This document shows positions 1 to 64,000 of a stretch of DNA of 64,000 nt, piece after piece (position 1 is the first letter of the stretch; the number at the start of each line of letters is the position of its first letter). A program made the translations under genes and the position numbers. The stretch comes from Chitinispirillaceae bacterium (GTDB taxonomy: Bacteria; Fibrobacterota; Chitinivibrionia; Chitinivibrionales; Chitinispirillaceae): NCBI GenBank assembly GCA_016929595.1, contig JAFGIN010000001.1:1-64000 (forward strand). Direction: 5' to 3'. The notes beneath the pieces were generated by a model. The model ran no database searches and was not told the DNA's origin. It was given only the letters and a program-made list of their open reading frames with translations.

Positions 1-140
1 ATGGTGAATGGTGAATGGTGAATGGTGAATGGTGAATGGTGAATGGTGAATGGTGAATGGTGAATGGTGAATGGTGAAGGGTGAAGGATGAAGGATGAAG
101 GAGGATGGATGAAGGATGAAGGAGGAAGGAGGAAGGGAAA
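1..140. repeat. heptanucleotide tandem repeat
   Basis: Eleven perfect copies of the 7-mer ATGGTGA fill positions 1-77. They decay through AGGGTGA and AGGATGA units into a purine-rich stretch to about 140. The array touches the window edge, so its full length is unknown. A related GAAGGGT array lies at 8981-9020. No gene is seen here, and 140-412 contains only AT-rich intergenic sequence with a TTCACACTTC-like echo of the repeat near 165-200. Confidence 0.95.
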
Positions 141-412
141 ATAAGATGATTGAGGTCTTTCTTCATTTCACACTTCACACTTCTGACTTCACTCTTCAAA
201 TGTATAAGTGCGTATTTGTAAATTGATTTGGTTGAGTATTTTTTTTGTAATATCTGAAATTAAAATATCTTGAATTAGTGAAAAAAAAATTGTAGACTTG
301 TTTTTGAACGGAGTGTCCTCGATGTTAATACCTGGGTGAAGTTTACAATGCCAGATATTGCATAGCACACCTGAATAATTTAAATGATCCAATATTTTCA
401 AAGGAGAGACGA

Positions 413-601
413 ATGGTAGAGATGACAGAAATCAAAAAAAAAGCCAGGGAGATGGGGATTTCTGGAAGTAAAATGAAAAAGAACGAACTGATTCTGGCGA
501 TTCAAAAAGCTGAAGGCAATTATCCTTGTTTTAAAACAGCCTCACGAACATGCGATCAGAGTAATTGTTTGTGGCGAGATGACTGTTTGTCACAAAATTA
601 A
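413..601 (+). CDS. small SAP/Rho-N-like domain protein
   Basis: A 62-residue protein. The first ~35 residues look like the helix-extended-helix SAP or Rho N-terminal fold (KKKAREMGISGSKMKKNELI), a fold used for nucleic-acid binding. The tail has four cysteines (CFKTASRTC and CLWRDDC), which could bind a metal. Similar stand-alone small proteins are common in Gram-negative anaerobes and have no settled function. The start is ATG 413, preceded by AAGGAGA at 401-407. It is a single gene, with about 480 bases of leader-type sequence separating it from ilvB. The fold assignment is from family resemblance and the function is unknown. Confidence 0.75.
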   Translation: MVEMTEIKKKAREMGISGSKMKKNELILAIQKAEGNYPCFKTASRTCDQSNCLWRDDCLSQN

Positions 602-684
602 TTCCTTTTATTGTGCATTAACAGTGGTGGTTCAGGACGTGATAGGTTCATTTCAGAGCACTGTGTTGCATGATAATTAAAAAA

Positions 685-816
685 ATGATTGACTTCGTAT
701 TTACTATTATTTACATTTATTGTATGAATACATTAAACCTGATTAATAATCTGCTGGATCCTATTGTCATTAACAGTGGTATTATTTTACTCTCCAGTGG
801 GAGTGCAGGTTTGTAG
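685..816 (+). CDS. putative ilv operon leader peptide
   Basis: An open frame of 43 codons from ATG 685 (or 30 codons from ATG 724), ending at TAG 814-816. Counting from 685, 18 of the 43 residues are Ile, Leu or Val. They are clustered at 733-792, including the runs CTG CTG, ATT GTC ATT and ATT ATT TTA CTC. This is the composition expected of a leader peptide that senses charged Ile, Leu and Val tRNAs ahead of an ilv operon. No clear Shine-Dalgarno precedes either ATG. A GATAAT -10-like hexamer at 672-677 would place a transcript start close to 685, so leaderless initiation is possible. It is probably translated only as a regulatory device. Confidence 0.7.
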   Translation: MIDFVFTIIYIYCMNTLNLINNLLDPIVINSGIILLSSGSAGL

Positions 817-880
817 AAGTATACAAAAAACGTAAAAAATCAAGCCTGCCTCCCGCTGGGATGGCAGGCTTTTTTTATTT
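794..880 (+). promoter_or_regulatory. transcription attenuator upstream of ilvB
   Basis: The terminator stem is AAGCCTGCC (842-850) with GGCAGGCTT (863-871). It is extended by TCCC/GGGA (851-854 with 858-861) and followed by a T-rich run to 880. A competing antiterminator pairs 794-812 with 842-859, about 18 base pairs with one bulge. The two structures share 842-859, so they exclude each other. The 5' antiterminator arm lies in the last codons of the leader frame, just before its TAG at 814. A ribosome that reaches the stop would mask this arm and let the terminator form. A ribosome stalled at the upstream Ile, Val or Leu codons would leave it free. The pairings are seen directly; the regulatory logic follows classical enterobacterial ilv and leu attenuation. 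Confidence 0.8.
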
Positions 881-1087
881 TTATAATTATATTCGCTTGA
901 TTATTCAAGGAGAAGTTCGTATTTTCATCCACTGAATTTCTTTATTATATAGTCCAATTGAGATCTGATGATAACAAAGTATTTCAAATGGGCGTAAATG
1001 AAAATTTTTCTGACTTGAAGTATCAGGGATGAGTTCTAAATCCAGTCACTGCAGATTGGACCACTGTGATCGGTACGGGAGGAGAAT

Positions 1088-2812
1088 TTGAAAAAGACAG
1101 GTGCGCAGATATTAATCGATGCGCTTATTCGTGAAAATGTCAAGGTGTTATTTGGATACCCCGGCGGGGTAGTCATTCCGATCTTTGATGTTATTTACGA
1201 AACAAAGGAATTTACATTCGTTCTGACCCGACATGAACAGGCCGCAGCTCATGCAGCTGACGGGTATGCCCGGGCTACAGGTGAAGTGGGTGTTTGTCTT
1301 GCGACATCCGGACCGGGTGCCACCAATCTGATAACTGGCATAGCTACTGCTTATCTTGATTCGATACCAATGGTAGCCATAACTGGTCAGGTGGCGACTC
1401 CTCTTCTGGGCACTGATGCATTTCAGGAAGCCGATGTCGTTGGAATCAGCAGGCCAATCACAAAACATAATTTTCTGGTACGATCTGTAAAGGAACTTCC
1501 GGAGATAATCAGGAAAGCTTTTTATATTGCATCTACCGGTCGGCCTGGTCCGGTCCTTGTAGATATACCCGTCGATGTTTCGCGCGCGGTTCTTGATGAT
1601 TACCAGTACCCTGAGACTGTATCAATAAGAAGTTATAACCCGGTTGTCGAATGTGATATTGCTCAGATTGATAAAGCTGTAGAGCTGCTTTCTGGCTCAA
1701 AAAAGCCCCTGATATTTGCGGGTGGGGGTGTGAATCATGCCGGTGCATATGAGGAGTTACGGATTTTTGCCGAGAAAACGAATATTCCAGTGACAACCTC
1801 CCTGATGGGGATGGGAACTTTTCCGGCAGAACATGAGCTTTTCATCGGGATGCCTGGAATGCATGGGGCAAAGACAGCTAATTATTCAATTCAGGAAGCT
1901 GATCTTATTTTGTCGATAGGGGTGCGTTTTGATGACCGGGTGACGGGTTTTGTTGCTAACTTCGCGCCTAATGCATCTATTGTTCACATCGATATCGATC
2001 CGGTAACCATATCGAAAATAGTCAAAGTGGATGTTCCGGTTGTTGCGGATGCAAAAACTGCACTCAGGTTGCTTATCGAAAAATCCTCTGCCCGCCCCAA
2101 AAACGAGTGGAATACGAAGGTATCCGGGTGGAAAGGTGAGAAACTCTACACCTATACATCATCAGAGAGTGTGATTAAGCCACAGATGGTGATCGAGGAG
2201 TTGTATAAATTTACTGGTGGTAATGCTGTTGTTGCGACAGAAGTTGGGCAGCATCAGATGTGGACGGCACAGTATTTCAGATGTAATGCGCCACGTACTC
2301 TATTGACTTCCGGTGGTCTCGGAACAATGGGCTTTGGTCTTCCTGCAGCGATGGGTGCTGCGATGGGGATTGATGGTAAACCAGTCATGGTCATCGGGGG
2401 AGACGGTTCGATTCAGATGAATATTCAGGAACTGGCTACCTTGTCGATTAATAATATTCCTGTTAAGATTATCATTCTGAATAACACGTTTCTGGGTATG
2501 GTTCGTCAGTGGCAGGAACTTTTTTATGACCATCGCTATAGTTCAACCTGTATGCGTGGTGGATTTCTCTGTAGTTCCTGTGTTGGAATCGGTGCATGCA
2601 AAAAGCAGTATGTACCTGATTTTGTTGCAGTCGCGAAGGGATACAATATTGCGGCGTTCAGGGCTGAAACGCCTCAACAGGTGTTGCAGGTAATAAAAGA
2701 CGGATTTGCGGTTAATGGACCTGCTCTGATGGAGTTTATTGTTTCGCCAGAGGAAAATGTTTTTCCAATGGTACCGGCAGGCAAATCTCTTGATGACATT
2801 CTGGAGGGATAA
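1088..2812 (+). CDS. ilvB: acetolactate synthase large subunit
   Basis: A thiamine-diphosphate enzyme that condenses two pyruvates to acetolactate, or pyruvate plus 2-oxobutyrate to acetohydroxybutyrate. This is the first common step of valine, leucine and isoleucine synthesis. The 574 residues show the N-terminal Pyr domain with the catalytic Glu in RHEQAAAHAADGYARATG (~residue 50), the central domain and the C-terminal TPP motif GDGSIQMN through NN (~438-462). The start is TTG 1088 behind GGGAGGAGA. Odd feature: where family members normally run directly from RYS to PDF, there is an insert with four cysteines (TCMRGGFLCSSCVGIGACKK, ~residues 489-508) that could hold a metal site. It overlaps ilvN by one base, and expression is probably set by the upstream attenuator. 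Confidence 0.97.
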   Translation: MKKTGAQILIDALIRENVKVLFGYPGGVVIPIFDVIYETKEFTFVLTRHEQAAAHAADGYARATGEVGVCLATSGPGATNLITGIATAYLDSIPMVAITGQVATPLLGTDAFQEADVVGISRPITKHNFLVRSVKELPEIIRKAFYIASTGRPGPVLVDIPVDVSRAVLDDYQYPETVSIRSYNPVVECDIAQIDKAVELLSGSKKPLIFAGGGVNHAGAYEELRIFAEKTNIPVTTSLMGMGTFPAEHELFIGMPGMHGAKTANYSIQEADLILSIGVRFDDRVTGFVANFAPNASIVHIDIDPVTISKIVKVDVPVVADAKTALRLLIEKSSARPKNEWNTKVSGWKGEKLYTYTSSESVIKPQMVIEELYKFTGGNAVVATEVGQHQMWTAQYFRCNAPRTLLTSGGLGTMGFGLPAAMGAAMGIDGKPVMVIGGDGSIQMNIQELATLSINNIPVKIIILNNTFLGMVRQWQELFYDHRYSSTCMRGGFLCSSCVGIGACKKQYVPDFVAVAKGYNIAAFRAETPQQVLQVIKDGFAVNGPALMEFIVSPEENVFPMVPAGKSLDDILEG

Positions 2813-3294
2813 TGAAAAGACATGTTCTATCTTTACTTGTTGAGAATCACAGCGGAGCATTATCCCGGGTTTCCGGACTGTTTTCGAGCCGTGGTTACAA
2901 TATTACTAGTCTTTCTGTTGCTGAGACCGAAGATCCTTCGGTCTCACAAATGACCATTGTTGTCTATGGTGAGGAAAGTATCCTTGGACAGATATTTAAG
3001 CAGCTCGATCGTTTGATCGATATAATTAACGTTACCGATTATATTGACGAACCGCTGATTGTGCGGGAAGTTGTACTTGTTAAGGTTGATAATTCAACGG
3101 AAACCCGCAGGGAAGTGCTTGAACTGTGTTCCATTTTTGGTGCCAGAGTACTCTCGACGGTCCCTTCAAATCTGGTTCTTGAGTTGACTGGGGCAACAGA
3201 GAGTATCAATGATTTTATCCAGATGATCAAGCCTTACGGCATAAGAGGGCTTGTTCGTTCTGGTGCGACTGCGATTTCGCGCTCGAGAGATTAG
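2812..3294 (+). CDS. ilvN: acetolactate synthase small (regulatory) subunit
   Basis: The regulatory partner of the large subunit, giving full activity and valine feedback. At 160 residues it has the usual length. It has an N-terminal ACT domain (LSLLVENHSGALSRVSGLFS, ~residues 6-25, continuing to ~75) and the C-terminal ALS regulatory domain that ends in the conserved GLVRSGATAISR. The ATG overlaps the ilvB stop in TAATG, so the two are translationally coupled and likely made in matched amounts. The gene name could equally be ilvH; the sequence alone does not decide which isozyme it matches. Confidence 0.96.
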   Translation: MKRHVLSLLVENHSGALSRVSGLFSSRGYNITSLSVAETEDPSVSQMTIVVYGEESILGQIFKQLDRLIDIINVTDYIDEPLIVREVVLVKVDNSTETRREVLELCSIFGARVLSTVPSNLVLELTGATESINDFIQMIKPYGIRGLVRSGATAISRSRD

Positions 3295-3363
3295 GTGTAT
3301 AATAATCAGTTTTCATAAAATAATTAACTAGTTAACTAACAATAATCGGAAGGAGCCCTTTTT

Positions 3364-4464
3364 ATGGCAATTATCGATTTCGGTGGCGTCAAAGAAGAAG
3401 TTATTACACGCAAGGAATTTTCACTGGCGAAGGCAAAAAAAGTTCTCAAAGGTGAAGTGATCGCAATTATCGGTTACGGCGTTCAGGGGCCTGCACAGGC
3501 ACTTAATCTGAAAGATAACGGCTTTGACGTTATTATCGGACAGAAGAAATCGATTAAAAAGGACTGGGATCGTGCAGTAAAAGATGGCTGGGTTCCTGGA
3601 AAGACACTTTTTGATATTGAAGAAGCTGTTGAAAAGGCAACAATCGTACAGATGCTGGTTTCTGATGCTGCCCAGATGGCAATCTGGCCAACCGTCAAAA
3701 AACATCTGCAGCCTGGTTCTGCACTGTACTTCTCACACGGTTTCTCAATTGTTTACAAGACAATGACAAAAGTCGTTCCACCGTCAGATGTCGATGTTAT
3801 TCTCGTTGCGCCTAAGGGTAGCGGTCTTAATGTACGTCGCAATTTTCTTTCAGGTGCAGGGATCAACTCCAGTTTTGCTGTATTTCAGGATGCAACCGGT
3901 CGCGCTGAAGAACGTTGTATCGCTCTTGGTATTGGTATCGGTTCAGGATATCTGTTCCCGACAACATTCGAAAATGAAGTGTACAGTGATCTTACTGGTG
4001 AGCGTGGTGTGCTCATGGGCGCTCTTGCCGGTATCATGGAAGCACAGTATGATGTACTTCGTAAAGGTGGTCACAGCCCCTCAGAAGCTTTCAACGAAAC
4101 CGTCGAAGAACTCACACAGAGTCTTATCCGTCTTGTTGATGAGAACGGTATGGACTGGATGTATGGAAACTGTTCTGCTACTGCTCAGCGTGGTGCTCTG
4201 GACTGGAAACCAAAGTTCAAGAAGGCAACACTGCCGGTTTTTAAAGAACTGTATGAATCTGTAAAAAGCGGAAAAGAGACAAAAAGAGTTCTTACTGCCT
4301 GCGGTAAAGAAAACTATAAGGAGCTTCTGGACAAGGAGCTTTCTGTAATGGGTAACTCAGAGATGTGGCTTGCAGGTAAAGCTGCACGCAGCCTTCGTCC
4401 GAAAGAAAAGGCTAAGGAAATTACGAAAGATACCAAAGGTATCAAAGGACGTCAGGGTAACTGA
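3364..4464 (+). CDS. ilvC: ketol-acid reductoisomerase
   Basis: NAD(P)H- and Mg-dependent isomerisation and reduction of acetolactate or acetohydroxybutyrate to the dihydroxy acid, the second step of the branched-chain pathway. A Rossmann motif GYGVQGPAQALNLKDNG starts at ~residue 37. The metal-binding knotted C-terminal domain includes SDLTGERGVLMG (~210-221). At 366 residues it is longer than short class I enzymes (~330) and shorter than class II (~490), and resembles the ~350-residue enzymes of the Bacteroidota/Chlorobi type. A strong GGAAGGAG precedes the ATG. The 69-base gap after ilvN holds the palindrome TTAACTAGTTAA (3324-3335), of unknown meaning. It ends in a Lys-rich tail. Confidence 0.96.
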   Translation: MAIIDFGGVKEEVITRKEFSLAKAKKVLKGEVIAIIGYGVQGPAQALNLKDNGFDVIIGQKKSIKKDWDRAVKDGWVPGKTLFDIEEAVEKATIVQMLVSDAAQMAIWPTVKKHLQPGSALYFSHGFSIVYKTMTKVVPPSDVDVILVAPKGSGLNVRRNFLSGAGINSSFAVFQDATGRAEERCIALGIGIGSGYLFPTTFENEVYSDLTGERGVLMGALAGIMEAQYDVLRKGGHSPSEAFNETVEELTQSLIRLVDENGMDWMYGNCSATAQRGALDWKPKFKKATLPVFKELYESVKSGKETKRVLTACGKENYKELLDKELSVMGNSEMWLAGKAARSLRPKEKAKEITKDTKGIKGRQGN

Positions 4465-4493
4465 TTGCCTGATTAAATAAGTCAAGGTTTCTG

Positions 4494-4529
4494 CTGTCGC
4501 TGCGGATCATTGCTGTTTTGCAGCGACAG
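4494..4529 (+). other. intergenic hairpin between ilvC and leuA
   Basis: A perfect 10-bp inverted repeat, CTGTCGCTGC (4494-4503) and GCAGCGACAG (4520-4529), with a 16-base loop. Only TTTCCC follows, so it is a weak terminator at best. It could stabilise the upstream mRNA 3' end or act as a processing site inside the operon. Confidence 0.7.
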
Positions 4530-4548
4530 TTTCCCGAGAGGATGAATC

Positions 4549-6090
4549 ATGAAAGATACGGTTTTGATTTTCGATACTACATTGCGTGATGGTGAGCAGG
4601 CGCTTATTGCAAGTCTCAGCGTTGATCAGAAACTCAGGATTGCACGGCAGCTGGCACGTCTGAATGTTGATATCATTGAAGCCGGTTTTCCAGTGTCATC
4701 ACCGGGGGATTTTGAGTCTGTTTCTACGATTGCCCGTGAGGTCGACGGGCCGGTTATCTGTGGACTTGCGCGTCTGGTAGAAAAAGATATCCTTTCCTGT
4801 GCTAAAGCTGTAAAGCCGGCAAAAAGACCGCGCATACACATATTTATTGGAACATCTGCAATACACACAGAAAAAAAGTTGCGAAAGAGTGAAGATGAAA
4901 TTCTTGAACTTGTGAGGGTGCATGTAAAGCTTGCCCGGAAGCTTTGTCCTGATGTCGAGTTCAGCGCAGAGGATGCGGGGCGCACAGGCGGTGACTTTCT
5001 TTGTCGTATAGTAGAAACCGCAATTGAGGCTGGTGCATCGACAATAAATATACCTGATACAGTAGGGTATACCGTACCAGAACATTTTGCATCAATTTTC
5101 GATGATATTTTCAACAGGGTTCCCAATATCGATAAAGCTGTAATATCGGTTCATTGTCACAATGATCTTGGTATGGCCACAGCCAATTCACTTACCGCTG
5201 TAGCTCATGGAGCGCGGCAGATCGAGTGCGCCATGAACGGCATAGGAGAACGTGCCGGTAATGCTGCACTTGAAGAGGTGGTGATGGCGCTCAAAGTGCG
5301 TAAAGATTATTTCAAACTTAAAATAAATGTTGATACAAGAGAAATTATGCGTACTAGTAAACTGGTACGCGAAATCTGCAGCATGCCTGTTCAGCCCAAT
5401 AAAGCGGTGGTTGGCAGTAATGCGTTCTCACACTCATCCGGTATCCATCAGGATGGTGTGCTGAAAGCAAAAAAGACTTATGAGATTATGACTCCTCAAT
5501 CCGTAGGGCTTAAGGATAACCGTATGAATCTGACAAGTCGTTCCGGAAGTCACATGGTAAAATCACGGCTGCTCAGTCTTGGCTATTCTGAAAGTGACTT
5601 TGATGTTGATGTTTTCTATCTGAAGTTCAAGGAGTTGGCCGATAAAAAAGGAACGGTGTATGATGATGATCTCATTACGCTGATGGAATCTAAAAACAAT
5701 GATGATTTCAAAGACCGGTATGTACTCGAGTACCTTAATGTGTCAAGTGGACGGGGTACAATACCAACAGCAACAGCACGGGTTTCCTTTGATGGAAAAT
5801 CAATGCAGGAAGCATCATGCGGGGATGGTGCTGTTGATGCTGCTACAAAAGCGATTGATAGAATTATCGGATACAAAATAACCATTGAAAACTTCCACAT
5901 CGATTCGATAACCGAGGGGCGGGAAGCTCAGGGTAGAGTGACGGTCATTGCGCGTGCATCTGAGGGGGTATTTACAGGTACTGCTGCGAGTACCGATATT
6001 GTTGAAGCGTCTGCGCTCGCATATATGAATGTTATTAATAAGATTGCCCGCATGAAATTGTTCAACAGAAAACTACCGGTAGGTGAGTGA
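4549..6090 (+). CDS. leuA: 2-isopropylmalate synthase
   Basis: Condenses acetyl-CoA with 2-oxoisovalerate, the committed step of leucine synthesis. The TIM-barrel HMGL-like domain has the signature DTTLRDGEQA (residues ~9-18) and the metal motif HCHNDLGMATAN (~202-213). The GIHQDGVLK subdomain follows near residue 300. The C-terminal LeuA dimer domain (~380-510) is the usual site of leucine feedback inhibition. The full length of 513 residues is normal. The start ATG 4549 follows GAGAGGATG. It shares family but not function with cimA downstream: LeuA uses 2-oxoisovalerate, CimA uses pyruvate. Confidence 0.95.
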   Translation: MKDTVLIFDTTLRDGEQALIASLSVDQKLRIARQLARLNVDIIEAGFPVSSPGDFESVSTIAREVDGPVICGLARLVEKDILSCAKAVKPAKRPRIHIFIGTSAIHTEKKLRKSEDEILELVRVHVKLARKLCPDVEFSAEDAGRTGGDFLCRIVETAIEAGASTINIPDTVGYTVPEHFASIFDDIFNRVPNIDKAVISVHCHNDLGMATANSLTAVAHGARQIECAMNGIGERAGNAALEEVVMALKVRKDYFKLKINVDTREIMRTSKLVREICSMPVQPNKAVVGSNAFSHSSGIHQDGVLKAKKTYEIMTPQSVGLKDNRMNLTSRSGSHMVKSRLLSLGYSESDFDVDVFYLKFKELADKKGTVYDDDLITLMESKNNDDFKDRYVLEYLNVSSGRGTIPTATARVSFDGKSMQEASCGDGAVDAATKAIDRIIGYKITIENFHIDSITEGREAQGRVTVIARASEGVFTGTAASTDIVEASALAYMNVINKIARMKLFNRKLPVGE

Positions 6091-6186
6091 TTGATTTTTA
6101 GGGAACTGTTCTGCATTCGACCTGGAACTGCTGTCAAATAGAAAAATTAACTAACTGAAATATCAAACCAAAAAGGATCTGTCAAG

Positions 6187-7251
6187 ATGAAAAGCTATAA
6201 TATCTCGTTGATGCCCGGTGATGGAACCGGTCCGGAAGTAATAAATGAGGGTATCAAGGTACTCAAAGCTGTCGCTGCAAAAAATAATTTTTCGCTCAAC
6301 TTTACAAATTATGATTTTGGCGGTGAACGTTATAAACGTACCGGCGAGACGCTGCCGGATTCAGCTATTGAGGAGTTCAGAAAATCTGATGCAATCTATC
6401 TTGGAGCAATCGGTCATCCTGATGTAAAACCTGGAATCCTCGAATTGGGAATCCTTCTCAAGTTGCGTTTTGCACTTGATCAGTATATTAATCTCAGACC
6501 GGTAAAACTGTATCCTAATGTTGATTCGCCACTTAAGGATAAAGGCCCGGAACATATCGATTTCGTTGTCATCCGAGAGAATTCCGGTGGTATCTACACT
6601 GGTATGGGTGGTGCTGCGATGGTCGGGACAAATCAGGAGATTGCAACTCAGGTCATGGTATATTCACGGCCGGTTGTCGAGCGGTGCATACGCTATGCAT
6701 ATGACTATACACGTAAACGCAACAGGAAGAAAACATTGACCCTTGTTCATAAATGCAATGTTCTTACCTATGCGGGTGATCTCTGGGTACGCACTCACAA
6801 AGAAGTTGGTGATGCGGATTACAAAGATATCAAACAGGATTACAACCATGTTGATGCATGCACCATGTGGATGGTGAAGAGCCCTGAATTTTACGATGTT
6901 ATTGTAACTGAGAATCTCTTTGGAGACATTATTACTGATCTTGGTGCTATGATTCAGGGTGGAATGGGTATAGCCGCAGGTGGTAATATCAATCCTGAAG
7001 GTGTTTCGATGTTTGAACCTATTGGTGGAAGTGCTCCGAAATATACCGGTCAGAATATAATCAATCCGCTTGCCGCAATCTGCTCCGGTGGAATGATGCT
7101 TGAAACGCTTGGCGAAACAAATGCTGCCGCAGCAATTGATGCAGCGGTTACAGCAGTTCTTGCATCTGGTAAAATAAAGAGTCTATCAGCCGGAAAAATG
7201 GGTATGGGGACCAGAGAAATCGGAGATATGATAGCTTCAATGGTGAGCTGA
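6187..7251 (+). CDS. leuB: 3-isopropylmalate dehydrogenase
   Basis: NAD-dependent oxidative decarboxylation of 3-isopropylmalate. In a citramalate pathway the same enzyme would oxidise methylmalate to 2-oxobutyrate. The 354 residues belong to the beta-decarboxylating dehydrogenase family. They show GDGTGPEV at ~12-19, the substrate-binding RENSGGIYTG (~129-138), the catalytic Lys in VHKCNVL (~188) and the metal-binding region ENLFGDIITDLG (~240-251). The start ATG 6187 follows AAAAAGGA. Related isocitrate or tartrate dehydrogenases are possible by family alone, but the place between leuA and cimA decides for leuB. leuCD are absent from the window. Confidence 0.9.
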   Translation: MKSYNISLMPGDGTGPEVINEGIKVLKAVAAKNNFSLNFTNYDFGGERYKRTGETLPDSAIEEFRKSDAIYLGAIGHPDVKPGILELGILLKLRFALDQYINLRPVKLYPNVDSPLKDKGPEHIDFVVIRENSGGIYTGMGGAAMVGTNQEIATQVMVYSRPVVERCIRYAYDYTRKRNRKKTLTLVHKCNVLTYAGDLWVRTHKEVGDADYKDIKQDYNHVDACTMWMVKSPEFYDVIVTENLFGDIITDLGAMIQGGMGIAAGGNINPEGVSMFEPIGGSAPKYTGQNIINPLAAICSGGMMLETLGETNAAAAIDAAVTAVLASGKIKSLSAGKMGMGTREIGDMIASMVS

Positions 7252-7307
7252 TCATTCCAGTGCGGAGTGATTGGTGGTAAACCATTGGTTATAGTAAAGC
7301 AAAGTCA

Positions 7308-7372
7308 GGATTCCCACAACTGACTGGCTGGTATCTGGCAACTCCAGAATACTGGTGTCAGATGGGAATTCC
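7308..7372 (+). promoter_or_regulatory. long structured element in the cimA 5' region
   Basis: A 65-base imperfect stem-loop in the leuB-cimA gap. GGATTCCCA (7308-7316) pairs with TGGGAATTCC (7363-7372), CTGAC (7320-7324) with GTCAG (7357-7361), and GTATCTGG (7331-7338) with CCAG-a-ATAC (7344-7352) around the loop CAACT. No U-run follows. It lies about 40 bases upstream of the likely cimA start. It does not match a riboswitch I recognise and encodes no Ile-rich leader peptide. A regulatory role is inference. Confidence 0.55.
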
Positions 7373-7413
7373 CTATAGTAAACTTGGGAGAGATCCCGGT
7401 AAAGGAACGTAAA

Positions 7414-9003
7414 TTGCATAAGGTCACGTTATATGACACAACATTACGGGATGGGAATCAGGCCCTGGGTATAAGTCTGTCGTTGAATGATAAGCTGACA
7501 ATAACCGAAAAGATTGACGATTCGGGAATACACTATATCGAGGGTGGATGGCCGAATCCGACCAATGCAATTGATACGGAGTATTACAAAAAGGTCAGAT
7601 CGCTGAAACTAAAGGCGAAGATTGCTGCGTTTGGCAGTACGTGCCGGCCTGGCGTAGTGGCTTCTGAAGACCCATTTTTAAAAATGCTTGTGGAGACCGG
7701 GGCGCCGGTTGCGACAATATTTGGAAAAAGTTGGAATCTGCATGTTGAAAAGGTAATCAATACTACTCTTGATGAGAACCTGTCAATGATTAACAGTTCG
7801 GTCGAATTCCTTAAAAAGAACATGTCCGAAGTCATCTATGATGCAGAGCACTTTTTTGATGGATACAAAGCTGATCCGGATTATGCTGTAAAGACCCTTC
7901 ATGCAGCGCAGGATGGGGGAGCTGATTACATAATTTTATGTGATACCAATGGTGGTTTATTACCGGATGAGTTGCTCAGGATATTTCTTGATGTCAAAAA
8001 GAAAATTGGTGCTCCGCTGGGGATCCACATGCATAACGACAGCGGTTGCGCTGAAGCGTCATCGTGTCTGGCTGTTATGGAGGGAGCTGTGCAGGTTCAG
8101 GGGACAATTAATGGGCTTGGGGAACGGTGTGGAAACGCAAATCTCTGCACGATAATTCCAAATCTTCAGATAAAGCGCAACTTCAGACTAATTTCAGAAA
8201 ACCAGTTAGCGACGCTGACTTCGCTATCGGTTTTTATATCGGAAATATGCAATATTACTCCAAATATTCGTTTACCGTATGTAGGTGAGGCTGCATTTTC
8301 CCACAAAGCGGGAGCGCATGCCGATGGTGTCAGAAAGGTCAGGCACTCGTTTGAGCACATATTACCGGATCTTGTCGGGAACAAGCGTCATTTTGTTGTT
8401 TCAGATCAGGCTGGATCAAGCACTATACTGGAACGGTTAAGTTCACTCAATTTTTCTTTTGATAAAAAAGATCCCAGGGTAAAAAGCCTTCTGAACAAAG
8501 TTAAGGTAATGGAATCCGAAGGGTATCAGTTTGAGGCTGCTGATGCATCTTTTGAGTTGATTGCCCGTCAAATGCTCGAAGACCTTGAAGAGCCTTTTAC
8601 TGTTGCAGGGTACAGAGTGATGGAGGAGAAGCGTTCTGATGGACGTGGATTTTCTGAAGCTACGATAAAGGTATATGAAGGTGACACTTACGAGCATACC
8701 GCAGCTGAGGGCGATGGACCGGTAAATGCTCTTGATAATGCACTGCGCAAAGCGCTGAAAAAATTCTTTCCATCACTGCAGGCAGTGAAGCTTGATGATT
8801 TTAAGGTGCGCGTTCTTGATGGAAGTGATGGTACTGGTGCGAAAGTCCGTGTGCTTATAGAATCAACTGACGGAATCGATCGGTGGGGAACTGTAGGAGT
8901 CTCTTCGAATGTAATTGAGGCATCATGGATCGCTCTTATCGATAGCTTAAAATACAAATTAATGAAAGATAGTTTGAGGGGAAGGGTGAAGGGTGAAGGG
9001 TGA
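7414..9003 (+). CDS. cimA: (R)-citramalate synthase
   Basis: Condenses acetyl-CoA and pyruvate to citramalate, giving a threonine-independent route to 2-oxobutyrate and isoleucine. It has DTTLRDGNQALG near the N terminus, the metal site HMHNDSGC, GLGERCGNANL and a C-terminal LeuA-type regulatory domain. The chosen start is TTG 7414, because AAAGGA lies 7 bases upstream and the family starts close to LYDTTLRDG. An upstream in-frame TTG at 7384 lacks a good ribosome site. The last residues (RGRVKGEG) and the stop codon are written by a GAAGGGT heptamer array, so the C terminus has been remodelled by a microsatellite. The product should feed IlvBN, IlvC and IlvE. Confidence 0.93.
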   Translation: MHKVTLYDTTLRDGNQALGISLSLNDKLTITEKIDDSGIHYIEGGWPNPTNAIDTEYYKKVRSLKLKAKIAAFGSTCRPGVVASEDPFLKMLVETGAPVATIFGKSWNLHVEKVINTTLDENLSMINSSVEFLKKNMSEVIYDAEHFFDGYKADPDYAVKTLHAAQDGGADYIILCDTNGGLLPDELLRIFLDVKKKIGAPLGIHMHNDSGCAEASSCLAVMEGAVQVQGTINGLGERCGNANLCTIIPNLQIKRNFRLISENQLATLTSLSVFISEICNITPNIRLPYVGEAAFSHKAGAHADGVRKVRHSFEHILPDLVGNKRHFVVSDQAGSSTILERLSSLNFSFDKKDPRVKSLLNKVKVMESEGYQFEAADASFELIARQMLEDLEEPFTVAGYRVMEEKRSDGRGFSEATIKVYEGDTYEHTAAEGDGPVNALDNALRKALKKFFPSLQAVKLDDFKVRVLDGSDGTGAKVRVLIESTDGIDRWGTVGVSSNVIEASWIALIDSLKYKLMKDSLRGRVKGEG

Positions 9004-9020
9004 AAATGAGAATGAGAATG
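8981..9020. repeat. GAAGGGT heptamer array at cimA 3' end
   Basis: Three copies of GAAGGGT run into GAAAATG and AGAATG units. The array overlaps the last codons and the TGA of cimA and resembles the repeat at 1-140. The following gap to ilvE (9021-9251) also contains a small CCCC/GGGG hairpin near 9052-9063 and a CTGATAACTGATAAC duplication near 9215-9229. No gene is seen in it. Confidence 0.85.
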
Positions 9021-9251
9021 CAGCAGAGATAATTGAACTCGCTCTATAAATTCCCCGCAGGGGACTTGTAAGAAGAATGTCCATCTAAGAGAAATCAGGG
9101 TGGATGAAAATAAAGGAGAGTTATACGATTACCTATGCTGGTACTAGTTCAATTTCACACATTACACTTTAAAAGGAAGTGTTAAGGGTGAAGAAATTAC
9201 TATATACGGTTTACTGATAACTGATAACTTTAACATGTTCGGGATGGCGTT

Positions 9252-10271
9252 ATGGCTTTGCAGATCGATTGGAAGAATTTAGGTTTTAAATATATGCAGA
9301 CTGATAGTTATGTCAGGATAGATTATACAAAAGGGAAGTGGGGGCAGATACAGGTCTGTACCGACATCATGATGCAGTTACATGTTGCAGCAACCTGTCT
9401 TCATTACGGTCAGGCGTGTTTTGAAGGGATGAAGGCATTTTCTCAAGCGGATGGAAGTGTTGCTGTTTTTCGTCCCGATGAAAATGCATATAGAATGAAT
9501 GCTACAGCTCAGCGGTTAATGATGGTTGCTCCGCCTGCAGATCTTTTCAATGAAGCGGTTCGACAAGTGGTGAAAGAGAACAGAGAATGGGTGCCGCCTT
9601 ATGGTACAGGTGCAAGCCTTTATCTGCGCCCTTTACTTATTGGGTCAAGCCCGCATGTTGGTATCCATCCTTCTGAGGATTTTATTTTTTTACTTTTGTG
9701 TATGCCTGTGGGGCCGTACTACAAAGATGGTTTTTTTCCTGTCAGGGCACTTGTTCAGGAGAGGTATGACAGGGCTGCCCCGCATGGAGTTGGCAATGTA
9801 AAAGCTGCTGGCAATTATGCTTCCGCAATGCAAGGTGATTTCACTGGTAAAGATGAAGGTTTTCCGATAAGTTTGTACCTTGATTCTGCTTCACATAAGT
9901 ATGTTGATGAGTTTGGGACGTCAAATTTCTTTGCAATAACAAAGGATAACCGCTACGTGACACCTGCCTCTACTTCGATTCTTCCCTCAATAACAAACAA
10001 GAGTCTTCAGGTGGTTGCCGCTGATATGGGTATGATTGTAGAGTGCAGGCCGGTGCTCTTTGATGAAATAACTACATTTGCCGAGATTGGTGCCTGTGGA
10101 ACAGCGGCAGTCATAACTCCTGTCTATTCTATTACACGTGGAGATAAAGTGTATACATTCGGGAATGAATCGCAGGCTGGAGAGGTGCTCACAAAGCTGT
10201 TCAAAACTTTTCAGGGTATCCAGTATGGCGAGATGGAAGACCGGCATAACTGGTGTCATAAAATTTTGTAG
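9252..10271 (+). CDS. ilvE: branched-chain amino acid aminotransferase
   Basis: A pyridoxal-phosphate fold-type IV transaminase for the last step of Val, Leu and Ile synthesis, using glutamate as amino donor. The 339 residues match the eukaryote-like BCAT group II. The catalytic Lys is in GNVKAAGNY (~residue 184), YGQACFEGMKAF lies near residue 57 and EIGACGTAAVITPV near the C terminus. The start ATG 9252 has only a weak ribosome site. It follows cimA after ~250 bases of repeat-rich sequence and may have its own promoter there. It ends 12 bases before the next gene. Confidence 0.94.
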   Translation: MALQIDWKNLGFKYMQTDSYVRIDYTKGKWGQIQVCTDIMMQLHVAATCLHYGQACFEGMKAFSQADGSVAVFRPDENAYRMNATAQRLMMVAPPADLFNEAVRQVVKENREWVPPYGTGASLYLRPLLIGSSPHVGIHPSEDFIFLLLCMPVGPYYKDGFFPVRALVQERYDRAAPHGVGNVKAAGNYASAMQGDFTGKDEGFPISLYLDSASHKYVDEFGTSNFFAITKDNRYVTPASTSILPSITNKSLQVVAADMGMIVECRPVLFDEITTFAEIGACGTAAVITPVYSITRGDKVYTFGNESQAGEVLTKLFKTFQGIQYGEMEDRHNWCHKIL

Positions 10272-10283
10272 TAGCGGTTAACC

Positions 10284-11036
10284 ATGAGAATGTTTAAGAA
10301 TCTGTTTATCCCGGTAGTTCTGGTGATTATTGTCTGGTTTTCGGGTTCTTTTGCAGATCCCGCAGTTGAAACTATTCACAGAGTTGAGAATTTCGGGGTT
10401 AACATTTTTATTCTTGAAACGAAAAGTGCACTCTATCTGATTGATGCAGGGTATCCGCAATTTCAGGAAAAAATAATTAAAAAAATAAAGTCACTGAACA
10501 AGCTGCTTCGTTTGATCCTCCTTACTCATGCACATTATGATCATTTTGGAAATGTGTTGCCCCTGAAGAATTTTTCTGGTGCTAAGGTCGCGATTCATCA
10601 GGCGGATTCTCAGGCGTTGTGTGATGGATTCACCGATCTTACCAATGTAAGAGGGTTCGGTCATGTGGGCAGAGGTATACTACCCTTAGCGGAAAAGGTA
10701 TTAAAGCCACAGGTTTGCGCTCCGGATCTGATTCTGCACGATAATGACACACTTGATGAGTATGGAATCAGAATCAGGGTTGTTCATACTCCCGGGCATA
10801 CCCGTGGGTCCTGCACGTTTATTCTTCAGGACAGTATTGCATTTGTCGGGGATCTCTTCGTTACCTATCCGGATTTCTGCAAGCAGCATTTTTATGCAAA
10901 CTCGTGGGAACAGATCGATTCGAGTTCGGTAAAATTGTTGAGGTATTCATTTGTGCTGGCGTACGCAGGGCATCGCGGAATAACGGCGGATCGTCAGTTA
11001 ATTGAAAAACTGGTAAACTTTCGACCACCGCATTGA
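10284..11036 (+). CDS. exported metallo-beta-lactamase-fold hydrolase
   Basis: A 250-residue protein with an N-terminal hydrophobic signal segment (~residues 5-24), so it is probably periplasmic. The metal ligands are clear: THAHYDH (~81-87), HTPGHTRGS (~168-176) and GDLF (~189). These give a dinuclear zinc site of the metallo-beta-lactamase superfamily. The final AGHRG (near residue 230) supplies the last His. The substrate is not determined by the sequence. Antibiotic hydrolysis is possible but unproven, and many relatives are thioesterase or phosphodiesterase-type enzymes. It starts 12 bases after ilvE and may be co-transcribed with it. It converges with plsC. Confidence 0.85.
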   Translation: MRMFKNLFIPVVLVIIVWFSGSFADPAVETIHRVENFGVNIFILETKSALYLIDAGYPQFQEKIIKKIKSLNKLLRLILLTHAHYDHFGNVLPLKNFSGAKVAIHQADSQALCDGFTDLTNVRGFGHVGRGILPLAEKVLKPQVCAPDLILHDNDTLDEYGIRIRVVHTPGHTRGSCTFILQDSIAFVGDLFVTYPDFCKQHFYANSWEQIDSSSVKLLRYSFVLAYAGHRGITADRQLIEKLVNFRPPH

Positions 11037-11041
11037 GATGA

Positions 11042-12247
11042 TCAGTAGTATCCCTGCTCTTCACATTTCTGGAAATTGTTAAGATATCTGAAATAGTATA
11101 CCCATTTCATAGCGCTGTGTCCATTGAATGTAAAACGGTAGGAACTTTTATCGTCACGAAATTCAAAGGTATCTTTTTTCTGTATTACATATTCCCTGAT
11201 CACCGCATTATCCCAAACACTTTTTTCTGAGGAAGTCGAAAAACGGAGATTATTTCTGGTCAGTTCAAGTATTCCGGTAGTTTGGGGTTGAAAAACTTTT
11301 TCCTCATTTTCAATCCACAAGGTTGCTGTATCGTTTTTTGTCAAATGTTCGGTGTTGCTGTTGATTTTATTGATTACTTCCTGTTTGTGCATCTGGGACC
11401 AGTCCCACAGATCAACAATTTCTGTCTGAGTAGATCCACTGACAGCAGACAGTCTGCAGTGCCCGTCAATTTTCCAGGAACTGCCGCAATGGCTGCAGGT
11501 GATTACGTCGTGTGACATGTTCAGCGTGTCTTCTCTTTTGCAGTTGATACAGATCCAGGTAAACAGTTCAAGCCCTTCAGCCAGATCTTTTCCTGAAAAG
11601 GGGACGTTTTGGTTAACAGGATCCTTGATATCATTGCAGGTAATATAGTCTTTAAGTTTGTCAAAAATATCATCTGAAGACATCGTTGCAATCTGTTGAG
11701 CGGGGACTGTTTTAAGAGTGATCAGGATACGGCCCTTACGGATTGTTTTTGCCCACCATGGTCTGGAGAGAAAATTTCCCTGGAATTTTATCATTACAAG
11801 CGGGCACTGAACTTTCTTTACAATTTTCTCCAATCCTTTAAACAGTGGTTGTGTTTGTCCGTCCCATGTAGTCTGTCCCTCAGGAAAGATAAAGACAGGA
11901 AAGCCATTATTGAGGGTTGATAGAGCGGCTTTCATTGCTTTAAAATCTGATGCACCTTTCTTTTTTGGAATGGCTCCGATATTTCTAAGATACCATGAGG
12001 AGACTGATTTGCCTCTGAATCCGTCATCATTCACCATGTAAGCAAGAGGAGTGTTACTGTAGACACCGACAAGCCAGGGGTCAAAGAATGTTCCATGATT
12101 GGCAACAGCTAAAAATGGGGGTTTCGGGAATCGTTCAGATTGGGGGGTTAGTTTAAAATTGTAGTTTCTTCTGACTAAAAAATGAACGAACGGTCTTGAC
12201 ATTATCTGCCAGAAAATCTGCCGTGATATTTTATTAAGTAAATTCAT
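11042..12247 (-). CDS. PlsC-type acyltransferase with zinc ribbon
   Basis: The N-terminal half is a lysophosphatidic-acid acyltransferase domain with the HX4D motif NHGTFFD (~residues 50-56) and the glycerolipid-binding FPEGQTTWDG (~121-130). It probably acylates lysophospholipid or a related acceptor at the membrane. Unusually, a CxxC...CxxC zinc ribbon (CINCKRE and CSHCGSSW, ~residues 232-258) follows, then ~140 further residues including a PH-like beta-rich stretch. The 401 residues are far longer than the usual ~240. The start ATG 12247 follows AAAGG. The gene stands alone on the minus strand. The acyltransferase call is firm; the role of the added C-terminal part is unknown. Confidence 0.85.
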   Translation of the reverse strand: MNLLNKISRQIFWQIMSRPFVHFLVRRNYNFKLTPQSERFPKPPFLAVANHGTFFDPWLVGVYSNTPLAYMVNDDGFRGKSVSSWYLRNIGAIPKKKGASDFKAMKAALSTLNNGFPVFIFPEGQTTWDGQTQPLFKGLEKIVKKVQCPLVMIKFQGNFLSRPWWAKTIRKGRILITLKTVPAQQIATMSSDDIFDKLKDYITCNDIKDPVNQNVPFSGKDLAEGLELFTWICINCKREDTLNMSHDVITCSHCGSSWKIDGHCRLSAVSGSTQTEIVDLWDWSQMHKQEVINKINSNTEHLTKNDTATLWIENEEKVFQPQTTGILELTRNNLRFSTSSEKSVWDNAVIREYVIQKKDTFEFRDDKSSYRFTFNGHSAMKWVYYFRYLNNFQKCEEQGYY

Positions 12248-12634
12248 TGTTCAGCCTTTCAGAAAAAACGATCAACCAGATAGCGTTGCACGGATTCAGG
12301 TTAAAAAGAAACACTCTGTCTGTTTTGAGCAGAATGGTTCTCAATCTGCAGTAAAATATAACGCAGGAACAGATCAAGTATTTACTGCATCAATTTTAGA
12401 CATCATAAACGGTGTTCTGGTTGTATATTGTCTATAATACGCCTGAACAACGGTTACGCGTTGAAAAATACAAAAAAGATCGATACAACACTTTAAAAAA
12501 ATCGGAACTGAAAAAAATGTTTTTACTGTTGCGTTGAAAGCGGTGTATAATCCAGAAAAACGAGTCAATCTACTACGGTTTTCTGGAAATTATAAACCGG
12601 GAATTACTATTCACGCAGAAAAGAGAACACAAAG
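12248..12634. other. intergenic region between divergent genes
   Basis: A 387-base spacer between the plsC-like gene and the cNMP-binding gene, so it should hold both promoters. It is AT-rich. No convincing sigma-70 hexamer pair, palindrome or ORF stood out. Confidence 0.5.
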
Positions 12635-13171
12635 ATGGGTGACAATGCATTTTCATTCAACGAAATGGCTCCGATTCTGAAAAATGTGACTGTTTTTTCG
12701 GGATTTGACGAAGCGAATATCCGGATGGTCTGTGATCGATGTGAGGTTTTAAGCTTTGAGCCAGGTACAATAATAATTGAAGAGAACTCGCCAGCTACTG
12801 AAATTTTCGTAATATTGAGAGGAACGGTGTCGATTGTACTGGGGCTCAGGAACGAGCCGTTTGAACTTATGCGATTTGGCAGCGGCAACTGTCTTGGTGA
12901 AGCATCTGTGATTGGAATCCAGAAACATAGTGCCTCTGCAGTTGCTGTTGAGGAATCAATGCTACTTGTTTTAAGCAGGACTGTACTGATGGAGATTTTT
13001 GAAACTGACAAAACATTGTTTTCACTTTTAATTCTGAACATAGCACGCGAGTTGGCACGCAGGTTATCTCAAAGCAATGAATTGATATTCAAATATCGTA
13101 TGGGTACATTGGGGCTGGATGGCTTTGATATTGATAAGATTTGCAGGAACATTACACCTGATATTAAATAG
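12635..13171 (+). CDS. cyclic nucleotide-binding domain protein
   Basis: 178 residues. Residues ~10-130 form a cNMP-binding jelly roll: LSFEPGTIIIEENSPATEIF, then a phosphate-binding-cassette-like stretch FGSGNCLGEASVIG, then a C-helix. A helical tail follows (~135-178). There is no helix-turn-helix, so it is not a CRP/FNR activator, and no catalytic domain is present. It is likely a stand-alone sensor or adaptor module. It is the first of a loose + strand group with spoVG and the ribosomal genes. The start ATG 12635 has a modest AAAAGAG upstream. Confidence 0.8.
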   Translation: MGDNAFSFNEMAPILKNVTVFSGFDEANIRMVCDRCEVLSFEPGTIIIEENSPATEIFVILRGTVSIVLGLRNEPFELMRFGSGNCLGEASVIGIQKHSASAVAVEESMLLVLSRTVLMEIFETDKTLFSLLILNIARELARRLSQSNELIFKYRMGTLGLDGFDIDKICRNITPDIK

Positions 13172-13310
13172 AGTGCCTGCAAAGATGATCATTCTGGATT
13201 AAAATTACGGAATGTTTTACAAATCATGGAAAATCAGAGGATGTGTGGATATATTATATAGAAGTTGATTTCAAGGAATGTCATCATACACATTTTTCCG
13301 GAGGAACACC

Positions 13311-13625
13311 TTGGATATTACTGAGGTTAGGGTTACCCTAAAAAATGAGGAGCGCTTAAAGGCTTTTGTGACAATTACATTAGACGATTGTTTTGTTGTG
13401 AGGGGGTTGCGGGTTATCAGTGGGAGCAATGGCTTTTTCGTCTCCATGCCGAGCAGGAGGACTCCCAAGGGAACATTTCAGGATATTGCCCACCCGATTA
13501 ATAATGAAATGCGCAAGAAAATCGAAACGATCGTTCTTGATGCATTTGAAGCGGAATTAAACCATTGTGACAACGAGCTTTCGATGGTATCTGCCAGTGG
13601 TGAAGAATTCACTGAGGAGTGTTGA
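13311..13625 (+). CDS. spoVG: SpoVG family RNA/DNA-binding regulator
   Basis: A small nucleic-acid-binding protein. SpoVG homologues act in septation and virulence control in Firmicutes and bind DNA or RNA in other phyla. Diagnostic stretches are ITEVRVTL at the N terminus, LDDCFVVRGLRVI, GFFVSMPSRRTPKG and DIAHPINNEMRKKI. The start is taken as TTG 13311, behind GGAGG at 13300-13304. An ATG at 13278 would add 11 residues with no ribosome site, and the family starts at this IT motif. The Cys-containing acidic tail is not conserved. The stop codon sits inside the following terminator hairpin. Confidence 0.93.
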   Translation: MDITEVRVTLKNEERLKAFVTITLDDCFVVRGLRVISGSNGFFVSMPSRRTPKGTFQDIAHPINNEMRKKIETIVLDAFEAELNHCDNELSMVSASGEEFTEEC

Positions 13626-13640
13626 GGACTCCTTATTTTT
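13615..13640 (+). terminator. rho-independent terminator after spoVG
   Basis: AGGAGT (13615-13620) pairs with ACTCCT (13628-13633) around a 7-base loop and is followed by TATTTTTT. The spoVG stop codon is in the loop. Confidence 0.75.
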
Positions 13641-13729
13641 TAAAAAATGTTTTCCTGAATTTATTATTCCACAAAAAAAACTTTTTTATCGGAAAATCCT
13701 GATATATATTCAACGATTGCCGATTCTAC

Positions 13730-13801
13730 TGGGGCGTCGACAAGTGGCAAGTCTCGAGGTTTTGGTCCTCGCATTCGGAGGTTCGAATCCTTCCGCCCCA
13801 G
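13730..13801 (+). tRNA. tRNA-Gln (anticodon TTG)
   Basis: A full cloverleaf. The acceptor stem is TGGGGCG with CGCCCCA (13794-13800). The anticodon stem CGAGG/CCTCG encloses the loop TTTTGGT, giving anticodon TTG. The T arm is GGAGG-TTCGAAT-CCTTC. The U1-A72 type acceptor start and discriminator G are typical of tRNA-Gln. CCA is not encoded. It lies just upstream of rplY. Confidence 0.96.
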
Positions 13802-13872
13802 CTAATTTTTTTGTTGATATAGTTCTACACTTTTGGATGAATCCGGGGAACTAATCCGGGGAGGATCTTACT

Positions 13873-14541
13873 TTGGAAATTATTAAACTGACATCACGGC
13901 AGCGCTCGGGAACTGGCAAATCCTATACTCGTAAAGCTCGTGTTCAGGGATGGGTACCAGCAGTATACTATGGGCACAACAGAGATTCTGTCCATATTGA
14001 AATTAATGCACGAGAGTTTGCTACTCTTGTCAGACAGAGAAAAACAACTCATCTGGTTGATCTCGGATTGGGACAGTCTCAGGATGATTCTATTGCTGTT
14101 ATTAAAGATATTCAGCGGCATGTTCTCAAAAAAGAGTCCTTCATTCACGTCGATTTTCAGCATGTTGCTATGACTGAAAAAGTTACTGTACGTGTGCCTC
14201 TGGAACTTGCAGGAATTCCTGTCGGAGTAAAGGAAAATCATGGTATTCTTGATCATCCGGTCAAAACTGTTTCAATCGAATGTCTTCCAATGGACATTCC
14301 CGAGAAAATTACCGTTGATGTAAGCGCCCTTAATATTGGTAATTCAATTCATGTGCGTGATGTTGTTGTTCCAAATGTAATATTCAAGGAGTACCCGGAA
14401 GAAGTGCTGGCGACTGTTACTCATCCAATTCGTGAAGCTGCAACTGAAGGTGCGGCTGAGGGTGGTGAAGCGGCAGCGGCAGCTCCTGCGAAGGGGGCAC
14501 CAGCAGCTAAAGCTGTAGCGCCTGCCAAGGGTAAAAAATAA
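13873..14541 (+). CDS. rplY: 50S ribosomal protein L25/Ctc
   Basis: Binds 5S rRNA in the central protuberance. The 222 residues are the long TL5/Ctc form: an N-terminal L25 domain (~1-95) plus a C-terminal beta domain (~100-185) starting near VTVRVPLELAGIPVGVKE. The tail is a low-complexity Ala/Pro/Lys/Gly stretch (~190-222). The start is TTG 13873 behind GGGGAGGA. It heads a translation cluster with pth, rpsF, rpsR and rplI, and the adjacent pth is a common partner. Confidence 0.95.
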   Translation: MEIIKLTSRQRSGTGKSYTRKARVQGWVPAVYYGHNRDSVHIEINAREFATLVRQRKTTHLVDLGLGQSQDDSIAVIKDIQRHVLKKESFIHVDFQHVAMTEKVTVRVPLELAGIPVGVKENHGILDHPVKTVSIECLPMDIPEKITVDVSALNIGNSIHVRDVVVPNVIFKEYPEEVLATVTHPIREAATEGAAEGGEAAAAAPAKGAPAAKAVAPAKGKK

Positions 14542-14557
14542 CTGCTAAAGTAAATTG

Positions 14558-15169
14558 ATGGGTTTTTTAACCTTTGTAAAAAAAATATTCTCCCGGACAA
14601 CACAGCCGGAAACGGTGAAATGGCTCATTGTCGGACTGGGTAATCCGGGAGAAAAGTATCGGGCAACAAGACATAACATTGGTTTTCGGGCTGCTGACAA
14701 GTTCAGCAGATCTTTCGAAAATCCGTTAATGTTTCAAGCGTGCGAAGCTGATTGTACATTTTCTGCAGATGATTCAATTCTGGTGGCAAAGCCAGCTACC
14801 TACATGAATCGTTCGGGAGATGCAGTACGGGGATTGATGGATAAGTTTAAGGTCCCTGTTTCATCGGTTATTGTAGTTGTTGATGATTTCAATATCGCTT
14901 GTGGAACAATCAGAGTCAGGCGTAGTGGGTCGCATGGCGGACACAACGGTTTAAAATCGATATCTTCTCAGATTGGTGATAAATACCCGAGAATCAGGGT
15001 CGGTATAGGACCACTTCCGCCAGGCACTGACATTATCGATTTTGTGCTTGGTTCATTTTCTGCAGCTGAGGAAACAGTACTTGAAGATGTTTTACCAAAG
15101 GCTGCTTCGGCGATGAAGATGCTTACAACAGACAGTGTAGATACTGTCATGAATAGATATAACAAATAA
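14558..15169 (+). CDS. pth: peptidyl-tRNA hydrolase
   Basis: Releases peptides from prematurely dropped peptidyl-tRNA. The core shows LIVGLGNPGEKYRATRHNIG (Asn and catalytic His ~residues 32-42), KPATYMNRSG, DDFNI and GGHNGLKSI. It is preceded by a 15-20 residue positively charged N-terminal extension compared with E. coli Pth. ATG 14558 is used. TTG 14555 directly before it and an internal GTG near 14615 are alternatives, and none has a strong ribosome site. It follows rplY by 16 bases. Confidence 0.94.
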   Translation: MGFLTFVKKIFSRTTQPETVKWLIVGLGNPGEKYRATRHNIGFRAADKFSRSFENPLMFQACEADCTFSADDSILVAKPATYMNRSGDAVRGLMDKFKVPVSSVIVVVDDFNIACGTIRVRRSGSHGGHNGLKSISSQIGDKYPRIRVGIGPLPPGTDIIDFVLGSFSAAEETVLEDVLPKAASAMKMLTTDSVDTVMNRYNK

Positions 15170-15219
15170 ATCCTGCACTGGATCCGGCAGTCTGGTGCCC
15201 TTGACCGTAGGAGGACAAT

Positions 15220-15600
15220 GTGAAAAGGCCGTATGAAACAGTAGTTTTGTTTGATGGCACACTTCCTGATGAAGTTGTTCAGAAGGAACAGAAGGCTATC
15301 GAAGATGTTATCAGTCAAAGCGCAACTCTTGAAAGAATTGATTCCTGGGGAAAGAGGCAACTTGCCTACAGCATAAAAAAGAAAAGAACCGGAGTGTATG
15401 TCGTTTTCAACTATGAAGGCGAAGGTAATGTTGTACTTGCACTTGAAAAACATTTTAAATTAAACGAAAGTGTGCTTCGACATCTGACATGCGTTAGAAA
15501 TGTCAAAAATGATATAGCACGTGCAGCTGTTGCCAATCGTAAGGAACGCCCTGTAATTGATACCGACGGTGATGACGACGATATGAGAAATAGGGATTAA
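15220..15600 (+). CDS. rpsF: 30S ribosomal protein S6
   Basis: S6 binds S18 on the platform of the small subunit. 126 residues with the typical [11 protein letters not shown] start, [21 protein letters not shown] and an acidic tail (DGDDDD). The start is GTG 15220, with GTAGGAGGAC just upstream. It is followed by rpsR and rplI in the usual order, but no ssb gene lies between rpsF and rpsR. Confidence 0.97.
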
Positions 15601-15637
15601 CAAGGGTGAACACACTGGTTTAAGGAGAAATCAATTT

Positions 15638-15868
15638 ATGAATGCACTAAGAAGAAGAACAAAAAAAGTTTGCTGGTTTGAACAGAACGCTGTGGAACCA
15701 GACTATAAAGATATCAGGATTATCGGTCGATACGTGACTGAACGCGGAAAGATAGTTCCACGCAGACTTTCCGGTGTTACCGCAAAGAATCAGAGGAAAC
15801 TGGCCGTTGCAATTAAACGTGCCAGGCACCTGGCTTTATTGCCATTTGTTGCAGAAAATATTCGATAA
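15638..15868 (+). CDS. rpsR: 30S ribosomal protein S18
   Basis: 76 residues, basic. It contains [20 protein letters not shown] and [20 protein letters not shown], which are typical for S18, and it pairs with S6 on the 30S platform. The start ATG 15638 follows AAGGAG. It lies between rpsF and rplI, as in most bacteria. Confidence 0.97.
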
Positions 15869-15898
15869 CTAAACGACTATCATATAGGAGTCTTTGTA

Positions 15899-16345
15899 AT
15901 GGAAGTGGTTTTAATAAAAGATTATGAAGGTTTGGGTAAATCCATGGATGTCGTTCCTGTTAAAGATGGATATGCTCGCAACTTTCTTTTACCGCAGGGC
16001 ATAGCTGTTCCTGCAACTGAAGGAAATAGAAAAAAGGTTGCTGAGGCAAAGCGGCTTGCTGAGAAGCGTGAAGTTGTTAAGCAGGGTGGAGCAAAGGATC
16101 TGGCGGTTAAAATTGAACAGACACCGTGTACGATTCCAGTCAAAGTTGGCGAGGAAGATAAAATATACGGCTCTGTTTCTGCTCAGGAAATTGCTGAATT
16201 CCTTAAAAAAGAAGGTTTTGATGTGGAGAAACGTCACGTCGATCTTGCCGAGCCGATCAAGCAGCTTGGAGTCTATACTGTGAAGATTAATCTTTATAAA
16301 AATGTAAGTGCTAATCTTAAGGTATGGGTAGTAAAAGAAGAATAA
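15899..16345 (+). CDS. rplI: 50S ribosomal protein L9
   Basis: 148 residues. The N-terminal domain has MEVVLIKDYEGLGK and VKDGYARNFLLPQGIA, followed by the long connecting helix (~45-75) and the C-terminal domain. It bridges to a neighbouring ribosome and helps maintain reading frame. The start ATG 15899 follows AGGAG. It ends the ribosomal cluster, and a terminator follows before dapA. Confidence 0.97.
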   Translation: MEVVLIKDYEGLGKSMDVVPVKDGYARNFLLPQGIAVPATEGNRKKVAEAKRLAEKREVVKQGGAKDLAVKIEQTPCTIPVKVGEEDKIYGSVSAQEIAEFLKKEGFDVEKRHVDLAEPIKQLGVYTVKINLYKNVSANLKVWVVKEE

Positions 16346-16371
16346 GACCGGATCTGTAACTTTTTGAGCTT

Positions 16372-16410
16372 AAATATGCCGGGATTAGAATCTAACCCGG
16401 CATATTTTTT
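16372..16410 (+). terminator. terminator between rplI and dapA
   Basis: ATGCCGGG (16376-16383) pairs with CCCGGCAT (16396-16403). The outer pairing of AAAT with ATTT extends the stem, and a run of T follows. The dapA start lies only 17 bases downstream, so read-through or a promoter overlapping this site must serve dapA. Confidence 0.85.
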
Positions 16411-16426
16411 ATGAAAGAAGGTAATC

Positions 16427-17314
16427 GTGGAATTTAAAGGTTGTTATGTCGCGATAGTCACTCCATTTACTGCCGATGGAACTTTAAATGAGCAGGCACT
16501 TCGGAATCATGTCGAGTTTTTAATAAATGGCGGGGTTGCAGGTATCGTTCCATGCGGCACCACAGGGGAATCTGCAACGCTCTCATGGGAAGAACATAAC
16601 AGGGTTGTGGACATTGTTATTGATCAGGCAAAAAAACGAGTCCAGATTATTGCTGGTGCGGGGTCTAACAACACACGTGAATCAATCAATGCTGCAAAAC
16701 ACGCACAACAGATGGGCGCTGATGCGATACTCTGTATTACACCCTACTACAATAAACCAACACAGGAAGGTATGTTTCAGCATTATAAAACCATCAATGA
16801 TTCAATTTCGATTCCGATGGTGGTTTATAATGTTCCGGGAAGAACAGGGGTTAATCTGTTGCCTGAAACAGTTCTTCGTCTGTGCGAACTGAAAAATGTA
16901 CTTGCAGTTAAAGAGGCGAGTGGTAATGTCGGGCAGATATCAGAGATTCATCGTCTTTGTGGTAATAAAATTACTCTTCTTTCAGGGGATGATGCACTTA
17001 CATTGCCGATACTATCCGTTGGTGGCAAAGGTGTTATCTCTGTAGTGGCTAATATCGTTCCCGAAAAAATGGTAGCGTTGATAGATAATTACCTGAATGG
17101 AAATTGTGCTGAAGCTCTGAGATTACATGAGGAGCTCTATCCGTTGAGTCAGTCCATGTTTATCGAAACCAGTCCGGCTCCAGTCAAAACAGCGATGAAT
17201 CTAATGGGGTTGAATGCCGGATCGGTCCGTTTACCACTGGTTAATTTAACTGGGCGCAATAAAGAGTCATTGATTACCGTACTCCGTTCATGTAATATAA
17301 AAATTCAGGGGTGA
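16427..17314 (+). CDS. dapA: 4-hydroxy-tetrahydrodipicolinate synthase
   Basis: First step of the diaminopimelate/lysine branch: condensation of pyruvate with aspartate semialdehyde. A TIM barrel of 295 residues. It shows CGTTGES (~43-49), the catalytic Tyr in VVYNVPGRTG (~133) and the Schiff-base Lys in AVKEASGN (~161). The start is GTG 16427 with GAAGG upstream. Three bases separate it from dapB, so the two form an operon supplying lysine and peptidoglycan. Confidence 0.96.
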   Translation: MEFKGCYVAIVTPFTADGTLNEQALRNHVEFLINGGVAGIVPCGTTGESATLSWEEHNRVVDIVIDQAKKRVQIIAGAGSNNTRESINAAKHAQQMGADAILCITPYYNKPTQEGMFQHYKTINDSISIPMVVYNVPGRTGVNLLPETVLRLCELKNVLAVKEASGNVGQISEIHRLCGNKITLLSGDDALTLPILSVGGKGVISVVANIVPEKMVALIDNYLNGNCAEALRLHEELYPLSQSMFIETSPAPVKTAMNLMGLNAGSVRLPLVNLTGRNKESLITVLRSCNIKIQG

Positions 17315-17317
17315 TGT

Positions 17318-18124
17318 ATGCCACGGGACATAATTTTAGTTGGTGCCCTGGGACGAATGGGTGCTGAGATTGCATCAATAGTTCTTTCCGATAATACGCT
17401 TAAACTGCGTGCTTGTGTGGAATATAAGGGACATCCTCAAACCGGAAACGATTATGGCGTCTGCATTGGCAGGGGGCCTCTTGATCTTAAGGTCATCGAT
17501 GCCATTGAGAGTATTGATGTGGCAGGATCGGTAATTATCGATTTTTCTTCACTGCAGTCGACAATATCCACATTAAGAGCAATAGAGGGGAAAAAATGTG
17601 GAATCATTGTAGGTACAACAGGTCTCGGCCAAGAGCATTGGGAAGTAATTCGGAGTGTTGCAGAGAGTAACCCTGTGATTGCCTCTCCCAATATGAGCCT
17701 TGGAGTCAATCTGCTCTTTTCGCTGACACGACTTGTTGCTCAAAGACTGAAAGATACTTTTGACATCGAAATCATTGAGGCTCATCATCGATTCAAGAAG
17801 GATGCACCAAGCGGCACTGCACGACGGCTTGGGGAGATTGTTGCGGATGTATTGGATCAAAGCTATGAGAATTCCATCATAGATGGAAGAGTCGGGATCA
17901 GCGAATCTATCAGGTCTCAAAAAGAAGTCGGTATGCACGCGGTGCGGGGTGGTGATATTGTGGGTGACCATACAGTTCTTTTTGCCGGTATTGGGGAAAG
18001 AATTGAACTTCGACATATGGCGCACAGTAGAGCAACTTTTGCCCGGGGGGCTGTAGCGACAGCGAAATGGCTGGCGGATAAAACACCAGGTCTTTATTCA
18101 ATGAATGATGTTCTGGGATTATAA
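17318..18124 (+). CDS. dapB: 4-hydroxy-tetrahydrodipicolinate reductase
   Basis: Uses NAD(P)H to reduce the product of DapA. 268 residues. It shows the Rossmann motif VGALGRMGAEI (residues ~7-17), the conserved SPNMSLGVN and the DapB signature EAHHRFKKDAPSGTA (~155-169) with catalytic His and Lys. It directly follows dapA and is followed after 23 bases by an envelope protein gene. Confidence 0.96.
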   Translation: MPRDIILVGALGRMGAEIASIVLSDNTLKLRACVEYKGHPQTGNDYGVCIGRGPLDLKVIDAIESIDVAGSVIIDFSSLQSTISTLRAIEGKKCGIIVGTTGLGQEHWEVIRSVAESNPVIASPNMSLGVNLLFSLTRLVAQRLKDTFDIEIIEAHHRFKKDAPSGTARRLGEIVADVLDQSYENSIIDGRVGISESIRSQKEVGMHAVRGGDIVGDHTVLFAGIGERIELRHMAHSRATFARGAVATAKWLADKTPGLYSMNDVLGL

Positions 18125-18147
18125 ATTTCTTTGCTTGGGGAGCAGGT

Positions 18148-19407
18148 ATGAAGGTAGTTCTTTATGTTTTAGCCCTGTTTGTATTTATTACGTATGCGCA
18201 GGAATCATCGGCGGAAAGTGTTTCAGAACCTGCTCTGCTATCTGATGATGAAGAGTTGATTCTCGATGATGATGAAGATATTCAAAAGGCAAGTAAAAAG
18301 GATGATGCTGCAGTTTCTGAACAAAATCAATCTGAGCCTGCCAGAACAGCTTCACCTCTTGAGACAGAGAAAAAAACTGATGATGGCGAATTGAAACTGG
18401 ATGGCGGAGAGGAGAATATCCTTGATGCAGTCAAACCTGTAGTTGCTAAATCGGGTTCTGGTGTTAAAGACAGTACAATTTCTGCTGATTCAGCAGCGCA
18501 GAGCGCATCAGTGGATTCCAGTGCTGCAGGACAGGCCGAAACCGTGAACCTTAATGGTGATCAATCAAAAACAGAGAGTGTCTTTGTTAAAAAAAATGCA
18601 GATCCGCAAAATATTGGAGCTACAGGATCGATCAACTTTGCCCGCAACCTGAAAGATTATCGTTCTCCCAAGGTTGCGATGCTGATGTCTCTTTTAGTTC
18701 CCGGTACCGGACAGGTGTATGCGGCTCATCACTCCTGGAAAGCTGCAATATACGGAGCTGTGGAGGTTGGAATGATTGCTACAGGTGTAGCAATAAATTT
18801 AAAAGGGAAAAAAGGGCACAAGGATGCTCACAAATTCGCAGATCAACATTACAGTTTTCAAAAGTATCTGGACTATCAGAGTGCATTGAAAAACAATGTT
18901 GACTCGACGCGGTATAAAGAAGAAATTTTTCCATTTCGTTCTGATTCGCTCTTTTATGAGAACGCTGTTTTGAGAAATGAGGATTATTACTCTGATCTTA
19001 AGGAAGGTGTTTCTCCATATGTAAATGGCTGGGACGATGCAAAGCCTGGCTTTGATGAAAACCTTATTCCTGTGGATCCGGAGTATAACAGCCTGCAGGA
19101 CACTTCATATCTGGTATACAAGGGAACAGATTCGTTGCATGTTGCGTATGGTTTTTCTGACAACCAGAAAAAGTATCAATCAAAAGTGTCGAAAGCTGAC
19201 GACTACTTCAAAAAATCATCACTTGTCCTTACACTTATGTTGGTAAATCATATTGTCAGTGCGATCGATGCTGGGTTTTCTGCGAAAGCGCACAACGACC
19301 GTTTACTTAATAAACAAACGGTCTGGCAACATATCGGACTTGAGCAGATATGTGTTTCAGACGGAGGTAGATTGGCACCGGGATATGCAATAAAGGTCAG
19401 GTTTTAA
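18148..19407 (+). CDS. envelope protein, DUF5683-like
   Basis: 419 residues. There is a signal peptide (~1-20, ending near TYAQES). It is followed by a long acidic, Ser/Ala-rich low-complexity region (~20-160) and a C-terminal domain whose LMSLLVPGTGQVYAAHHSWK (~185-204) resembles the DUF5683 family, commonly found in FCB-group bacteria. A membrane segment follows and another lies near the C terminus. The function is unknown. Its stop overlaps the ATG of the next gene (TAATG), and the partner carries the same LLVPGxGxxY motif, so this is a duplicated, coupled pair. Confidence 0.7.
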   Translation: MKVVLYVLALFVFITYAQESSAESVSEPALLSDDEELILDDDEDIQKASKKDDAAVSEQNQSEPARTASPLETEKKTDDGELKLDGGEENILDAVKPVVAKSGSGVKDSTISADSAAQSASVDSSAAGQAETVNLNGDQSKTESVFVKKNADPQNIGATGSINFARNLKDYRSPKVAMLMSLLVPGTGQVYAAHHSWKAAIYGAVEVGMIATGVAINLKGKKGHKDAHKFADQHYSFQKYLDYQSALKNNVDSTRYKEEIFPFRSDSLFYENAVLRNEDYYSDLKEGVSPYVNGWDDAKPGFDENLIPVDPEYNSLQDTSYLVYKGTDSLHVAYGFSDNQKKYQSKVSKADDYFKKSSLVLTLMLVNHIVSAIDAGFSAKAHNDRLLNKQTVWQHIGLEQICVSDGGRLAPGYAIKVRF

Positions 19408-20096
19408 TGAAAACTCCACTATATCTATTATCGGTATTGATTTTTACATCCTCGCTTTACGGGCAGATTACTGTTGAGACCATTACAACAGATACACTTG
19501 ATCTTTTTAGCGGTAATCAGGTTCAGGAAAACCAGCGTTCTTCAGGAGCGGCGATGGCGCTCTCGCTTCTTGTCCCGGGGCTGGGGCACCAGTACATTAA
19601 TCGTCCCACACCTGCTCTGGCGTATATAACCATTGATGTACTGGCACTTGCCGGGGTGATATTTTTTGAACGTTATTCACGACAGCTTGAATCGCAGGCT
19701 CGCGGGTATGCTGCACTTTACGCTGATGCTGACGCCGGTATTAAGGATGAGCGGTTCTGGCAGATGGTCGCTGCATACAACAGTTCTTCAGAGTATAATA
19801 ATGAGGTGCTTCTTGCAAGAAAACAGGATGACGTTGATGTGTATTACAACAAAGAAAATTATCACTGGAACTGGATCTCTGATGACCTGAGAAAAGGATT
19901 CGATACAAGGCAGAATAACTCACGTAAATTTCATATCGCATCTGCGTTCTGTATTGGAGCAATGGTTCTTGACAGAGTCATTGCATTCGTTGATGTGCGG
20001 GCTGCATCCAGATATAATCTCAACTCGATTCATACCTCATTTTCTGTAGATCCGCTTACTTCAAGCACATCGATTCTACTTAGCGGAGAGTTTTGA
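19407..20096 (+). CDS. envelope protein, DUF5683-like paralogue
   Basis: 229 residues with a signal peptide (~1-19) and the motif SLLVPGLGHQYINRPTPALA (~52-71) followed by a membrane segment, as in the upstream partner. A second hydrophobic segment lies at ~175-195. It lacks the long acidic linker of the partner. The start overlaps the preceding stop, implying coupled translation and perhaps a heteromeric envelope complex. No catalytic motif is visible. Confidence 0.65.
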   Translation: MKTPLYLLSVLIFTSSLYGQITVETITTDTLDLFSGNQVQENQRSSGAAMALSLLVPGLGHQYINRPTPALAYITIDVLALAGVIFFERYSRQLESQARGYAALYADADAGIKDERFWQMVAAYNSSSEYNNEVLLARKQDDVDVYYNKENYHWNWISDDLRKGFDTRQNNSRKFHIASAFCIGAMVLDRVIAFVDVRAASRYNLNSIHTSFSVDPLTSSTSILLSGEF

Positions 20097-20352
20097 GATG
20101 TAAACCAAAACGATTATCGTTTGTTGATGGATGGATGCATTAAGCTCTTCAGGTGTCTGTTTTACTTGCATTAAAGGTTGTTGAGGTTTATAACTTCTCT
20201 AACTTTTATGGCATTTCCATCTTGATTTTTTTATACTATTAGAGGTAAAATAGTAAAACAATCACGATCCATTAAGATTTGTGGGTTGTTTTTTTTATTT
20301 CAGGTTCAAAATCTGACTTCGTAGTACACAACAAAGAAAGGTCAAGGAACCA

Positions 20353-20817
20353 ATGCGCTGTCCGTTTTGCAGTCACGGTGAAGATAAAGTCGTTGATTCA
20401 CGTTCCAGCAAGGAAGGCCGCGCAGTACGCCGCCGACGTGAGTGTTTGCGATGTGGTCAACGATTTACGACCTATGAGTATATCGAAAATGTTTCTTTGA
20501 CAATTATAAAAAATGATCAACGCCGGGAACCATTTGATCGTCAGAAGCTGATGCAGGGAGTTGTTGCTGCATGTAAAAAACGTCCGGTCAGTATAAAAAA
20601 ACTGGAAAGCATTGTCGATAAGATCGAAAATACAATTGAAAAATCGGGGCGGATGGAGGTTCCCAGTTCAGAAATAGGAACCCTTGTAATGGCGGAGTTG
20701 TATGAACTTGATGAGGTTGCCTATATCAGGTTTGCATCTGTATACCGGAAATTCAAGGATATCAGTGAATTTATTTCTGAAGTAAAAGATATCGAATCAA
20801 AAACTGACGTAAAATAG
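20353..20817 (+). CDS. nrdR: transcriptional repressor NrdR
   Basis: Nucleotide-sensing repressor of ribonucleotide reductase genes. 154 residues: a zinc ribbon with CPFC and CLRCGQRF (Cys 3, 6, ~31, ~34) and an ATP-cone domain (~49-139), starting at IIKNDQRREPFDRQKL. A single copy stands between convergent genes. No nrd gene is in the window. The 256-base region upstream is AT-rich, and I could not identify a certain NrdR box in it. Confidence 0.96.
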   Translation: MRCPFCSHGEDKVVDSRSSKEGRAVRRRRECLRCGQRFTTYEYIENVSLTIIKNDQRREPFDRQKLMQGVVAACKKRPVSIKKLESIVDKIENTIEKSGRMEVPSSEIGTLVMAELYELDEVAYIRFASVYRKFKDISEFISEVKDIESKTDVK

Positions 20818-20834
20818 AGCAATGGTGACAGTGA

Positions 20835-20880
20835 CTTCATCTCCGGTGGCTTCGAGAGCCTGAGCCACCGGAGATGGAAG
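20835..20880. other. strong hairpin between convergent genes
   Basis: CATCTCCGGTGGCT (20838-20851) pairs perfectly with AGCCACCGGAGATG (20863-20876), and CTT/AAG extends it past one bulge. There is no T-run on either side. It separates nrdR from the minus-strand gene, so it probably ends or stabilises both transcripts. Confidence 0.75.
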
Positions 20881-20898
20881 AAACTTGATGCTCCTGAC

Positions 20899-21456
20899 TC
20901 ACCATCGATCATCCCTCAAAGCTATCGGTGGAGCAATAATCTCCGAAAGTATAAAGCCTTCACGAATTTTTTCTATAGATAGATCAATCTTCAATGAGGT
21001 CTGACCGGAAGTGGATTCTGGTTGGTCATAAGCATTAAAATCTCCATGGCTGTACCATTTTTTCACTACCTTTTGTAACAGCTCCGGTTTCGTACTTTCC
21101 TCTGAAGTTATCTCCGGCTTAACAATCATTGGTGCTGGAGGTTGAGTGTTTGTTTCCTTAATGGTCGATTCATCATCCTCGTCAATCTGAGGTAATGATT
21201 CATTAAAAATTGTTTCGAGCTTCTTTTTTAAATCTTCGAATGTTGGTTTTTGTGACTGTTTTTTTGTGGTCTCATATGGTGATCTCCCTGATGTGTAATC
21301 CGGCTTTTTATATTGAGAGTTTGCGTTTGTTGAGGAGGCAGCCTCTCTGGATTTTTTCTGTCTGGTTTTTCTGGACTGTGAAAAAATGGAAATCATAATC
21401 CAGAACAAAAAAACCAGAACTGGAGCAATTTTTTCGAGTAAATCGAATAAATCCAT
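20899..21456 (-). CDS. single-pass membrane protein of unknown function
   Basis: 185 residues. One N-terminal membrane segment (~10-27) is followed by a Lys/Ser-rich charged linker, a helical stretch TFEDLKKKLETIF (~73-85) and a conserved-looking C terminus (REGFILSEIIAPPIALRDD). I know of no named family. The start ATG 21456 has GAAGGT upstream. It is the last gene of the floA/nfeD minus-strand group, about 90 bases after floA, and may act with these membrane-organising proteins. Confidence 0.6.
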   Translation of the reverse strand: MDLFDLLEKIAPVLVFLFWIMISIFSQSRKTRQKKSREAASSTNANSQYKKPDYTSGRSPYETTKKQSQKPTFEDLKKKLETIFNESLPQIDEDDESTIKETNTQPPAPMIVKPEITSEESTKPELLQKVVKKWYSHGDFNAYDQPESTSGQTSLKIDLSIEKIREGFILSEIIAPPIALRDDRW

Positions 21457-21542
21457 ACTGTACCTTCAGTTCTTTAATAATGAGTAAACCTGTGGCTTCA
21501 GGGGAAAATAGTGATAGTCTCTTTGCCACAGCTTTAATTGTG

Positions 21543-22523
21543 TTAAATTTTATCTTTATCCTGATTTTTTTGTGAATTACCTAACGATTCGCGCATCTGA
21601 GTATCAGCCACAACATTTTTCATTTTGTAATAATCCATTACACCAAGATGTCCGTTTTTGAATGCATCTGATATTGCAAGCGGAATCTGAGCTTCAGCTT
21701 CAACAACTTTTGCATGCATCTCCTGTACTCTTGCTTTCATCTCCTGTTCTGCAGCAATTGCCATTGCCCGTCTCTCTTCAGCTTTTGCTTGTGCAATTTT
21801 TTTATCTGCTTCAGCGCGGTCTGTTTCCAGTTCGGCTCCGATATTTTTTCCAACGTCAACATCGGCGATATCAATTGATAAAATTTCAAATGCAGTACCT
21901 GCATCAAGACCTTTTTCCAGAACGCGTTTTGAAATGGAATCGGGGTTTTCAAGCACCTGTTTATGGTTGGTTGCGGATCCGATCGTTGTAACAATACCTT
22001 CACCGACACGTGCAAGGACAGTCTCTTCACCAGCTCCTCCGACAAGCCGGTCGATATTTGCACGTACAGTTACACGGGTAATTGCATTTAGCTGGATACC
22101 ATCTTTTGCGACAGCTGCCACTCTTGGCGTTTCGATAACTTTGGGGTTGACGCTCATCTGAACTGCTTCAAGCACATTACGTCCTGCAAGATCGATTGCA
22201 GCGGCTCTTTTAAAAATCAGCGGTATATTTGCTTTATCGGCAGCGATAAGGGCTTGTATAACGCGTAAAACATTTCCACCAGCAAGGAAATGTGATTCCA
22301 GTTCATCGGTTGTAATCTGAAGGCCGGTTTTGATTGCCATAATGTTAGCTTCAACAATCAATTTCGGAGGTACCTTTCTAAACCGCATAAAAACAATATT
22401 AAATAATCCGACCGGTGCGCCGCTGATAAGGGCCTGCATCCACAAGGAGAGTGATGAACCTACAAAAAGAAGGAAGATAAGTGCTGCGACAACGAGAATT
22501 ATCAGTAGAATAGCGTTTCCCAT
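21543..22523 (-). CDS. floA: flotillin-like protein FloA
   Basis: A membrane scaffold protein of bacterial lipid microdomains. 326 residues. It has an N-terminal membrane hairpin (~4-45), the PHB-like core including [20 protein letters not shown], and an Ala/Glu-rich coiled coil (~235-280: [20 protein letters not shown]). The start ATG 22523 follows AAAGGA. It is co-directional with two NfeD-family genes just upstream, the classical partner arrangement. NfeD OB-domains are thought to interact with flotillin. Confidence 0.93.
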
Positions 22524-22559
22524 TGATAAGTCCTTTCCGGGTATATATACCCTGAATTG

Positions 22560-23072
22560 TTATTTTTCCAGATCTGAATCAGTGTTTATTGAAGATACAT
22601 TCTTTTTTACAACAATACGATTACCATCTACAATGGTTACCATTATTTTTGAGCCTTTTTCGATATATCCACCAGTACTTACGACATCATAGCGGTGTCC
22701 ATCAAGTAATGCGGTTCCTGCCGGGCGAAGATCAGTAATTGCGTTACCGATACTACCGATCAATTGTGTTAACTCTTGAGCCTGTGCATTTGCACCTTCT
22801 TTACTGCTTAAAGTCTTGCGAAGAGTTACCGGAAGAAATGCAAGCAGCTTAATCTCTACAATAACAAGTAATGGAATCAAAAGGATGTCAAAAATAACAA
22901 AAATATATCCTGCTGTCACAGATACTCTGGTAAAAACAATGTAGAGTGAATACGCAAAGATAGCCAGTGATGTAACAGTTAAAATACCCAGTGATGGAAG
23001 AATGAACTCAGCAATTATTACTATGATAGCAACCAGTTGCAACACAATCGGCCAGATAATTTCCTCACTCAT
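22560..23072 (-). CDS. short NfeD-family membrane protein
   Basis: 170 residues. Membrane segments lie at ~5-25, 32-50 and 55-75. A C-terminal OB-like domain (~110-170) contains DLRPAGTALLDGHRYDVVS and the following GSKIMVTIVDGNRIVV. It lacks the ClpP-like protease domain of its larger neighbour. It sits between the large nfeD gene and floA with a one-base stop/start overlap upstream. It is likely a partner of FloA in membrane microdomains. Confidence 0.85.
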   Translation of the reverse strand: MSEEIIWPIVLQLVAIIVIIAEFILPSLGILTVTSLAIFAYSLYIVFTRVSVTAGYIFVIFDILLIPLLVIVEIKLLAFLPVTLRKTLSSKEGANAQAQELTQLIGSIGNAITDLRPAGTALLDGHRYDVVSTGGYIEKGSKIMVTIVDGNRIVVKKNVSSINTDSDLEK

Positions 23073-24550
23073 CAGTTACCTCTCCGTCGGACAATAATTT
23101 TTGCACCATTAATTTGACAAATTACAACCGGAACGTTTTTGTCAATAAAGTCACCTTCAGATATTACATCCCAGATATCTCCTTCGAACTCTGCTTTTCC
23201 TGCAGGGCGAAGTGCTGTCGAGGTTGTTCCGGTTGTACCGACACCGGGCAATCGTTTTTGATCGTCAACAGATGTCGCACCTTTGAGATTTGCTGTAAGA
23301 TAGGGGCCGTTAATAAGTGTCCCGATTTTAGGAAACAGGTATTTAAAAAACAGTACTATCAGGAGAAGTGAACCAATCATACTGCCACTTACCATCAAGA
23401 GGTTTTTAATCAATATGTCAGACTGCCATGGTAAGTCGGGGCTTGGAATTACAAAATTCTGAAAAGAAAGAATGACGCCAACAAGCAGGAAGAATATACC
23501 TGTAAATCCTGCAATTCCAAAACCAGGTAAAACAAATACCTCAATTCCCAGAAGAATGATTCCTATTGCAACAAGCAGCAGTTCCGTGTAATCTGCAAGG
23601 CCAACCATATATTGGGCAAGAAATACAACTGCAAGACAGGTAATACCAATAATTCCCGGAGCACCAAAGCCCGGGGTTCTGATTTCTATGTAAAGGGCTG
23701 CAAAGCCAATCATTAACAGGATCGGAGCGATACCTCCGATTATTCGTACGAATGTTTCAGACCATGTTTCATCAAAGTGGACAACTTCTGCTTTTTCAAG
23801 ATGCATTATTTTGAGCAGGTCCTCAAAATCCAGGACACTTTTTTTTGAGAAACCCAGATCATTCGCTTCCACATCATCCATGGTGAGAAGTTCCCCTTTT
23901 TTTACAATTACTCTGGTGGAGATGATGTTTTTCTTTTCTTTTGCTGGCAGCCCTGCCAGTTCTGTCGAATCAAGATATCTGATGGTATCTCTAAAGGTTA
24001 CTTTACTCACTTCAAGCCCCTCGCTTACCATCGCTTCTGTTAAGCGCTCCGGATAACCGTTTCTTTTGGCAAGAGTTCTGAATTTGGCTCTGATTGGAGA
24101 TTGAAATTTTTCACCCAGCATTTTTGGACCATCATTATCGTAGGTAAGTGGGGCTACATCACCGATTGTTGTGTTATTTTTCATATAGAGTTTTGAGCAG
24201 GATAAGGCAATGAGGGTTCCTGCTGAAATTGCCTTGGTTTTAACGTAGGCGATAGTGGGAACTTTTACATTGAGCATTGTATCAACTATCTGAAATGCTG
24301 CATCGACTTGTCCTCCATAGGTGTCGATTTCCAGAATGACGACTCGCTGCGGGTATTCTTCAGCTGCATCACGAAGCGATCGTGTAATAAATGCAGCCAT
24401 ACCTTGATCAACGGTACCTTTGACCGGAATGACAACGACTGTCGACTCTCTGGTGCTGTCCTGTTCTGCACTTGTACTTGTTATGATTAAAAGTAATGGT
24501 ACGAGAATCGGGTAGACCAGCGTTGCTAATGTTCGTAAGTTAAATTTCAT
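23072..24550 (-). CDS. nfeD: NfeD1-type membrane serine protease
   Basis: 492 residues. There is a signal peptide (~1-28). A ClpP-like protease domain (~35-230) follows, with IPVKGTVDQGMAAFI, ILEIDTYGGQVDAAF and KTKAISAGTLIAL carrying the expected nucleophilic Ser, plus the GDVAPL stretch. Four or five membrane segments (~270-405) and a C-terminal NfeD OB domain (~430-492; LRPAGKAEFEGDIWDVIS) come next. Relatives cleave hydrophobic segments of stomatin-family proteins. It is the first gene of an operon with the short NfeD and floA. Confidence 0.9.
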   Translation of the reverse strand: MKFNLRTLATLVYPILVPLLLIITSTSAEQDSTRESTVVVIPVKGTVDQGMAAFITRSLRDAAEEYPQRVVILEIDTYGGQVDAAFQIVDTMLNVKVPTIAYVKTKAISAGTLIALSCSKLYMKNNTTIGDVAPLTYDNDGPKMLGEKFQSPIRAKFRTLAKRNGYPERLTEAMVSEGLEVSKVTFRDTIRYLDSTELAGLPAKEKKNIISTRVIVKKGELLTMDDVEANDLGFSKKSVLDFEDLLKIMHLEKAEVVHFDETWSETFVRIIGGIAPILLMIGFAALYIEIRTPGFGAPGIIGITCLAVVFLAQYMVGLADYTELLLVAIGIILLGIEVFVLPGFGIAGFTGIFFLLVGVILSFQNFVIPSPDLPWQSDILIKNLLMVSGSMIGSLLLIVLFFKYLFPKIGTLINGPYLTANLKGATSVDDQKRLPGVGTTGTTSTALRPAGKAEFEGDIWDVISEGDFIDKNVPVVICQINGAKIIVRRRGN

Positions 24551-25066
24551 AAAATCGTATCCAGTAAAAAAGTGATATGTTAAATTTCATTCCTGCGCAT
24601 CTGTATGTCAAATAAGGATTGTTCATTACATCCTCAAAACCGCAGCGGGTCTACAAAAATTGCTGAGGTATAAAAATCTCCCGGCCTCAAGGGGTGAGCA
24701 CAATCAACAGTGAGGGACAGATTGTATTTCTGGTACAATCATTGTATAATTGAATTAAATGCCGATTCGCTGGTACAATATCTGGCATTGAAGGGTTCGT
24801 TATTTTGGATAATTTGGATAGTTGTAAGAAGATGATTGCATCCATAAATAGTTGATTCTATAATTAGTTGAGGCCAGTTCCCACTGCTGTTAAAAAATGT
24901 ATTGGGTATCGGTAGAAATAGGTGAAGAAAAATTAACTGTATTTTTTTTTGAGTTTGATCAGGTTTAAATTGTATTTTATACATGCCAGGATTTTAGAAT
25001 GTGCAGTTAAAACGATTAAATTAATAGCCATCATTAATCAAAAGATTATTCAAACGGTTAAATAGT
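24551..25066. other. intergenic region with CTGGTACAAT direct repeats
   Basis: A 516-base spacer between divergent nfeD and the sigma factor. CTGGTACAAT occurs at 24730-24739 and 24770-24779, exactly 40 bases apart. The first copy is also half of the inverted repeat ATTGTA-N7-TACAAT (24721-24739). These may be a regulator binding site or promoter elements. No credible gene is seen. Confidence 0.5.
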
Positions 25067-25903
25067 ATGTCCACGAGAACAGAAACTTTATATTTCAGGG
25101 ATATTAATCGTTATCGCGTTCTTACCGACAGCGAGGAACGTGAACTGGTAGTGCTTGTGCAGAAAAACGAAGATGGGGCGGTCGACAAATTGATTACCTC
25201 CAATCTTAGGTTTGTCGTGAGCGTTGCGCGTCGTTATCGGGGTAGGGGTTTGAGCTACCTTGAGCTTATCAATGAAGGCAACATGGGTCTTTTGAAAGCA
25301 GCAAAACGCTTTGATATTAACATGAATGTGAAATTTATCTCCTATGCGGTATGGTGGATACGCCAGTCCATTCAAAAGGCGCTGTTCGAGCAGGCCGGTA
25401 CGGTTCGTATTCCACCCAATAAAATAGCTCTGATCAATAAATTCAAGCAGGCGATGGATCGTAACTGTGGTGATTTTGATGAAACAATGACCATGGAGGG
25501 ATTCAAAGGGCATGAGGCCGAGATTGTCGAAATTATGGAGAAACTGCGCGGTGTTTCGCTAGATGCACCGGTGGCTGGAAGTAATCCCGACGAAGATTCC
25601 TGCAAAACGCTTCAGGACGTACTTGGTGAAAATCCTGAACAGGATGGAGATAATGAGCGCCGTGAATTAGGAAATGTTCTCGATAGTGTTCTTCAGAATA
25701 TTACCCATAGAGAAGAGCGAATCCTTCGAATGTATTTTGGTCTGAATTTCAGCAGACAGTTTACTCTCGAGGAGATTGGCAAAGAGCTCAAGTTAACCAG
25801 GGAACGTGTCCGTCTGATTCGCGACAGGTCGCTGAGAAAACTTTTTCAGAATCCGTCCAGTCGCGCCAAATTGACACCATTTATTCACGACACGCACCCC
25901 TGA
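25067..25903 (+). CDS. sigma-70 family RNA polymerase sigma factor (RpoD-like)
   Basis: 278 residues with regions 1.2, 2, 3 and 4 but no long region 1.1. Region 2 has LRFVVSVARRYRGRGLSYLE and the DNA-melting/-10 stretch FISYAVWWIRQSIQKALFEQ (~90-110). Region 4 has the helix-turn-helix FTLEEIGKELKLTRERVRLI (~235-254). Primary sigma factors of Bacteroidota, Chlorobi and Fibrobacterota are short like this. It could be the housekeeping sigma or a close group 2 paralogue, and the window alone does not decide. The start ATG 25067 has no strong ribosome site. Confidence 0.88.
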   Translation: MSTRTETLYFRDINRYRVLTDSEERELVVLVQKNEDGAVDKLITSNLRFVVSVARRYRGRGLSYLELINEGNMGLLKAAKRFDINMNVKFISYAVWWIRQSIQKALFEQAGTVRIPPNKIALINKFKQAMDRNCGDFDETMTMEGFKGHEAEIVEIMEKLRGVSLDAPVAGSNPDEDSCKTLQDVLGENPEQDGDNERRELGNVLDSVLQNITHREERILRMYFGLNFSRQFTLEEIGKELKLTRERVRLIRDRSLRKLFQNPSSRAKLTPFIHDTHP

Positions 25904-26280
25904 TTCAAGAATTCAGTATCCAGAGAAGCCCGAATTCTGAACTGAAATCCAAAATTGTCCGATCTTTAGCCTTCGTACTTTGGTATAATATATAAAAACA
26001 TTTTTTGTATGTTATAGTATTATATACTTTACTTAGCAAACAAATAGCATAGAACATAATTATTTAAGCCATTTGTTTCATTTCACATTCAGAGTTTGTT
26101 CTGAATTGTGTCTTCTTCTTATTTAAAATTATTTAATTTTTGTACAAACTGTTTACACCAATACAGTACATGTAACTATATTAGTTAATTGCAGTGGAAA
26201 TCCAGATGTGCTTCATATGTTTTTAAGAAAATGCTGCTGCAAAAAATCAAACTGGGAGCAACGTTTTCAGGGAGGTTGTT
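25904..26280. other. intergenic region upstream of tssA
   Basis: A 377-base AT-rich spacer. A possible sigma-70 promoter is TTTACA near 26150 with an ACTATA-type -10 17 bases downstream. No ORF or strong hairpin is seen. Confidence 0.35.
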
Positions 26281-27864
26281 ATTTCTGAGCTTCTTTCGAT
26301 TATAACTACACCACTTGCGGGAGATAGCCCGTTCGGTACAAATATCAATTACGATGGTGATTTTGATACTGTTAAGAATGAGGTTGGAAAACTCGGAGGA
26401 AATAATTTCGATCTGATAGAAGAGCTCTCATTGAAACTACTCAAAGAGAAGTCAAAGGACATCCGGCTTTTATCATTCCTCAGCATGGTCTATCTTCGAA
26501 AAGAGAACTGGGAAGGATTCTGTGATGTCTTTGACGGCATGGGAATCCTGTTAGAACAGAATTATGATGCGGTTTTTCCCGATAGAGAACGTGCAAAGCA
26601 GATGGCTTTAAAATGGTTGGCCGAAGAGCGGTATAATGATTTATTAAAATCGAAAAAACCAACCGAAAATGATTATGATCATCTGGTGCGTCTTATTACA
26701 GGTTTAAATAAAATGAAACCTGTGCTTGAACAGAAGTTTCCGGAAGGCTCTCCATTTCCATCAAATATTTCGCAAACCGCTCAGTTATGGGAGAAGGCCT
26801 GTAAACCAAAGCCCAAGGCTGAAGCACCGTCACCTCAGCCGCCGCAAGCACAGCCGCCGCAGGCTGCGGCCTCGCAAACAGCCGATTCTCCACCACCAGC
26901 AGCGACAACGGTTGTAACAGCTGCAGTTGGGGGCAATGAGCCGATGGACACTCCAAAGCAGGCTCAGGCAATTGTTAAAAAGGGTGCTCAATTCATAATA
27001 GAAAAAGAACCTCTCAAACCGATGGGGTACCGTTTGATGCGGGCCCTGAGGTGGGATCTTCTGGAGAAAGCACCTCCTTCTGATGGGGGAAAAACACAAC
27101 TTAATGGACCTCCTCCTCAGCAGCGTACCTATTTTGCCAATCTGCTGAGTCAAAACGACTGGAAAACAGCTCTTGAGAAAGCTGAGGCAGCCTTCTCTGG
27201 CGGGGCAAACCATCTCTGGCTTGATCTTCAGAGAATAATTTACTCGGCTTGTAAAGCAATGGGCGCACAATACTCACTCATTTGCAATGCTGTACTTGCG
27301 GAAACTGCATTTCTGATCAGACGAATACCGGAACTTGTAAATCTTCAGTTTTCAGATGGAACTCCATTTTGTGATAGTGTCACAAGAGATTGGATTTCAA
27401 AAGAGGTATTCGCTGCAGGAGCTTCGGGAGGTGGATCTGAAAAAAATGCATCTGGTAAGGATGATACACTCAGTAAAGAACTCACCGAAGCAAATACTCT
27501 TGCTGCAGCGGGAAAGATTGAGGATGCCATGGGGGTGCTTCAGAATGGTATTCGAAACTCCTCCGGCGGTCGGAGCAATTTTCTACGATCTGTTGCGATT
27601 GGCGATCTGCTGATGAGAGCAAAGCAGCCGGATCTGGCAGTGGCAGTTCTTGAAACCCTTGATGAAAAAATTGAAGAATATAACCTGATACAATGGGATC
27701 ATACTATTGCTGTCGACACCTGGTCATTACTGGTGCAGGCGTACAAAGCTGCAAAGCAGAATAAACAGCCCAATGTAATTGCTATGCTTCATGAGAAGCA
27801 GAATACTATATTGAAGAAAATCAGTCTGGTCGATCCCGGAAAAGCTTGTCAACTAAATAAATAA
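26281..27864 (+). CDS. tssA: type VI secretion protein TssA
   Basis: TssA primes and caps the T6SS tail sheath. The ImpA N-terminal domain is clear from residue ~10: TPLAGDSPFGTNINYDGDFD, then ~120 residues of helices, a Pro/Ala/Gln-rich linker (~180-220) and a C-terminal VasJ-like helical domain. The frame is open upstream of the first ordinary start, TTG 26431, and the conserved ImpA motif lies in that part. No ATG, GTG or TTG exists in frame between the stop at 26224 and 26431. AGGGAGG (26269-26275) sits 5 bases before ATT 26281, so a rare AUU start giving 527 residues is proposed. tssB follows after 24 bases. Confidence 0.85.
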   Translation: MSELLSIITTPLAGDSPFGTNINYDGDFDTVKNEVGKLGGNNFDLIEELSLKLLKEKSKDIRLLSFLSMVYLRKENWEGFCDVFDGMGILLEQNYDAVFPDRERAKQMALKWLAEERYNDLLKSKKPTENDYDHLVRLITGLNKMKPVLEQKFPEGSPFPSNISQTAQLWEKACKPKPKAEAPSPQPPQAQPPQAAASQTADSPPPAATTVVTAAVGGNEPMDTPKQAQAIVKKGAQFIIEKEPLKPMGYRLMRALRWDLLEKAPPSDGGKTQLNGPPPQQRTYFANLLSQNDWKTALEKAEAAFSGGANHLWLDLQRIIYSACKAMGAQYSLICNAVLAETAFLIRRIPELVNLQFSDGTPFCDSVTRDWISKEVFAAGASGGGSEKNASGKDDTLSKELTEANTLAAAGKIEDAMGVLQNGIRNSSGGRSNFLRSVAIGDLLMRAKQPDLAVAVLETLDEKIEEYNLIQWDHTIAVDTWSLLVQAYKAAKQNKQPNVIAMLHEKQNTILKKISLVDPGKACQLNK

Positions 27865-27888
27865 CATAAATGAAAGGCGGTTATCATT

Positions 27889-28404
27889 ATGGCTGGAAGT
27901 TTTCAAAATGAAATACCTGCAGCAAGAATTAATCTGAAACTTGATGTAGGTAAAGGTAATGCAAAAAAGAAAACGGAATTACCTCTGAAGCTGCTTGTTC
28001 TTGGCGATTTCACTTTCAAAAAAAAGAATGCACGTGTTGCTGATCGTGAAAAAATCAGCATAAATAAAAACAATTTTGAGCAGGTAATGGGAAGCCTTGA
28101 TCTGAATCTTAATTACAGTGTCGAAAATAAACTCTCCAAGGATGCTGGCGATCTCAAAATTGATCTTGATGTAAAAAGCATGGATTCCTTCAAACCGGAA
28201 AGTGTTGCCAAAGCTACTCCGGCACTGAGCCGTCTGCTTGCTGCACGCAATCTTCTCAAGGATCTTAAATCGAATCTTCTTGATAACAGGGAGTTCCGCA
28301 AACGTCTTGAAGATATCATCAAAGATCCAAATGCAATTCAGTCGCTTCAGGATGAGCTCAAGAAAATTGTGCCAACCTCCAATGAAGAAAAACCTGCGGA
28401 ATAA
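27889..28404 (+). CDS. tssB: T6SS contractile sheath small subunit TssB
   Basis: TssB/VipA forms the sheath with TssC. 171 residues with the family start (INLKLDVGKGNAKKKTELPL), LLVLGDFTFK and the helical C terminus (ALSRLLAARNLLKDLKSNLL ... REFRKRLEDII). The start ATG 27889 has AAAGGCGG upstream. It lies between tssA and tssC, and TssB-TssC neighbours are nearly universal. Confidence 0.95.
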   Translation: MAGSFQNEIPAARINLKLDVGKGNAKKKTELPLKLLVLGDFTFKKKNARVADREKISINKNNFEQVMGSLDLNLNYSVENKLSKDAGDLKIDLDVKSMDSFKPESVAKATPALSRLLAARNLLKDLKSNLLDNREFRKRLEDIIKDPNAIQSLQDELKKIVPTSNEEKPAE

Positions 28405-28440
28405 CTCTTTAACAATCAGTCAGGAAGGATATTTTTTAAT

Positions 28441-29964
28441 ATGGAAGCTCAAAAGGCAAATGCTGCCAAAGCAGAAGCAAATGCCGCCCAGGGTGGGTTG
28501 GATTTTATTTATGAAACAATGAATCTTTCAGTTCCTGATCATGCAGTTGATATTTCGGGATACAAAAATGCCGAGGCTCTTGCCGAAAGTAAAGCAAATG
28601 AGAGAATCAGTGCTGCGCTGGCGTTTTTTGTTGAAAGTGTCCTGGATTCAACACAGGTTGTCGATAAAATTGACAAAGTGGTACTCGATAATCAGATCGC
28701 AGAAATTGATAGAAAAATTTCAATGCAGCTCGATGAGATTATGCATCATCCAAAATTTCAGAAAATGGAGTCTACCTGGCGTAGTCTGAAATTCCTGATT
28801 GATCGTACCGATTTCAAAAAAAATATCAAGATCGATATTCTCGATGCATCAAAGGATGATCTTGCTGAGGATTTTGAAGATGTTCCCGAGACAATTCAAT
28901 CGGGTTTATACAGACATGTATATACAGATGAATACGATACCCCGGGAGGTGAACCCTATGCAGCAATGGTTTCAAATTTTGAGTTTGATTCCGGGGCTCC
29001 CGATATTGCATTGCTTCAGGAGATGTCAAAAGTAGCTGCAAGCTGCCATTGTCCGTTTGTTGGTGCGGCGGTGCCGAAATTTTTTGGAAAAGAGAGTGTT
29101 CATGATCTCCCCAAAATCGAGGACCTTCATAATTATATGGAAAGAAGTGAGTTCCTCAGATGGAACGCTTTCCGTCAGACCGAGGATTCCCGTTACGTTG
29201 GGTTGACACTGCCTCGTTTCATGCTGCGTTTACCCTATGGTCCCGATACGCAGCCGGTAAAAGAGTTTAACTATTCAGAAGGTGTTACCGGTGATGATCA
29301 CGATAAGTACCTCTGGGGAAATGCATCATTCTCTTTTGCTGCGAATATGGTTCGTTCATTCGTTGATAATGGATGGTGCGTACAGATTCGCGGACCGGAA
29401 TCGGGTGGTAAGGTTGAAGAGCTGCCGATTCATCTCTTTGATGTTGGAAAAGGTAAGCAGATGAAGATACCTACAGAAATTCTCATTCCAGAAACGAGGG
29501 AATTTGAATTTGCGCAGGAAGGGTTCATTCCGATGTCGTTCTATAAAAATCGTGATTACGCCTGTTTCTTCTCTGCGAATTCTACTCAGAAGCCAGTTGA
29601 ATACGATGATCCTGTAATTACCGCCAATATGAGAATAAATTCCAGATTGCCTTACATTTTTCTCGTTTCCCGTATCGCTCATTATCTCAAGGTTATTCAG
29701 AGAGAGAATATCGGTTCAACAAAGAGTAAGCTGGTTCTTCAGGATGAACTTAATGAGTGGATCAAGGGACTTGTCACCGAAATGAATGATCCGGGTCCGG
29801 AACTGATAGCGACACATCCGCTTAAAGCAGCTGAAGTAACAGTTAATGAGATTGAAGATAATCCCGGTTTTTTCTCGGTTGGTTTAAAAGTAATGCCGCA
29901 TTTCCAGATCGAGGGTATTGATATTAATTTGTCACTTGTCTCTCAGATGCCTAAAGGGAAGTAA
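28441..29964 (+). CDS. tssC: T6SS contractile sheath large subunit TssC
   Basis: TssC/VipB carries most of the sheath lattice and the ClpV recognition surface. 507 residues, the normal length. Diagnostic stretches are HPKFQKMESTWRSLKFLIDR (~102-121), GLTLPRFMLRLPYG, YLWGNASFSFAANMVRSF and the C-terminal RIAHYLKVIQRENIGS. The start ATG 28441 follows AGGAAGG. Hcp follows 124 bases later. No ClpV gene is in the window. Confidence 0.96.
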   Translation: MEAQKANAAKAEANAAQGGLDFIYETMNLSVPDHAVDISGYKNAEALAESKANERISAALAFFVESVLDSTQVVDKIDKVVLDNQIAEIDRKISMQLDEIMHHPKFQKMESTWRSLKFLIDRTDFKKNIKIDILDASKDDLAEDFEDVPETIQSGLYRHVYTDEYDTPGGEPYAAMVSNFEFDSGAPDIALLQEMSKVAASCHCPFVGAAVPKFFGKESVHDLPKIEDLHNYMERSEFLRWNAFRQTEDSRYVGLTLPRFMLRLPYGPDTQPVKEFNYSEGVTGDDHDKYLWGNASFSFAANMVRSFVDNGWCVQIRGPESGGKVEELPIHLFDVGKGKQMKIPTEILIPETREFEFAQEGFIPMSFYKNRDYACFFSANSTQKPVEYDDPVITANMRINSRLPYIFLVSRIAHYLKVIQRENIGSTKSKLVLQDELNEWIKGLVTEMNDPGPELIATHPLKAAEVTVNEIEDNPGFFSVGLKVMPHFQIEGIDINLSLVSQMPKGK

Positions 29965-30088
29965 AAAAAATAAAAAAAGTGATGATTTGTGACGGTGATC
30001 ACATCGCGAACCACTCACATCATTTTATATTAATTAAAGATTATGAATAACAAAAACCCATTTATCACTTTTTTAAAGGAGTTTCAGT

Positions 30089-30574
30089 ATGCCCATTCCT
30101 GCGTACATGTGGATGAAAGATGAAGCCGGTACAGCTATTGACGGATCTGTTGATGTTGCCGACCGTGAAAAGAGTGTTGAAATTCTTTCTTTTGATCATG
30201 AAGTAAGAATCCCGACCGATCCTGATACCGGAAAACTGACCGGAACCCGGAAGCATGAGGCTATCAAGTTCATTAAAGCCTATGATGCATCATCTCCGTA
30301 TCTTTACAAGGCTGTTTGTGAAGGTCAGACTTTAAGTGAAGTTGAATTCAAGTGGTATCGTATCGATGACACCGGAACAGAAGTTGAATATTTCAATCAT
30401 AAGCTCGAAGGTGTAAAGATCTGTTCTGTAAAACCGATCATGTATAATGTCAAAGATCCGGCAAAGGAACGTTATGTTCATCTCGAAGAGGTACAGATGC
30501 GCTATCAGAAGATTGTCTGGACCTATGTTGACGGAAATCTCCAGGCATCAGACTCCTGGAAAGAAGGACGTTAA
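30089..30574 (+). CDS. hcp: T6SS inner tube protein Hcp
   Basis: Hcp hexamers stack as the inner tube and are secreted as effector carriers. 161 residues of the Hcp1-like beta barrel: MPIPAYMWMKDEAG, GSVDVADREKSVEILSFDHE and MRYQKIVWTYVDG near the C terminus. Strong AAAGGAG 9 bases before ATG. The 124-base gap from tssC may hold a separate promoter, as Hcp is usually needed in large amounts. A terminator follows. The baseplate, membrane-complex and VgrG genes are not in the window. Confidence 0.95.
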   Translation: MPIPAYMWMKDEAGTAIDGSVDVADREKSVEILSFDHEVRIPTDPDTGKLTGTRKHEAIKFIKAYDASSPYLYKAVCEGQTLSEVEFKWYRIDDTGTEVEYFNHKLEGVKICSVKPIMYNVKDPAKERYVHLEEVQMRYQKIVWTYVDGNLQASDSWKEGR

Positions 30575-30614
30575 CCGACGGTACTTTCTTTTCGGTAGAC
30601 ATTGTTACGTTGTT

Positions 30615-30652
30615 AATCGCTCCATCATTTTTGTGGTGGGGCGATTTTTTTT
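30615..30652 (+). terminator. rho-independent terminator after hcp
   Basis: ATCGCTCCATCA (30616-30627) pairs with TGGTGGGGCGAT (30634-30645), including two G-U pairs, and is followed by eight T. It ends the T6SS transcript. Confidence 0.88.
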
Positions 30653-30739
30653 GGGCATCCGGTATTTTTAGGTGTGACTATTTTGACAAAGCCACTTTTA
30701 ACGTGCCCGTCAAGTTGTCACAAGTCAGGATTTATTTTT

Positions 30740-31045
30740 TTAAGGTTCTATGTGTATATTATGAACAATGGTTTCATCATTCAAATACTCTAATTCGAAT
30801 ACATATATCTTGTCATTCACCATAATATGACCTGCATATGATCCTGGAGTTAGCCCATTAATACTTACTATACCAGATTCATCAGTCATTCCCTTGATAA
30901 GTAAATTCCCATTTTCATCGATAACCTCTACAACGGCATTTTCTACTGGTAAATCACCATAATAAATTTTGTATTGATCCGCATTAGTTACCGCTAAAAA
31001 CAAAAACAATATTAGTAGAGAATTCATAAATATTATTTTCTTCAT
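30740..31045 (-). CDS. small secreted protein with transthyretin-like fold
   Basis: ~101 residues. Signal peptide ~1-22. The rest resembles a carboxypeptidase-regulatory or SpaA-like beta sandwich: LPVENAVVEVIDENGNLLIK, TDESGIVSINGLTPGSYAGH. The chosen start ATG 31045 has AGGTGG upstream; GTG 31054 is possible. A lone gene of unknown role, convergent with the T6SS genes. 31055-31306 upstream holds its promoter and the AT-rich palindrome AAAATATC/GATATTTT (31096-31115), with no gene. Confidence 0.65.
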   Translation of the reverse strand: MKKIIFMNSLLILFLFLAVTNADQYKIYYGDLPVENAVVEVIDENGNLLIKGMTDESGIVSINGLTPGSYAGHIMVNDKIYVFELEYLNDETIVHNIHIEP

Positions 31046-31306
31046 AATCTCCACCTTTGATTTGGAACAAACTTAACTTATATATATTACGTTAAAATAT
31101 CTTTTGATATTTTGCGATTAATTTGATTGTATTGAACTTGGACGATCCATATTCCCATATCAAATTGCCCATACTGTCAATTTCTTCCATGAACGGTCAT
31201 TATTAAAGGTGTAGAAATAGAATAGCTCACTATTCGTATATGTGTAGTACGGAGTCAAAATAACTCTTAAAAGGCTTATATTTTTTTGCGACCATTGTAT
31301 ATGTTT

Positions 31307-31430
31307 CTATGGAGTAATATTCTTATTGAAGCTTATTTTGATAATTTGACTCCGTCCCCGGTGTCGTTCAGTACTTAATTGCGGAGGCGGTCTTGAAATT
31401 GGCTCTTTCCACTTACCGCAATGCTTCAGT
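31307..31430 (-). pseudogene. IS91-like transposase C-terminal remnant
   Basis: The minus strand encodes LKHCGKWKEPISRPPPQL followed by ~20 more residues, matching the C-terminal end of the more complete IS91-like transposases at 39.8-41.6 kb in this window (LKHCGKWKESIPRPPPQ). Only ~40 codons remain. Confidence 0.7.
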
Positions 31431-31508
31431 GGCTGAACTGAAATATGGTAATCCACCAGGACGCTTGTCAAAAACCCCAACATATCGTATATTTCAATGG
31501 AGGTTAAA

Positions 31509-31928
31509 ATGAAAAAAGAGATAAACCGTTCACCACTATGCATATCTAAACTATTCGTTTTCCTTACCATCCTTTTTGCAAGCCATGTTCAAGCGTTATG
31601 TACTCACTCATTCAATCCGCTCTTTTTTATTCAGGAACACAGAATTGAATCTGTTCTCCAGGGGCCAGTTCAGACTTTCAATCCAGATGTTGTCATTGAT
31701 ATAAAAGATAGAACTGTTTCAACAGGAAATGTTTTTTCGACCAAAAAAAACTGGTCCAAAGAAATAATCACCTCTAAAACCTGGTTTTCTACACAGAATT
31801 ACGAGCTAATCCCCCTTCTACCCACAAATACCCTGAATACACCTCACCTCCTGTTTTCTATCCATATAAGATTTATCAAGCATCAATCATTCAGTGATGA
31901 TGACCTGCCAATTTCATTACTTATCTGA
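31509..31928 (+). CDS. small exported protein upstream of SecA paralogue
   Basis: 139 residues from ATG 31509, chosen because GGAGG lies just upstream. Signal peptide ~8-31 (LFVFLTILFASHVQALC), then a non-repetitive soluble region with no known motif and a short hydrophobic end. It lies 145 bases upstream of the secA-like gene in the same direction. It might be a partner or cargo of that translocase, but this rests on proximity only. Not recognised as a known family. Confidence 0.5.
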   Translation: MKKEINRSPLCISKLFVFLTILFASHVQALCTHSFNPLFFIQEHRIESVLQGPVQTFNPDVVIDIKDRTVSTGNVFSTKKNWSKEIITSKTWFSTQNYELIPLLPTNTLNTPHLLFSIHIRFIKHQSFSDDDLPISLLI

Positions 31929-32073
31929 TTTTTCCTGACAAAAATAACAAATTTCGACATTGCCACAATATCCTTTTTGAGGTAAACAAGCGCAGGTTTT
32001 GCTCTGACGTTTCCTTTCGCTGCAAGGATTATCGTGGTGAAAGTGCAGTATATTTTTACACAAAGGATTAAAT

Positions 32074-34464
32074 ATGATTAAAAATAGATGGAATGAACTC
32101 AAAAAGCTTCATAGTCGCTTAAATGGTGCAACAATAGAATATGATCTTTCATCCTACTGGTCGGTACTGAAAAAAATTAACAGCAAAAAAAATGAGTACA
32201 CATCAATGACTGACAACGACCTTCAGGCGGCTTCCGCAATTTTTAAAAACCGGGCGCAGGCAGGAGAATCTCTGGAACTGTTGCAGATCGATGCATTTGC
32301 CCTTGTCAGAGAGACAGTATATCGGGTTCTTCACCTGCAGCCATTTGATGAACAAATAATTGGTGGAATCGTCCTTTTCAGAAACCGTCTTGCAGAGATG
32401 CAGACAGGTGAAGGTAAAACGCTTACAGCAATTTTTCCTGCATATGTAAATGCACTCCCGGGACGTGGAGTGCATATACTTACATTTAATGATTATCTTG
32501 CGCGACGAGATGCGCAGTGGATGGGCCCTGTATTTGAGTTCCTGGGTTTGCAAGTCAATTACATTCAAGAGGGAATGACCATTGAAGAACGACAGAAGGC
32601 GTATGCGGCAGATATAACCTATCTTACTGCAAAGGAAAGTGGTTTTGATTTTCTTCGGGACAGCATGTGTTACTCATTCGATACCATGGTCCACCGTTCT
32701 TTCAATTATGCAATAATCGATGAAGCAGATTCGATACTGATCGATGAAGCCAGAACACCGCTGGTTATTGCAGGTGCTGCAGAACCGTCAGTTTATGATA
32801 CAAAAAGAGTATCCGATTTCATTGCTTCATTCAAAGGGATGGCAGACTATGAATTTGACGAATATGAGAGAAATATTCTGCTGACAGGTAACGGTATTCA
32901 AAAAATTGAATCAGAATTTTTATGCGGAAATCTGTATGATGAAGGCAATCATGATCTGCTTTCAAAAGTTCACCATGCTCTTCATGCACACTTTCTGCTT
33001 AACAAAAACAAGGATTATATAGTGAGAAATGGTGCAATCGGGCTTGTAGATGAATTTACCGGAAGAGTTGCTGACAGAAGGAAATGGCCGGATGGTCTGC
33101 AGGAGGCCGTTGAAGTCAAGGAAGGATGTATGGTCGGAGCAAAAGGAAAAATCCTGAACACCCTGACGCTGCAGCATTTTCTTCAGCTCTATCCACATAT
33201 TTGCGGAATGACTGCTACGGCACAGGCTGCCGAAGAGGAGTTCCGTGAATTTTATAACCTTCATATTACTGTTATACCTCCGCATATGCCTTGTATACGG
33301 AAAGACAAAAGTGATCACCTTTTTCGAACCAGGAAGGAAAAGGTCGCTGCGATCATTGAGGAAATTCAGAGTGTACACAGTACGGGGCAGCCAGTCCTCA
33401 TTGGTACTCAAAGCATTGAAGAATCAGAGCTGTTTGCACATACACTTCTGAAGAATAATGTTCAATGCAGTGTACTCAATGCGAAAAATGATGAACACGA
33501 AGCCCGCATTATTGCTGATGCAGGTGCAATTGGTGCTGTAACGATTTCAACAAACATGGCTGGCAGAGGTACGGACATCCGTCTTGGCGGTTCCAATCAG
33601 GAACAGAGAGAGTCCGTTTCAGCTCTGGGCGGCCTTTATGTAATCGGAACCAACAGGTTCGAAAGCCGTCGTATTGATAATCAATTAAGGGGACGGGCTG
33701 GTCGTCAGGGTGATCCAGGCAGTTCCTGTTTTTTTATCAGTCTTGAAGACGAACTTTTTATCAAATACAAGTTAGGCGAATTACTCCCGAATTCAACGGA
33801 TAATCTCAAAAGCCCTGAAATCACAAGGGAAATAGACAGAATTCAGAGAATCATAGAGGGACAGAACCTTGAGATCAAAAATGACCTCTGCAAATACACC
33901 GCTATACTGGAGCAACAGCGCCAGATTTTTTTTGAAAAAAGGGATGCATTTCTTCATGATGAACCGATCCTGGATTTTCTTGAAAGACATTTAAACGGAA
34001 AACTTGAGGAGTTCAGGAAGGTTCTGAATCATGAAGAACTCACGCGAATCTGCAGGTTGACATCACTTCTGACTGTTGATAACTGCTGGTCATCCTATTT
34101 GATGGTAATAGAGGATTTAAAGGATAGTATTCACCTTCGGAGAATCGGAGGACAGAATCCGCTTTTTGAATTTCGCAAAATATCAATTGAACTGTTTGGA
34201 GTGTTACTTGAAAATTTCGATTCATCCATTATCGCAGCTCTTGATGAAATTAAAATTGTGGATGGACAAGTTGATTATGACAGCAGCGGACTTAAAATGC
34301 CATCTGCCACCTGGACCTATCTTGTCAATGATGATCCATTCGAAAGAAAATATGGTATGCAAATGATATCCAATATAACGGTCAATGCATTCGCGGGTCT
34401 CTTATGGCCAATTACCGCGTTTTTTCTTTTATTGAAGAAATTCAGTAAAAAGAAGTTGTCTTAA
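32074..34464 (+). CDS. SecA-like accessory translocase ATPase
   Basis: 796 residues of SecA architecture: Walker A MQTGEGKTLTAIF (~109-121), DEAD box IIDEADSILIDEARTPLVIA (~212-231), preprotein cross-linking domain, GMTATAQ, STNMAGRGTDIRLGG (~490-504) and NQLRGRAGRQGDPG. It lacks the C-terminal Cys-rich zinc motif of housekeeping SecA. Instead it ends in a hydrophobic segment FAGLLWPITAFFLLL (~774-788) followed by a Lys-rich tail, suggesting membrane anchoring. The start ATG 32074 follows AAAGGA. Probably a second, specialised SecA for a limited set of cargo rather than the essential one. No secY-like gene is nearby. Confidence 0.85.
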   Translation: MIKNRWNELKKLHSRLNGATIEYDLSSYWSVLKKINSKKNEYTSMTDNDLQAASAIFKNRAQAGESLELLQIDAFALVRETVYRVLHLQPFDEQIIGGIVLFRNRLAEMQTGEGKTLTAIFPAYVNALPGRGVHILTFNDYLARRDAQWMGPVFEFLGLQVNYIQEGMTIEERQKAYAADITYLTAKESGFDFLRDSMCYSFDTMVHRSFNYAIIDEADSILIDEARTPLVIAGAAEPSVYDTKRVSDFIASFKGMADYEFDEYERNILLTGNGIQKIESEFLCGNLYDEGNHDLLSKVHHALHAHFLLNKNKDYIVRNGAIGLVDEFTGRVADRRKWPDGLQEAVEVKEGCMVGAKGKILNTLTLQHFLQLYPHICGMTATAQAAEEEFREFYNLHITVIPPHMPCIRKDKSDHLFRTRKEKVAAIIEEIQSVHSTGQPVLIGTQSIEESELFAHTLLKNNVQCSVLNAKNDEHEARIIADAGAIGAVTISTNMAGRGTDIRLGGSNQEQRESVSALGGLYVIGTNRFESRRIDNQLRGRAGRQGDPGSSCFFISLEDELFIKYKLGELLPNSTDNLKSPEITREIDRIQRIIEGQNLEIKNDLCKYTAILEQQRQIFFEKRDAFLHDEPILDFLERHLNGKLEEFRKVLNHEELTRICRLTSLLTVDNCWSSYLMVIEDLKDSIHLRRIGGQNPLFEFRKISIELFGVLLENFDSSIIAALDEIKIVDGQVDYDSSGLKMPSATWTYLVNDDPFERKYGMQMISNITVNAFAGLLWPITAFFLLLKKFSKKKLS

Positions 34465-34705
34465 AATCATGGTAGTCTAATTAATTTTTCCGGCCCCGAG
34501 TGATAATTATGAACAGGAACTAATTAGAAATTTATAACTCATCATTCACAGTCAGGGCACGGGCTTGAGTTATGCAGATCTGTTTTTTAAATGAAAAATA
34601 ATTCCTGGGAATTACCTTCCCTACTGCGGGTGGGTTCAGTGCAGATCAACTGATAACAGACTATCTTGTAAAAATATGAGTAGTTGAAAGTACTGTCAGG
34701 GCAGG

Positions 34706-34752
34706 GGAGAATGGGAAAATAGAGATGCTCTCTTTGACCATTCTCCGCTATT
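34706..34752 (+). terminator. possible terminator after secA-like gene
   Basis: GGAGAATGG (34706-34714) pairs with CCATTCTCC (34738-34746), with AGAG/CTCT inside, followed by GCTATTTTT. The T-run starts a few bases late, so it may be only an intergenic hairpin. The rest of 34465-34914 shows no gene. Confidence 0.5.
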
Positions 34753-34914
34753 TTTCTGGAACGGGCAGATCAGGAGTAATGAAATGACAACCTAACATTT
34801 TAATTTTTATACCCTCTTACGCACACAATTTTTGTGCCGATAATGTCCTTCCTCTGTATCTTGAAATGCCCGGCAAATATACAGAAAATTTTTGTATATC
34901 GGCATGAGGTTAGC

Positions 34915-35925
34915 GTGTTAGTTAAATTAATGGAGATTTTCGATCTGGTAGGGCCCAACCGGGCAGTGAGCATCTTTGGTGTAAAGCTGGTTGGTTTTAC
35001 AGCTGAAAACGGACGTAAAGCGCTTCTGACGCTCTTCCTCTTTATATTTCTCTGGATGTGCAATTTTCTATTTAAACGGTTTGCCAGAATATTTGTTAAG
35101 GGAAGAAAAGATGCAAGAACATTTTTCTGGTCTAATCAGGCAATAAACATCGCATTGACGCTGGTCTTTTTGATCGGATTTATCTCTGTATGGTTTGATG
35201 ATCCTATACGACTGACCACTGCTTTTGGCCTGATTTCTGCAGGGTTGGCTTTCGCTCTTCAGAAGGTGGTCACCTCAATAGCTGGCTATTTTATCATTCT
35301 TCGGGGCAGACTCTTTAATGTTGGAGATCGTATCTCCATGGGTGGAGTTCGGGGTGATGTGATCAGCCTTCGGTTTACTACTACTTCGGTAATGGAGATG
35401 GGCCAACCCCCTGCTGTTCAGAATGCTGATCCTGCGATGTGGGTGGAAGCCCGCCAATATACCGGTCGCATTGTCACAATTACGAATGATAAAATATTTG
35501 AAAACCCTGTTTACAACTTCACCCGTCATTTTCCTTACCTGTGGGAAGAGATGCACATTATGATTAAATACAGCGCGAATAGAAAAACTGCAGAAGAGAT
35601 TATGCTGAAAACCTCACGTAAGCATACAATTCAAATCAGTAAAATCAGTGAACCACATCTTCTGGAACTGGAACGAAGATATCTGGTAAAGCCTTCAGAG
35701 CTCGAGCCGCGAGTTTTCTATCGTATTACTGATAACTGGCTGGAACTGAACCTGCGTTTTATAGCTCTTGAGCAGAACATTCGTGAATTGAAGGACCTTT
35801 TAAGCCGGGAAATAGTTGAAGAATTTGAAAAAGAGAAAATCGAAATAGCTTCAACAACCATTGATCTTGTCGGTTTTCCACTTGCACCTATACAGGTAAG
35901 AGTTTTACCTGCTGCAGAAAATTGA
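34915..35925 (+). CDS. MscS-family mechanosensitive channel
   Basis: An inner-membrane tension-gated or ion channel. Three hydrophobic segments in the N-terminal ~140 residues lead into the pore helix region LISAGLAFALQKVVTSIAGY. The MscS beta domain follows, with LFNVGDRISMGGVRGDVISL and ITNDKIFENPVYNFTR, and then the C-terminal alpha/beta domain. GTG 34915 with GAGG 5 bases upstream is chosen over ATG 34834, which has no ribosome site and an atypical N terminus. It stands alone between the SecA paralogue and an unknown gene. Confidence 0.88.
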   Translation: MLVKLMEIFDLVGPNRAVSIFGVKLVGFTAENGRKALLTLFLFIFLWMCNFLFKRFARIFVKGRKDARTFFWSNQAINIALTLVFLIGFISVWFDDPIRLTTAFGLISAGLAFALQKVVTSIAGYFIILRGRLFNVGDRISMGGVRGDVISLRFTTTSVMEMGQPPAVQNADPAMWVEARQYTGRIVTITNDKIFENPVYNFTRHFPYLWEEMHIMIKYSANRKTAEEIMLKTSRKHTIQISKISEPHLLELERRYLVKPSELEPRVFYRITDNWLELNLRFIALEQNIRELKDLLSREIVEEFEKEKIEIASTTIDLVGFPLAPIQVRVLPAAEN

Positions 35926-36190
35926 ATGTAAGTACTCCAGTATATCCGTTGCAGTGTACTGTCAACAGCTCAATATTCAACACTTACACATTGTTAATTG
36001 GAGTGGCCAGTTGTTAAACCGATTCATGTGGCGCGTTTTTTGCGTTTCTAAATTATTAAAAAATAATTTGATTGTCGCTTTTATTTCTTCCTTTTCCAGG
36101 AGATTAAAGGTTTCGGTGAGAGTTTTTCTTATTAGTTACCAATGATGAATTTCTGCTCTGAAAAAGACATTTTTCTGCAAAGGAGTACTT

Positions 36191-36598
36191 ATGGCTACCG
36201 TTAATAATATCCGTTTGAATATTGAACGTGCCGATCAGCGTAATCGCAGATTGGTCAATGTCAGTTACCGTGTCTGCTTTACCAGTTGTGAGATGGCTGC
36301 AGGAAGTACATTCCGGGAAAAAGTGACCCTGCGTGGGGATGATCCTATATGGGATGATCATCTATTGACTTTACGTGATGGGTGTATCAAGGTTAGTGCG
36401 GCTTGTGTAGAACGCTCTTTCAAGCTTAATGTTGCATCCAGTACGCTCGATGAAGATCCTGATACGATCATTCTGGGATGGGTAATTGGTAATAAAGATG
36501 AAATTTATGCCAGGGTCTCACTTACTCCTTTTGTGCCAACAGGCAGTAGCGGTGATTCTAACATAGTAATCGGTGATTTTGGTCCGGCAGGTGCATAA
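36191..36598 (+). CDS. hypothetical small protein
   Basis: 135 residues, cytosolic, no signal peptide. It starts MATVNNIRLNIERADQRNRR and has two Cys in FTSCEMAAG and SAACVER, with a strand-rich pattern and a Gly-rich end. I recognise no family. Strong AAAGGAG before ATG 36191 argues for a real, well-translated gene. It is the last intact gene before the zone of IS remnants. Its position a few kb after hcp suggests, only weakly, a link to secretion. Confidence 0.6.
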   Translation: MATVNNIRLNIERADQRNRRLVNVSYRVCFTSCEMAAGSTFREKVTLRGDDPIWDDHLLTLRDGCIKVSAACVERSFKLNVASSTLDEDPDTIILGWVIGNKDEIYARVSLTPFVPTGSSGDSNIVIGDFGPAGA

Positions 36599-36621
36599 AT
36601 TTGTGTGACCTGAATAAATAA

Positions 36622-36780
36622 CTGATAGTGATTTATCGTGTGCTTGCATTGGGGCTGTTACAACTATTATGAATTTTTTTGGAGAAAATAGCAGCCCTTT
36701 TTTGAAATGGTCGTATCGAATAACTTAAAAACTGACATTTTTTGTCAGTTAAGGCAAAAACACCTTGTGGCTTTTACGTA
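36622..36780. repeat. dispersed repeat, copy D (IS91-like end)
   Basis: CTGATAG...GTGCTTGCATTGG followed by ACAACTAT and GGAGAAAATAG. Further on, GTTAAGGCAAAAACACC...GTGGCTTTT is shared with 39.6 and 41.2 kb. It lies on the 3' side of a decayed minus-strand IS91-like transposase, the expected place of the replication-origin end of such elements. Confidence 0.6.
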
Positions 36781-36839
36781 ACCCCCGATTCTTGTTAGAA
36801 TACCAGTCTGAAAAGGGTTGTTCGCTATTGGCTCGTTAC

Positions 36840-37165
36840 ATTGTGTAATGCATATAGTCAAACATGTTTTTCTTGTTAACTGCAATAGCAAAAAGCCATA
36901 TGCTCATTTTGTTCAATTTTTTTGTAAGGTTTATAATTCTGGCAAGTGAAAATCCCATTAATATATCGGGACAGGTGGCAGCTATCGATGTATTCCAACA
37001 GTCGCTGTGTTGTGGCATGATCGTTGGCATCGATGCGGTCTGAATTATCAATACCGATTGAAACATTGCATAGCCATAACAGGTGATGTCTTGATCCCAA
37101 ACTCGGGACGAACAGGTTTGGGAGTAAGGTCAAAATGCTGAAAGCCAGGGGGGGTGACGAACCCA
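36840..37165 (-). pseudogene. IS91-like transposase remnant
   Basis: The minus strand encodes IGIDNSDRIDANDHATTQRL followed by LEYIDSCH and, in another frame, FSLARIINLT. This is parallel to SIDNSVRIEAKDHAAMQRL...FSLARIISLT in the copy at 40.3-40.6 kb. Stops and frameshifts prevent function. Confidence 0.7.
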
Positions 37166-37784
37166 TCTGTCATGGGCGTTATTGTTCTGATTCAGATATT
37201 CTAATGCCTTGTTCAAATCCTGAAGCGAACGCAGGGGTGTATCGTAATAAGAAGGTATCTCCTTGATGGTCATCTTATAATCTCAATGAAATCATTGGTT
37301 AACCCATTTCTGGGGTTTATCACGGAGGGGGAAATGGGTTGTCAGGAGTAAGACGGCGGAGAAGAAACTCAGACGGTCGGATTGCAGTCATAAATCAAGT
37401 ATATACCGAAAGCGGTTTTCCAGTAAACGACAATCAGAATATGAATCTGTAAACAATCAAAATGAACTGTAAACTTCATTTTGTGTAATGGAGATCTTTG
37501 ATTGGATCTGCAATGATTTGGATGCAGCATCGGGTAGGAAACCCGACGCTGCGGTTGGACGTAACCCCTTCGGGGTAGAGGAAGTTGTAAGTTCATTTGT
37601 TTATAGCGATGAATGCAAATGATGCAATTTGAAATGCCGAGCCCCGCCTGTTAAAGATACGTAAGCCTGCCCTGGGAAATGGTTAAAAAAACAATGACGA
37701 TTGTACCACTTGTATTTAGAGGGAATTTCAACTAAGTTCACCAGAGCACTTGAACTAACCAGTACCTTTTTCAGCACCACCTCA
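37166..37784. other. non-coding region with hairpins
   Basis: No confident gene. It contains the perfect inverted repeat AACCCATTTC/GAAATGGGTT (37301-37340), the hairpin GCAGCATCGGGT/ACCCGACGCTGC (37526-37554, one G-U pair) and ACCCC-TTCG-GGGT just after it. These may be decayed mobile-element ends. A short minus-strand frame of ~47 codons from 37273 has no ribosome site. Confidence 0.4.
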
Positions 37785-38009
37785 TCAGTGTGCCTTCTTT
37801 TTCTTGCGGAGCTCTTCGGGACGGTGTATGGCAATCTTGCCTGATTTACTGCTCCTGACTTTGTACTGAGGATCTTTTTGCGATGCTGCGACTGTGTGCT
37901 TCTTGATGTGAGTTCTGGAGGTCACCTCTTCTTCAATATCGCCTTCTGTTATTCCTTGAGGAGTGTCCCATTCCACATGTTCGCCTGTTTTATATGATTT
38001 GCGTTTCAT
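37785..38009 (-). CDS. DUF2945-like (HVA1/Tudor) small protein
   Basis: 74 residues, very basic. KTGEHVEWDTPQGITEGDIE followed by DPQYKVRSSKSGKIAIHRPE matches the pattern of DUF2945, a Tudor/SH3-like small domain of unknown role that may bind nucleic acid. The start ATG 38009 is chosen because AAAGGA precedes it; an upstream ATG at 38078 lacks one. A solitary gene. Confidence 0.7.
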   Translation of the reverse strand: MKRKSYKTGEHVEWDTPQGITEGDIEEEVTSRTHIKKHTVAASQKDPQYKVRSSKSGKIAIHRPEELRKKKKAH

Positions 38010-38270
38010 TATTGTTCCTTTCAACCCAATCCTTATTCCAGCCCCCGATGTTTGTGTATCAAAAGCATAACAGCGCAAAAAAAATACCGGAACAGCTCAA
38101 TTGTGGCTTGTTTTTGATCGAAACAGTTTTCAAGTACTATGTGATCTCAAATGTAAATCTAAGATTCTGTTCTGAAACAATTTTTATCTGGTTTTTTTTT
38201 CATGGCACTGAAATTGATTTTCCTATCGTGGTGTTGACTCATTACTGTCAAATTTTCTATCGGGAAAACT

Positions 38271-39077
38271 ATGAGTAAGCCACAGATCTTTTATCTTTCA
38301 GGTACCGGGAATTCACTTGCAGCAGCCCGGAGAATCGCACAGGGTAGTGGTGGTTCGGTCCGTTCAATCTGTTCTTTAAGAGAAAAGGGGGTTATCGACA
38401 CTAAAAGTGATACTATCGGATTCGTGTTTCCTGTCTACGATTTTAAACCGCCTCCTTTGTGTATAGATTTTATTCAAAGAATCAAAAACATCAGTTCCAG
38501 TTATATTTTCGCGGTGTGTACTTACGGCATAGCTCCCTACAAAACACTTTACCATTTTAAGAATGCGCTTTCATCGTGCAACGCGACACTTTCGGCTGGT
38601 TTTACAATAAAAATGCCGGTGAATGCTATTGGATCCAGTAAAATCGGTGAACGGGAGATTCGGCATAATCGTGATGATTGTATAACAAAAACCAATCAGA
38701 TATCTGAAATTGTAAATCAGAGAAAGAAGATCCCAATAGAATCTACTTCTCTTTTAAAGACAATTTTCAATAGCAGGTTTATCACGCTTTTCCCAACTCT
38801 TATACAATTTTTGACACTGATAACAACCAAAGGAAGCGAAACCTTAAATTTCAAGTCAAACAAAAGATGTAACGGGTGCAGGGTTTGTGAAAGAGTCTGT
38901 CCGGTTGAAAACATTCAGATAGTAAAAAAACGACCAATATGGTTAGACCACTGCATCAACTGCTTTGCTTGTTATAACTGGTGCCCTGTTAATGCAATTA
39001 CAACCGGGAACTATCAGCTAAACACCAGACAGTACCATCATCCTGACATTAGGCTTTCTGATATGATACAGAGATGA
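38271..39077 (+). CDS. EFR1-type flavodoxin-ferredoxin fusion
   Basis: 268 residues. The N-terminal flavodoxin-like domain (~1-150) has the FMN-phosphate loop LSGTGNSLAAAR (~9-20). The C-terminal domain has two 4Fe-4S motifs, CNGCRVCERVCP (~201-212) and CINCFACYNWCP (~229-240). It is probably a cytosolic electron carrier linking flavin and Fe-S redox partners in an anaerobe. The start ATG 38271 has no strong ribosome site. No obvious redox partner gene is adjacent. Confidence 0.88.
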   Translation: MSKPQIFYLSGTGNSLAAARRIAQGSGGSVRSICSLREKGVIDTKSDTIGFVFPVYDFKPPPLCIDFIQRIKNISSSYIFAVCTYGIAPYKTLYHFKNALSSCNATLSAGFTIKMPVNAIGSSKIGEREIRHNRDDCITKTNQISEIVNQRKKIPIESTSLLKTIFNSRFITLFPTLIQFLTLITTKGSETLNFKSNKRCNGCRVCERVCPVENIQIVKKRPIWLDHCINCFACYNWCPVNAITTGNYQLNTRQYHHPDIRLSDMIQR

Positions 39078-39476
39078 CATCGGCAATTTTTTTTTGTGAT
39101 AAAAGAACAACACTTGTCATGATGTTATTTAACCGATTCATTTATTAATGGTAAATGACAGCGGAGAGCCAACAATGGAACTGAAAGAACGATGCAGGCT
39201 TATACTTATAATATAGGCTCTTCTGAGAAATTTGTGGGTAGTTACGCGACTACCCTCTGATTGTTACGTAATCTACTGATTTTTTTCCTGATCCTGCAGG
39301 GATTAAATGTTTATAGAAATAAGAATAATAGAAACGGAATTAACTGGATAGAGCAGCAAACACCGCATTTTGTTGCATTACGGCTATAGTTTTTTTTCTA
39401 TTCCATCAGCCATTGTGATCAAAGATATTCTCCTCGACAAGAAGTCCGTAGCCCCCTGACGCGTAGCTGATGCTGG
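39078..39476. other. non-coding region left of dispersed repeat
   Basis: About 400 bases between the ferredoxin gene and repeat copy A. AT-rich, with no ORF, tRNA or clear terminator recognised. Confidence 0.4.
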
Positions 39477-39660
39477 CTGATAGGTATTTTGATTTTATTT
39501 ACTTATGATTTTTAAATAATGCTTGCATCGGGCTAGTACAATTAATTTGCTGAAAAATTCCGGGAAAATAGGCACCATTTTCTGAGAAGGTGGTATCAAA
39601 TTGGCTGAAAACAGACACTAATATCCGGTTAAGACAATAAATACCATATGGTTATTGAAG
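39477..39660. repeat. dispersed repeat, copy A (IS91-like end)
   Basis: CTGATAGGTATTTTGAT...ACTTATGATTTTTAAATAATGCTTGCATCGG...CTGAAAAATTCCGGGAAAATAGG, then GGTTAAGACAATAAATACC. Aligned copies lie at 36.62, 43.30 (partial), 51.29 and 54.02 kb. Here it flanks the 3' side of the longest IS91-like transposase relic. Confidence 0.7.
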
Positions 39661-39829
39661 CTATTTTTGAAAACTCACTTTAAATACAGTTCTGCTCGAA
39701 AAAGCTATAATCCAAAGTAACAAAAAAGGCTATTCGCATTTAGCTATTAGCTTTTGACAAGAAAAAGAAAACAGTATCTTTTGCTAATGGCTAACAGCCA
39801 ACTGCCAATCGCTTCTTTATGGCTCTTTC

Positions 39830-41185
39830 CACTTACCACAATGTTTCATTCTGCAAGTCCCGATATTTTCATTCGGGATTTTGAATTGTGGCGTCATCTT
39901 CAATAAAAGAGATAATCTTGGTTGGTGAGCGTAGTCGAACCATCATCGTACCTCCACAGTTGTCAGCTTCGCTTCTGCTACGTAAGGATTTCCGGTGCCA
40001 AAGCGCACCGTTACCATTATAGTTTTGCGCGGTCGGACACTTGAGAGGGTCAACTTCATAAACAGCTTTAATGAGTGCAGCCCAAGTCATGCGGCATTTT
40101 TTAACATATGCTGATTCGGGCTCCAGTTTTTCCCAGTCAGCATCAGCAATGTCCGGTGTAGGAGTTGTGGCAGCTTCAGAGTTTTTGCGCAAACCCCTGT
40201 TTTTGTTGGAATAATAGCCATAATATCTTGCTGAACGAAGTGAAGTCCCGAATACATTCGGAATTGTTCACCTTTATCAGGAATGTGTTGCGTTACGGCA
40301 GCGATAAATCCAGTGGCTTATAAATCTCGAAATTTCTGGGATTACCAGTAATCAGCTCATTGTCTCCAGTTTTGGGAAAAGGGATACAGTTGGGAGCAGA
40401 TGTCCGATACAAAATCTTGCCATCATCGGTCAGGCTGATAATTCTGGCAAGTGAAAATGGACACCGAGCGATATACTCGACAAGGCGTTGCATTGCAGCA
40501 TGATCTTTGGCCTCAATACGAACCGAATTATCGATACTGAAACCTGAATGTCTCCAGGTACGCATACCCGCTACAGTTTCCTGGCGTGAACATGACTGTG
40601 AAAGTTAATGAGATCTCCAAAGGTCTGTATAGCTCCAATCATTGCAGGTATTCCGCAAGTGCGTGCCGTCAACCTCAAGTGCATAGAGATCCCTTACTGT
40701 TTCCCATGCCGCACGGCAGAGTTTTCCCAACAAACTGCGATCAAAACGGAAGAAAATCCGCAGTCGTTTTGGGATCGTAAAAACCCACTGACGATGCGGT
40801 ACTGGTGCAAATACTTCGCTATTTAATCGGTGTGCAAGAAGTAATGCCCGTTTCTGATCGCATGAGGGACAACACGCTCGCTGGCGGCATGAGAATGCGA
40901 CGAAAAATTCCGTGTGGCAATCAGGACAGCGAACACGGGCAAATCCTTCTTTCAGATCACCGCATTTGAGGAATTTATCTATTGATGTACGGATAATCGG
41001 TCGCCAGTACCACTGCAAGTCCCGACTGAAAGTCCCGATACATTTATTCGGGATACTTCACTTGATACTTCTCAGGGTATACACGTTCAAACTCCTCAAA
41101 ATGGTCCCGCACTACTTTAAAAAAGGGTGAGGCTTCGTGATCTCGGGGGCGATAGAACGTTCCGGGTGGCTTACACTCTCTGGCA
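39830..41185 (-). pseudogene. IS91-family transposase, broken by short insertions
   Basis: Reading the minus strand: an N-terminal piece (FYRPRDHEASPFFK... to YQVKYPE, ~41170-41050), then the zinc-ribbon part CPDCHTEFFVAFSCRQRACC (frame at 40605-41018). A middle piece follows with AMQRLVEYIARCPFSLARI (40293-40565), then a C-terminal piece with MTWAALIKAVYEVDPLKCP and KIISFIEDDATIQ (39869-40192). The joints carry short palindromic inserts: TCCCGA/TCGGGA units near 39858, 40247 and 41033, a GGTTCGACTACGCTCACCAACC-like unit near 39920, and a ~75-base unit near 39965-40040. The gene is not functional. Confidence 0.85.
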
Positions 41186-41275
41186 ACGTTCGGCTTCCTG
41201 AACGGGATAACCGGGTTAGTCGGACTGAGACAAAAAACACCCAGTGGCTATTTAAGCAATTTTTAAAACCACACT

Positions 41276-41575
41276 TTAAAAATAGTTCTGCTTAAAGAAA
41301 TTGTAATCCAAAGTAACTTCTCCGGCTACTGCGGCAGGTTCATCAGCTATTTGCGGTGGCGGTCTGGGAATCGACTCTTTCCATTTGCCACAATGTTTCA
41401 GTATCTTTTTAATGGTGGTGTCATCTTCAATAAAAGACAGGCTCAGCACAAGTCTCAAAATTTCCGGGATTACCGGCAAAAAGCTCATTATCATCAGCTT
41501 TTGGAAAAGGGACGCAATTAGGAGCTGATGCTCTGTAAAAAATTTTGCCATCATCGGTCAGGCAGATAATTCTTT
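41276..41575 (-). pseudogene. second IS91-like transposase remnant
   Basis: Minus-strand TDDGKIFYRASAPNCVPFPK continues in another frame into SFIEDDTTIKKILKHCGKWK and ESIPRPPPQ. This is the C-terminal part of another IS91-like copy with an internal deletion or frameshift. It abuts the previous relic in the same orientation, with GAGACAAAAAACACCCAGTGGC (the end-repeat) between them. Confidence 0.75.
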
Positions 41576-41675
41576 AAATTGGAAGGGATGTATGAGCTCT
41601 GACAGAAAATTTTTGTCCATGGATTGGTACATTAATTTAGATTTATATAGAAGTATGTTTTTTAAGGAGAATACA

Positions 41676-41897
41676 ATGAAATTAGTGGAAATACCCCAGT
41701 TAAGAAAGTTAAGTAAAGCAGAAAAGATCCTTTTTGTAGAAGAATTATGGGACGATATTGCCAAAGATGATTCTGATATTCCTGTTCCGGAGAGCCATAT
41801 TCAGGAGCTGGATAGAAGGCTCGAAAACCATAGAAAATTCCCTGGTGCACTTCTAACTTTAGAGGAACTTCAAAAAAATATTGAGAAAAGGAAATGA
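41676..41897 (+). CDS. antitoxin, addiction-module component family
   Basis: 73 residues: LRKLSKAEKILFVEELWDDI and PESHIQELDRRLENHRKFPG are typical of the TIGR02574-type addiction module antitoxins that pair with ParE-like toxins. The start ATG 41676 follows AAGGAGA; a 28-residue upstream extension has no ribosome site. The stop overlaps the toxin start in ATGA, so translation is coupled and the antitoxin is made first. The pair is intact, in contrast to the decayed elements around it. Confidence 0.88.
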   Translation: MKLVEIPQLRKLSKAEKILFVEELWDDIAKDDSDIPVPESHIQELDRRLENHRKFPGALLTLEELQKNIEKRK

Positions 41898-42208
41898 GCT
41901 ATACTCTTCATTTTCGGCCGGAAATTGAAAAAGATTTGATAATCGGATACCTTTGGTATGAGGAAAAAAACAGAGGATTAGGGGAAGAATTTTTAAGAGT
42001 ATTTTATGCTCAAGTAATGGGTATTTCTGAAAATCCATTACTTTTTAGAAAGGTACGGAAAGAAATCCGACGCTGTATTTTGAAAAGATTCCCTTATGCT
42101 GTATATTTTCAAATTGAAAATCAAGAGATTATTGTTTTGGGTTTATTCCATTGTGCGAGAAAACCCGATTATCTGAATAATTTTTTGGATACCCGCACAG
42201 GATTATAG
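41894..42208 (+). CDS. RelE/ParE-family toxin
   Basis: 104 residues of the ParE/RelE fold: YTLHFRPEIEKDLIIGYLWY, FRKVRKEIRRCILKRFPYAV, YFQIENQEIIVLGLFHCARK. By family the target is gyrase (ParE) or ribosome-bound mRNA (RelE). The ParE-like sequence and partner favour the former, but this is not certain. It overlaps the antitoxin by four bases and forms a type II toxin-antitoxin module. Confidence 0.9.
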   Translation: MSYTLHFRPEIEKDLIIGYLWYEEKNRGLGEEFLRVFYAQVMGISENPLLFRKVRKEIRRCILKRFPYAVYFQIENQEIIVLGLFHCARKPDYLNNFLDTRTGL

Positions 42209-42284
42209 AATAGATTTTCTGATCTTAAATTACTACTGTTAATGTGTGTGTTTATTCTCATTACCGCTTAGTGGAAAAGCGGAA

Positions 42285-42440
42285 TGCAAAGAGGCTGGAT
42301 GTTAAGTTATTGGCATTAAGCTACGTTCAATCGCGATATTCTGTAAATCTCGGTTTTAAAAAAAATGAATATTAAATTTCTGATGTTATGGTGTTTAAAA
42401 TCCAAGCTTCTCCAATTTTGTTAATCAGTGAAATTATAGG
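42285..42440. repeat. dispersed repeat GGATGTTAAGTTA family, copy 1
   Basis: GGCTGGATGTTAAGTTATTGGCATTAAGCTACGTTCAATCGCGATATTCTGTAAATC, ending with CAATTTTGTTAATCAGTGAAATTAT, is closely similar to 58.46-58.71 kb. Its right end lies at the point where the truncated group II intron begins. Confidence 0.65.
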
Positions 42441-43071
42441 TGGAGTAATATCCCCGCTATTGGCGAATATTTACCTGCATGTCCTTGATAGATACTGGCA
42501 GCTTGAGTGTACACATCTGGGAAAGTTAGTACGGTATGCGGATGACTTTGTTGTAATGTGCCGTCACGAAAGTCAGGCCAAAGAATCCTTGCGCATAATT
42601 GCTGCGCTTCTTGGCAGATTAAAACTTGCGCTGCATCCTGACAAAACAAAGATTGTCAGGATTGCAGAAGAAGGTTTTGACTTTCTCGGATTTCATATCC
42701 GCAAGTGGAAGAACTGGAAAAGCGGGAAGTTAGTACCCGCTTGTTATCCCAGCAAAAAGGCGATGAACAATATACGCAAGAGACTGAGGGAACTGACGTC
42801 AAGTAAACGGCTAATGGTGCCACTTGAGGTAATCGTACGAGAACTGAATGAAGTAATCATCGGGTGGCGTGGATACTTTGGGGTTGGTAACGGTACAGGC
42901 CATTTTCAGAAACTGGACAAATATGTTCGTGAACGTCTCTGGTGTTTCTTTCGCAGGAGAGCGGGGGATAGAGCAAGGCAGAGGAAACTTTGTGAGCGTT
43001 TTATAGTGTGGGTAGCCACTTGCGGAATTAAACCGTTTTACGTATCAGGTATATTTGGTTGTGGTTCGTGA
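42388..43071 (+). pseudogene. group II intron reverse transcriptase/maturase, C-terminal fragment
   Basis: From GGVISPLLANIYLHVLD (normally mid-protein) through the catalytic RYADDFVVMC, the thumb and the maturase X domain (LRELTSSKRLMVPLEVIVRE). It ends with GWRGYFGVG...FRRRAGDRARQRK. About the first 200 residues are missing and the upstream ~18 codons are unrelated repeat sequence. It is therefore a relic, although the remaining frame is open. Confidence 0.85.
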
Positions 43072-43195
43072 ATGCTGTCGGTGAATGCTGTTGGAAAGCC
43101 GTATGAAGGAAAACTTCACGTACGGTTTGATGTGGCAGGAGATGGTAAGGGATCTGTAAAGGGATAACCTGCCATATCTTGACCCTACCAGACCT
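42430..43195 (+). mobile_element. 5'-truncated group II intron
   Basis: This contains the last ~215 codons of a reverse transcriptase-maturase and, after its stop at 43071, a domain V-like hairpin. That hairpin is AAGCCGTATGAAGG...CTTCACGTACGGTTTG (~43095-43133), followed by a 3' segment ending near CTTGACCCTACCAG. Domains I-IV 5' parts and the N-terminal RT blocks are gone, so it cannot self-splice. Confidence 0.8.
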
Positions 43196-43298
43196 CTTGC
43201 AAGGTACTGCTAACGCAATTTATTGTAATGTTTTGCAAGGGCTGCACATTTTAATATTGTACTGGCGGGGGTTTGGATACATTACGATAGGGGACTGG

Positions 43299-43324
43299 CT
43301 GATAGGTAATTCAATCATTTTAAC
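43299..43324. repeat. dispersed repeat, copy E (partial)
   Basis: CTGATAGGTAATTC...TTTTAAC, the left part of the repeat seen at 39.48 and 54.02 kb. It is cut by the IS element that begins at 43325. The right half may continue after 45329 (TAACAAGTGAATAAATTAG) but is more diverged. Confidence 0.5.
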
Positions 43325-43474
43325 TTCAGGACTCCTGATCTCAGCTCGATAGGAAAAATGAAAATTACTGAAATTTAGCAGGAAAACGGGATATTCGGGA
43401 TAATATTTTTTGAGGGTACACAGAACATCGTAAATTGAATATTCTCCTTTTTTCCCCATCGGAGGTCAAAATTC

Positions 43475-43972
43475 ATGCAAACGATACTCCCTTTATATCC
43501 AGTCAGTACCGTTTTTATCAATTCATCACTTGGTGTTTACCAGCAGGATGGTATAGTAACTTACATCAGTAATGCACTTCCAATCTACACTCATGCTACT
43601 TCAGACTACAAAACATTCAGATTTATTACTGCGAAACTGGTTCTTTTAGGCCGATGTACTCAAAAAGAGATCTCAGACTGTTTCAAAGTTTCCTATGATA
43701 GCGTGAAAAGATCGGTACGGCGGCTCAAAAGAACCGGAGATGGTGGTTTTTTTACAGAAGAAAACCGCCATGGTGATGCCTATAAACTAACTCCTGAGCG
43801 GATAGAACGAATTCAGAATGCGCTTGATGCAGGGAAGAGCAATACCGCAATAGCAAAGGTAGAAAATATTTCAGAAGGTTCTGTGCGCTACGCGATAAGA
43901 AAAGGTATGTTAAAAAAAAACCTCAGAAGTAAGCATTACCCCAGAACTATTACCCCTGCAAACAGCAAGTAA
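43475..43972 (+). CDS. transposase, N-terminal part (frame-split)
   Basis: 165 residues with two helix-turn-helix-like stretches (GRCTQKEISDCFKVSYDSVK and ITPERIERIQN...AIAKVENISEG type). The start ATG 43475 has GGAGG upstream. The frame leaves the transposase at a run of nine A (43912-43920). The continuation is in the frame one base later, open from 43914. Deleting one A, or slippage on the run, would join the two. The last ~18 residues in this frame are probably not part of the true protein. Confidence 0.75.
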   Translation: MQTILPLYPVSTVFINSSLGVYQQDGIVTYISNALPIYTHATSDYKTFRFITAKLVLLGRCTQKEISDCFKVSYDSVKRSVRRLKRTGDGGFFTEENRHGDAYKLTPERIERIQNALDAGKSNTAIAKVENISEGSVRYAIRKGMLKKNLRSKHYPRTITPANSK

Positions 43973-44009
43973 TCGAACAGAACGGACAATCGAAGATGCC
44001 CAGGCACCA

Positions 44010-45227
44010 ATGGGTATCGGTACTACACGAGAAATGGATCGTGTTTTAGCTGCTGTTGGTAAACTGCAACAAGCAGATCCCATCTTTGTTCCGGCTAATA
44101 ATGTATGCAATGCTGGAGTGTTATTGTTACTTCCGGCCTTGATAGCACAAGGACTCCTTAAAGGCGTTGAAGTGTATGGGACATTAAAAAAAGGATACTA
44201 CGGTCTATTGTCAATTTTACTGCTGCTTGGTTTTATGGCTTTAAGCCGGATTAAAACACCAGAACAGCTTAAGAATTGCAAGCCAGGTGAGCTTGGAAAG
44301 ATATTGGGATTGGACAGAGTACCAGAAGCAAGGTGTTTACGTTACAAGATACAACAGATTGTTTCGCATAAAAAAGCAAATGAATTTAATCATGCAGTCA
44401 GTGAACTATGGATTAGTGAGCAAGACAAGGAATTGTTGTTTTATTATGTCGATGGCCGTGTGCGCGTATATCATGGAAATAAGGCAACATTGACTAAGCG
44501 ATTTGTATCACGAGAAAAATTGTGTTTGGCTGGAACTACGGATTACTGGATCAACAATGAAATGGGGTTACCTTATTTAGTAGTAACCGGAGAACTCAAC
44601 GAAAAACTTCAAACCATTATTCTTAATGAGGTTGTTGCTGAACTATTGCGAGATACTGAAAAAATAATCAACCCAGATGTTCTTGAAAACAATCCAAAAC
44701 AGGCAAGGTTTGTACTGGTTTTTGATCGTGAAGCATACGATAGTGGCTTTTTCAAATTGTTATGGGAAAAGTATCGGATTGCGATTGTTACCTACAAGAA
44801 GAATGTGAAGGATAAATGGGATGAAAGTGAATTTCAGGAATGTAGTGCAACAGTTATTGGAAAAACAGTGTCCCTTCGTCTTCAAGAGAAGTTAAAGACA
44901 GAAAGCAGACTATTTATGAACGTCGTGCGAATGATTGCATTTAGAGCTGAGACGGCTGTTGTAAACCTGCTTGGAGATTACTATGCAAAAGTAATGAATG
45001 AAGGACGGATGCTGGTGAAAGAGATCGTGAAGACTGACGCAGATTTGGAACCTGATTATAAGAGTAAAACACTCACGGTGCGCTTACACTCTTTATCAAC
45101 TCAACGGGCAAATAAAGCTGTTGAGCAATTATGTCAGCTACTGAATGAAACTGAGACAATCTTTCCCGGAACGGAACTTCGACTCATATATCAAACACTC
45201 TCAAGTGGTGGAGCTCAAGCGGGATAG
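44010..45227 (+). CDS. transposase, catalytic part (frame-split)
   Basis: The continuation of the split transposase. Its open frame really begins at 43914, just after the A run; ATG 44010 is only the first internal Met. It contains LGKILGLDRVPEARCLRYKI, YYVDGRVRVYHGNKATLTKR, CLAGTTDYWINNEMGLPYLV and VFDREAYDSGFF, acidic motifs of a DDE-type enzyme. 405 residues remain. It may be active only if the A9 run causes productive slippage. Confidence 0.8.
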   Translation: MGIGTTREMDRVLAAVGKLQQADPIFVPANNVCNAGVLLLLPALIAQGLLKGVEVYGTLKKGYYGLLSILLLLGFMALSRIKTPEQLKNCKPGELGKILGLDRVPEARCLRYKIQQIVSHKKANEFNHAVSELWISEQDKELLFYYVDGRVRVYHGNKATLTKRFVSREKLCLAGTTDYWINNEMGLPYLVVTGELNEKLQTIILNEVVAELLRDTEKIINPDVLENNPKQARFVLVFDREAYDSGFFKLLWEKYRIAIVTYKKNVKDKWDESEFQECSATVIGKTVSLRLQEKLKTESRLFMNVVRMIAFRAETAVVNLLGDYYAKVMNEGRMLVKEIVKTDADLEPDYKSKTLTVRLHSLSTQRANKAVEQLCQLLNETETIFPGTELRLIYQTLSSGGAQAG

Positions 45228-45468
45228 CGACTGATGGGCTACCACCACAACCTGAAAAATGTGCAATTGTCAAAACATTGATGGGTGTGAAGGCGTTTTC
45301 ATTTTCCGCGTAGATCAGGAGTCCTGAACTAACAAGTGAATAAATTAGATTATAGAAGTAAATGGTTGGACTATATATAAACAAAGGTATTTCAAATCGT
45401 ACAAACACAAACGGTTGTATGATTTGAAATATTAATTTAAAAAAAGCGTTATAATAGTATCTAACAAT

Positions 45469-46383
45469 TTAATATAAATCGCTTGGATAGTATTTGTGCC
45501 AATCCCAACTAAAATTTGCATTAGTATTACCTGAAGCTGAGTTCAGTGACCCACTTGGTTTTCCATTTGTTGTGTTTCGAACAATCGAATTTTTATCCAA
45601 GCTACCCTTCTGTAAACGACAATCATTAAATCCGATTAAGTTATTATTGGCTCTACAACTTTTTGCCATGCCCGTAACCCACCATAACTCAAATCCTATT
45701 ACACTGTAATTTGCATGAGTAGTAGTTTGATGTGCTTCTTGACTGTAGGCAATATCTATTCCATATAGGCTATTATAGTCAGCAGATGTATGCGAAATAG
45801 TATTATACATCCCATAAGGAGTATCCCAATGTTTATTATCATCTAAAAGGCCACAATCAAAAATGCCACACCTTCCGGAATAGTTAGCGTCGACGGCATC
45901 AATATTTACGTATGTGGAAAGATATAAGGTGATCGCATCATAATTGTCTGCATGTGCATCAACATCAAATATTCTTACATGATTGCATTGGTTCACATAA
46001 ATGCCAAAAGTTGATCCATTTATCCTATTTATATCCTCAATATTAACATAGCTACACTGGTGAAGTAGCACAGCATGATTGCCAGTACTGACTATTTTGT
46101 TACCATTTTTAACGGTTATATCACGTTGGTTCGCTGCTATTATTAGGCCAACATTACTGCCAGAGTAAATACTTTTGTCGTTCAAGTTAATTGTAATAGC
46201 GCGATGCGGATTAGTGTTATTATAAATTATTAAAGACTCATACAAAGTCCCAGGCAGTGTATAATTGTCAGATACTACCAATGAATGCGAGTTCTGGACA
46301 ATTAAAAAAACAACTGACAACGTACATATGGTTTTAGAGATTGACGTGAATGCTGAAGAACATTGCTTACGATCCTTTTTCAC
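45469..46383 (-). CDS. secreted right-handed beta-helix protein
   Basis: 304 residues. The N-terminal signal segment (~17-34) follows a basic stretch. The body is a series of ~22-residue turns such as NHAVLLHQCSYVNIEDINRI and FGIYVNQCNHVRIFDVDAHA, typical of PbH1/NosD-like parallel beta-helices found in polysaccharide lyases and surface proteins. No catalytic residues are evident. Probably extracellular or periplasmic. It is isolated between an IS element and the split foldase gene. Confidence 0.75.
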   Translation of the reverse strand: MKKDRKQCSSAFTSISKTICTLSVVFLIVQNSHSLVVSDNYTLPGTLYESLIIYNNTNPHRAITINLNDKSIYSGSNVGLIIAANQRDITVKNGNKIVSTGNHAVLLHQCSYVNIEDINRINGSTFGIYVNQCNHVRIFDVDAHADNYDAITLYLSTYVNIDAVDANYSGRCGIFDCGLLDDNKHWDTPYGMYNTISHTSADYNSLYGIDIAYSQEAHQTTTHANYSVIGFELWWVTGMAKSCRANNNLIGFNDCRLQKGSLDKNSIVRNTTNGKPSGSLNSASGNTNANFSWDWHKYYPSDLY

Positions 46384-46568
46384 AAGAACTCCTTTTTTAA
46401 AAATAAATGGTATTAAAGATTAATGTATAATGGCTTTCTCACCTCCGGATGTGATTAAACCTCTACATTATTATAACTGATAATTAAAGTGCTTAAAAAA
46501 ACATGTTGAATGAACTTTAATTTAATTCATAAATAGCTTTCCAGTACATTCGTGTTATTAACAGCGCA

Positions 46569-47648
46569 TTATGATCCTCCGCTGAAAAGAAGTGTCCGAT
46601 TGATTGATAACTTATTTATCCATTCTTCGCTCTGTACTCTGTCTCTTTCAAGTATCAGTTCGAATTTTTTCTGGTTTGAAAGAATTTTTGTATTGTTGTC
46701 ATATCTGCCTCCTGGAAAGAATTGAACTAATTTATTCTTCAGAAGATTCTGATAGTCTTCCGCTGAAAGGGCATCGATTTCTTTTTGAATATTCAAACAG
46801 TAAGCCTTTGAGAGCAATTCGTTTTCTAATATTTTTTTCCCGGATTCTAAGGAAACTAATTTATCGAAGGGAAACGATTGTATTTCTAATTTACTAAAAA
46901 TGAAATCTTTTACAAGGGTAAAGGGAATTGATTTGTTTCCATGAATACAACTGTTAATAGAAAAATACCATCTCCCAAGCTCAGTGCACAAGGGACCTAT
47001 AAATTGCCTTTTGTTATTAGAGTGGTAACTTTTTAACAATAGGGTAGAAACAGAAACTGGAAGGTCATGAGTAAATAAAATTAACGGATTGTAATTTGAA
47101 GTATCGCTTGTAATTAAATTCTGTTTTTCTTCATCACTCATTGCAGATAATAATACGTTACTATCAAATGGCACCAACCATGCGCGAGATAAAATCGTAT
47201 CAGGCGTTCTAAAATAATCGGAATGTTTTTTATAGTACTCTAACGCACGAATACTGTCAGGCTTTCCCTCAGCTTGTTTTTTTTCTTCATCAATTAAATA
47301 GACAAGTTTATCGCGTGATTCTTCAAAGACTACCTTATGACGTTTCTTACTTCCTGTAACTCTAATAAGAAAAAAACCGTATGGAGTCGATAGCAATTTG
47401 TATTCCTGGATTTTCAGTGATTTAGCAGATAATGCTATCGTATCAGGCAAGTTTTCGGTTGTGGTAACCATCCATGGTATAGATTTTAAAAATGAAATTT
47501 TCTTTGCGCCCTTGTCTTTACCTGGATCTGAATCAATTCTTATTAGCTTATTATAAAGAGAAGTGATGTATGACGAATCTGTTGATCCTATTATATTGTC
47601 GCTTTTTTTCTTCTTTCTCACAAAAAAAGCGACAATAATATTTGTCAT
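46569..47648 (-). CDS. SurA-like foldase, C-terminal frame
   Basis: 359 codons in a frame shifted relative to the upstream ORF, overlapping it by ~98 bases. KSIPWMVTTTENLPDTIALSAKSLKIQEYKLLSTPYGFFLIRVTG resembles a parvulin-type rotamase domain, followed by a helical C-terminal region. It lacks a signal peptide of its own, so it should be the second half of the same protein as the ORF at 47551-48573. Either the gene is disrupted or the frames are joined at the homopolymer/hairpin region 47596-47635. The long quoted stretch spans ~residues 56-99 of this frame and is given here in overview only. Confidence 0.55.
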   Translation of the reverse strand: MTNIIVAFFVRKKKKSDNIIGSTDSSYITSLYNKLIRIDSDPGKDKGAKKISFLKSIPWMVTTTENLPDTIALSAKSLKIQEYKLLSTPYGFFLIRVTGSKKRHKVVFEESRDKLVYLIDEEKKQAEGKPDSIRALEYYKKHSDYFRTPDTILSRAWLVPFDSNVLLSAMSDEEKQNLITSDTSNYNPLILFTHDLPVSVSTLLLKSYHSNNKRQFIGPLCTELGRWYFSINSCIHGNKSIPFTLVKDFIFSKLEIQSFPFDKLVSLESGKKILENELLSKAYCLNIQKEIDALSAEDYQNLLKNKLVQFFPGGRYDNNTKILSNQKKFELILERDRVQSEEWINKLSINRTLLFSGGS

Positions 47649-48573
47649 ATATATTCATAAGTAATTGATCGTCGTACTGGTCAAAATTTGGATGCCATTG
47701 TTGTAGTGTTTTTGATTCAACAATTTTAATTTGTTTGTCAATTATAGCATGATTAATAATACTTTTGTCTTTAATTTTTCGGCTCAAATATAGATCTTTT
47801 AACAGCATGTTTAAAAGCATGCTTCTGGCTGAATCAAGTCTGATCTCACGAGGGATAGGTTGCTTTATAGAAAAAACATTAAAATCTTCAACTGATACGA
47901 GGCAACTGGCGTTATCAGAATCAGTTACAAGGCACTGCTGAGAATCCGCATTAATTGAAATTTCTTCAATAGACCATGGTTCTTCACTTTTGGCTAATCT
48001 TTCTTTTCTTTCTTTCCTACGAATTGAGATTATTTGTGTAATTAAAGAATTGACCGTATCCATTGAAAAAAGTGCTTTGGATCTGAGAATAGGGTAAATT
48101 GTTTCCTGCTTTGGTGGTGTAAAAGGATATTTAGTGACAAGATCGTTATAAACCGCTTCTATTTCTAAAGGTGAAGGCGTTATATTCTTTATTTCTGTAA
48201 AATATTTCTCTATAATGATTTCATCCTGTACCGTTTTTGTTTCAATGGTGATATTCGGAAAAACATTTTGGTAAAGAGTCGTTCTGTCTTTACATTCTAT
48301 TTGCGTTGTGGAAATGTTCTGTGATAATGCAAGATCCAAAAGACAATAATTTCTATTTTGTAGACGTTTCCAACTAAAATACAATCTTTCAAGTATGACT
48401 GTAGCTGAGTCACGCAGTTCTTCAGCCTCCAAGAATTTCACTGCGGTATCTGCCTTGTTTCCTTTTAAAATCGGATCCCCCAACAAGCTCAGCTCTTCGG
48501 AAAATGATACTTGTACCAAAATTGTGACGACAAGCCAAATTAAGGAATTGTATAATAAAGTAATGTTTTTCAA
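47551..48573 (-). CDS. SurA-like foldase, N-terminal frame
   Basis: 340 codons with a signal peptide (~1-25, ending near SFSEEL). The protein then runs as helices resembling the SurA N-terminal chaperone region (AVYNDLVTKYPF... type spacing). It runs out of its true frame near 47.6 kb, where a perfect 16-bp inverted repeat (47594-47609 with 47622-47637) with T7 and A7 tracts lies. The last ~25 codons are probably read in the wrong frame. It would be a periplasmic chaperone for outer-membrane or secreted proteins. Confidence 0.55.
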   Translation of the reverse strand: MKNITLLYNSLIWLVVTILVQVSFSEELSLLGDPILKGNKADTAVKFLEAEELRDSATVILERLYFSWKRLQNRNYCLLDLALSQNISTTQIECKDRTTLYQNVFPNITIETKTVQDEIIIEKYFTEIKNITPSPLEIEAVYNDLVTKYPFTPPKQETIYPILRSKALFSMDTVNSLITQIISIRRKERKERLAKSEEPWSIEEISINADSQQCLVTDSDNASCLVSVEDFNVFSIKQPIPREIRLDSARSMLLNMLLKDLYLSRKIKDKSIINHAIIDKQIKIVESKTLQQWHPNFDQYDDQLLMNIYDKYYCRFFCEKEEKKRQYNRINRFVIHHFSL

Positions 48574-49102
48574 TGCAATATCCTTTGCTGCGTTGTTCCT
48601 ATAAATAGCCGGCTGCCAGGCATTTTAATCTACTAAAACTTACAATACCGATTATTCTAGTAGGTTTTGTATTCATTTTTTTTCTTTCAGAATAGAGTTT
48701 GGGGGTTTTATATTCGTAATCCCCGGAAATACAATGTAACTGCATTAGCGCCAAAATATCTACCTCATCATAATTTTTCTTTGTTACTATAGAAACAATC
48801 AGCTATCGATTACTATAGCACAAGAACCATTTACAAAGGTCATGTTTCCACCATCTCAACAGACTGCTAATTACTGAGTACTGTTATTGAGCAAACATGT
48901 ACATACTTTGCGCTTTCCATGTACATAATGAATACACATTCGACAACTGATTATCCAAACAATCATATAATTAAGAATAAAATTACTTTCGCTTTAATTG
49001 TAAATCAATGAAATCCAGTCCTCCAGCCGGGAGGACATACAAAGGGGGGGAAACAGGAAACCTTCAGAGCAGTTAACGATCTGGATGGATCGTGAGGAGT
49101 GG
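48574..49102. other. intergenic region
   Basis: 529 bases between two minus-strand genes, holding the promoter of the SurA-like gene. It contains a GTCCTCC/GGAGGAC hairpin (49023-49041) that could end the LamG gene transcript, but no U-run follows on the minus strand. No gene seen. Confidence 0.4.
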
Positions 49103-50407
49103 TTAAGGAGAAATAGTCGAGATGCGGACTTCGTCTATTATACCATTGAAATACATTGCCCGGTCGTTATACCTTCTGCCGACTGCACAGGTATCAATAC
49201 CCTGATAATGGATGCTGCCACTATACGGTGTTACAGCCTTCATTTCACCATCGACACTTATTGACACCATCGAACCGTCAAACATGCCTGTCAGTGTGTA
49301 CCAGGTACCGATTTCGAGCCCATTTGGAGAAAGTGCCAGTTGCCAGCCGTTAGCAGTTCCGATCGCAAACTCCGGACAACCTGTTGAATCGGAAAGGCGC
49401 AATTCATATCCGTAGGTTTGGCGGAGCCCGAAACCGTTTGTTGAAACGATCATCTCATGCGCACGGTTACCTCCATCCTTCACAGGAAGAGTATTTGCCA
49501 GCACAACGGCTTCCACCTTAACATATGGTGTGAAAAACGCCGCCTTCGGAAATATATAGACGTACCCGGTATCGCTCAGGTCAATCGCATTGCTGTACCG
49601 CCCTAAGACAATGTTCACCGGATCAACAATAGTGAGATGATACCCGTTTCCAGAAAAATCGGTAATGATACCACCAGCCCTGTCATTAAATGCCCATTGA
49701 GCAATTGTGAATGAGTCGGTAGCGAACCCCAACGAATCTGCATACGCTACCGAATCTGCATACGCTATTGAATCCTCAAGTAAAAGACTGTTCGTCGTAT
49801 CACCCGGTTCGACATTCAACTCAAGATTGTCGTAAATTGAATTGACAAGGTTCACTCCGTCAACAGCCGAAACAGTATACGTTCCGGCAGGTATATTCCG
49901 TGAAGAGTAGTAGCCAGCAGTATCGACTGCTATCATGTAATCCAGCTCACGTATATAAAGGCTGTCGACGATGTCTCTTACTGACACATCCACCCGGCCA
50001 GAAAGTTTGCCGAGCGGCTCACAGATTAGATAGGGGAGAACAGCATTTTTCTCATCCTGATCAAGAATAATAGAAGTATATGCCCCCCGGTTTTCAGATG
50101 TGGTTACCTCGATGTGATATTTGGAAAATGCCAGATTCCTGAAAAAAAAGCGTCCCTGTTTTTCCGTATACGTAGTATCACTCAGCATTCTGTTTATTTC
50201 GTAATTCAACCGTTTGGCAAGTGTTCTGCCTCCAGAAGCGTTCTCATACCGCAGGACCACCATAGCATTTTCAAACGGGATGCTGTCCTGACCTAGTACA
50301 GTTCCCGAAAGTGAACCGCTCTCCGTTAACGTTCCGGCAGTGGTAAAGACACATCGGAGCGAGGAAATTAACGTTATAACCATCAGTAACATCGTTATCC
50401 GGAGCAT
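49103..50407 (-). CDS. secreted carboxypeptidase-regulatory/LamG protein
   Basis: 434 residues. Signal peptide ~1-24. Two carboxypeptidase-regulatory-like beta sandwiches follow (~30-210; GSLSGTVLGQDSIPFENAMV and GKLSGRVDVSVRDIVDSLYI), a short SIAYADSVAYADS repeat, and a C-terminal LamG/concanavalin-like domain (~225-434; AQWAFNDRAGG..., YFNGIIDEVRIS). A cell-surface or extracellular carbohydrate-binding role is likely. The ATG overlaps the stop of the upstream regulator (TAATG), so the two are co-translated. Confidence 0.8.
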   Translation of the reverse strand: MLRITMLLMVITLISSLRCVFTTAGTLTESGSLSGTVLGQDSIPFENAMVVLRYENASGGRTLAKRLNYEINRMLSDTTYTEKQGRFFFRNLAFSKYHIEVTTSENRGAYTSIILDQDEKNAVLPYLICEPLGKLSGRVDVSVRDIVDSLYIRELDYMIAVDTAGYYSSRNIPAGTYTVSAVDGVNLVNSIYDNLELNVEPGDTTNSLLLEDSIAYADSVAYADSLGFATDSFTIAQWAFNDRAGGIITDFSGNGYHLTIVDPVNIVLGRYSNAIDLSDTGYVYIFPKAAFFTPYVKVEAVVLANTLPVKDGGNRAHEMIVSTNGFGLRQTYGYELRLSDSTGCPEFAIGTANGWQLALSPNGLEIGTWYTLTGMFDGSMVSISVDGEMKAVTPYSGSIHYQGIDTCAVGRRYNDRAMYFNGIIDEVRISTISP

Positions 50408-51234
50408 TATCCACTCTGCCTGCTTAAATGGGTGATCAGTTCAAAGACTTTCTTTCCCTGCCTGTCATCCTCGTGTGCAACCGACAGGATGGCTTTTTTA
50501 ACCTGATCCACCTGAGACAGAACCCGTTTGAATGCAGCTGGAGAAACAGCAAATGTAAGTGTCGCGGTTTTATGGTCATCAGGTCGTGAAACGATCCTCT
50601 CTTTCGCCCGATCCAGAGAGCCAAGCTGGTACTGTTCAATTAGTGTACGCTGCACATTCGGGTCGGTGGCTACGTTTTTTTCAACCACATTGTAATATCC
50701 GGATGCATCCTTTTCGATAAGTTGCAGTCGTTCCAGGAGTTTTACCGATTCTTTCACCTGGGCAGTAGTTATCTCGGGAATCAAAAGAGAAGCAAGCTCA
50801 GTGAAATTGTTTTTCAGCCGGAAATCCTCCAGTTTTTCCCTTATCACCGGATGATACCAGGTTGTAAAGTAGGCATAGCAATCTTCGGGGATGACCTTTT
50901 TTGGAGCATTATTCATTTTGACCAGTTGATCCTGCCAGTATTCCCTTCGATCGGGATTTGCCGCCTGATTATAGTTTATCAGAACCCGCAGGTAATTTGC
51001 TTCATCAGGTGAAAGTTCAAACAAGATTATAAGTTTTTCGATGGTTACGGGGCTAATGTTTTTTCTGCCGCTGGTAATGTTGTTAAAATAACTGCGTGAG
51101 TTCTTCATCCCCAAACGATGACAGATGTAATAGTGAGTGAACCCGGGATCAGTCTGAATACGGACCGAGCGGTAATCGAGCATGTATTTACGGAAATCAA
51201 GGTAATTAAAAACACTCGGTAGAGCGGTATTCAT
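50407..51234 (-). CDS. TIGR02147-family regulator
   Basis: 275 residues. FNYLDFRKYMLDYRSVRI at the N terminus, a helix-turn-helix-like LGMKNSRSYFNNITSGRKNI (~41-60) and the DUF4423-type C-terminal part with YFTTWYHPVIREKL mark the family expanded in Fibrobacter succinogenes. Probably a DNA-binding regulator. It overlaps the LamG gene by one base, and such regulator-plus-secreted-protein pairs suggest local control of a surface protein. This family is a main reason for suspecting a Fibrobacterota host. Confidence 0.85.
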   Translation of the reverse strand: MNTALPSVFNYLDFRKYMLDYRSVRIQTDPGFTHYYICHRLGMKNSRSYFNNITSGRKNISPVTIEKLIILFELSPDEANYLRVLINYNQAANPDRREYWQDQLVKMNNAPKKVIPEDCYAYFTTWYHPVIREKLEDFRLKNNFTELASLLIPEITTAQVKESVKLLERLQLIEKDASGYYNVVEKNVATDPNVQRTLIEQYQLGSLDRAKERIVSRPDDHKTATLTFAVSPAAFKRVLSQVDQVKKAILSVAHEDDRQGKKVFELITHLSRQSG

Positions 51235-51288
51235 CCGATTGCGCTTTCTCTTATAAACTCACTAGGCCGTTATCATCCATCCAAATGG

Positions 51289-51390
51289 CTGATAGTTTTT
51301 TATCTCTTTTACTTGTAAGTTTAATATAGTGCTTGGATTGGCTTTAAACAACTATTGTTTACTGAAATTTCAGGAGAAATTAGCCAGGAT
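51289..51390. repeat. dispersed repeat, copy C
   Basis: CTGATAGTTTTTTATC...TACTTGTAAGTTTAATATAGTGCTTGGATTGG...ACAACTATTG...CTGAAATTTCAGGAGAAATTAG. A solo copy upstream of the TIGR02147 gene, with no transposase relic beside it. 51391-51592 is otherwise featureless. Confidence 0.6.
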
Positions 51391-51592
51391 TATTAAAAAA
51401 TAGATCTCCGCGTAACTCAGCGAAAAAGAAGAGGGAAAAGTAGCAATACTCAAAGGTGTTGTAAAACAGATCCGAAAAACCTGGCATCAGGATGATGCAT
51501 ATTACAAATGATTCTATTAATGCATCTGTCATAGTATTTGACATCTCAGTACTGTAACAGAAAATGGCTTGTGGTTTGAAAGGATTGGCCTA

Positions 51593-51914
51593 TTAAATGG
51601 AACTACCATAATCCAGAACAGCATACCTGTAATTAACCGTGCTAAAATAATCGTAGCCCTGAACATACCCGGTTTGCTTATCCTTCACAGTGACAATGGA
51701 ACTATCTCTTTTTACGCTGTAGCTGTAATCATAGTGAGAATACTTTGGACCCAAGCCCCCGGCACTGAGATCGGTAACTCGGTAAAAAGTATAGTCTGTC
51801 TCACCTTTCGGATAAAAATTGAATATTGAAGGATCTGCATAGTCGTATATTAATTCAGCTTCATTAATTGAAATACTGTCAATCCTTGAACGCAGTTTGT
51901 TTTCAGTCGACTTA
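51593..51914 (-). pseudogene. 3' part of a secreted-type gene cut by an IS
   Basis: The minus strand is open for ~107 codons up to the IS boundary. It reads KLRSRIDSISINEAELIYDY, ADPSIFNFYPKGETDYTFYR, then VKRDSSIVTVKDKQTGYVQG and a C terminus AVLDYGSSI before TAA 51593-51595. No start lies between the IS and this frame. Across the IS, after removing one TTA duplication, the frame continues upstream as GGLDEIFSSSKSTEN (~53837-53870). The gene was therefore interrupted by this IS. The family is not recognised. Confidence 0.65.
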
Positions 51915-51929
51915 GCATTGAGACGAAAA

Positions 51930-52889
51930 TTACTTCACATGAAATGGTTTAATCGTATAATTCCATTTTGGTATGTTTTTCCCAAAAGTAATGTTAATTT
52001 CCTTTTTTTGCTCGCTTGTAATCTTCTGCTTGGTTTCATACAATTTTCGATTTAATATTGCCTTAACTTTTAATCCAGTCTTCGTTACAGTGGTTCTTAT
52101 ATACTTTAAAGCCGTTTCGATAGTACGTAAGGGGATTCCTTCCCAGTTTTTACTTATAGGCCCAAAGAGGCGGTGCTCGATCGGATTCCATTTAGATGCA
52201 CCTGAAGGATAATGACATACCGTAACAGAAATTTTATATTGATCCGACAGTTTTTTTTGCAAATAGTATTTCCACATTGTACTTTTTGCTGCGTTGCTTC
52301 CACTACTGTCAGCAAGTATCAGTATTTTATCTGAGTTTTTATACTCAATGGAACCTTCCTGTTTCCACCAACATTCGATTGATTCAACTGCAAATTCAGG
52401 AGTGTCATGGGAGATACCAACACATACAAAACCCTTGTTTTTATTAACGTCGTATAATCCACGAGGTATTCCTTTGCCTGTTGCTGTGGACGAAAAATCA
52501 TGGTCATTTACCGGTCTTGCTTCACGTTCCCACGTTTTTCCTGCATTTTTGAAATTTCCTATTATTTCCTTCTTTTTTGTATCTACACTGATAACCGGAT
52601 ATCCTTTTTTTGTAAACTGCTCTCTCATTTTTCTGATATAACAGAATTGCTGATTACGCAAAAGTCGCTTTTCTTTCGTTTCGTTACCAGTACCAAGCAT
52701 TTTACGGTTTCCATGAAGTGAAAACTTCATTTTTTTCAATAGTGTACCTACAGTCGTTCTGCTTATGTTAATACCTGTCCTTCGGAGTTGTTGTGCTATC
52801 TTCATGCGAGTCTTTCGTGTCCAATGCAAACCACTTATAGGATCACCCGCAACATCATGTTTCATTATCTCATCTATCGCATTGATCAC
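51930..52889 (-). CDS. ISAzo13-family transposase, catalytic frame
   Basis: 319 codons: GDPISGLHWTRKTRMKIAQQ, VISVDTKKKEIIGNFKNAGK, GISHDTPEFAVESIECWW, ILILADSSGSNAAKSTMWK and HYPSGASKWNPIEHRLFGPI carry the family's acidic DDE-type motifs. The stop codon lies inside the terminal inverted repeat. Translation is probably by -1 frameshifting from the upstream frame on a run of eight A (minus strand of 52898-52905). The joint then reads VEKKTPEVINAIDEIMK, a natural family sequence. Confidence 0.9.
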   Translation of the reverse strand: MINAIDEIMKHDVAGDPISGLHWTRKTRMKIAQQLRRTGINISRTTVGTLLKKMKFSLHGNRKMLGTGNETKEKRLLRNQQFCYIRKMREQFTKKGYPVISVDTKKKEIIGNFKNAGKTWEREARPVNDHDFSSTATGKGIPRGLYDVNKNKGFVCVGISHDTPEFAVESIECWWKQEGSIEYKNSDKILILADSSGSNAAKSTMWKYYLQKKLSDQYKISVTVCHYPSGASKWNPIEHRLFGPISKNWEGIPLRTIETALKYIRTTVTKTGLKVKAILNRKLYETKQKITSEQKKEINITFGKNIPKWNYTIKPFHVK

Positions 52890-53656
52890 TTCCGGAGTTT
52901 TTTTTCGACGGTAGTTCGTCCTGCACCTACTCGACGGACTCTGCCTATTTCAATATCCGATTCCAATAATTCTTTTCTGCCTTTTGCTACAGTATGTTGG
53001 TCGACACCTAATAATCGGGCAATTGTAGCATCACCACCGCGTTGGCCCAGTTTGATTGATTCTAATCCCGCATATAACCGACGCTGCTTTTCATCTAGAA
53101 TACTATAAAAGAGAACAATCGCTGCTTTCACTTTCTGATCAACCGAACTGCTGCTGATATCCTGGTTTGCTCTTTGATGACGTAACAATAGCTGCTGACG
53201 TTTACGTGCAGCCTCAGCAGAAGTATAGACATATACTCCATCACATTCCTGCCTTGCAAGTTTTGTTTCCACCCATAATTGCATGAGTGGTTCTTTTACT
53301 TTAACAGATAAAACGGTACGTAATTCTGTGGATGTATACCCTATTTCAGAATTGCAGACCAGATGTTCAACTGTATCTATTAGGTTTCCGAATTTTGAAA
53401 ACAAAATTCCATCTGGTTGCCATAATCCCAAATGGTCAAATTCAGCACAATGCATTAATGAGTAATATTTACCTCGATGTGAACAGCTTGATATGTAGTC
53501 GGCTTCTTTAAGCATACGAAAAATGGTCATCGAAACTGTGGTTCCGGTTATGCTTTTAAGTTCATCGAGTGTAGAATATTTTGTTTTTTCAAGATGTTGT
53601 TTAATGGTATCTGTGTAGAATAGTTTATGGCGCATATTGTTATAATTCCTCCTCAA
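52886..53656 (-). CDS. ISAzo13-family transposase, N-terminal frame
   Basis: 256 codons, of which the last few (after VEKK) are out of frame with the family. It contains the family signature LDEKQRRLYAGLESIKLGQR, a helix-turn-helix DATIARLLGVDQHTVAKG and RRVGAGRTTVEKK. ATG 53656 has a reasonable GAGGAGGAAT upstream; ATG 53635 is also possible. Alone it may act as a DNA-binding regulator; with the frameshift it gives the full transposase. Confidence 0.88.
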   Translation of the reverse strand: MRRNYNNMRHKLFYTDTIKQHLEKTKYSTLDELKSITGTTVSMTIFRMLKEADYISSCSHRGKYYSLMHCAEFDHLGLWQPDGILFSKFGNLIDTVEHLVCNSEIGYTSTELRTVLSVKVKEPLMQLWVETKLARQECDGVYVYTSAEAARKRQQLLLRHQRANQDISSSSVDQKVKAAIVLFYSILDEKQRRLYAGLESIKLGQRGGDATIARLLGVDQHTVAKGRKELLESDIEIGRVRRVGAGRTTVEKKLRK

Positions 53657-54020
53657 TATGTAATATACGTAAGAATTATAACATTATTCAAATGTTTTTA
53701 CTACATAATTAAAAAGAGCTTTGGTAGTGTAATCCTTGAACAATTATTGCAATCTACTTGCTACAAATATTTTTGTTATTTACCTTTTTATGTTATCATT
53801 CTTCCTGTTTTTGTAATTTAATTTTCGTCTCAATGCTTAGACGATGAAAAAATTTCATCCAATCCGCCACGAAGTAATCAGCATACAATCAAGTATAATG
53901 ACAACTATTATTTAAGATCGTTTTTCATTTTTTCCTTTTTTTAGGGCGAATATGAGTTAGTATGGTTTACGATTTGCACACACACCGTGCTAAACAGCCG
54001 AAGTACCTGTGTCGCGCTTG

Positions 54021-54120
54021 CTGATAGGTAATTTGATCTTTTTAACTTATGAGTTTAAAAATAGTGCTTGCATTGGCCGCCCACAACTATTTCGGCTGAA
54101 AATTTCGAGAAAATAGGCAT
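54021..54120. repeat. dispersed repeat, copy B
   Basis: CTGATAGGTAATTTGATC...TTAACTTATGAGTTTAAAAATAGTGCTTGCATTGG...ACAACTATTTCGGCTGAAAATTTCGAGAAAATAGGC. One of the best-preserved copies, without a transposase beside it. Immediately after it, TTGGTCGAGCGGAGTCGAGACGA (~54136-54158) is a REP-like unit related to the one inserted near 39920. Confidence 0.65.
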
Positions 54121-54168
54121 CACAATCGCTCAACGTTGGTCGAGCGGAGTCGAGACGATACAAAGTAC

Positions 54169-54208
54169 AAAAAACCGGCCGTCTGAAAGAACACAGACGA
54201 CCGGTTTA
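54169..54208 (-). terminator. terminator of the amt-glnK operon
   Basis: On the minus strand AACCGGTCGTCTG pairs with CAGACGGCCGGTT (one G-U pair), followed by a T-run (A-run at 54168-54174 on the + strand). It lies 40 bases after the glnK stop. Confidence 0.85.
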
Positions 54209-54246
54209 ATCGGAGGTTACACTAGACACGAAAGGCTGACTGATTA

Positions 54247-54588
54247 CTATCCAATAGCTTCCGGTCCCTCTTCTCCTGTCCTGATTCTGATACACTGGGG
54301 CAAATCGAGAACAAAAATCTTTCCATCACCGATCTTTCCGCTGCGTGCTCCCTTGATTATTGCATCGAAAGTCGGTTTGACAAAGTTGTCGTTAACCGCA
54401 ATTTCGATCCGGACCTTTTTAATAAGATTTATTTCAATAACATTTCCACGATATGATTCGGTATACCCACCCTGCTGACCACAACCGATAACATTCGTCA
54501 CGGTCATCTTCCCCACATTAGCCTCAAACAAAGCTTTTTTCACATCAGGTAATTTTGTCGGCTGTATGATTGCTATTATCATTTTCAT
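54247..54588 (-). CDS. glnK: PII nitrogen regulatory protein (GlnK type)
   Basis: A trimeric sensor of 2-oxoglutarate and ATP/ADP that plugs the ammonium channel. 113 residues: [21 protein letters not shown]-loop [14 protein letters not shown] with Tyr at the usual site (~51), and B-loop/C-loop [14 protein letters not shown] and [13 protein letters not shown]. It follows amt by 17 bases, the conserved order for GlnK. Expected to be expressed under nitrogen limitation from the sigma-54 promoter upstream of the porin gene. Confidence 0.95.
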
Positions 54589-54605
54589 AATTGTATTCCT
54601 CCGGA

Positions 54606-55958
54606 TTAATTTTCAGTAGTAAATATCTGGAAACCGTTGTACGCTTCAAGACCATGTTCGCCAATATCAAGACCCTGTATTTCTTCTTCTGGTTTAACAC
54701 GCAAACCAATGGTTGATTTGATTATGAAGAACAGAAGGAGGCATAGTCCAAAAGACCAGGCAAACGCACTGCCGGCACCGGCAAGCTGTACACCAAGCTG
54801 ATTGAAACCGCCACCAAACAGCAGACCATTTACACCACCGGAATAACTGGCTTCCGCAAACAATCCTGCACTTATGGTCCCAAATGCACCGCATACACCA
54901 TGAACACTCACTGCACCAACAGGGTCATCAACTTTGAGCACTTTATCAATAAACAGTACTGACGCGACAACCAGAATACCAGCGATACCACCGATAATAA
55001 CAGCACTCATAGGAGAAACCGCGGCGCAGGGAGCGGTAATTGCCACAAGACCTGCCAATACACCGTTCAACGCCATTGATGGATCCGGTTTTTTCAGAAT
55101 CATCCATGAGAAAAACATCGCAGTAACCGCACCGGCTGCAGCTGCCATATTAGTTGTTACAGCGATTCTACCGATTGAGAGATTGGTACCTGCAGTTGTA
55201 GAACCGGGGTTGAAACCGAACCATCCAAACCACAGAATGAACACCCCGAGTGCTGCGATTGGAAGATTGTGTCCGGGAATCGCTTTCGCTCTGCCATCAG
55301 CAGTATATTTACCGATGCGAGGACCGAGGACGATTGCCCCTGCAAGTGCTGCCCAGCCACCGATTGAATGGACAACGGTTGACCCTGCAAAGTCAATAAA
55401 ACCAAGCGCCTCGAGCCAGCCTTTACCTTTCCCAAAAAGACTTCCCCATGCCCAGTGACCGAAAATCGGGTAGATCACAGCAGAGATGATGACGCTGTAA
55501 ACAAGGTACGAAACAAATTTTGTACGCTCAGCCATCGCACCAGATACTATGGTTGCAGCAGTAGCGGCAAATACTGTCTGGAACAGGAAGAAAGCAAATG
55601 GCCAGTCATTGGTGCCCGGTATCCCGTCAATCAAGAAAAAGCTATCGCTCCCAATAAATCCGCCAAGACTCGTTCCAAACATGAGTCCAAAACCAACAAC
55701 CCAGAAGGCGATTGACCCGAACGAAAAGTCCATGAGGTTTTTCATCATTATATTACTTGCATTCTTTGCTCTTGTAAAACCCGACTCAACCATTGCAAAG
55801 CCGGCCTGCATGAAAAATACCAGAAACGCTGCGATAAGAGTCCATACAGTGTCAAGTGATACTTTAAGATGTGCTCCACTCTCAGCATCCTGTGCCATAA
55901 TCGGCATTGCTGCCAGAGCTGTAAAGAGTGCTATTCGCGATATTTTTTTGAAATTCAT
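54606..55958 (-). CDS. amt: ammonium transporter
   Basis: 450 residues with a cleavable signal-like N terminus followed by 11 membrane segments of the Amt/Rh fold. Conserved stretches: [20 protein letters not shown] (~48-67), [17 protein letters not shown] with the first pore His, [11 protein letters not shown], and [20 protein letters not shown] with the second pore His. It conducts NH3/NH4+. Co-transcribed with glnK. The start ATG 55958 follows AAGAGG. It follows the porin gene after 24 bases. Confidence 0.95.
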
Positions 55959-55982
55959 AAGTTGCCTCTTTCTTGAGATGTA

Positions 55983-57101
55983 TTAAAAAGTCACTATTAT
56001 TTCTGAACCGAAACCGTATGCATTATCAGCATCTTTTTCTGTGTATTTTACAATCTGACCCCAGATCCACCACTGTACATTCTCGATCGGATAGATGTAG
56101 AATGTCGGGACTATCCAGAATGCACCATCTTTTTCGATATCGATATTCGGGTCATGATATTCAAGTGGTAAACCGAAGTCAAAGTTATCATTAAAAGAGT
56201 AGCCAGGTTCAACATAGAAAAACATCTCATCACCAATACCTAAGTTGTCAGCCGTAATATTTACAGAATCTACATTGTCAATACCGACAAATGCTGTTGC
56301 AGCAACTGTAAAGCTACCAAAACTTAATGATGGCTCAAGAAGTATGGTCGTCAGATTAATACGCTCTTCCCCAGCAAGACTATTATATCCGACATCGAGC
56401 TTTAAGGAAAGTGCATCACCAAAGCTTCCTTTATATTCGAGACCCGCAAAGATATTGGTTCCCTCTTTGAATTTCAACTGTGAATTTCCACGGATTCCGT
56501 AGAAGAGACCGACACTCTGCGATTCTGACATATTAATAGTCGATGCACCATTGATATCAGCTGTATACATGTCAAGATCAGCAATACCGATCTGGAGATC
56601 CTGGGTAAATTTATCATTTCCAACACTATATTTGATCCCTCTTGAAAACGACTCCATTGTTATCATGCTTTTTCTTTTGTAGATATAATAGTTAAATTTT
56701 CCGTATTGATAAACAATATCTCCCACAGAAAATGTACCAAAGGGACTTGCGTATGTGATGTCAAATCCGTCAAAATTCATAGTAAGCCAGCGTTCATTCG
56801 GCACACCATACCCTGCTGGAATACTGCCTGCTCCAGAGGGACGTAGAAAATCGTTTTCATCTTTCATGGTAGAGTAAACACCATTCGCAGTTGCATATAC
56901 ATGAGCACTTACCGCATCAGAAAACTTCACAGTCAGCCCAAGATCCAGTTCTGTGTTTGTATAATACTTCCCCGTAAAATCAGCCCAGCCATCGGCATCC
57001 AGGTATCCACTAAACGAAACTTGGGGAGCTGCGGTTACAAAAGATGACAGAAACATTGTACATGCAGACACTACAATCGCTGCTTTGACTTTGAGATTCA
57101 T
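55983..57101 (-). CDS. outer-membrane beta-barrel porin
   Basis: ~372 residues from ATG 57101, chosen because AAAGGG lies 6 bases upstream; GTG 57116 is possible. Signal peptide ~1-25 (ending VTAAPQ), then alternating amphipathic strands and a final Phe (EIIVTF), the BAM recognition feature of outer-membrane barrels. QVSFSGYLDADGWADFTGKY at the start is typical of carbohydrate- or general-porin-like proteins in FCB bacteria. First gene of the amt-glnK operon, so probably a nitrogen-limitation-induced channel that lets ammonium or small amines cross the outer membrane. Confidence 0.8.
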   Translation of the reverse strand: MNLKVKAAIVVSACTMFLSSFVTAAPQVSFSGYLDADGWADFTGKYYTNTELDLGLTVKFSDAVSAHVYATANGVYSTMKDENDFLRPSGAGSIPAGYGVPNERWLTMNFDGFDITYASPFGTFSVGDIVYQYGKFNYYIYKRKSMITMESFSRGIKYSVGNDKFTQDLQIGIADLDMYTADINGASTINMSESQSVGLFYGIRGNSQLKFKEGTNIFAGLEYKGSFGDALSLKLDVGYNSLAGEERINLTTILLEPSLSFGSFTVAATAFVGIDNVDSVNITADNLGIGDEMFFYVEPGYSFNDNFDFGLPLEYHDPNIDIEKDGAFWIVPTFYIYPIENVQWWIWGQIVKYTEKDADNAYGFGSEIIVTF

Positions 57102-57178
57102 ACTTCGCCCTTTCACATGAGATATAGAAAATTTTTGTTTATACCTGATGTCGACAGTTACAACATGTTCCCTGATTA

Positions 57179-57194
57179 TGCAAAGTCAGTGCCA
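57179..57194 (-). promoter_or_regulatory. sigma-54 promoter of the porin-amt-glnK operon
   Basis: On the minus strand TGGCAC-TGACT-TTGCA matches the sigma-54 -24/-12 consensus exactly in sequence and spacing. Transcription would begin near 57168, about 67 bases upstream of the porin ATG. An enhancer-binding site is not certain; a GTG...CAC symmetrical stretch near 57268-57280 is a weak candidate. Confidence 0.85.
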
Positions 57195-57325
57195 TACTAC
57201 ATTCAGGCTGAATTCACAAAAATTTCACTCACGATCGCATCTTGAGATATACAATTTTGTTCCACGGTTTTTGTGCTGGTACACTTTTGGATTTTTTTTG
57301 GTGAAGCCAGGCAAATTACTCAGAA

Positions 57326-57754
57326 ATGAAACGGAAAAGCAGACGAGGGAAGAGAACGATAAAAAATCTAAAACACACTGTTGAAAAGCGTCTTCAACTT
57401 GAACGAATAGCTTTAACCGATACCGACCAACACATATTACAAGTGAATGCGGCCGTTGCAGATATTGCTCATTGTGACGATTTTTACTATGATCCTCATA
57501 CAAAACACAATACTGGGATGCACAAGCTCCTCAAGGGGTGGTGTTCAGCATTTAGATGGGCAGACAAGACGCTGCACAGCGACTTTATTCACACTAAAGA
57601 GGGAATGCCTGTTTATATGTACCATTCTGATAATTATCAGGGACATGGTGCAGGTGCAGAAAAAATTCTATTATCAATTGACTATTCCTTTCTTAATATG
57701 TACCTTAACAAAAGACGAATTTATAAGTATGTTAACTACCAAGTGATTTTTTAA
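57326..57754 (+). pseudogene. transposase fragment
   Basis: Residues ~50-105 (FYYDPHTKHNTGMHKLLKGW and FRWADKTLHSDFIHTKEGMP) resemble an internal block of a large putative-transposase family (DPHTKHYTG...KGW...DFIHT). The C-terminal part goes out of register after DNYQGHG, and the N-terminal and catalytic parts are missing. A decayed element close to the sigma-54 promoter. 57755-57910 carries nothing recognisable. Confidence 0.55.
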
Positions 57755-57910
57755 CATTGGAATATATGGTATCATTATCAAAAACATTGGATCATTCCCA
57801 AGTACCCGGTCTCTTCATCGCAAACCGAATTCATAAGAAGCATGCTGAAATACTGTGATTTGCAATACGATCGTTGAATCGGCCAGCTGTAGCAAACAAT
57901 CAATGCAGTT

Positions 57911-58199
57911 TTATAATGATATTATATGATAAACCAAACGGTGTTTTATATTGATTCTTCTTGAATAAGCACCGTTTAAATCACCTGTTAATTTTTCGTA
58001 AGGTGGTGGGTTTTTAAATGGATTTTCCTCAATAACCTTCAGTAATAGACTCACGCATTCCAGGTATTGCCAATAAATGCAATGTTTCCTGAATTGCAGA
58101 CCAGTCATCTTCAGAAACAAGCAAAGCACCGCCATCTTTTGTCTGTCCAACTAGATTGTTTAATTTCTTTTTCGCTTCAGTAACTGTAATTGATGTCAT
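57911..58199 (-). pseudogene. deleted yefM/yoeB toxin-antitoxin remnant
   Basis: An antitoxin-like frame starts at ATG 58199 with AGGAGG upstream: MTSITVTEAKKKLNNLVGQT, then DDWSAIQETLHLLAIPGMRE and stop at 58029 after SITEGY (56 residues, normally ~85). It is followed in another frame by the C-terminal half of a YoeB/Txe toxin: ENPFKNPPPYEKLTGDLNGA, then YSRRINIKHRLVYHII. The middle (antitoxin end and toxin start) has been deleted, and the last toxin residues with the catalytic His/Tyr are gone. Non-functional as a toxin. Confidence 0.75.
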
Positions 58200-58449
58200 A
58201 AATCACCTCCTGTAATAATGTGCGTTATGCGGGTTCTGGTATTCAAGCTTAAAACAAAGCAGGGAATGTGCTATTATGTCATGAATGGTTATCTTTTTAA
58301 AAATTGTCTGAATCAGTTTCGAAAAGGATGAACAGGATAGAAGAAATGCTTGAGAATGGATAGAGAAGGGCTATAAAGAATACTTTCAACAAAATCAGGT
58401 GGTATAATAGGTTAGCAAGTGGTATTGTAAGATCTTTGAAAATAGTTTC

Positions 58450-58715
58450 GTTGGCTCTCAAGAAAGAAGAATCCTGATGTTAAGTTGCTAACATTAAGTT
58501 GCGTTTGTTCTCATTTTTCGCACATTGTCTGCATCGGGATTTTCGGGATTAATGGATGATCAGGATGAGAAGAGATTGGATATTAAGTTACTAACATTAA
58601 AGAACGTTTAATCGCATAATTCTGTAATCTGCATTAAGAAAAGTTGAATGTTAAATTAGTTGTTAGATCTTAGTTTTTTCAATTTTGTTAATCGGCGAAA
58701 TCATAAATGCAGAAG
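58450..58715. repeat. dispersed repeat GGATGTTAAGTTA family, copies 2 and 3
   Basis: Two sub-copies, CCTGATGTTAAGTTGCTAACATTAAGTTGCGTTTG (~58471-58505) and TTGGATATTAAGTTACTAACATTAAAGAACGTTTAATCGC (~58576-58615). They end with CAATTTTGTTAATCGGCGAAATCAT (~58680-58704), matching 42.3-42.44 kb. The remaining 58200-59042 is AT-rich. A short open tail (FGDEVLADLKAVIAPGDVNF, ~58830-58900) may be the end of a lost gene. Confidence 0.6.
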
Positions 58716-59042
58716 AAATCTTTCAGTGCAATAAGAACAATTGTTGTGAATTGTGAAATTAAATTGAGATTTCAAATTGCGTTGATTCACGAATTAAAAT
58801 ATATGCTTAACAGCAGGATACTTTACATTTGGGGACGAAGTGCTTGCTGATTTGAAAGCTGTTATTGCTCCTGGTGATGTTAATTTTACACAGGGGTTTT
58901 AATTATCTTAAAACGTATAATTTTCAAGTGTGTCTGCTGGTAAACTTTGGTAATTAGAAGCAGAAATTAGATGTGGATATTTAAAAAATGGGGAAACTAA
59001 GTTTGTAAAATCTAAAAGATTCGCCACCCGCTGGGTAGCTTT

Positions 59043-59135
59043 TCAGGAAAACAGTACTTCGAGTCTTTTTCCTAATACTGCGCTGATCTTTTCTAATGTT
59101 TTTATTGTTGGATTGCATTTGTGAGGATTTTCCAA
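59043..59135 (-). pseudogene. XRE-type antitoxin C-terminal remnant
   Basis: Thirty codons on the minus strand: LENPHKCNPTIKTLEKISAV then LGKRLEVLFS and TGA at 59043-59045. This is the last part of a HigA/XRE helix-turn-helix domain (NPTIKTLEKIA..LGK). The upstream part is absent, because the response regulator gene ends at 59139. Confidence 0.65.
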
Positions 59136-59138
59136 TTT

Positions 59139-60188
59139 CTAGTCGTTATAGCATTCTTTAACAATCAAAATCTCTGGAAGTACTTTTAAGAAAGTAGTAA
59201 CCATTTTCGGTTCGAAGTGTTTCCCGCTATTGTTTTTTATCAAATTTACAGACTTTTCAACTTCCCAGGCTTCCTTGTAAGGCCTCTTATGAGTTAAGGC
59301 ATCGAATACATCGGCAATTGCAGCAACTCTACCTATCAATGGGATATCCATTCCGGATAATTTATTCGGGTAACCAGTACCATCCCATTTTTCGTGATGG
59401 CTAATCGCTGCCAGTCGTGCCTGCTGCAGAATTTTTGAAGGATGCTCAGAAATAATATCCGCACCGATTTCACAATGTTTTTCCATGATCCGGCGTTCTT
59501 CATCAGTAAGTTTTCCCGGTTTGAGCAATATGTTATCAGGAATACCAATTTTTCCTACATCATGCATATGTGCAGCATTAAAAAGAATCTCTGCCTCGTT
59601 TTCTTCTACTCCATACGCTAAAGCGATGGACCGGCAATAATTACTCATTCTAATAATATGATAACCAGTATCACTGTCTCTATATTCCGCTGCCCTGCTC
59701 AATCTTCGTATAACCTCAAGTCGTGTCAGCGTGACTTCTTTCAGTAATGATTCCTTTTCGGTAAGCATCTCTTCGAGCTTTCTTCCTGCAATATAAGATT
59801 TAAGAGCTTCCTGGACTGTCAGTAAAAAGTCACTTTTTTCCCACGGTTTTTCGATATAGCGGTATAAAGAAGCATTTTCATAGGCATTTTTAACTCCATC
59901 TAAAGTTGCCTGACCAGTTAACAGAACCTTCACCATTTTTGGATCTTTTTTATGCAGATTAACCAATAGCTCATCACCTTTGGTGCCCGGCATAATATAA
60001 TCTGCTATGATTAAAGGTATCGAGATACCGGATTGCTTACACTCCTCATAAATTTCCAATGCTTCCTCTGCAGATTCAGCAATTTCTATCCGGTAAGCGC
60101 CAGCATCTATTTTACTGATCAGAAAATAACGTAAGCTATCCAGAATATCTTTTTCATCATCAACACACAATATGACACATTTTTTCAT
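59139..60188 (-). CDS. response regulator with HD-GYP domain
   Basis: 349 residues. Receiver domain ~1-130, with CVDDEKDILDSL, phospho-acceptor Asp in IIADYIMPGTKGDE (~63), TGQ and KPWEK. A coiled linker follows, then an HD-GYP phosphodiesterase domain (~160-345) with AAHMHDVGKIGIPD and HHEKWDGTGYP. By family it hydrolyses cyclic-di-GMP (or a related cyclic dinucleotide) when phosphorylated. It starts 4 bases after the kinase gene, so the two form a two-component pair on one transcript. Confidence 0.92.
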   Translation of the reverse strand: MKKCVILCVDDEKDILDSLRYFLISKIDAGAYRIEIAESAEEALEIYEECKQSGISIPLIIADYIMPGTKGDELLVNLHKKDPKMVKVLLTGQATLDGVKNAYENASLYRYIEKPWEKSDFLLTVQEALKSYIAGRKLEEMLTEKESLLKEVTLTRLEVIRRLSRAAEYRDSDTGYHIIRMSNYCRSIALAYGVEENEAEILFNAAHMHDVGKIGIPDNILLKPGKLTDEERRIMEKHCEIGADIISEHPSKILQQARLAAISHHEKWDGTGYPNKLSGMDIPLIGRVAAIADVFDALTHKRPYKEAWEVEKSVNLIKNNSGKHFEPKMVTTFLKVLPEILIVKECYND

Positions 60189-60192
60189 ATAA

Positions 60193-62886
60193 TCAAATAC
60201 TCATTTTTGGTATTTTAATTAAAAATGTCGTACCCAGCCCTTGTGAACTGCTTACTTCTATTACACCTTTATGTTTTTCGATAATCTGTTTTGAAATATG
60301 CAACCCCAGCCCACTTCCTTCACCAAAAGATTTTGTTGTAAAGAAAGGTTCAAAGATTTTGTTAATTATTTCTGGTGCAATGCCGATACCAGTATCAGAA
60401 ATAGTAACTTCTATAAAGTCGTCTTTATCAGCTGTGATGATAGTAAGTTTTCCTTTGAACTGCATCGCGTGAGCTGCATTCTGTATAATGTTTGTCCAAA
60501 TCTGAGTCAGCTCATCAGGATAGCATTGGATCAATGGCAATGGTTGAAAGTCCTTTATTACTTCGACACCCAGTTTTAATTGATTCTGATAAAGAGTAAG
60601 AACTGTTTCAAGCGTATCTCTGATATCTGCATCGCTTTTTTTTCCGGAAGAATCAAATCGGGAATAGTTCTTAAGAGCAAAGGTGATTTTTGATACTTTC
60701 TGAGTGGCAGAAAGGATTGTTTTTGAACTCCGTAGGAGTGCGTTTATCTTGAATGCAGTGTCAAGGATATCCCTACTTTGTGAATCTTTTAAAATATCTG
60801 TGAACTGTTCAACGTTTTCATAAATACCGATGAGGAACAGTTTCTGGACGATCTCCTCTTCTGGTCTGATTCCAATATTTTCAAGTAGATTAATAATATT
60901 ACGCTTGATGGCCCTTTCTTCACGACTGCTAAGACATTTTTCTAAAAACCCGGCTTGTAGTAACTTGGAAAATTGTGGATACAACTGATCCGGAAGGTTT
61001 TTATAAAAATCGGGTAATGCAGGGAAATCTTTAATCAAAATATCATTGATATTATCAATTGAAGATCGTATGGCGCCTAATGGAGTATTTATTTCATGTG
61101 AAATACCAGCGATCAATTGACCTAAGGCTGCCAGTTTTTCCGATTGTACCAACTGATCCTGGGCTTTCGCCAATTCACTAGTTCGTTTTTCAACTTCCTG
61201 TTCCAATTTTTCAGTATATTTATACAACTGATTTGTCAATTCTGCCCTTTTAATGACACTGCTTATATGTGTCATGATGTTTTCATAGAAAATTCCATTC
61301 TGTGTTCCAATATCACTGATTATTATACCTAATTTCTCGTTTTGGAAAAATAAAGGCAAAATTGTACTGTACTGGCATTCGTCCCCTTTATAAAGCACTT
61401 CGTTGAAAATGTCAGTGGAGTCAAAATATTCCCTTTTTATGGTGATATCGAGATAACGATTCAGATAATAAACTAAATGTAATTTTTCGGGATTTCCCGG
61501 AACAAAAAGGAAAAGATAGAAATATTTAATCCTGAATTTTGGAAGTTCCGCAGTAAATATTTTTTCTAAATCTTCCATTTTAAAAGTAGTAATCAATGAA
61601 TTACTTAAAAATTGGAAGTAATTGCTTTCATCTTCAAGAATATTCCTTTTTGAAATTTCATATATAACGCTTTTGTTTCCAAGAAATGAGAAAATCTTTG
61701 TTTTTAAATCGAAGATAAAATCAGTTTCAACTTCATCTAGTTTGAGCTGTTTTAATAGATACGAAAAACAGTTAAACCATTCGGAAATATTAATACGATT
61801 ATCAAGTGATTCAATTATCAATGGCTCCAGTTTCATCAGAAAATTTAGATGCGATCGGTTTTTTATCTCTTGCTCCATTGATTTAACAAGCACATCGGCC
61901 CAATCCTGATTATGAAGGCTATTACCAATTGTTGAAAAATGTAGTTTTAAATTTTCTGCTATCGATTTACATCCAATGTATTTATCATCGGGAATTGTAG
62001 ATATTGGATTATATTCGCTACTTTCGTAAAAACAACCGCAGGATCTCCTGATGATAATCGACGTCGGTAATACTGTTAATTTTGGAGTTTCTTCATTATG
62101 TAATAAACTGTAAATAATTTCAACCGCCTTTTTTCCAAGTTGAAAAATCGGTTGTTGTACTGTTGTGAGTGGAGGATAGTAACTTAACGATGAATAATTA
62201 TTATCGAAGCCACCAATAGGAATATCAATACCTCTCATCGAAAATTCAGTCATTGCTGCCACTGCCATATCGTCATTTGCTGCAATGATCGCCTCAGGTA
62301 GCAATCTTCGAAGATCCAAATAATATGAAACAGCTTTTATACCGGAACTTTTGTCAAATTTTCCGGGCGAAACAATTAATGGATCAAATTCTATGTTATT
62401 CTCAGCTAATGCTTCCCTGTAAGCCGCGAACCGTATTTCTGCATCGAAAACACCTTCCGGTCCACGTATAAAACCAATTTTACGGTATCCATGGACCTTA
62501 ACGAAATGATGAACCAGCGCTTTCATCCCGATTTTATTGTCCACTATGATACTGGGATAATTATCCAATTTCATCCCTATACTGACCAGTGGCAATGATG
62601 CGAACCTTTCATAATATTTCTGTAACTCGTTATCTGAGGTGTAGTTACCCAGTGATCCGGAATTTGTAATTATCCCATCGATGCCATCCAGACGAATATG
62701 ATCATATATGAAATTACGACCAGCCAGATAATAGTTAGGATCATTAAGTGAACCCCCAACAAAGGTCAAATTATCAAAACCACTGGTTTTTGCAGCAGAT
62801 AATATTCCAGTCCAAACTTCCCGACAGTAATGGATATAAAGATTATCCGTAAGGAAGGCGACTCTAAAATTTCGTTTTTTTTTCAT
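60193..62886 (-). CDS. LacI-type sensor histidine kinase
   Basis: 897 residues and no membrane segment. Residues ~8-285 are a LacI/GalR-type periplasmic-binding fold without helix-turn-helix (FIYDHIRLDGIDGIITNSGS, HGYRKIGFIRGP, AIIAANDDMAVAAMTEFSMR). They end with the family-like RRSCGC. A helical and GAF-like middle follows, then a coiled coil (~570-590), an H-box GQLIAGISHEINTPLGAI with His ~597, and a GHKL ATPase (DELTQIWTNIIQNAAHAM, DTGIGI, GEGSGLGL). It is probably a cytosolic sugar-sensing kinase that phosphorylates the HD-GYP partner. Confidence 0.88.
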   Translation of the reverse strand: MKKKRNFRVAFLTDNLYIHYCREVWTGILSAAKTSGFDNLTFVGGSLNDPNYYLAGRNFIYDHIRLDGIDGIITNSGSLGNYTSDNELQKYYERFASLPLVSIGMKLDNYPSIIVDNKIGMKALVHHFVKVHGYRKIGFIRGPEGVFDAEIRFAAYREALAENNIEFDPLIVSPGKFDKSSGIKAVSYYLDLRRLLPEAIIAANDDMAVAAMTEFSMRGIDIPIGGFDNNYSSLSYYPPLTTVQQPIFQLGKKAVEIIYSLLHNEETPKLTVLPTSIIIRRSCGCFYESSEYNPISTIPDDKYIGCKSIAENLKLHFSTIGNSLHNQDWADVLVKSMEQEIKNRSHLNFLMKLEPLIIESLDNRINISEWFNCFSYLLKQLKLDEVETDFIFDLKTKIFSFLGNKSVIYEISKRNILEDESNYFQFLSNSLITTFKMEDLEKIFTAELPKFRIKYFYLFLFVPGNPEKLHLVYYLNRYLDITIKREYFDSTDIFNEVLYKGDECQYSTILPLFFQNEKLGIIISDIGTQNGIFYENIMTHISSVIKRAELTNQLYKYTEKLEQEVEKRTSELAKAQDQLVQSEKLAALGQLIAGISHEINTPLGAIRSSIDNINDILIKDFPALPDFYKNLPDQLYPQFSKLLQAGFLEKCLSSREERAIKRNIINLLENIGIRPEEEIVQKLFLIGIYENVEQFTDILKDSQSRDILDTAFKINALLRSSKTILSATQKVSKITFALKNYSRFDSSGKKSDADIRDTLETVLTLYQNQLKLGVEVIKDFQPLPLIQCYPDELTQIWTNIIQNAAHAMQFKGKLTIITADKDDFIEVTISDTGIGIAPEIINKIFEPFFTTKSFGEGSGLGLHISKQIIEKHKGVIEVSSSQGLGTTFLIKIPKMSI

Positions 62887-63712
62887 TTATTAAATATCGG
62901 GTAGAGATTTTTGATTATTTAGAAATTATATGTTTTAAAACTGGAATATTAAACTAAATAAATTACATTACTAAGGTTATTATGTTTGACTAAATCCCGA
63001 CATGGTATTTTTCGGGGCAAAGCCCCTGGAATATAAACCAAAGAGTTCTGTTGTGCTCTGCAAGGGTAGTATTCATGTGATGAGAGATAAATTTTGGATT
63101 ATTCCGAATGCCAAGATTGTGTTTGCCACCCTACTATTTGTCCTCTCAAAAACCAGGGCAAAACCAATGATGAGTGTATGCTCTTTTTTTAAGACGAGAG
63201 CAGGGCACATTGATGATAAGTGTCCTTCGTTTCTCAATAGAGTCTGTCGAGATTTTGTCTCACTGTCCCCCATGCAAGGAAAGACTCAACAATGATGAAA
63301 CAATCGACATAAAATGGCGGAATTCAAGAAAATTGCCACCAAGGGAAAAAATGCACATGTCCCGATTGCGCAAAGAGTTGCCGAAGCTCGAAAAACAGCT
63401 CGAAAACATTGTGGCACTTAACGATGGTACCACGAGCTACCCTGCCAAGGCTGAGATTTTATTCCTTTTGCGAGTATCATTTTGCATTTTTACTGGTCTT
63501 TCTCCGCCTGCTGCACCAGGGAAACTCGGTCGGCCTACGGCCTCCCTACGTTTCCCTGGTGCTATTCTGTTTATTAGAATGTAGTATATTTCTTCAGGGA
63601 AAAGCGACACAAAATAAAAAACGGAGGGGCACTTAGCTTAGTATTGATATTTTGTAAGTAAAAATTATATACTAAGAATAAAAATTATATTGTCTGTAAG
63701 GAAGATAAACAA
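62887..63712. other. non-coding region with a palindromic unit
   Basis: 826 bases without a convincing gene. TCCCGA...TCGGGG (62996-63018) resembles the short inserts at 39-41 kb. The perfect inverted repeat GCACCAGGGAAAC/GTTTCCCTGGTGC (63513-63525 and 63550-63562) encloses GGCC-TAC-GGCC and looks REP-like. ORFs here overlap in several frames and none shows a family. Confidence 0.45.
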
Positions 63713-64000
63713 TTGAATCACTTTATATTTATTATGGTGATTTTTGCAGCATTCCCAGCTACCACCCGGGCATTAACTGCCAGAATTACAGTTGATGACT
63801 ATCAGTGGTATGAAGATAACGGTAATCCTGTTGATCTCAAGCACAGGTTTCCTGATGCCCAGTTAACAAGACATTATGCTCCCCTGCCTGTTTTTTTTCA
63901 GGGATGGGAATCAACACCTCGAAATACTATCGTTGATTATAAATGGGATTTTGGAGATGAGTCGCCTGTTAAAAGGGGGTTTAATGCTGCATATGTGTAT
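63713..64000 (+). CDS. secreted PKD-domain protein (partial)
   Basis: Ninety-six residues to the window edge. TTG 63713 with AAGGAAG 8 bases upstream. Signal peptide MNHFIFIMVIFAAFPATTRA, then a beta-rich region with VDYKWDFGDESPVKRGFNAA near the end, the PKD-domain signature WDFGD. Probably the start of a large extracellular or surface protein. The rest lies outside the window. Confidence 0.75.
   Translation, partial: MNHFIFIMVIFAAFPATTRALTARITVDDYQWYEDNGNPVDLKHRFPDAQLTRHYAPLPVFFQGWESTPRNTIVDYKWDFGDESPVKRGFNAAYVY

Follow-up and report, generated by a model that had tools for sequence, protein, structure and literature searches.

A putative leader-peptide attenuator ahead of the branched-chain amino acid operon in a Chitinispirillaceae bacterium and its order

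Positions 724-876 of the sequence analyzed here, a 64,000-nt stretch of Chitinispirillaceae contig JAFGIN010000001.1 (the window), very probably form a ribosome-mediated transcription attenuator of a minimal, two-structure kind. A leader frame rich in Ile, Leu and Val codons is followed by an antiterminator and a terminator that share one arm, and the triple of frame, antiterminator and terminator precedes ilvB at 33 of the order's 35 readable loci, spread over six families and including the window. The initial annotation had proposed a leader-peptide attenuator ahead of an ilv-leu-cimA operon; the frame, codons and stems conserved among relatives, together with the covariation of those stems, support that proposal.

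Table 1. Attenuator, promoters and operon genes, in window coordinates
Feature	Position	Strand	Remarks
Predicted promoter P1: -35 TTGACT 689-694, 17-nt spacer, -10 TACATT 712-717	689-717	+	
Leader peptide ORF, MNTLNLINNLLDPIVINSGIILLSSGSAGL and stop	724-816	+	Predicted leaderless; corresponding frame in 33 loci
Control codons: Ile-Val-Ile 763-771 and Ile-Ile-Leu-Leu 781-792	763-792	+	
Antiterminator 5' arm, within last leader codons, T804 bulged	795-813	+	Folding, covariation
Shared arm: antiterminator 3' arm 841-858; 842-854 also terminator 5' arm	841-858	+	Folding, covariation
Intrinsic terminator: hairpin 842-871 (loop 855-857, T862 bulged), T-tract 870-876	842-876	+	Folding, covariation
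Predicted promoter P2, after terminator: TTGATT-N17-TATTTT	897-925	+	
Shine-Dalgarno of ilvB (GGGAGGAG)	1077-1084	+	-10.3 kcal/mol
ilvB, acetolactate synthase large subunit, TTG start	1088-2812	+	TIGR00118 above cut-off
ilvN, acetolactate synthase small subunit	2812-3294	+	TIGR00119 above cut-off
ilvC, ketol-acid reductoisomerase	3364-4464	+	TIGR00465 above cut-off
leuA, 2-isopropylmalate synthase	4549-6090	+	TIGR00973 above cut-off
leuB-like 3-isopropylmalate dehydrogenase	6187-7251	+	NF002898 above cut-off
cimA, citramalate synthase	7384-9003	+	TIGR00977 above cut-off
ilvE, branched-chain aminotransferase	9252-10271	+	TIGR01123 above cut-off

Results

As expected of an attenuator, the element lies ahead of genes making Ile, Leu and Val, and its leader is rich in codons for these end products (13 of 30 codons). 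No strong terminator was seen in the gaps between the operon genes, and we infer that ilvE belongs to the operon despite a 249-nt gap. Almost all relatives, like the window, start ilvB with a codon other than ATG, which is TTG within the window's family and for the most part GTG or TTG in sister families. The leader runs from a conserved ATG at 724, 6 nt past the predicted -10 of P1, to the TAG at 814-816. In-frame ATGs at 685 and 670 would give 43- and 48-codon versions, but these cannot sit on a P1 transcript because both ATGs are upstream of the predicted -35. Thus, where a frame of 30-43 codons ending at TAG 814 had been described, the 30-codon version stands and the 43-codon version is unlikely. 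The leader indeed lacks a Shine-Dalgarno sequence, as had been noted (+3.7 kcal/mol against the anti-Shine-Dalgarno, versus -10.3 for ilvB itself). At the extreme edge of the contig (1-110) is a tandem array of the short unit ATGGTGA.

The last leader codons pair with the shared arm over 18 pairs (two of them G-U), so that the 18-bp antiterminator first drawn as 794-812 with 842-859 is real but shifted by about one base. RNAfold of 782-872 returns this antiterminator (-36.0 kcal/mol, z -4.9; 0 of 200 shuffles as stable), while 819-880 folded alone returns the terminator (-24.7 kcal/mol, z -5.2) at a stability that no shuffle reached (shuffled mean -10.9), confirming the strong hairpin and T-run reported there; z for leader folding is -4.3 to -4.9 (0 of 200 shuffles equally stable). 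The terminator is thus placed between leader and first gene, and the antiterminator that shares its arm excludes it, both as expected of an attenuator. No third "protector" (1:2) helix stood out in folds of the window leader. None of the Rfam models Leu_leader (RF00512), Trp_leader (RF00513), His_leader (RF00514), Thr_leader (RF00506) and Phe_leader (RF01859) reached its gathering threshold, the best score in the window being 22.8 bits for Thr_leader (cut-off 55), nor did any T-box or riboswitch; the only Rfam matches in the window were to tRNA and a group II catalytic intron (43094-43188; RF00029, 43.1 bits).

IlvB was searched in 61 genomes and in all 40 available genomes of the window's order, and upstream regions were examined on the correct strand by a scripted search for a terminator, a complementary upstream arm and a short Ile/Leu/Val ORF ending at that arm. 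The element was absent from two readable loci of the order (G029 and G038), and inspection found no leader at eight loci (L116-L122, L130) of four other families in the same phylum but outside the order. As a false-positive check, a like scan of regions upstream of ilvD and leuC in 15 genomes of the same clade gave 0 of 29. Among 80 more distant ilvB loci there were one close likeness and two alphaproteobacterial short leaders. The close likeness (L106, Omnitrophota contig QZKN01000099.1) combines the leader MNRIFSLFVAREIVNVLIVVVGVGTPAAFGRDG ahead of ilvB with an antiterminator, a terminator and, near the ATG, a -10-like box. A scan of Trp, His, homoserine and Phe operons turned up only one convincing leader of this kind, at the trpE of one relative (L138, genome G008): a Trp-Trp leader, MNLVYKSEIRKIAFWWRSFINRAVLS, with an antiterminator and a terminator; no such attenuator was found ahead of trpE in the other relatives scanned.

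The initial annotation had called for alignment with related ilvB regions, and in that alignment the leader frame, the Ile/Leu/Val codons and both stems are kept, the stems with covariation. Nine-base arms were placed in register in 26 distinct rows (in the window's row the T804 bulge was removed, and the inter-arm spacers are artificial). The antiterminator has 94.4% of cells paired and the terminator 94.0%, percentages biased toward structure because the register was set on the middle arm; the base changes themselves are unbiased, and they fall on both sides at six of nine antiterminator pairs and five of nine terminator pairs. Cells changed on both sides number 29 in the antiterminator (9.0 in shuffles) and 22 in the terminator (7.4), with 0 of 500 shuffles as high in each case, although such p-values, like those for codons below, are optimistic since the relatives are not independent. 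Sliding the arms by 1-3 columns cuts pairing to 29-66% and 32-61%, respectively. The N-terminal half of the peptide varies freely among relatives: what is kept is the Ile/Leu/Val content (V 17.8, L 14.0 and I 13.2% over 33 leaders) and the arm-encoded end.

The position of the control codons follows the arm. Across the 33 leaders, Ile, Leu and Val take a share of 0.82-0.91 in codons -8 to -5, counted from the arm start, and this drops to 0.24 at -4, 0.12 at -3 and 0.03 at -2; low values inside the arm are forced by its G-rich sequence, but codons -4 to -2 precede the 10 nt that were scored as the arm. In a simple footprint model, in which the ribosome is assumed to cover 15 nt on the 5' side and 12 nt on the 3' side of the first A-site base and only RNA ending before the terminator 3' arm is folded, the probability of the antiterminator is 0.99 for a stall at -5, 0.89 at -4, 0.54 at -3, 0.12 at -2 and 0 at the stop, so the edge of the codon block is also the edge of the switch. 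With this assumed footprint the codons are placed as an attenuator needs them, with a stall freeing the arm and a ribosome at the stop masking it. In the window, the model leaves the arm free for all stalls up to the codon at 793, with masking from the codon at 799; the expectation that stalls at 763-771 free the arm is borne out, whereas the suggestion that stalls at 781-792 might cover part of it is not. With no ribosome on the leader the modeled antiterminator forms (mean 0.96), and the default state of the switch is predicted to be ON. Equilibrium folding of full leaders with a masked footprint was also tried and was uninformative. Because the full-length leader at equilibrium favors the terminator in most relatives whatever the ribosome position, the switch would have to work kinetically, like most attenuators.

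The choice of leader codons is evidently under selection. Of leader Leu codons 26% are CTA, against 3.3% in a control set of 180 long ORFs from the clade (odds ratio 10, p = 2e-18, ancestry ignored) and 1% in ilvB; Ile ATT and Val GTA show a like preference over the control ORFs (odds ratios 3.8 and 1.6), again with ancestry ignored. CTA is present in 23 of 33 leaders, though not in the window's own. In the Salmonella leu leader, as cited in PMC1183508, the control codon is CUA and a swap to CUG lowers sensitivity.

Start mode probably differs between lineages. In 18 of the 22 members of the window's family, the best promoter, chosen by the same rule throughout, has its -10 at 6-9 nt upstream of the leader ATG, and in three more a fitting hexamer is seen there by eye. 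Nearly all of these leaders lack a Shine-Dalgarno sequence, while ilvB in the same genomes has one (-6.6 to -10.6 kcal/mol); L019, the one clear member whose 5' end is longer, has a strong one (-5.6). In sister families the -10 is usually 17-24 nt upstream and a Shine-Dalgarno sequence is usually present (-4.7 to -7.7), with the exceptions of L025, where it is weak, and L028, where it is absent and the -10 is at 39 nt; at both loci of family f2 and one of family f5 the distance is again 6-9 nt. Such a pattern is expected if initiation is leaderless, and the window's leader is probably leaderless. This would explain the missing Shine-Dalgarno sequence, which is therefore not a weakness of the attenuator reading.

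A second putative promoter, P2, follows the terminator. TTGATT-N17/18-TATTTT or a close variant lies between terminator and ilvB in 21 of 33 loci (versus 0.27% of shuffled segments); at the other 12 the attenuator stands with no match to P2. A AAAGGTCG-like stretch, which may be a regulator site, tends to recur in the P2 spacer within the window's family. Since P2 is past the terminator, part of operon expression should escape attenuation, which would govern only transcripts from P1; P2 would supply a basal level and so set a floor. Transcripts starting downstream of 880 had been named as potential evidence against the attenuator: the predicted P2 touches on this point but does not overturn the attenuator.

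A second IlvB, 45% identical to the first and accompanied by an ilvM-like small subunit, is encoded in the same genome (G000:C155; L123, L196) and in relatives. Val-only leaders with their own antiterminator and terminator precede this second ilvB in six genomes, the window's own, whose Val-run leader ends in ILTVVVVVVVVLSGSTPV before the stop, and five relatives (L124-L128), while G002 and G012 have the gene with no convincing leader. Within the 520 nt examined upstream, L125 (G006) and L126 (G008) carry two complete Val units in series. In L126 the second leader's ATG, with its own Shine-Dalgarno sequence, is within about a dozen bases of the first T-run, leaving no room for a promoter, and so both attenuators must be passed. 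Our search of the open-access literature for serial attenuators and Val-codon tandem leaders returned nothing relevant, and no published amino-acid precedent for serial attenuators: the "tandem attenuators" case that came up, Salmonella mgtCBR, has two ORFs within one leader.

Discussion

From the frame, codons, helices, covariation, geometry and promoter motifs that sequence and comparison provide, we infer start sites, leaderless translation, stalling, termination and a basal role for P2, which together suggest the following mechanism. RNA polymerase would start from P1 at about 724, and the leader would be translated leaderless from its ATG at 724. With ample charged tRNA for Ile, Leu and Val, the ribosome would reach the stop at 814 and cover 795-813, leaving 842-854 free to pair with 858-871, and transcription would end at the T-tract near 876 to give a transcript of about 150 nt. 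When any of these tRNAs is short, the ribosome would stall in the codon block before 793, and the exposed 795-813 would pair with 841-858 once it is transcribed, before the terminator 3' arm exists, allowing polymerase to continue into ilvB-ilvN-ilvC-leuA-leuB-cimA. Since no third protector helix stood out, a leader with no ribosome would be read through by default. Transcripts from P2 would bypass the switch.

Even with an attenuator in place, P2 could be the main promoter, so that attenuation matters little for output. An intact -35/-10 pair spaced by 17-18 nt in 21 of the 33 loci is in keeping with this, but the attenuator is kept more widely than P2, the 12 loci without a P2 match among them, and selection evidently acts on its leader codons; we regard a dominant P2 as unlikely. 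The leader may also start further upstream than we predict, and be translated without a Shine-Dalgarno sequence or from the in-frame ATGs at 670 or 685, given that the start site of its transcript is a prediction. These upstream ATGs are not conserved, however, and the short distance from -10 to ATG recurs across the family, whereas relatives with the longer distance mostly have Shine-Dalgarno sequences, which makes initiation other than leaderless unlikely.

Alternatively, the hairpin at 842-876 might merely terminate a small upstream gene, the leader ORF being incidental. Just upstream of P1, on the same strand, is a small conserved gene (413-601), and there would be nothing remarkable in a terminator separating it from ilvB. 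This gene encodes a protein of 62 residues that matches Rho_N (PF07498) weakly and has Cys in its tail; several family members (L003, L006, L008 and L012) carry a comparable gene ahead of the leader. This explanation is already disfavored, and we consider it very improbable: a conserved promoter and leader frame stand between gene and terminator, the upstream arm covaries with the terminator, Ile/Leu/Val codons keep a fixed distance from that arm, and many relatives have other sequence in the gene's place with the attenuator still there. Equally improbable, in our judgment, is a role in trans for the short terminated RNA or the leader peptide beyond attenuation in cis, as with peTrpL in Sinorhizobium; the trp leader peptide is known to act in this way (PMC7298713). 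Against such a role, the N-terminal half of the peptide is free to vary, with only Ile/Leu/Val content and the arm-encoded end retained.

Enterobacterial leaders differ from the window's in initiating at Shine-Dalgarno sequences and in folding into a 1:2, 2:3 and 3:4 helix set, and none of their Rfam models reaches its cut-off in the window. The likeness is in the branched-chain control codons of the ilvGMEDA, ilvBN and leu attenuators and the bias toward rare Leu CUA (for leu, as given in PMC1183508). To call this form of control best documented in enterobacteria, as the initial annotation did, understates the precedent, since ilvB attenuators of Corynebacterium and Mycobacterium work much alike.

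For Mycobacterium tuberculosis ilvB1, available portions of PMC13236596 describe the same mechanism, supported by reporter and codon replacement: the uORF of the ilvB1NC operon has Leu-Val-Val-Ile control codons, and a ribosome at the stop codon masks the antiterminator arm of two mutually exclusive structures. The sequences are unrelated, and the mechanism is proven there by reporter but here deduced from sequence. That leader, 126 nt to the end of the U-tract, is not described as leaderless in those portions, nor do they mention a second promoter after the terminator, such as the predicted P2 of the window. The Corynebacterium glutamicum ilvBNC leader (PMC11857589), with Leu and Val control codons and an antiterminator overlapping the terminator, is treated as leaderless mRNA, as the window leader probably is, judging from its promoter geometry and missing Shine-Dalgarno sequence; it has a third, anti-antiterminator hairpin, where no third helix was found in the window's leader, and its overlap is a boundary trinucleotide rather than one long shared arm. 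Candidate actinobacterial ilvB leaders (PMC1262725) are likewise short ORFs ahead of ilvB with Ile/Val/Leu runs overlapping terminator hairpins; no antiterminator is given for them, whereas the window's is backed by covariation. Counting against the attenuator reading, mutation of the candidate control codons in a similar-looking Streptomyces coelicolor ilvB leader is reported to have had no effect (PMC1262725). Staphylococcus aureus also controls an ilv-leu operon by a leader peptide (PMC5794164), but through Leu only and with a CodY layer, and its predicted antiterminator engages the poly-U tail by pairing while the hairpin itself stays formed.

Leaderless and two-structure ilvB attenuators are thus already known in Actinobacteria, and the window's appears to be a further, order-wide example. 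Within the open-access literature, what seems new is the order-wide set, the difference in start mode, the putative bypass promoter and the serial Val units; searches there for leader-peptide attenuation in Fibrobacter and leaderless starts in Fibrobacteres found nothing relevant. A broader picture, to which we would give an even chance, is that the order runs branched-chain synthesis by leaderless, default-ON, two-structure attenuators, with start mode switched between lineages while codon and arm geometry stay fixed, a post-terminator promoter as a floor, and a paralogous ilvB under Val-only control that is serial in L125 and L126.

These attenuators would extend leader-peptide attenuation to an order in which we found none described. 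They offer 33 natural variants of one compact switch. What varies and what is fixed among them, in start mode, in the choice of codons (CTA, ATT, GTA) and in where these stand, may serve as a direct test for models of how sensitive attenuation is. With both start modes, leaderless and Shine-Dalgarno, in one order, nature would provide an experiment on timely ribosome loading, and the serial Val attenuators pose the question of whether two stacked switches steepen the response.
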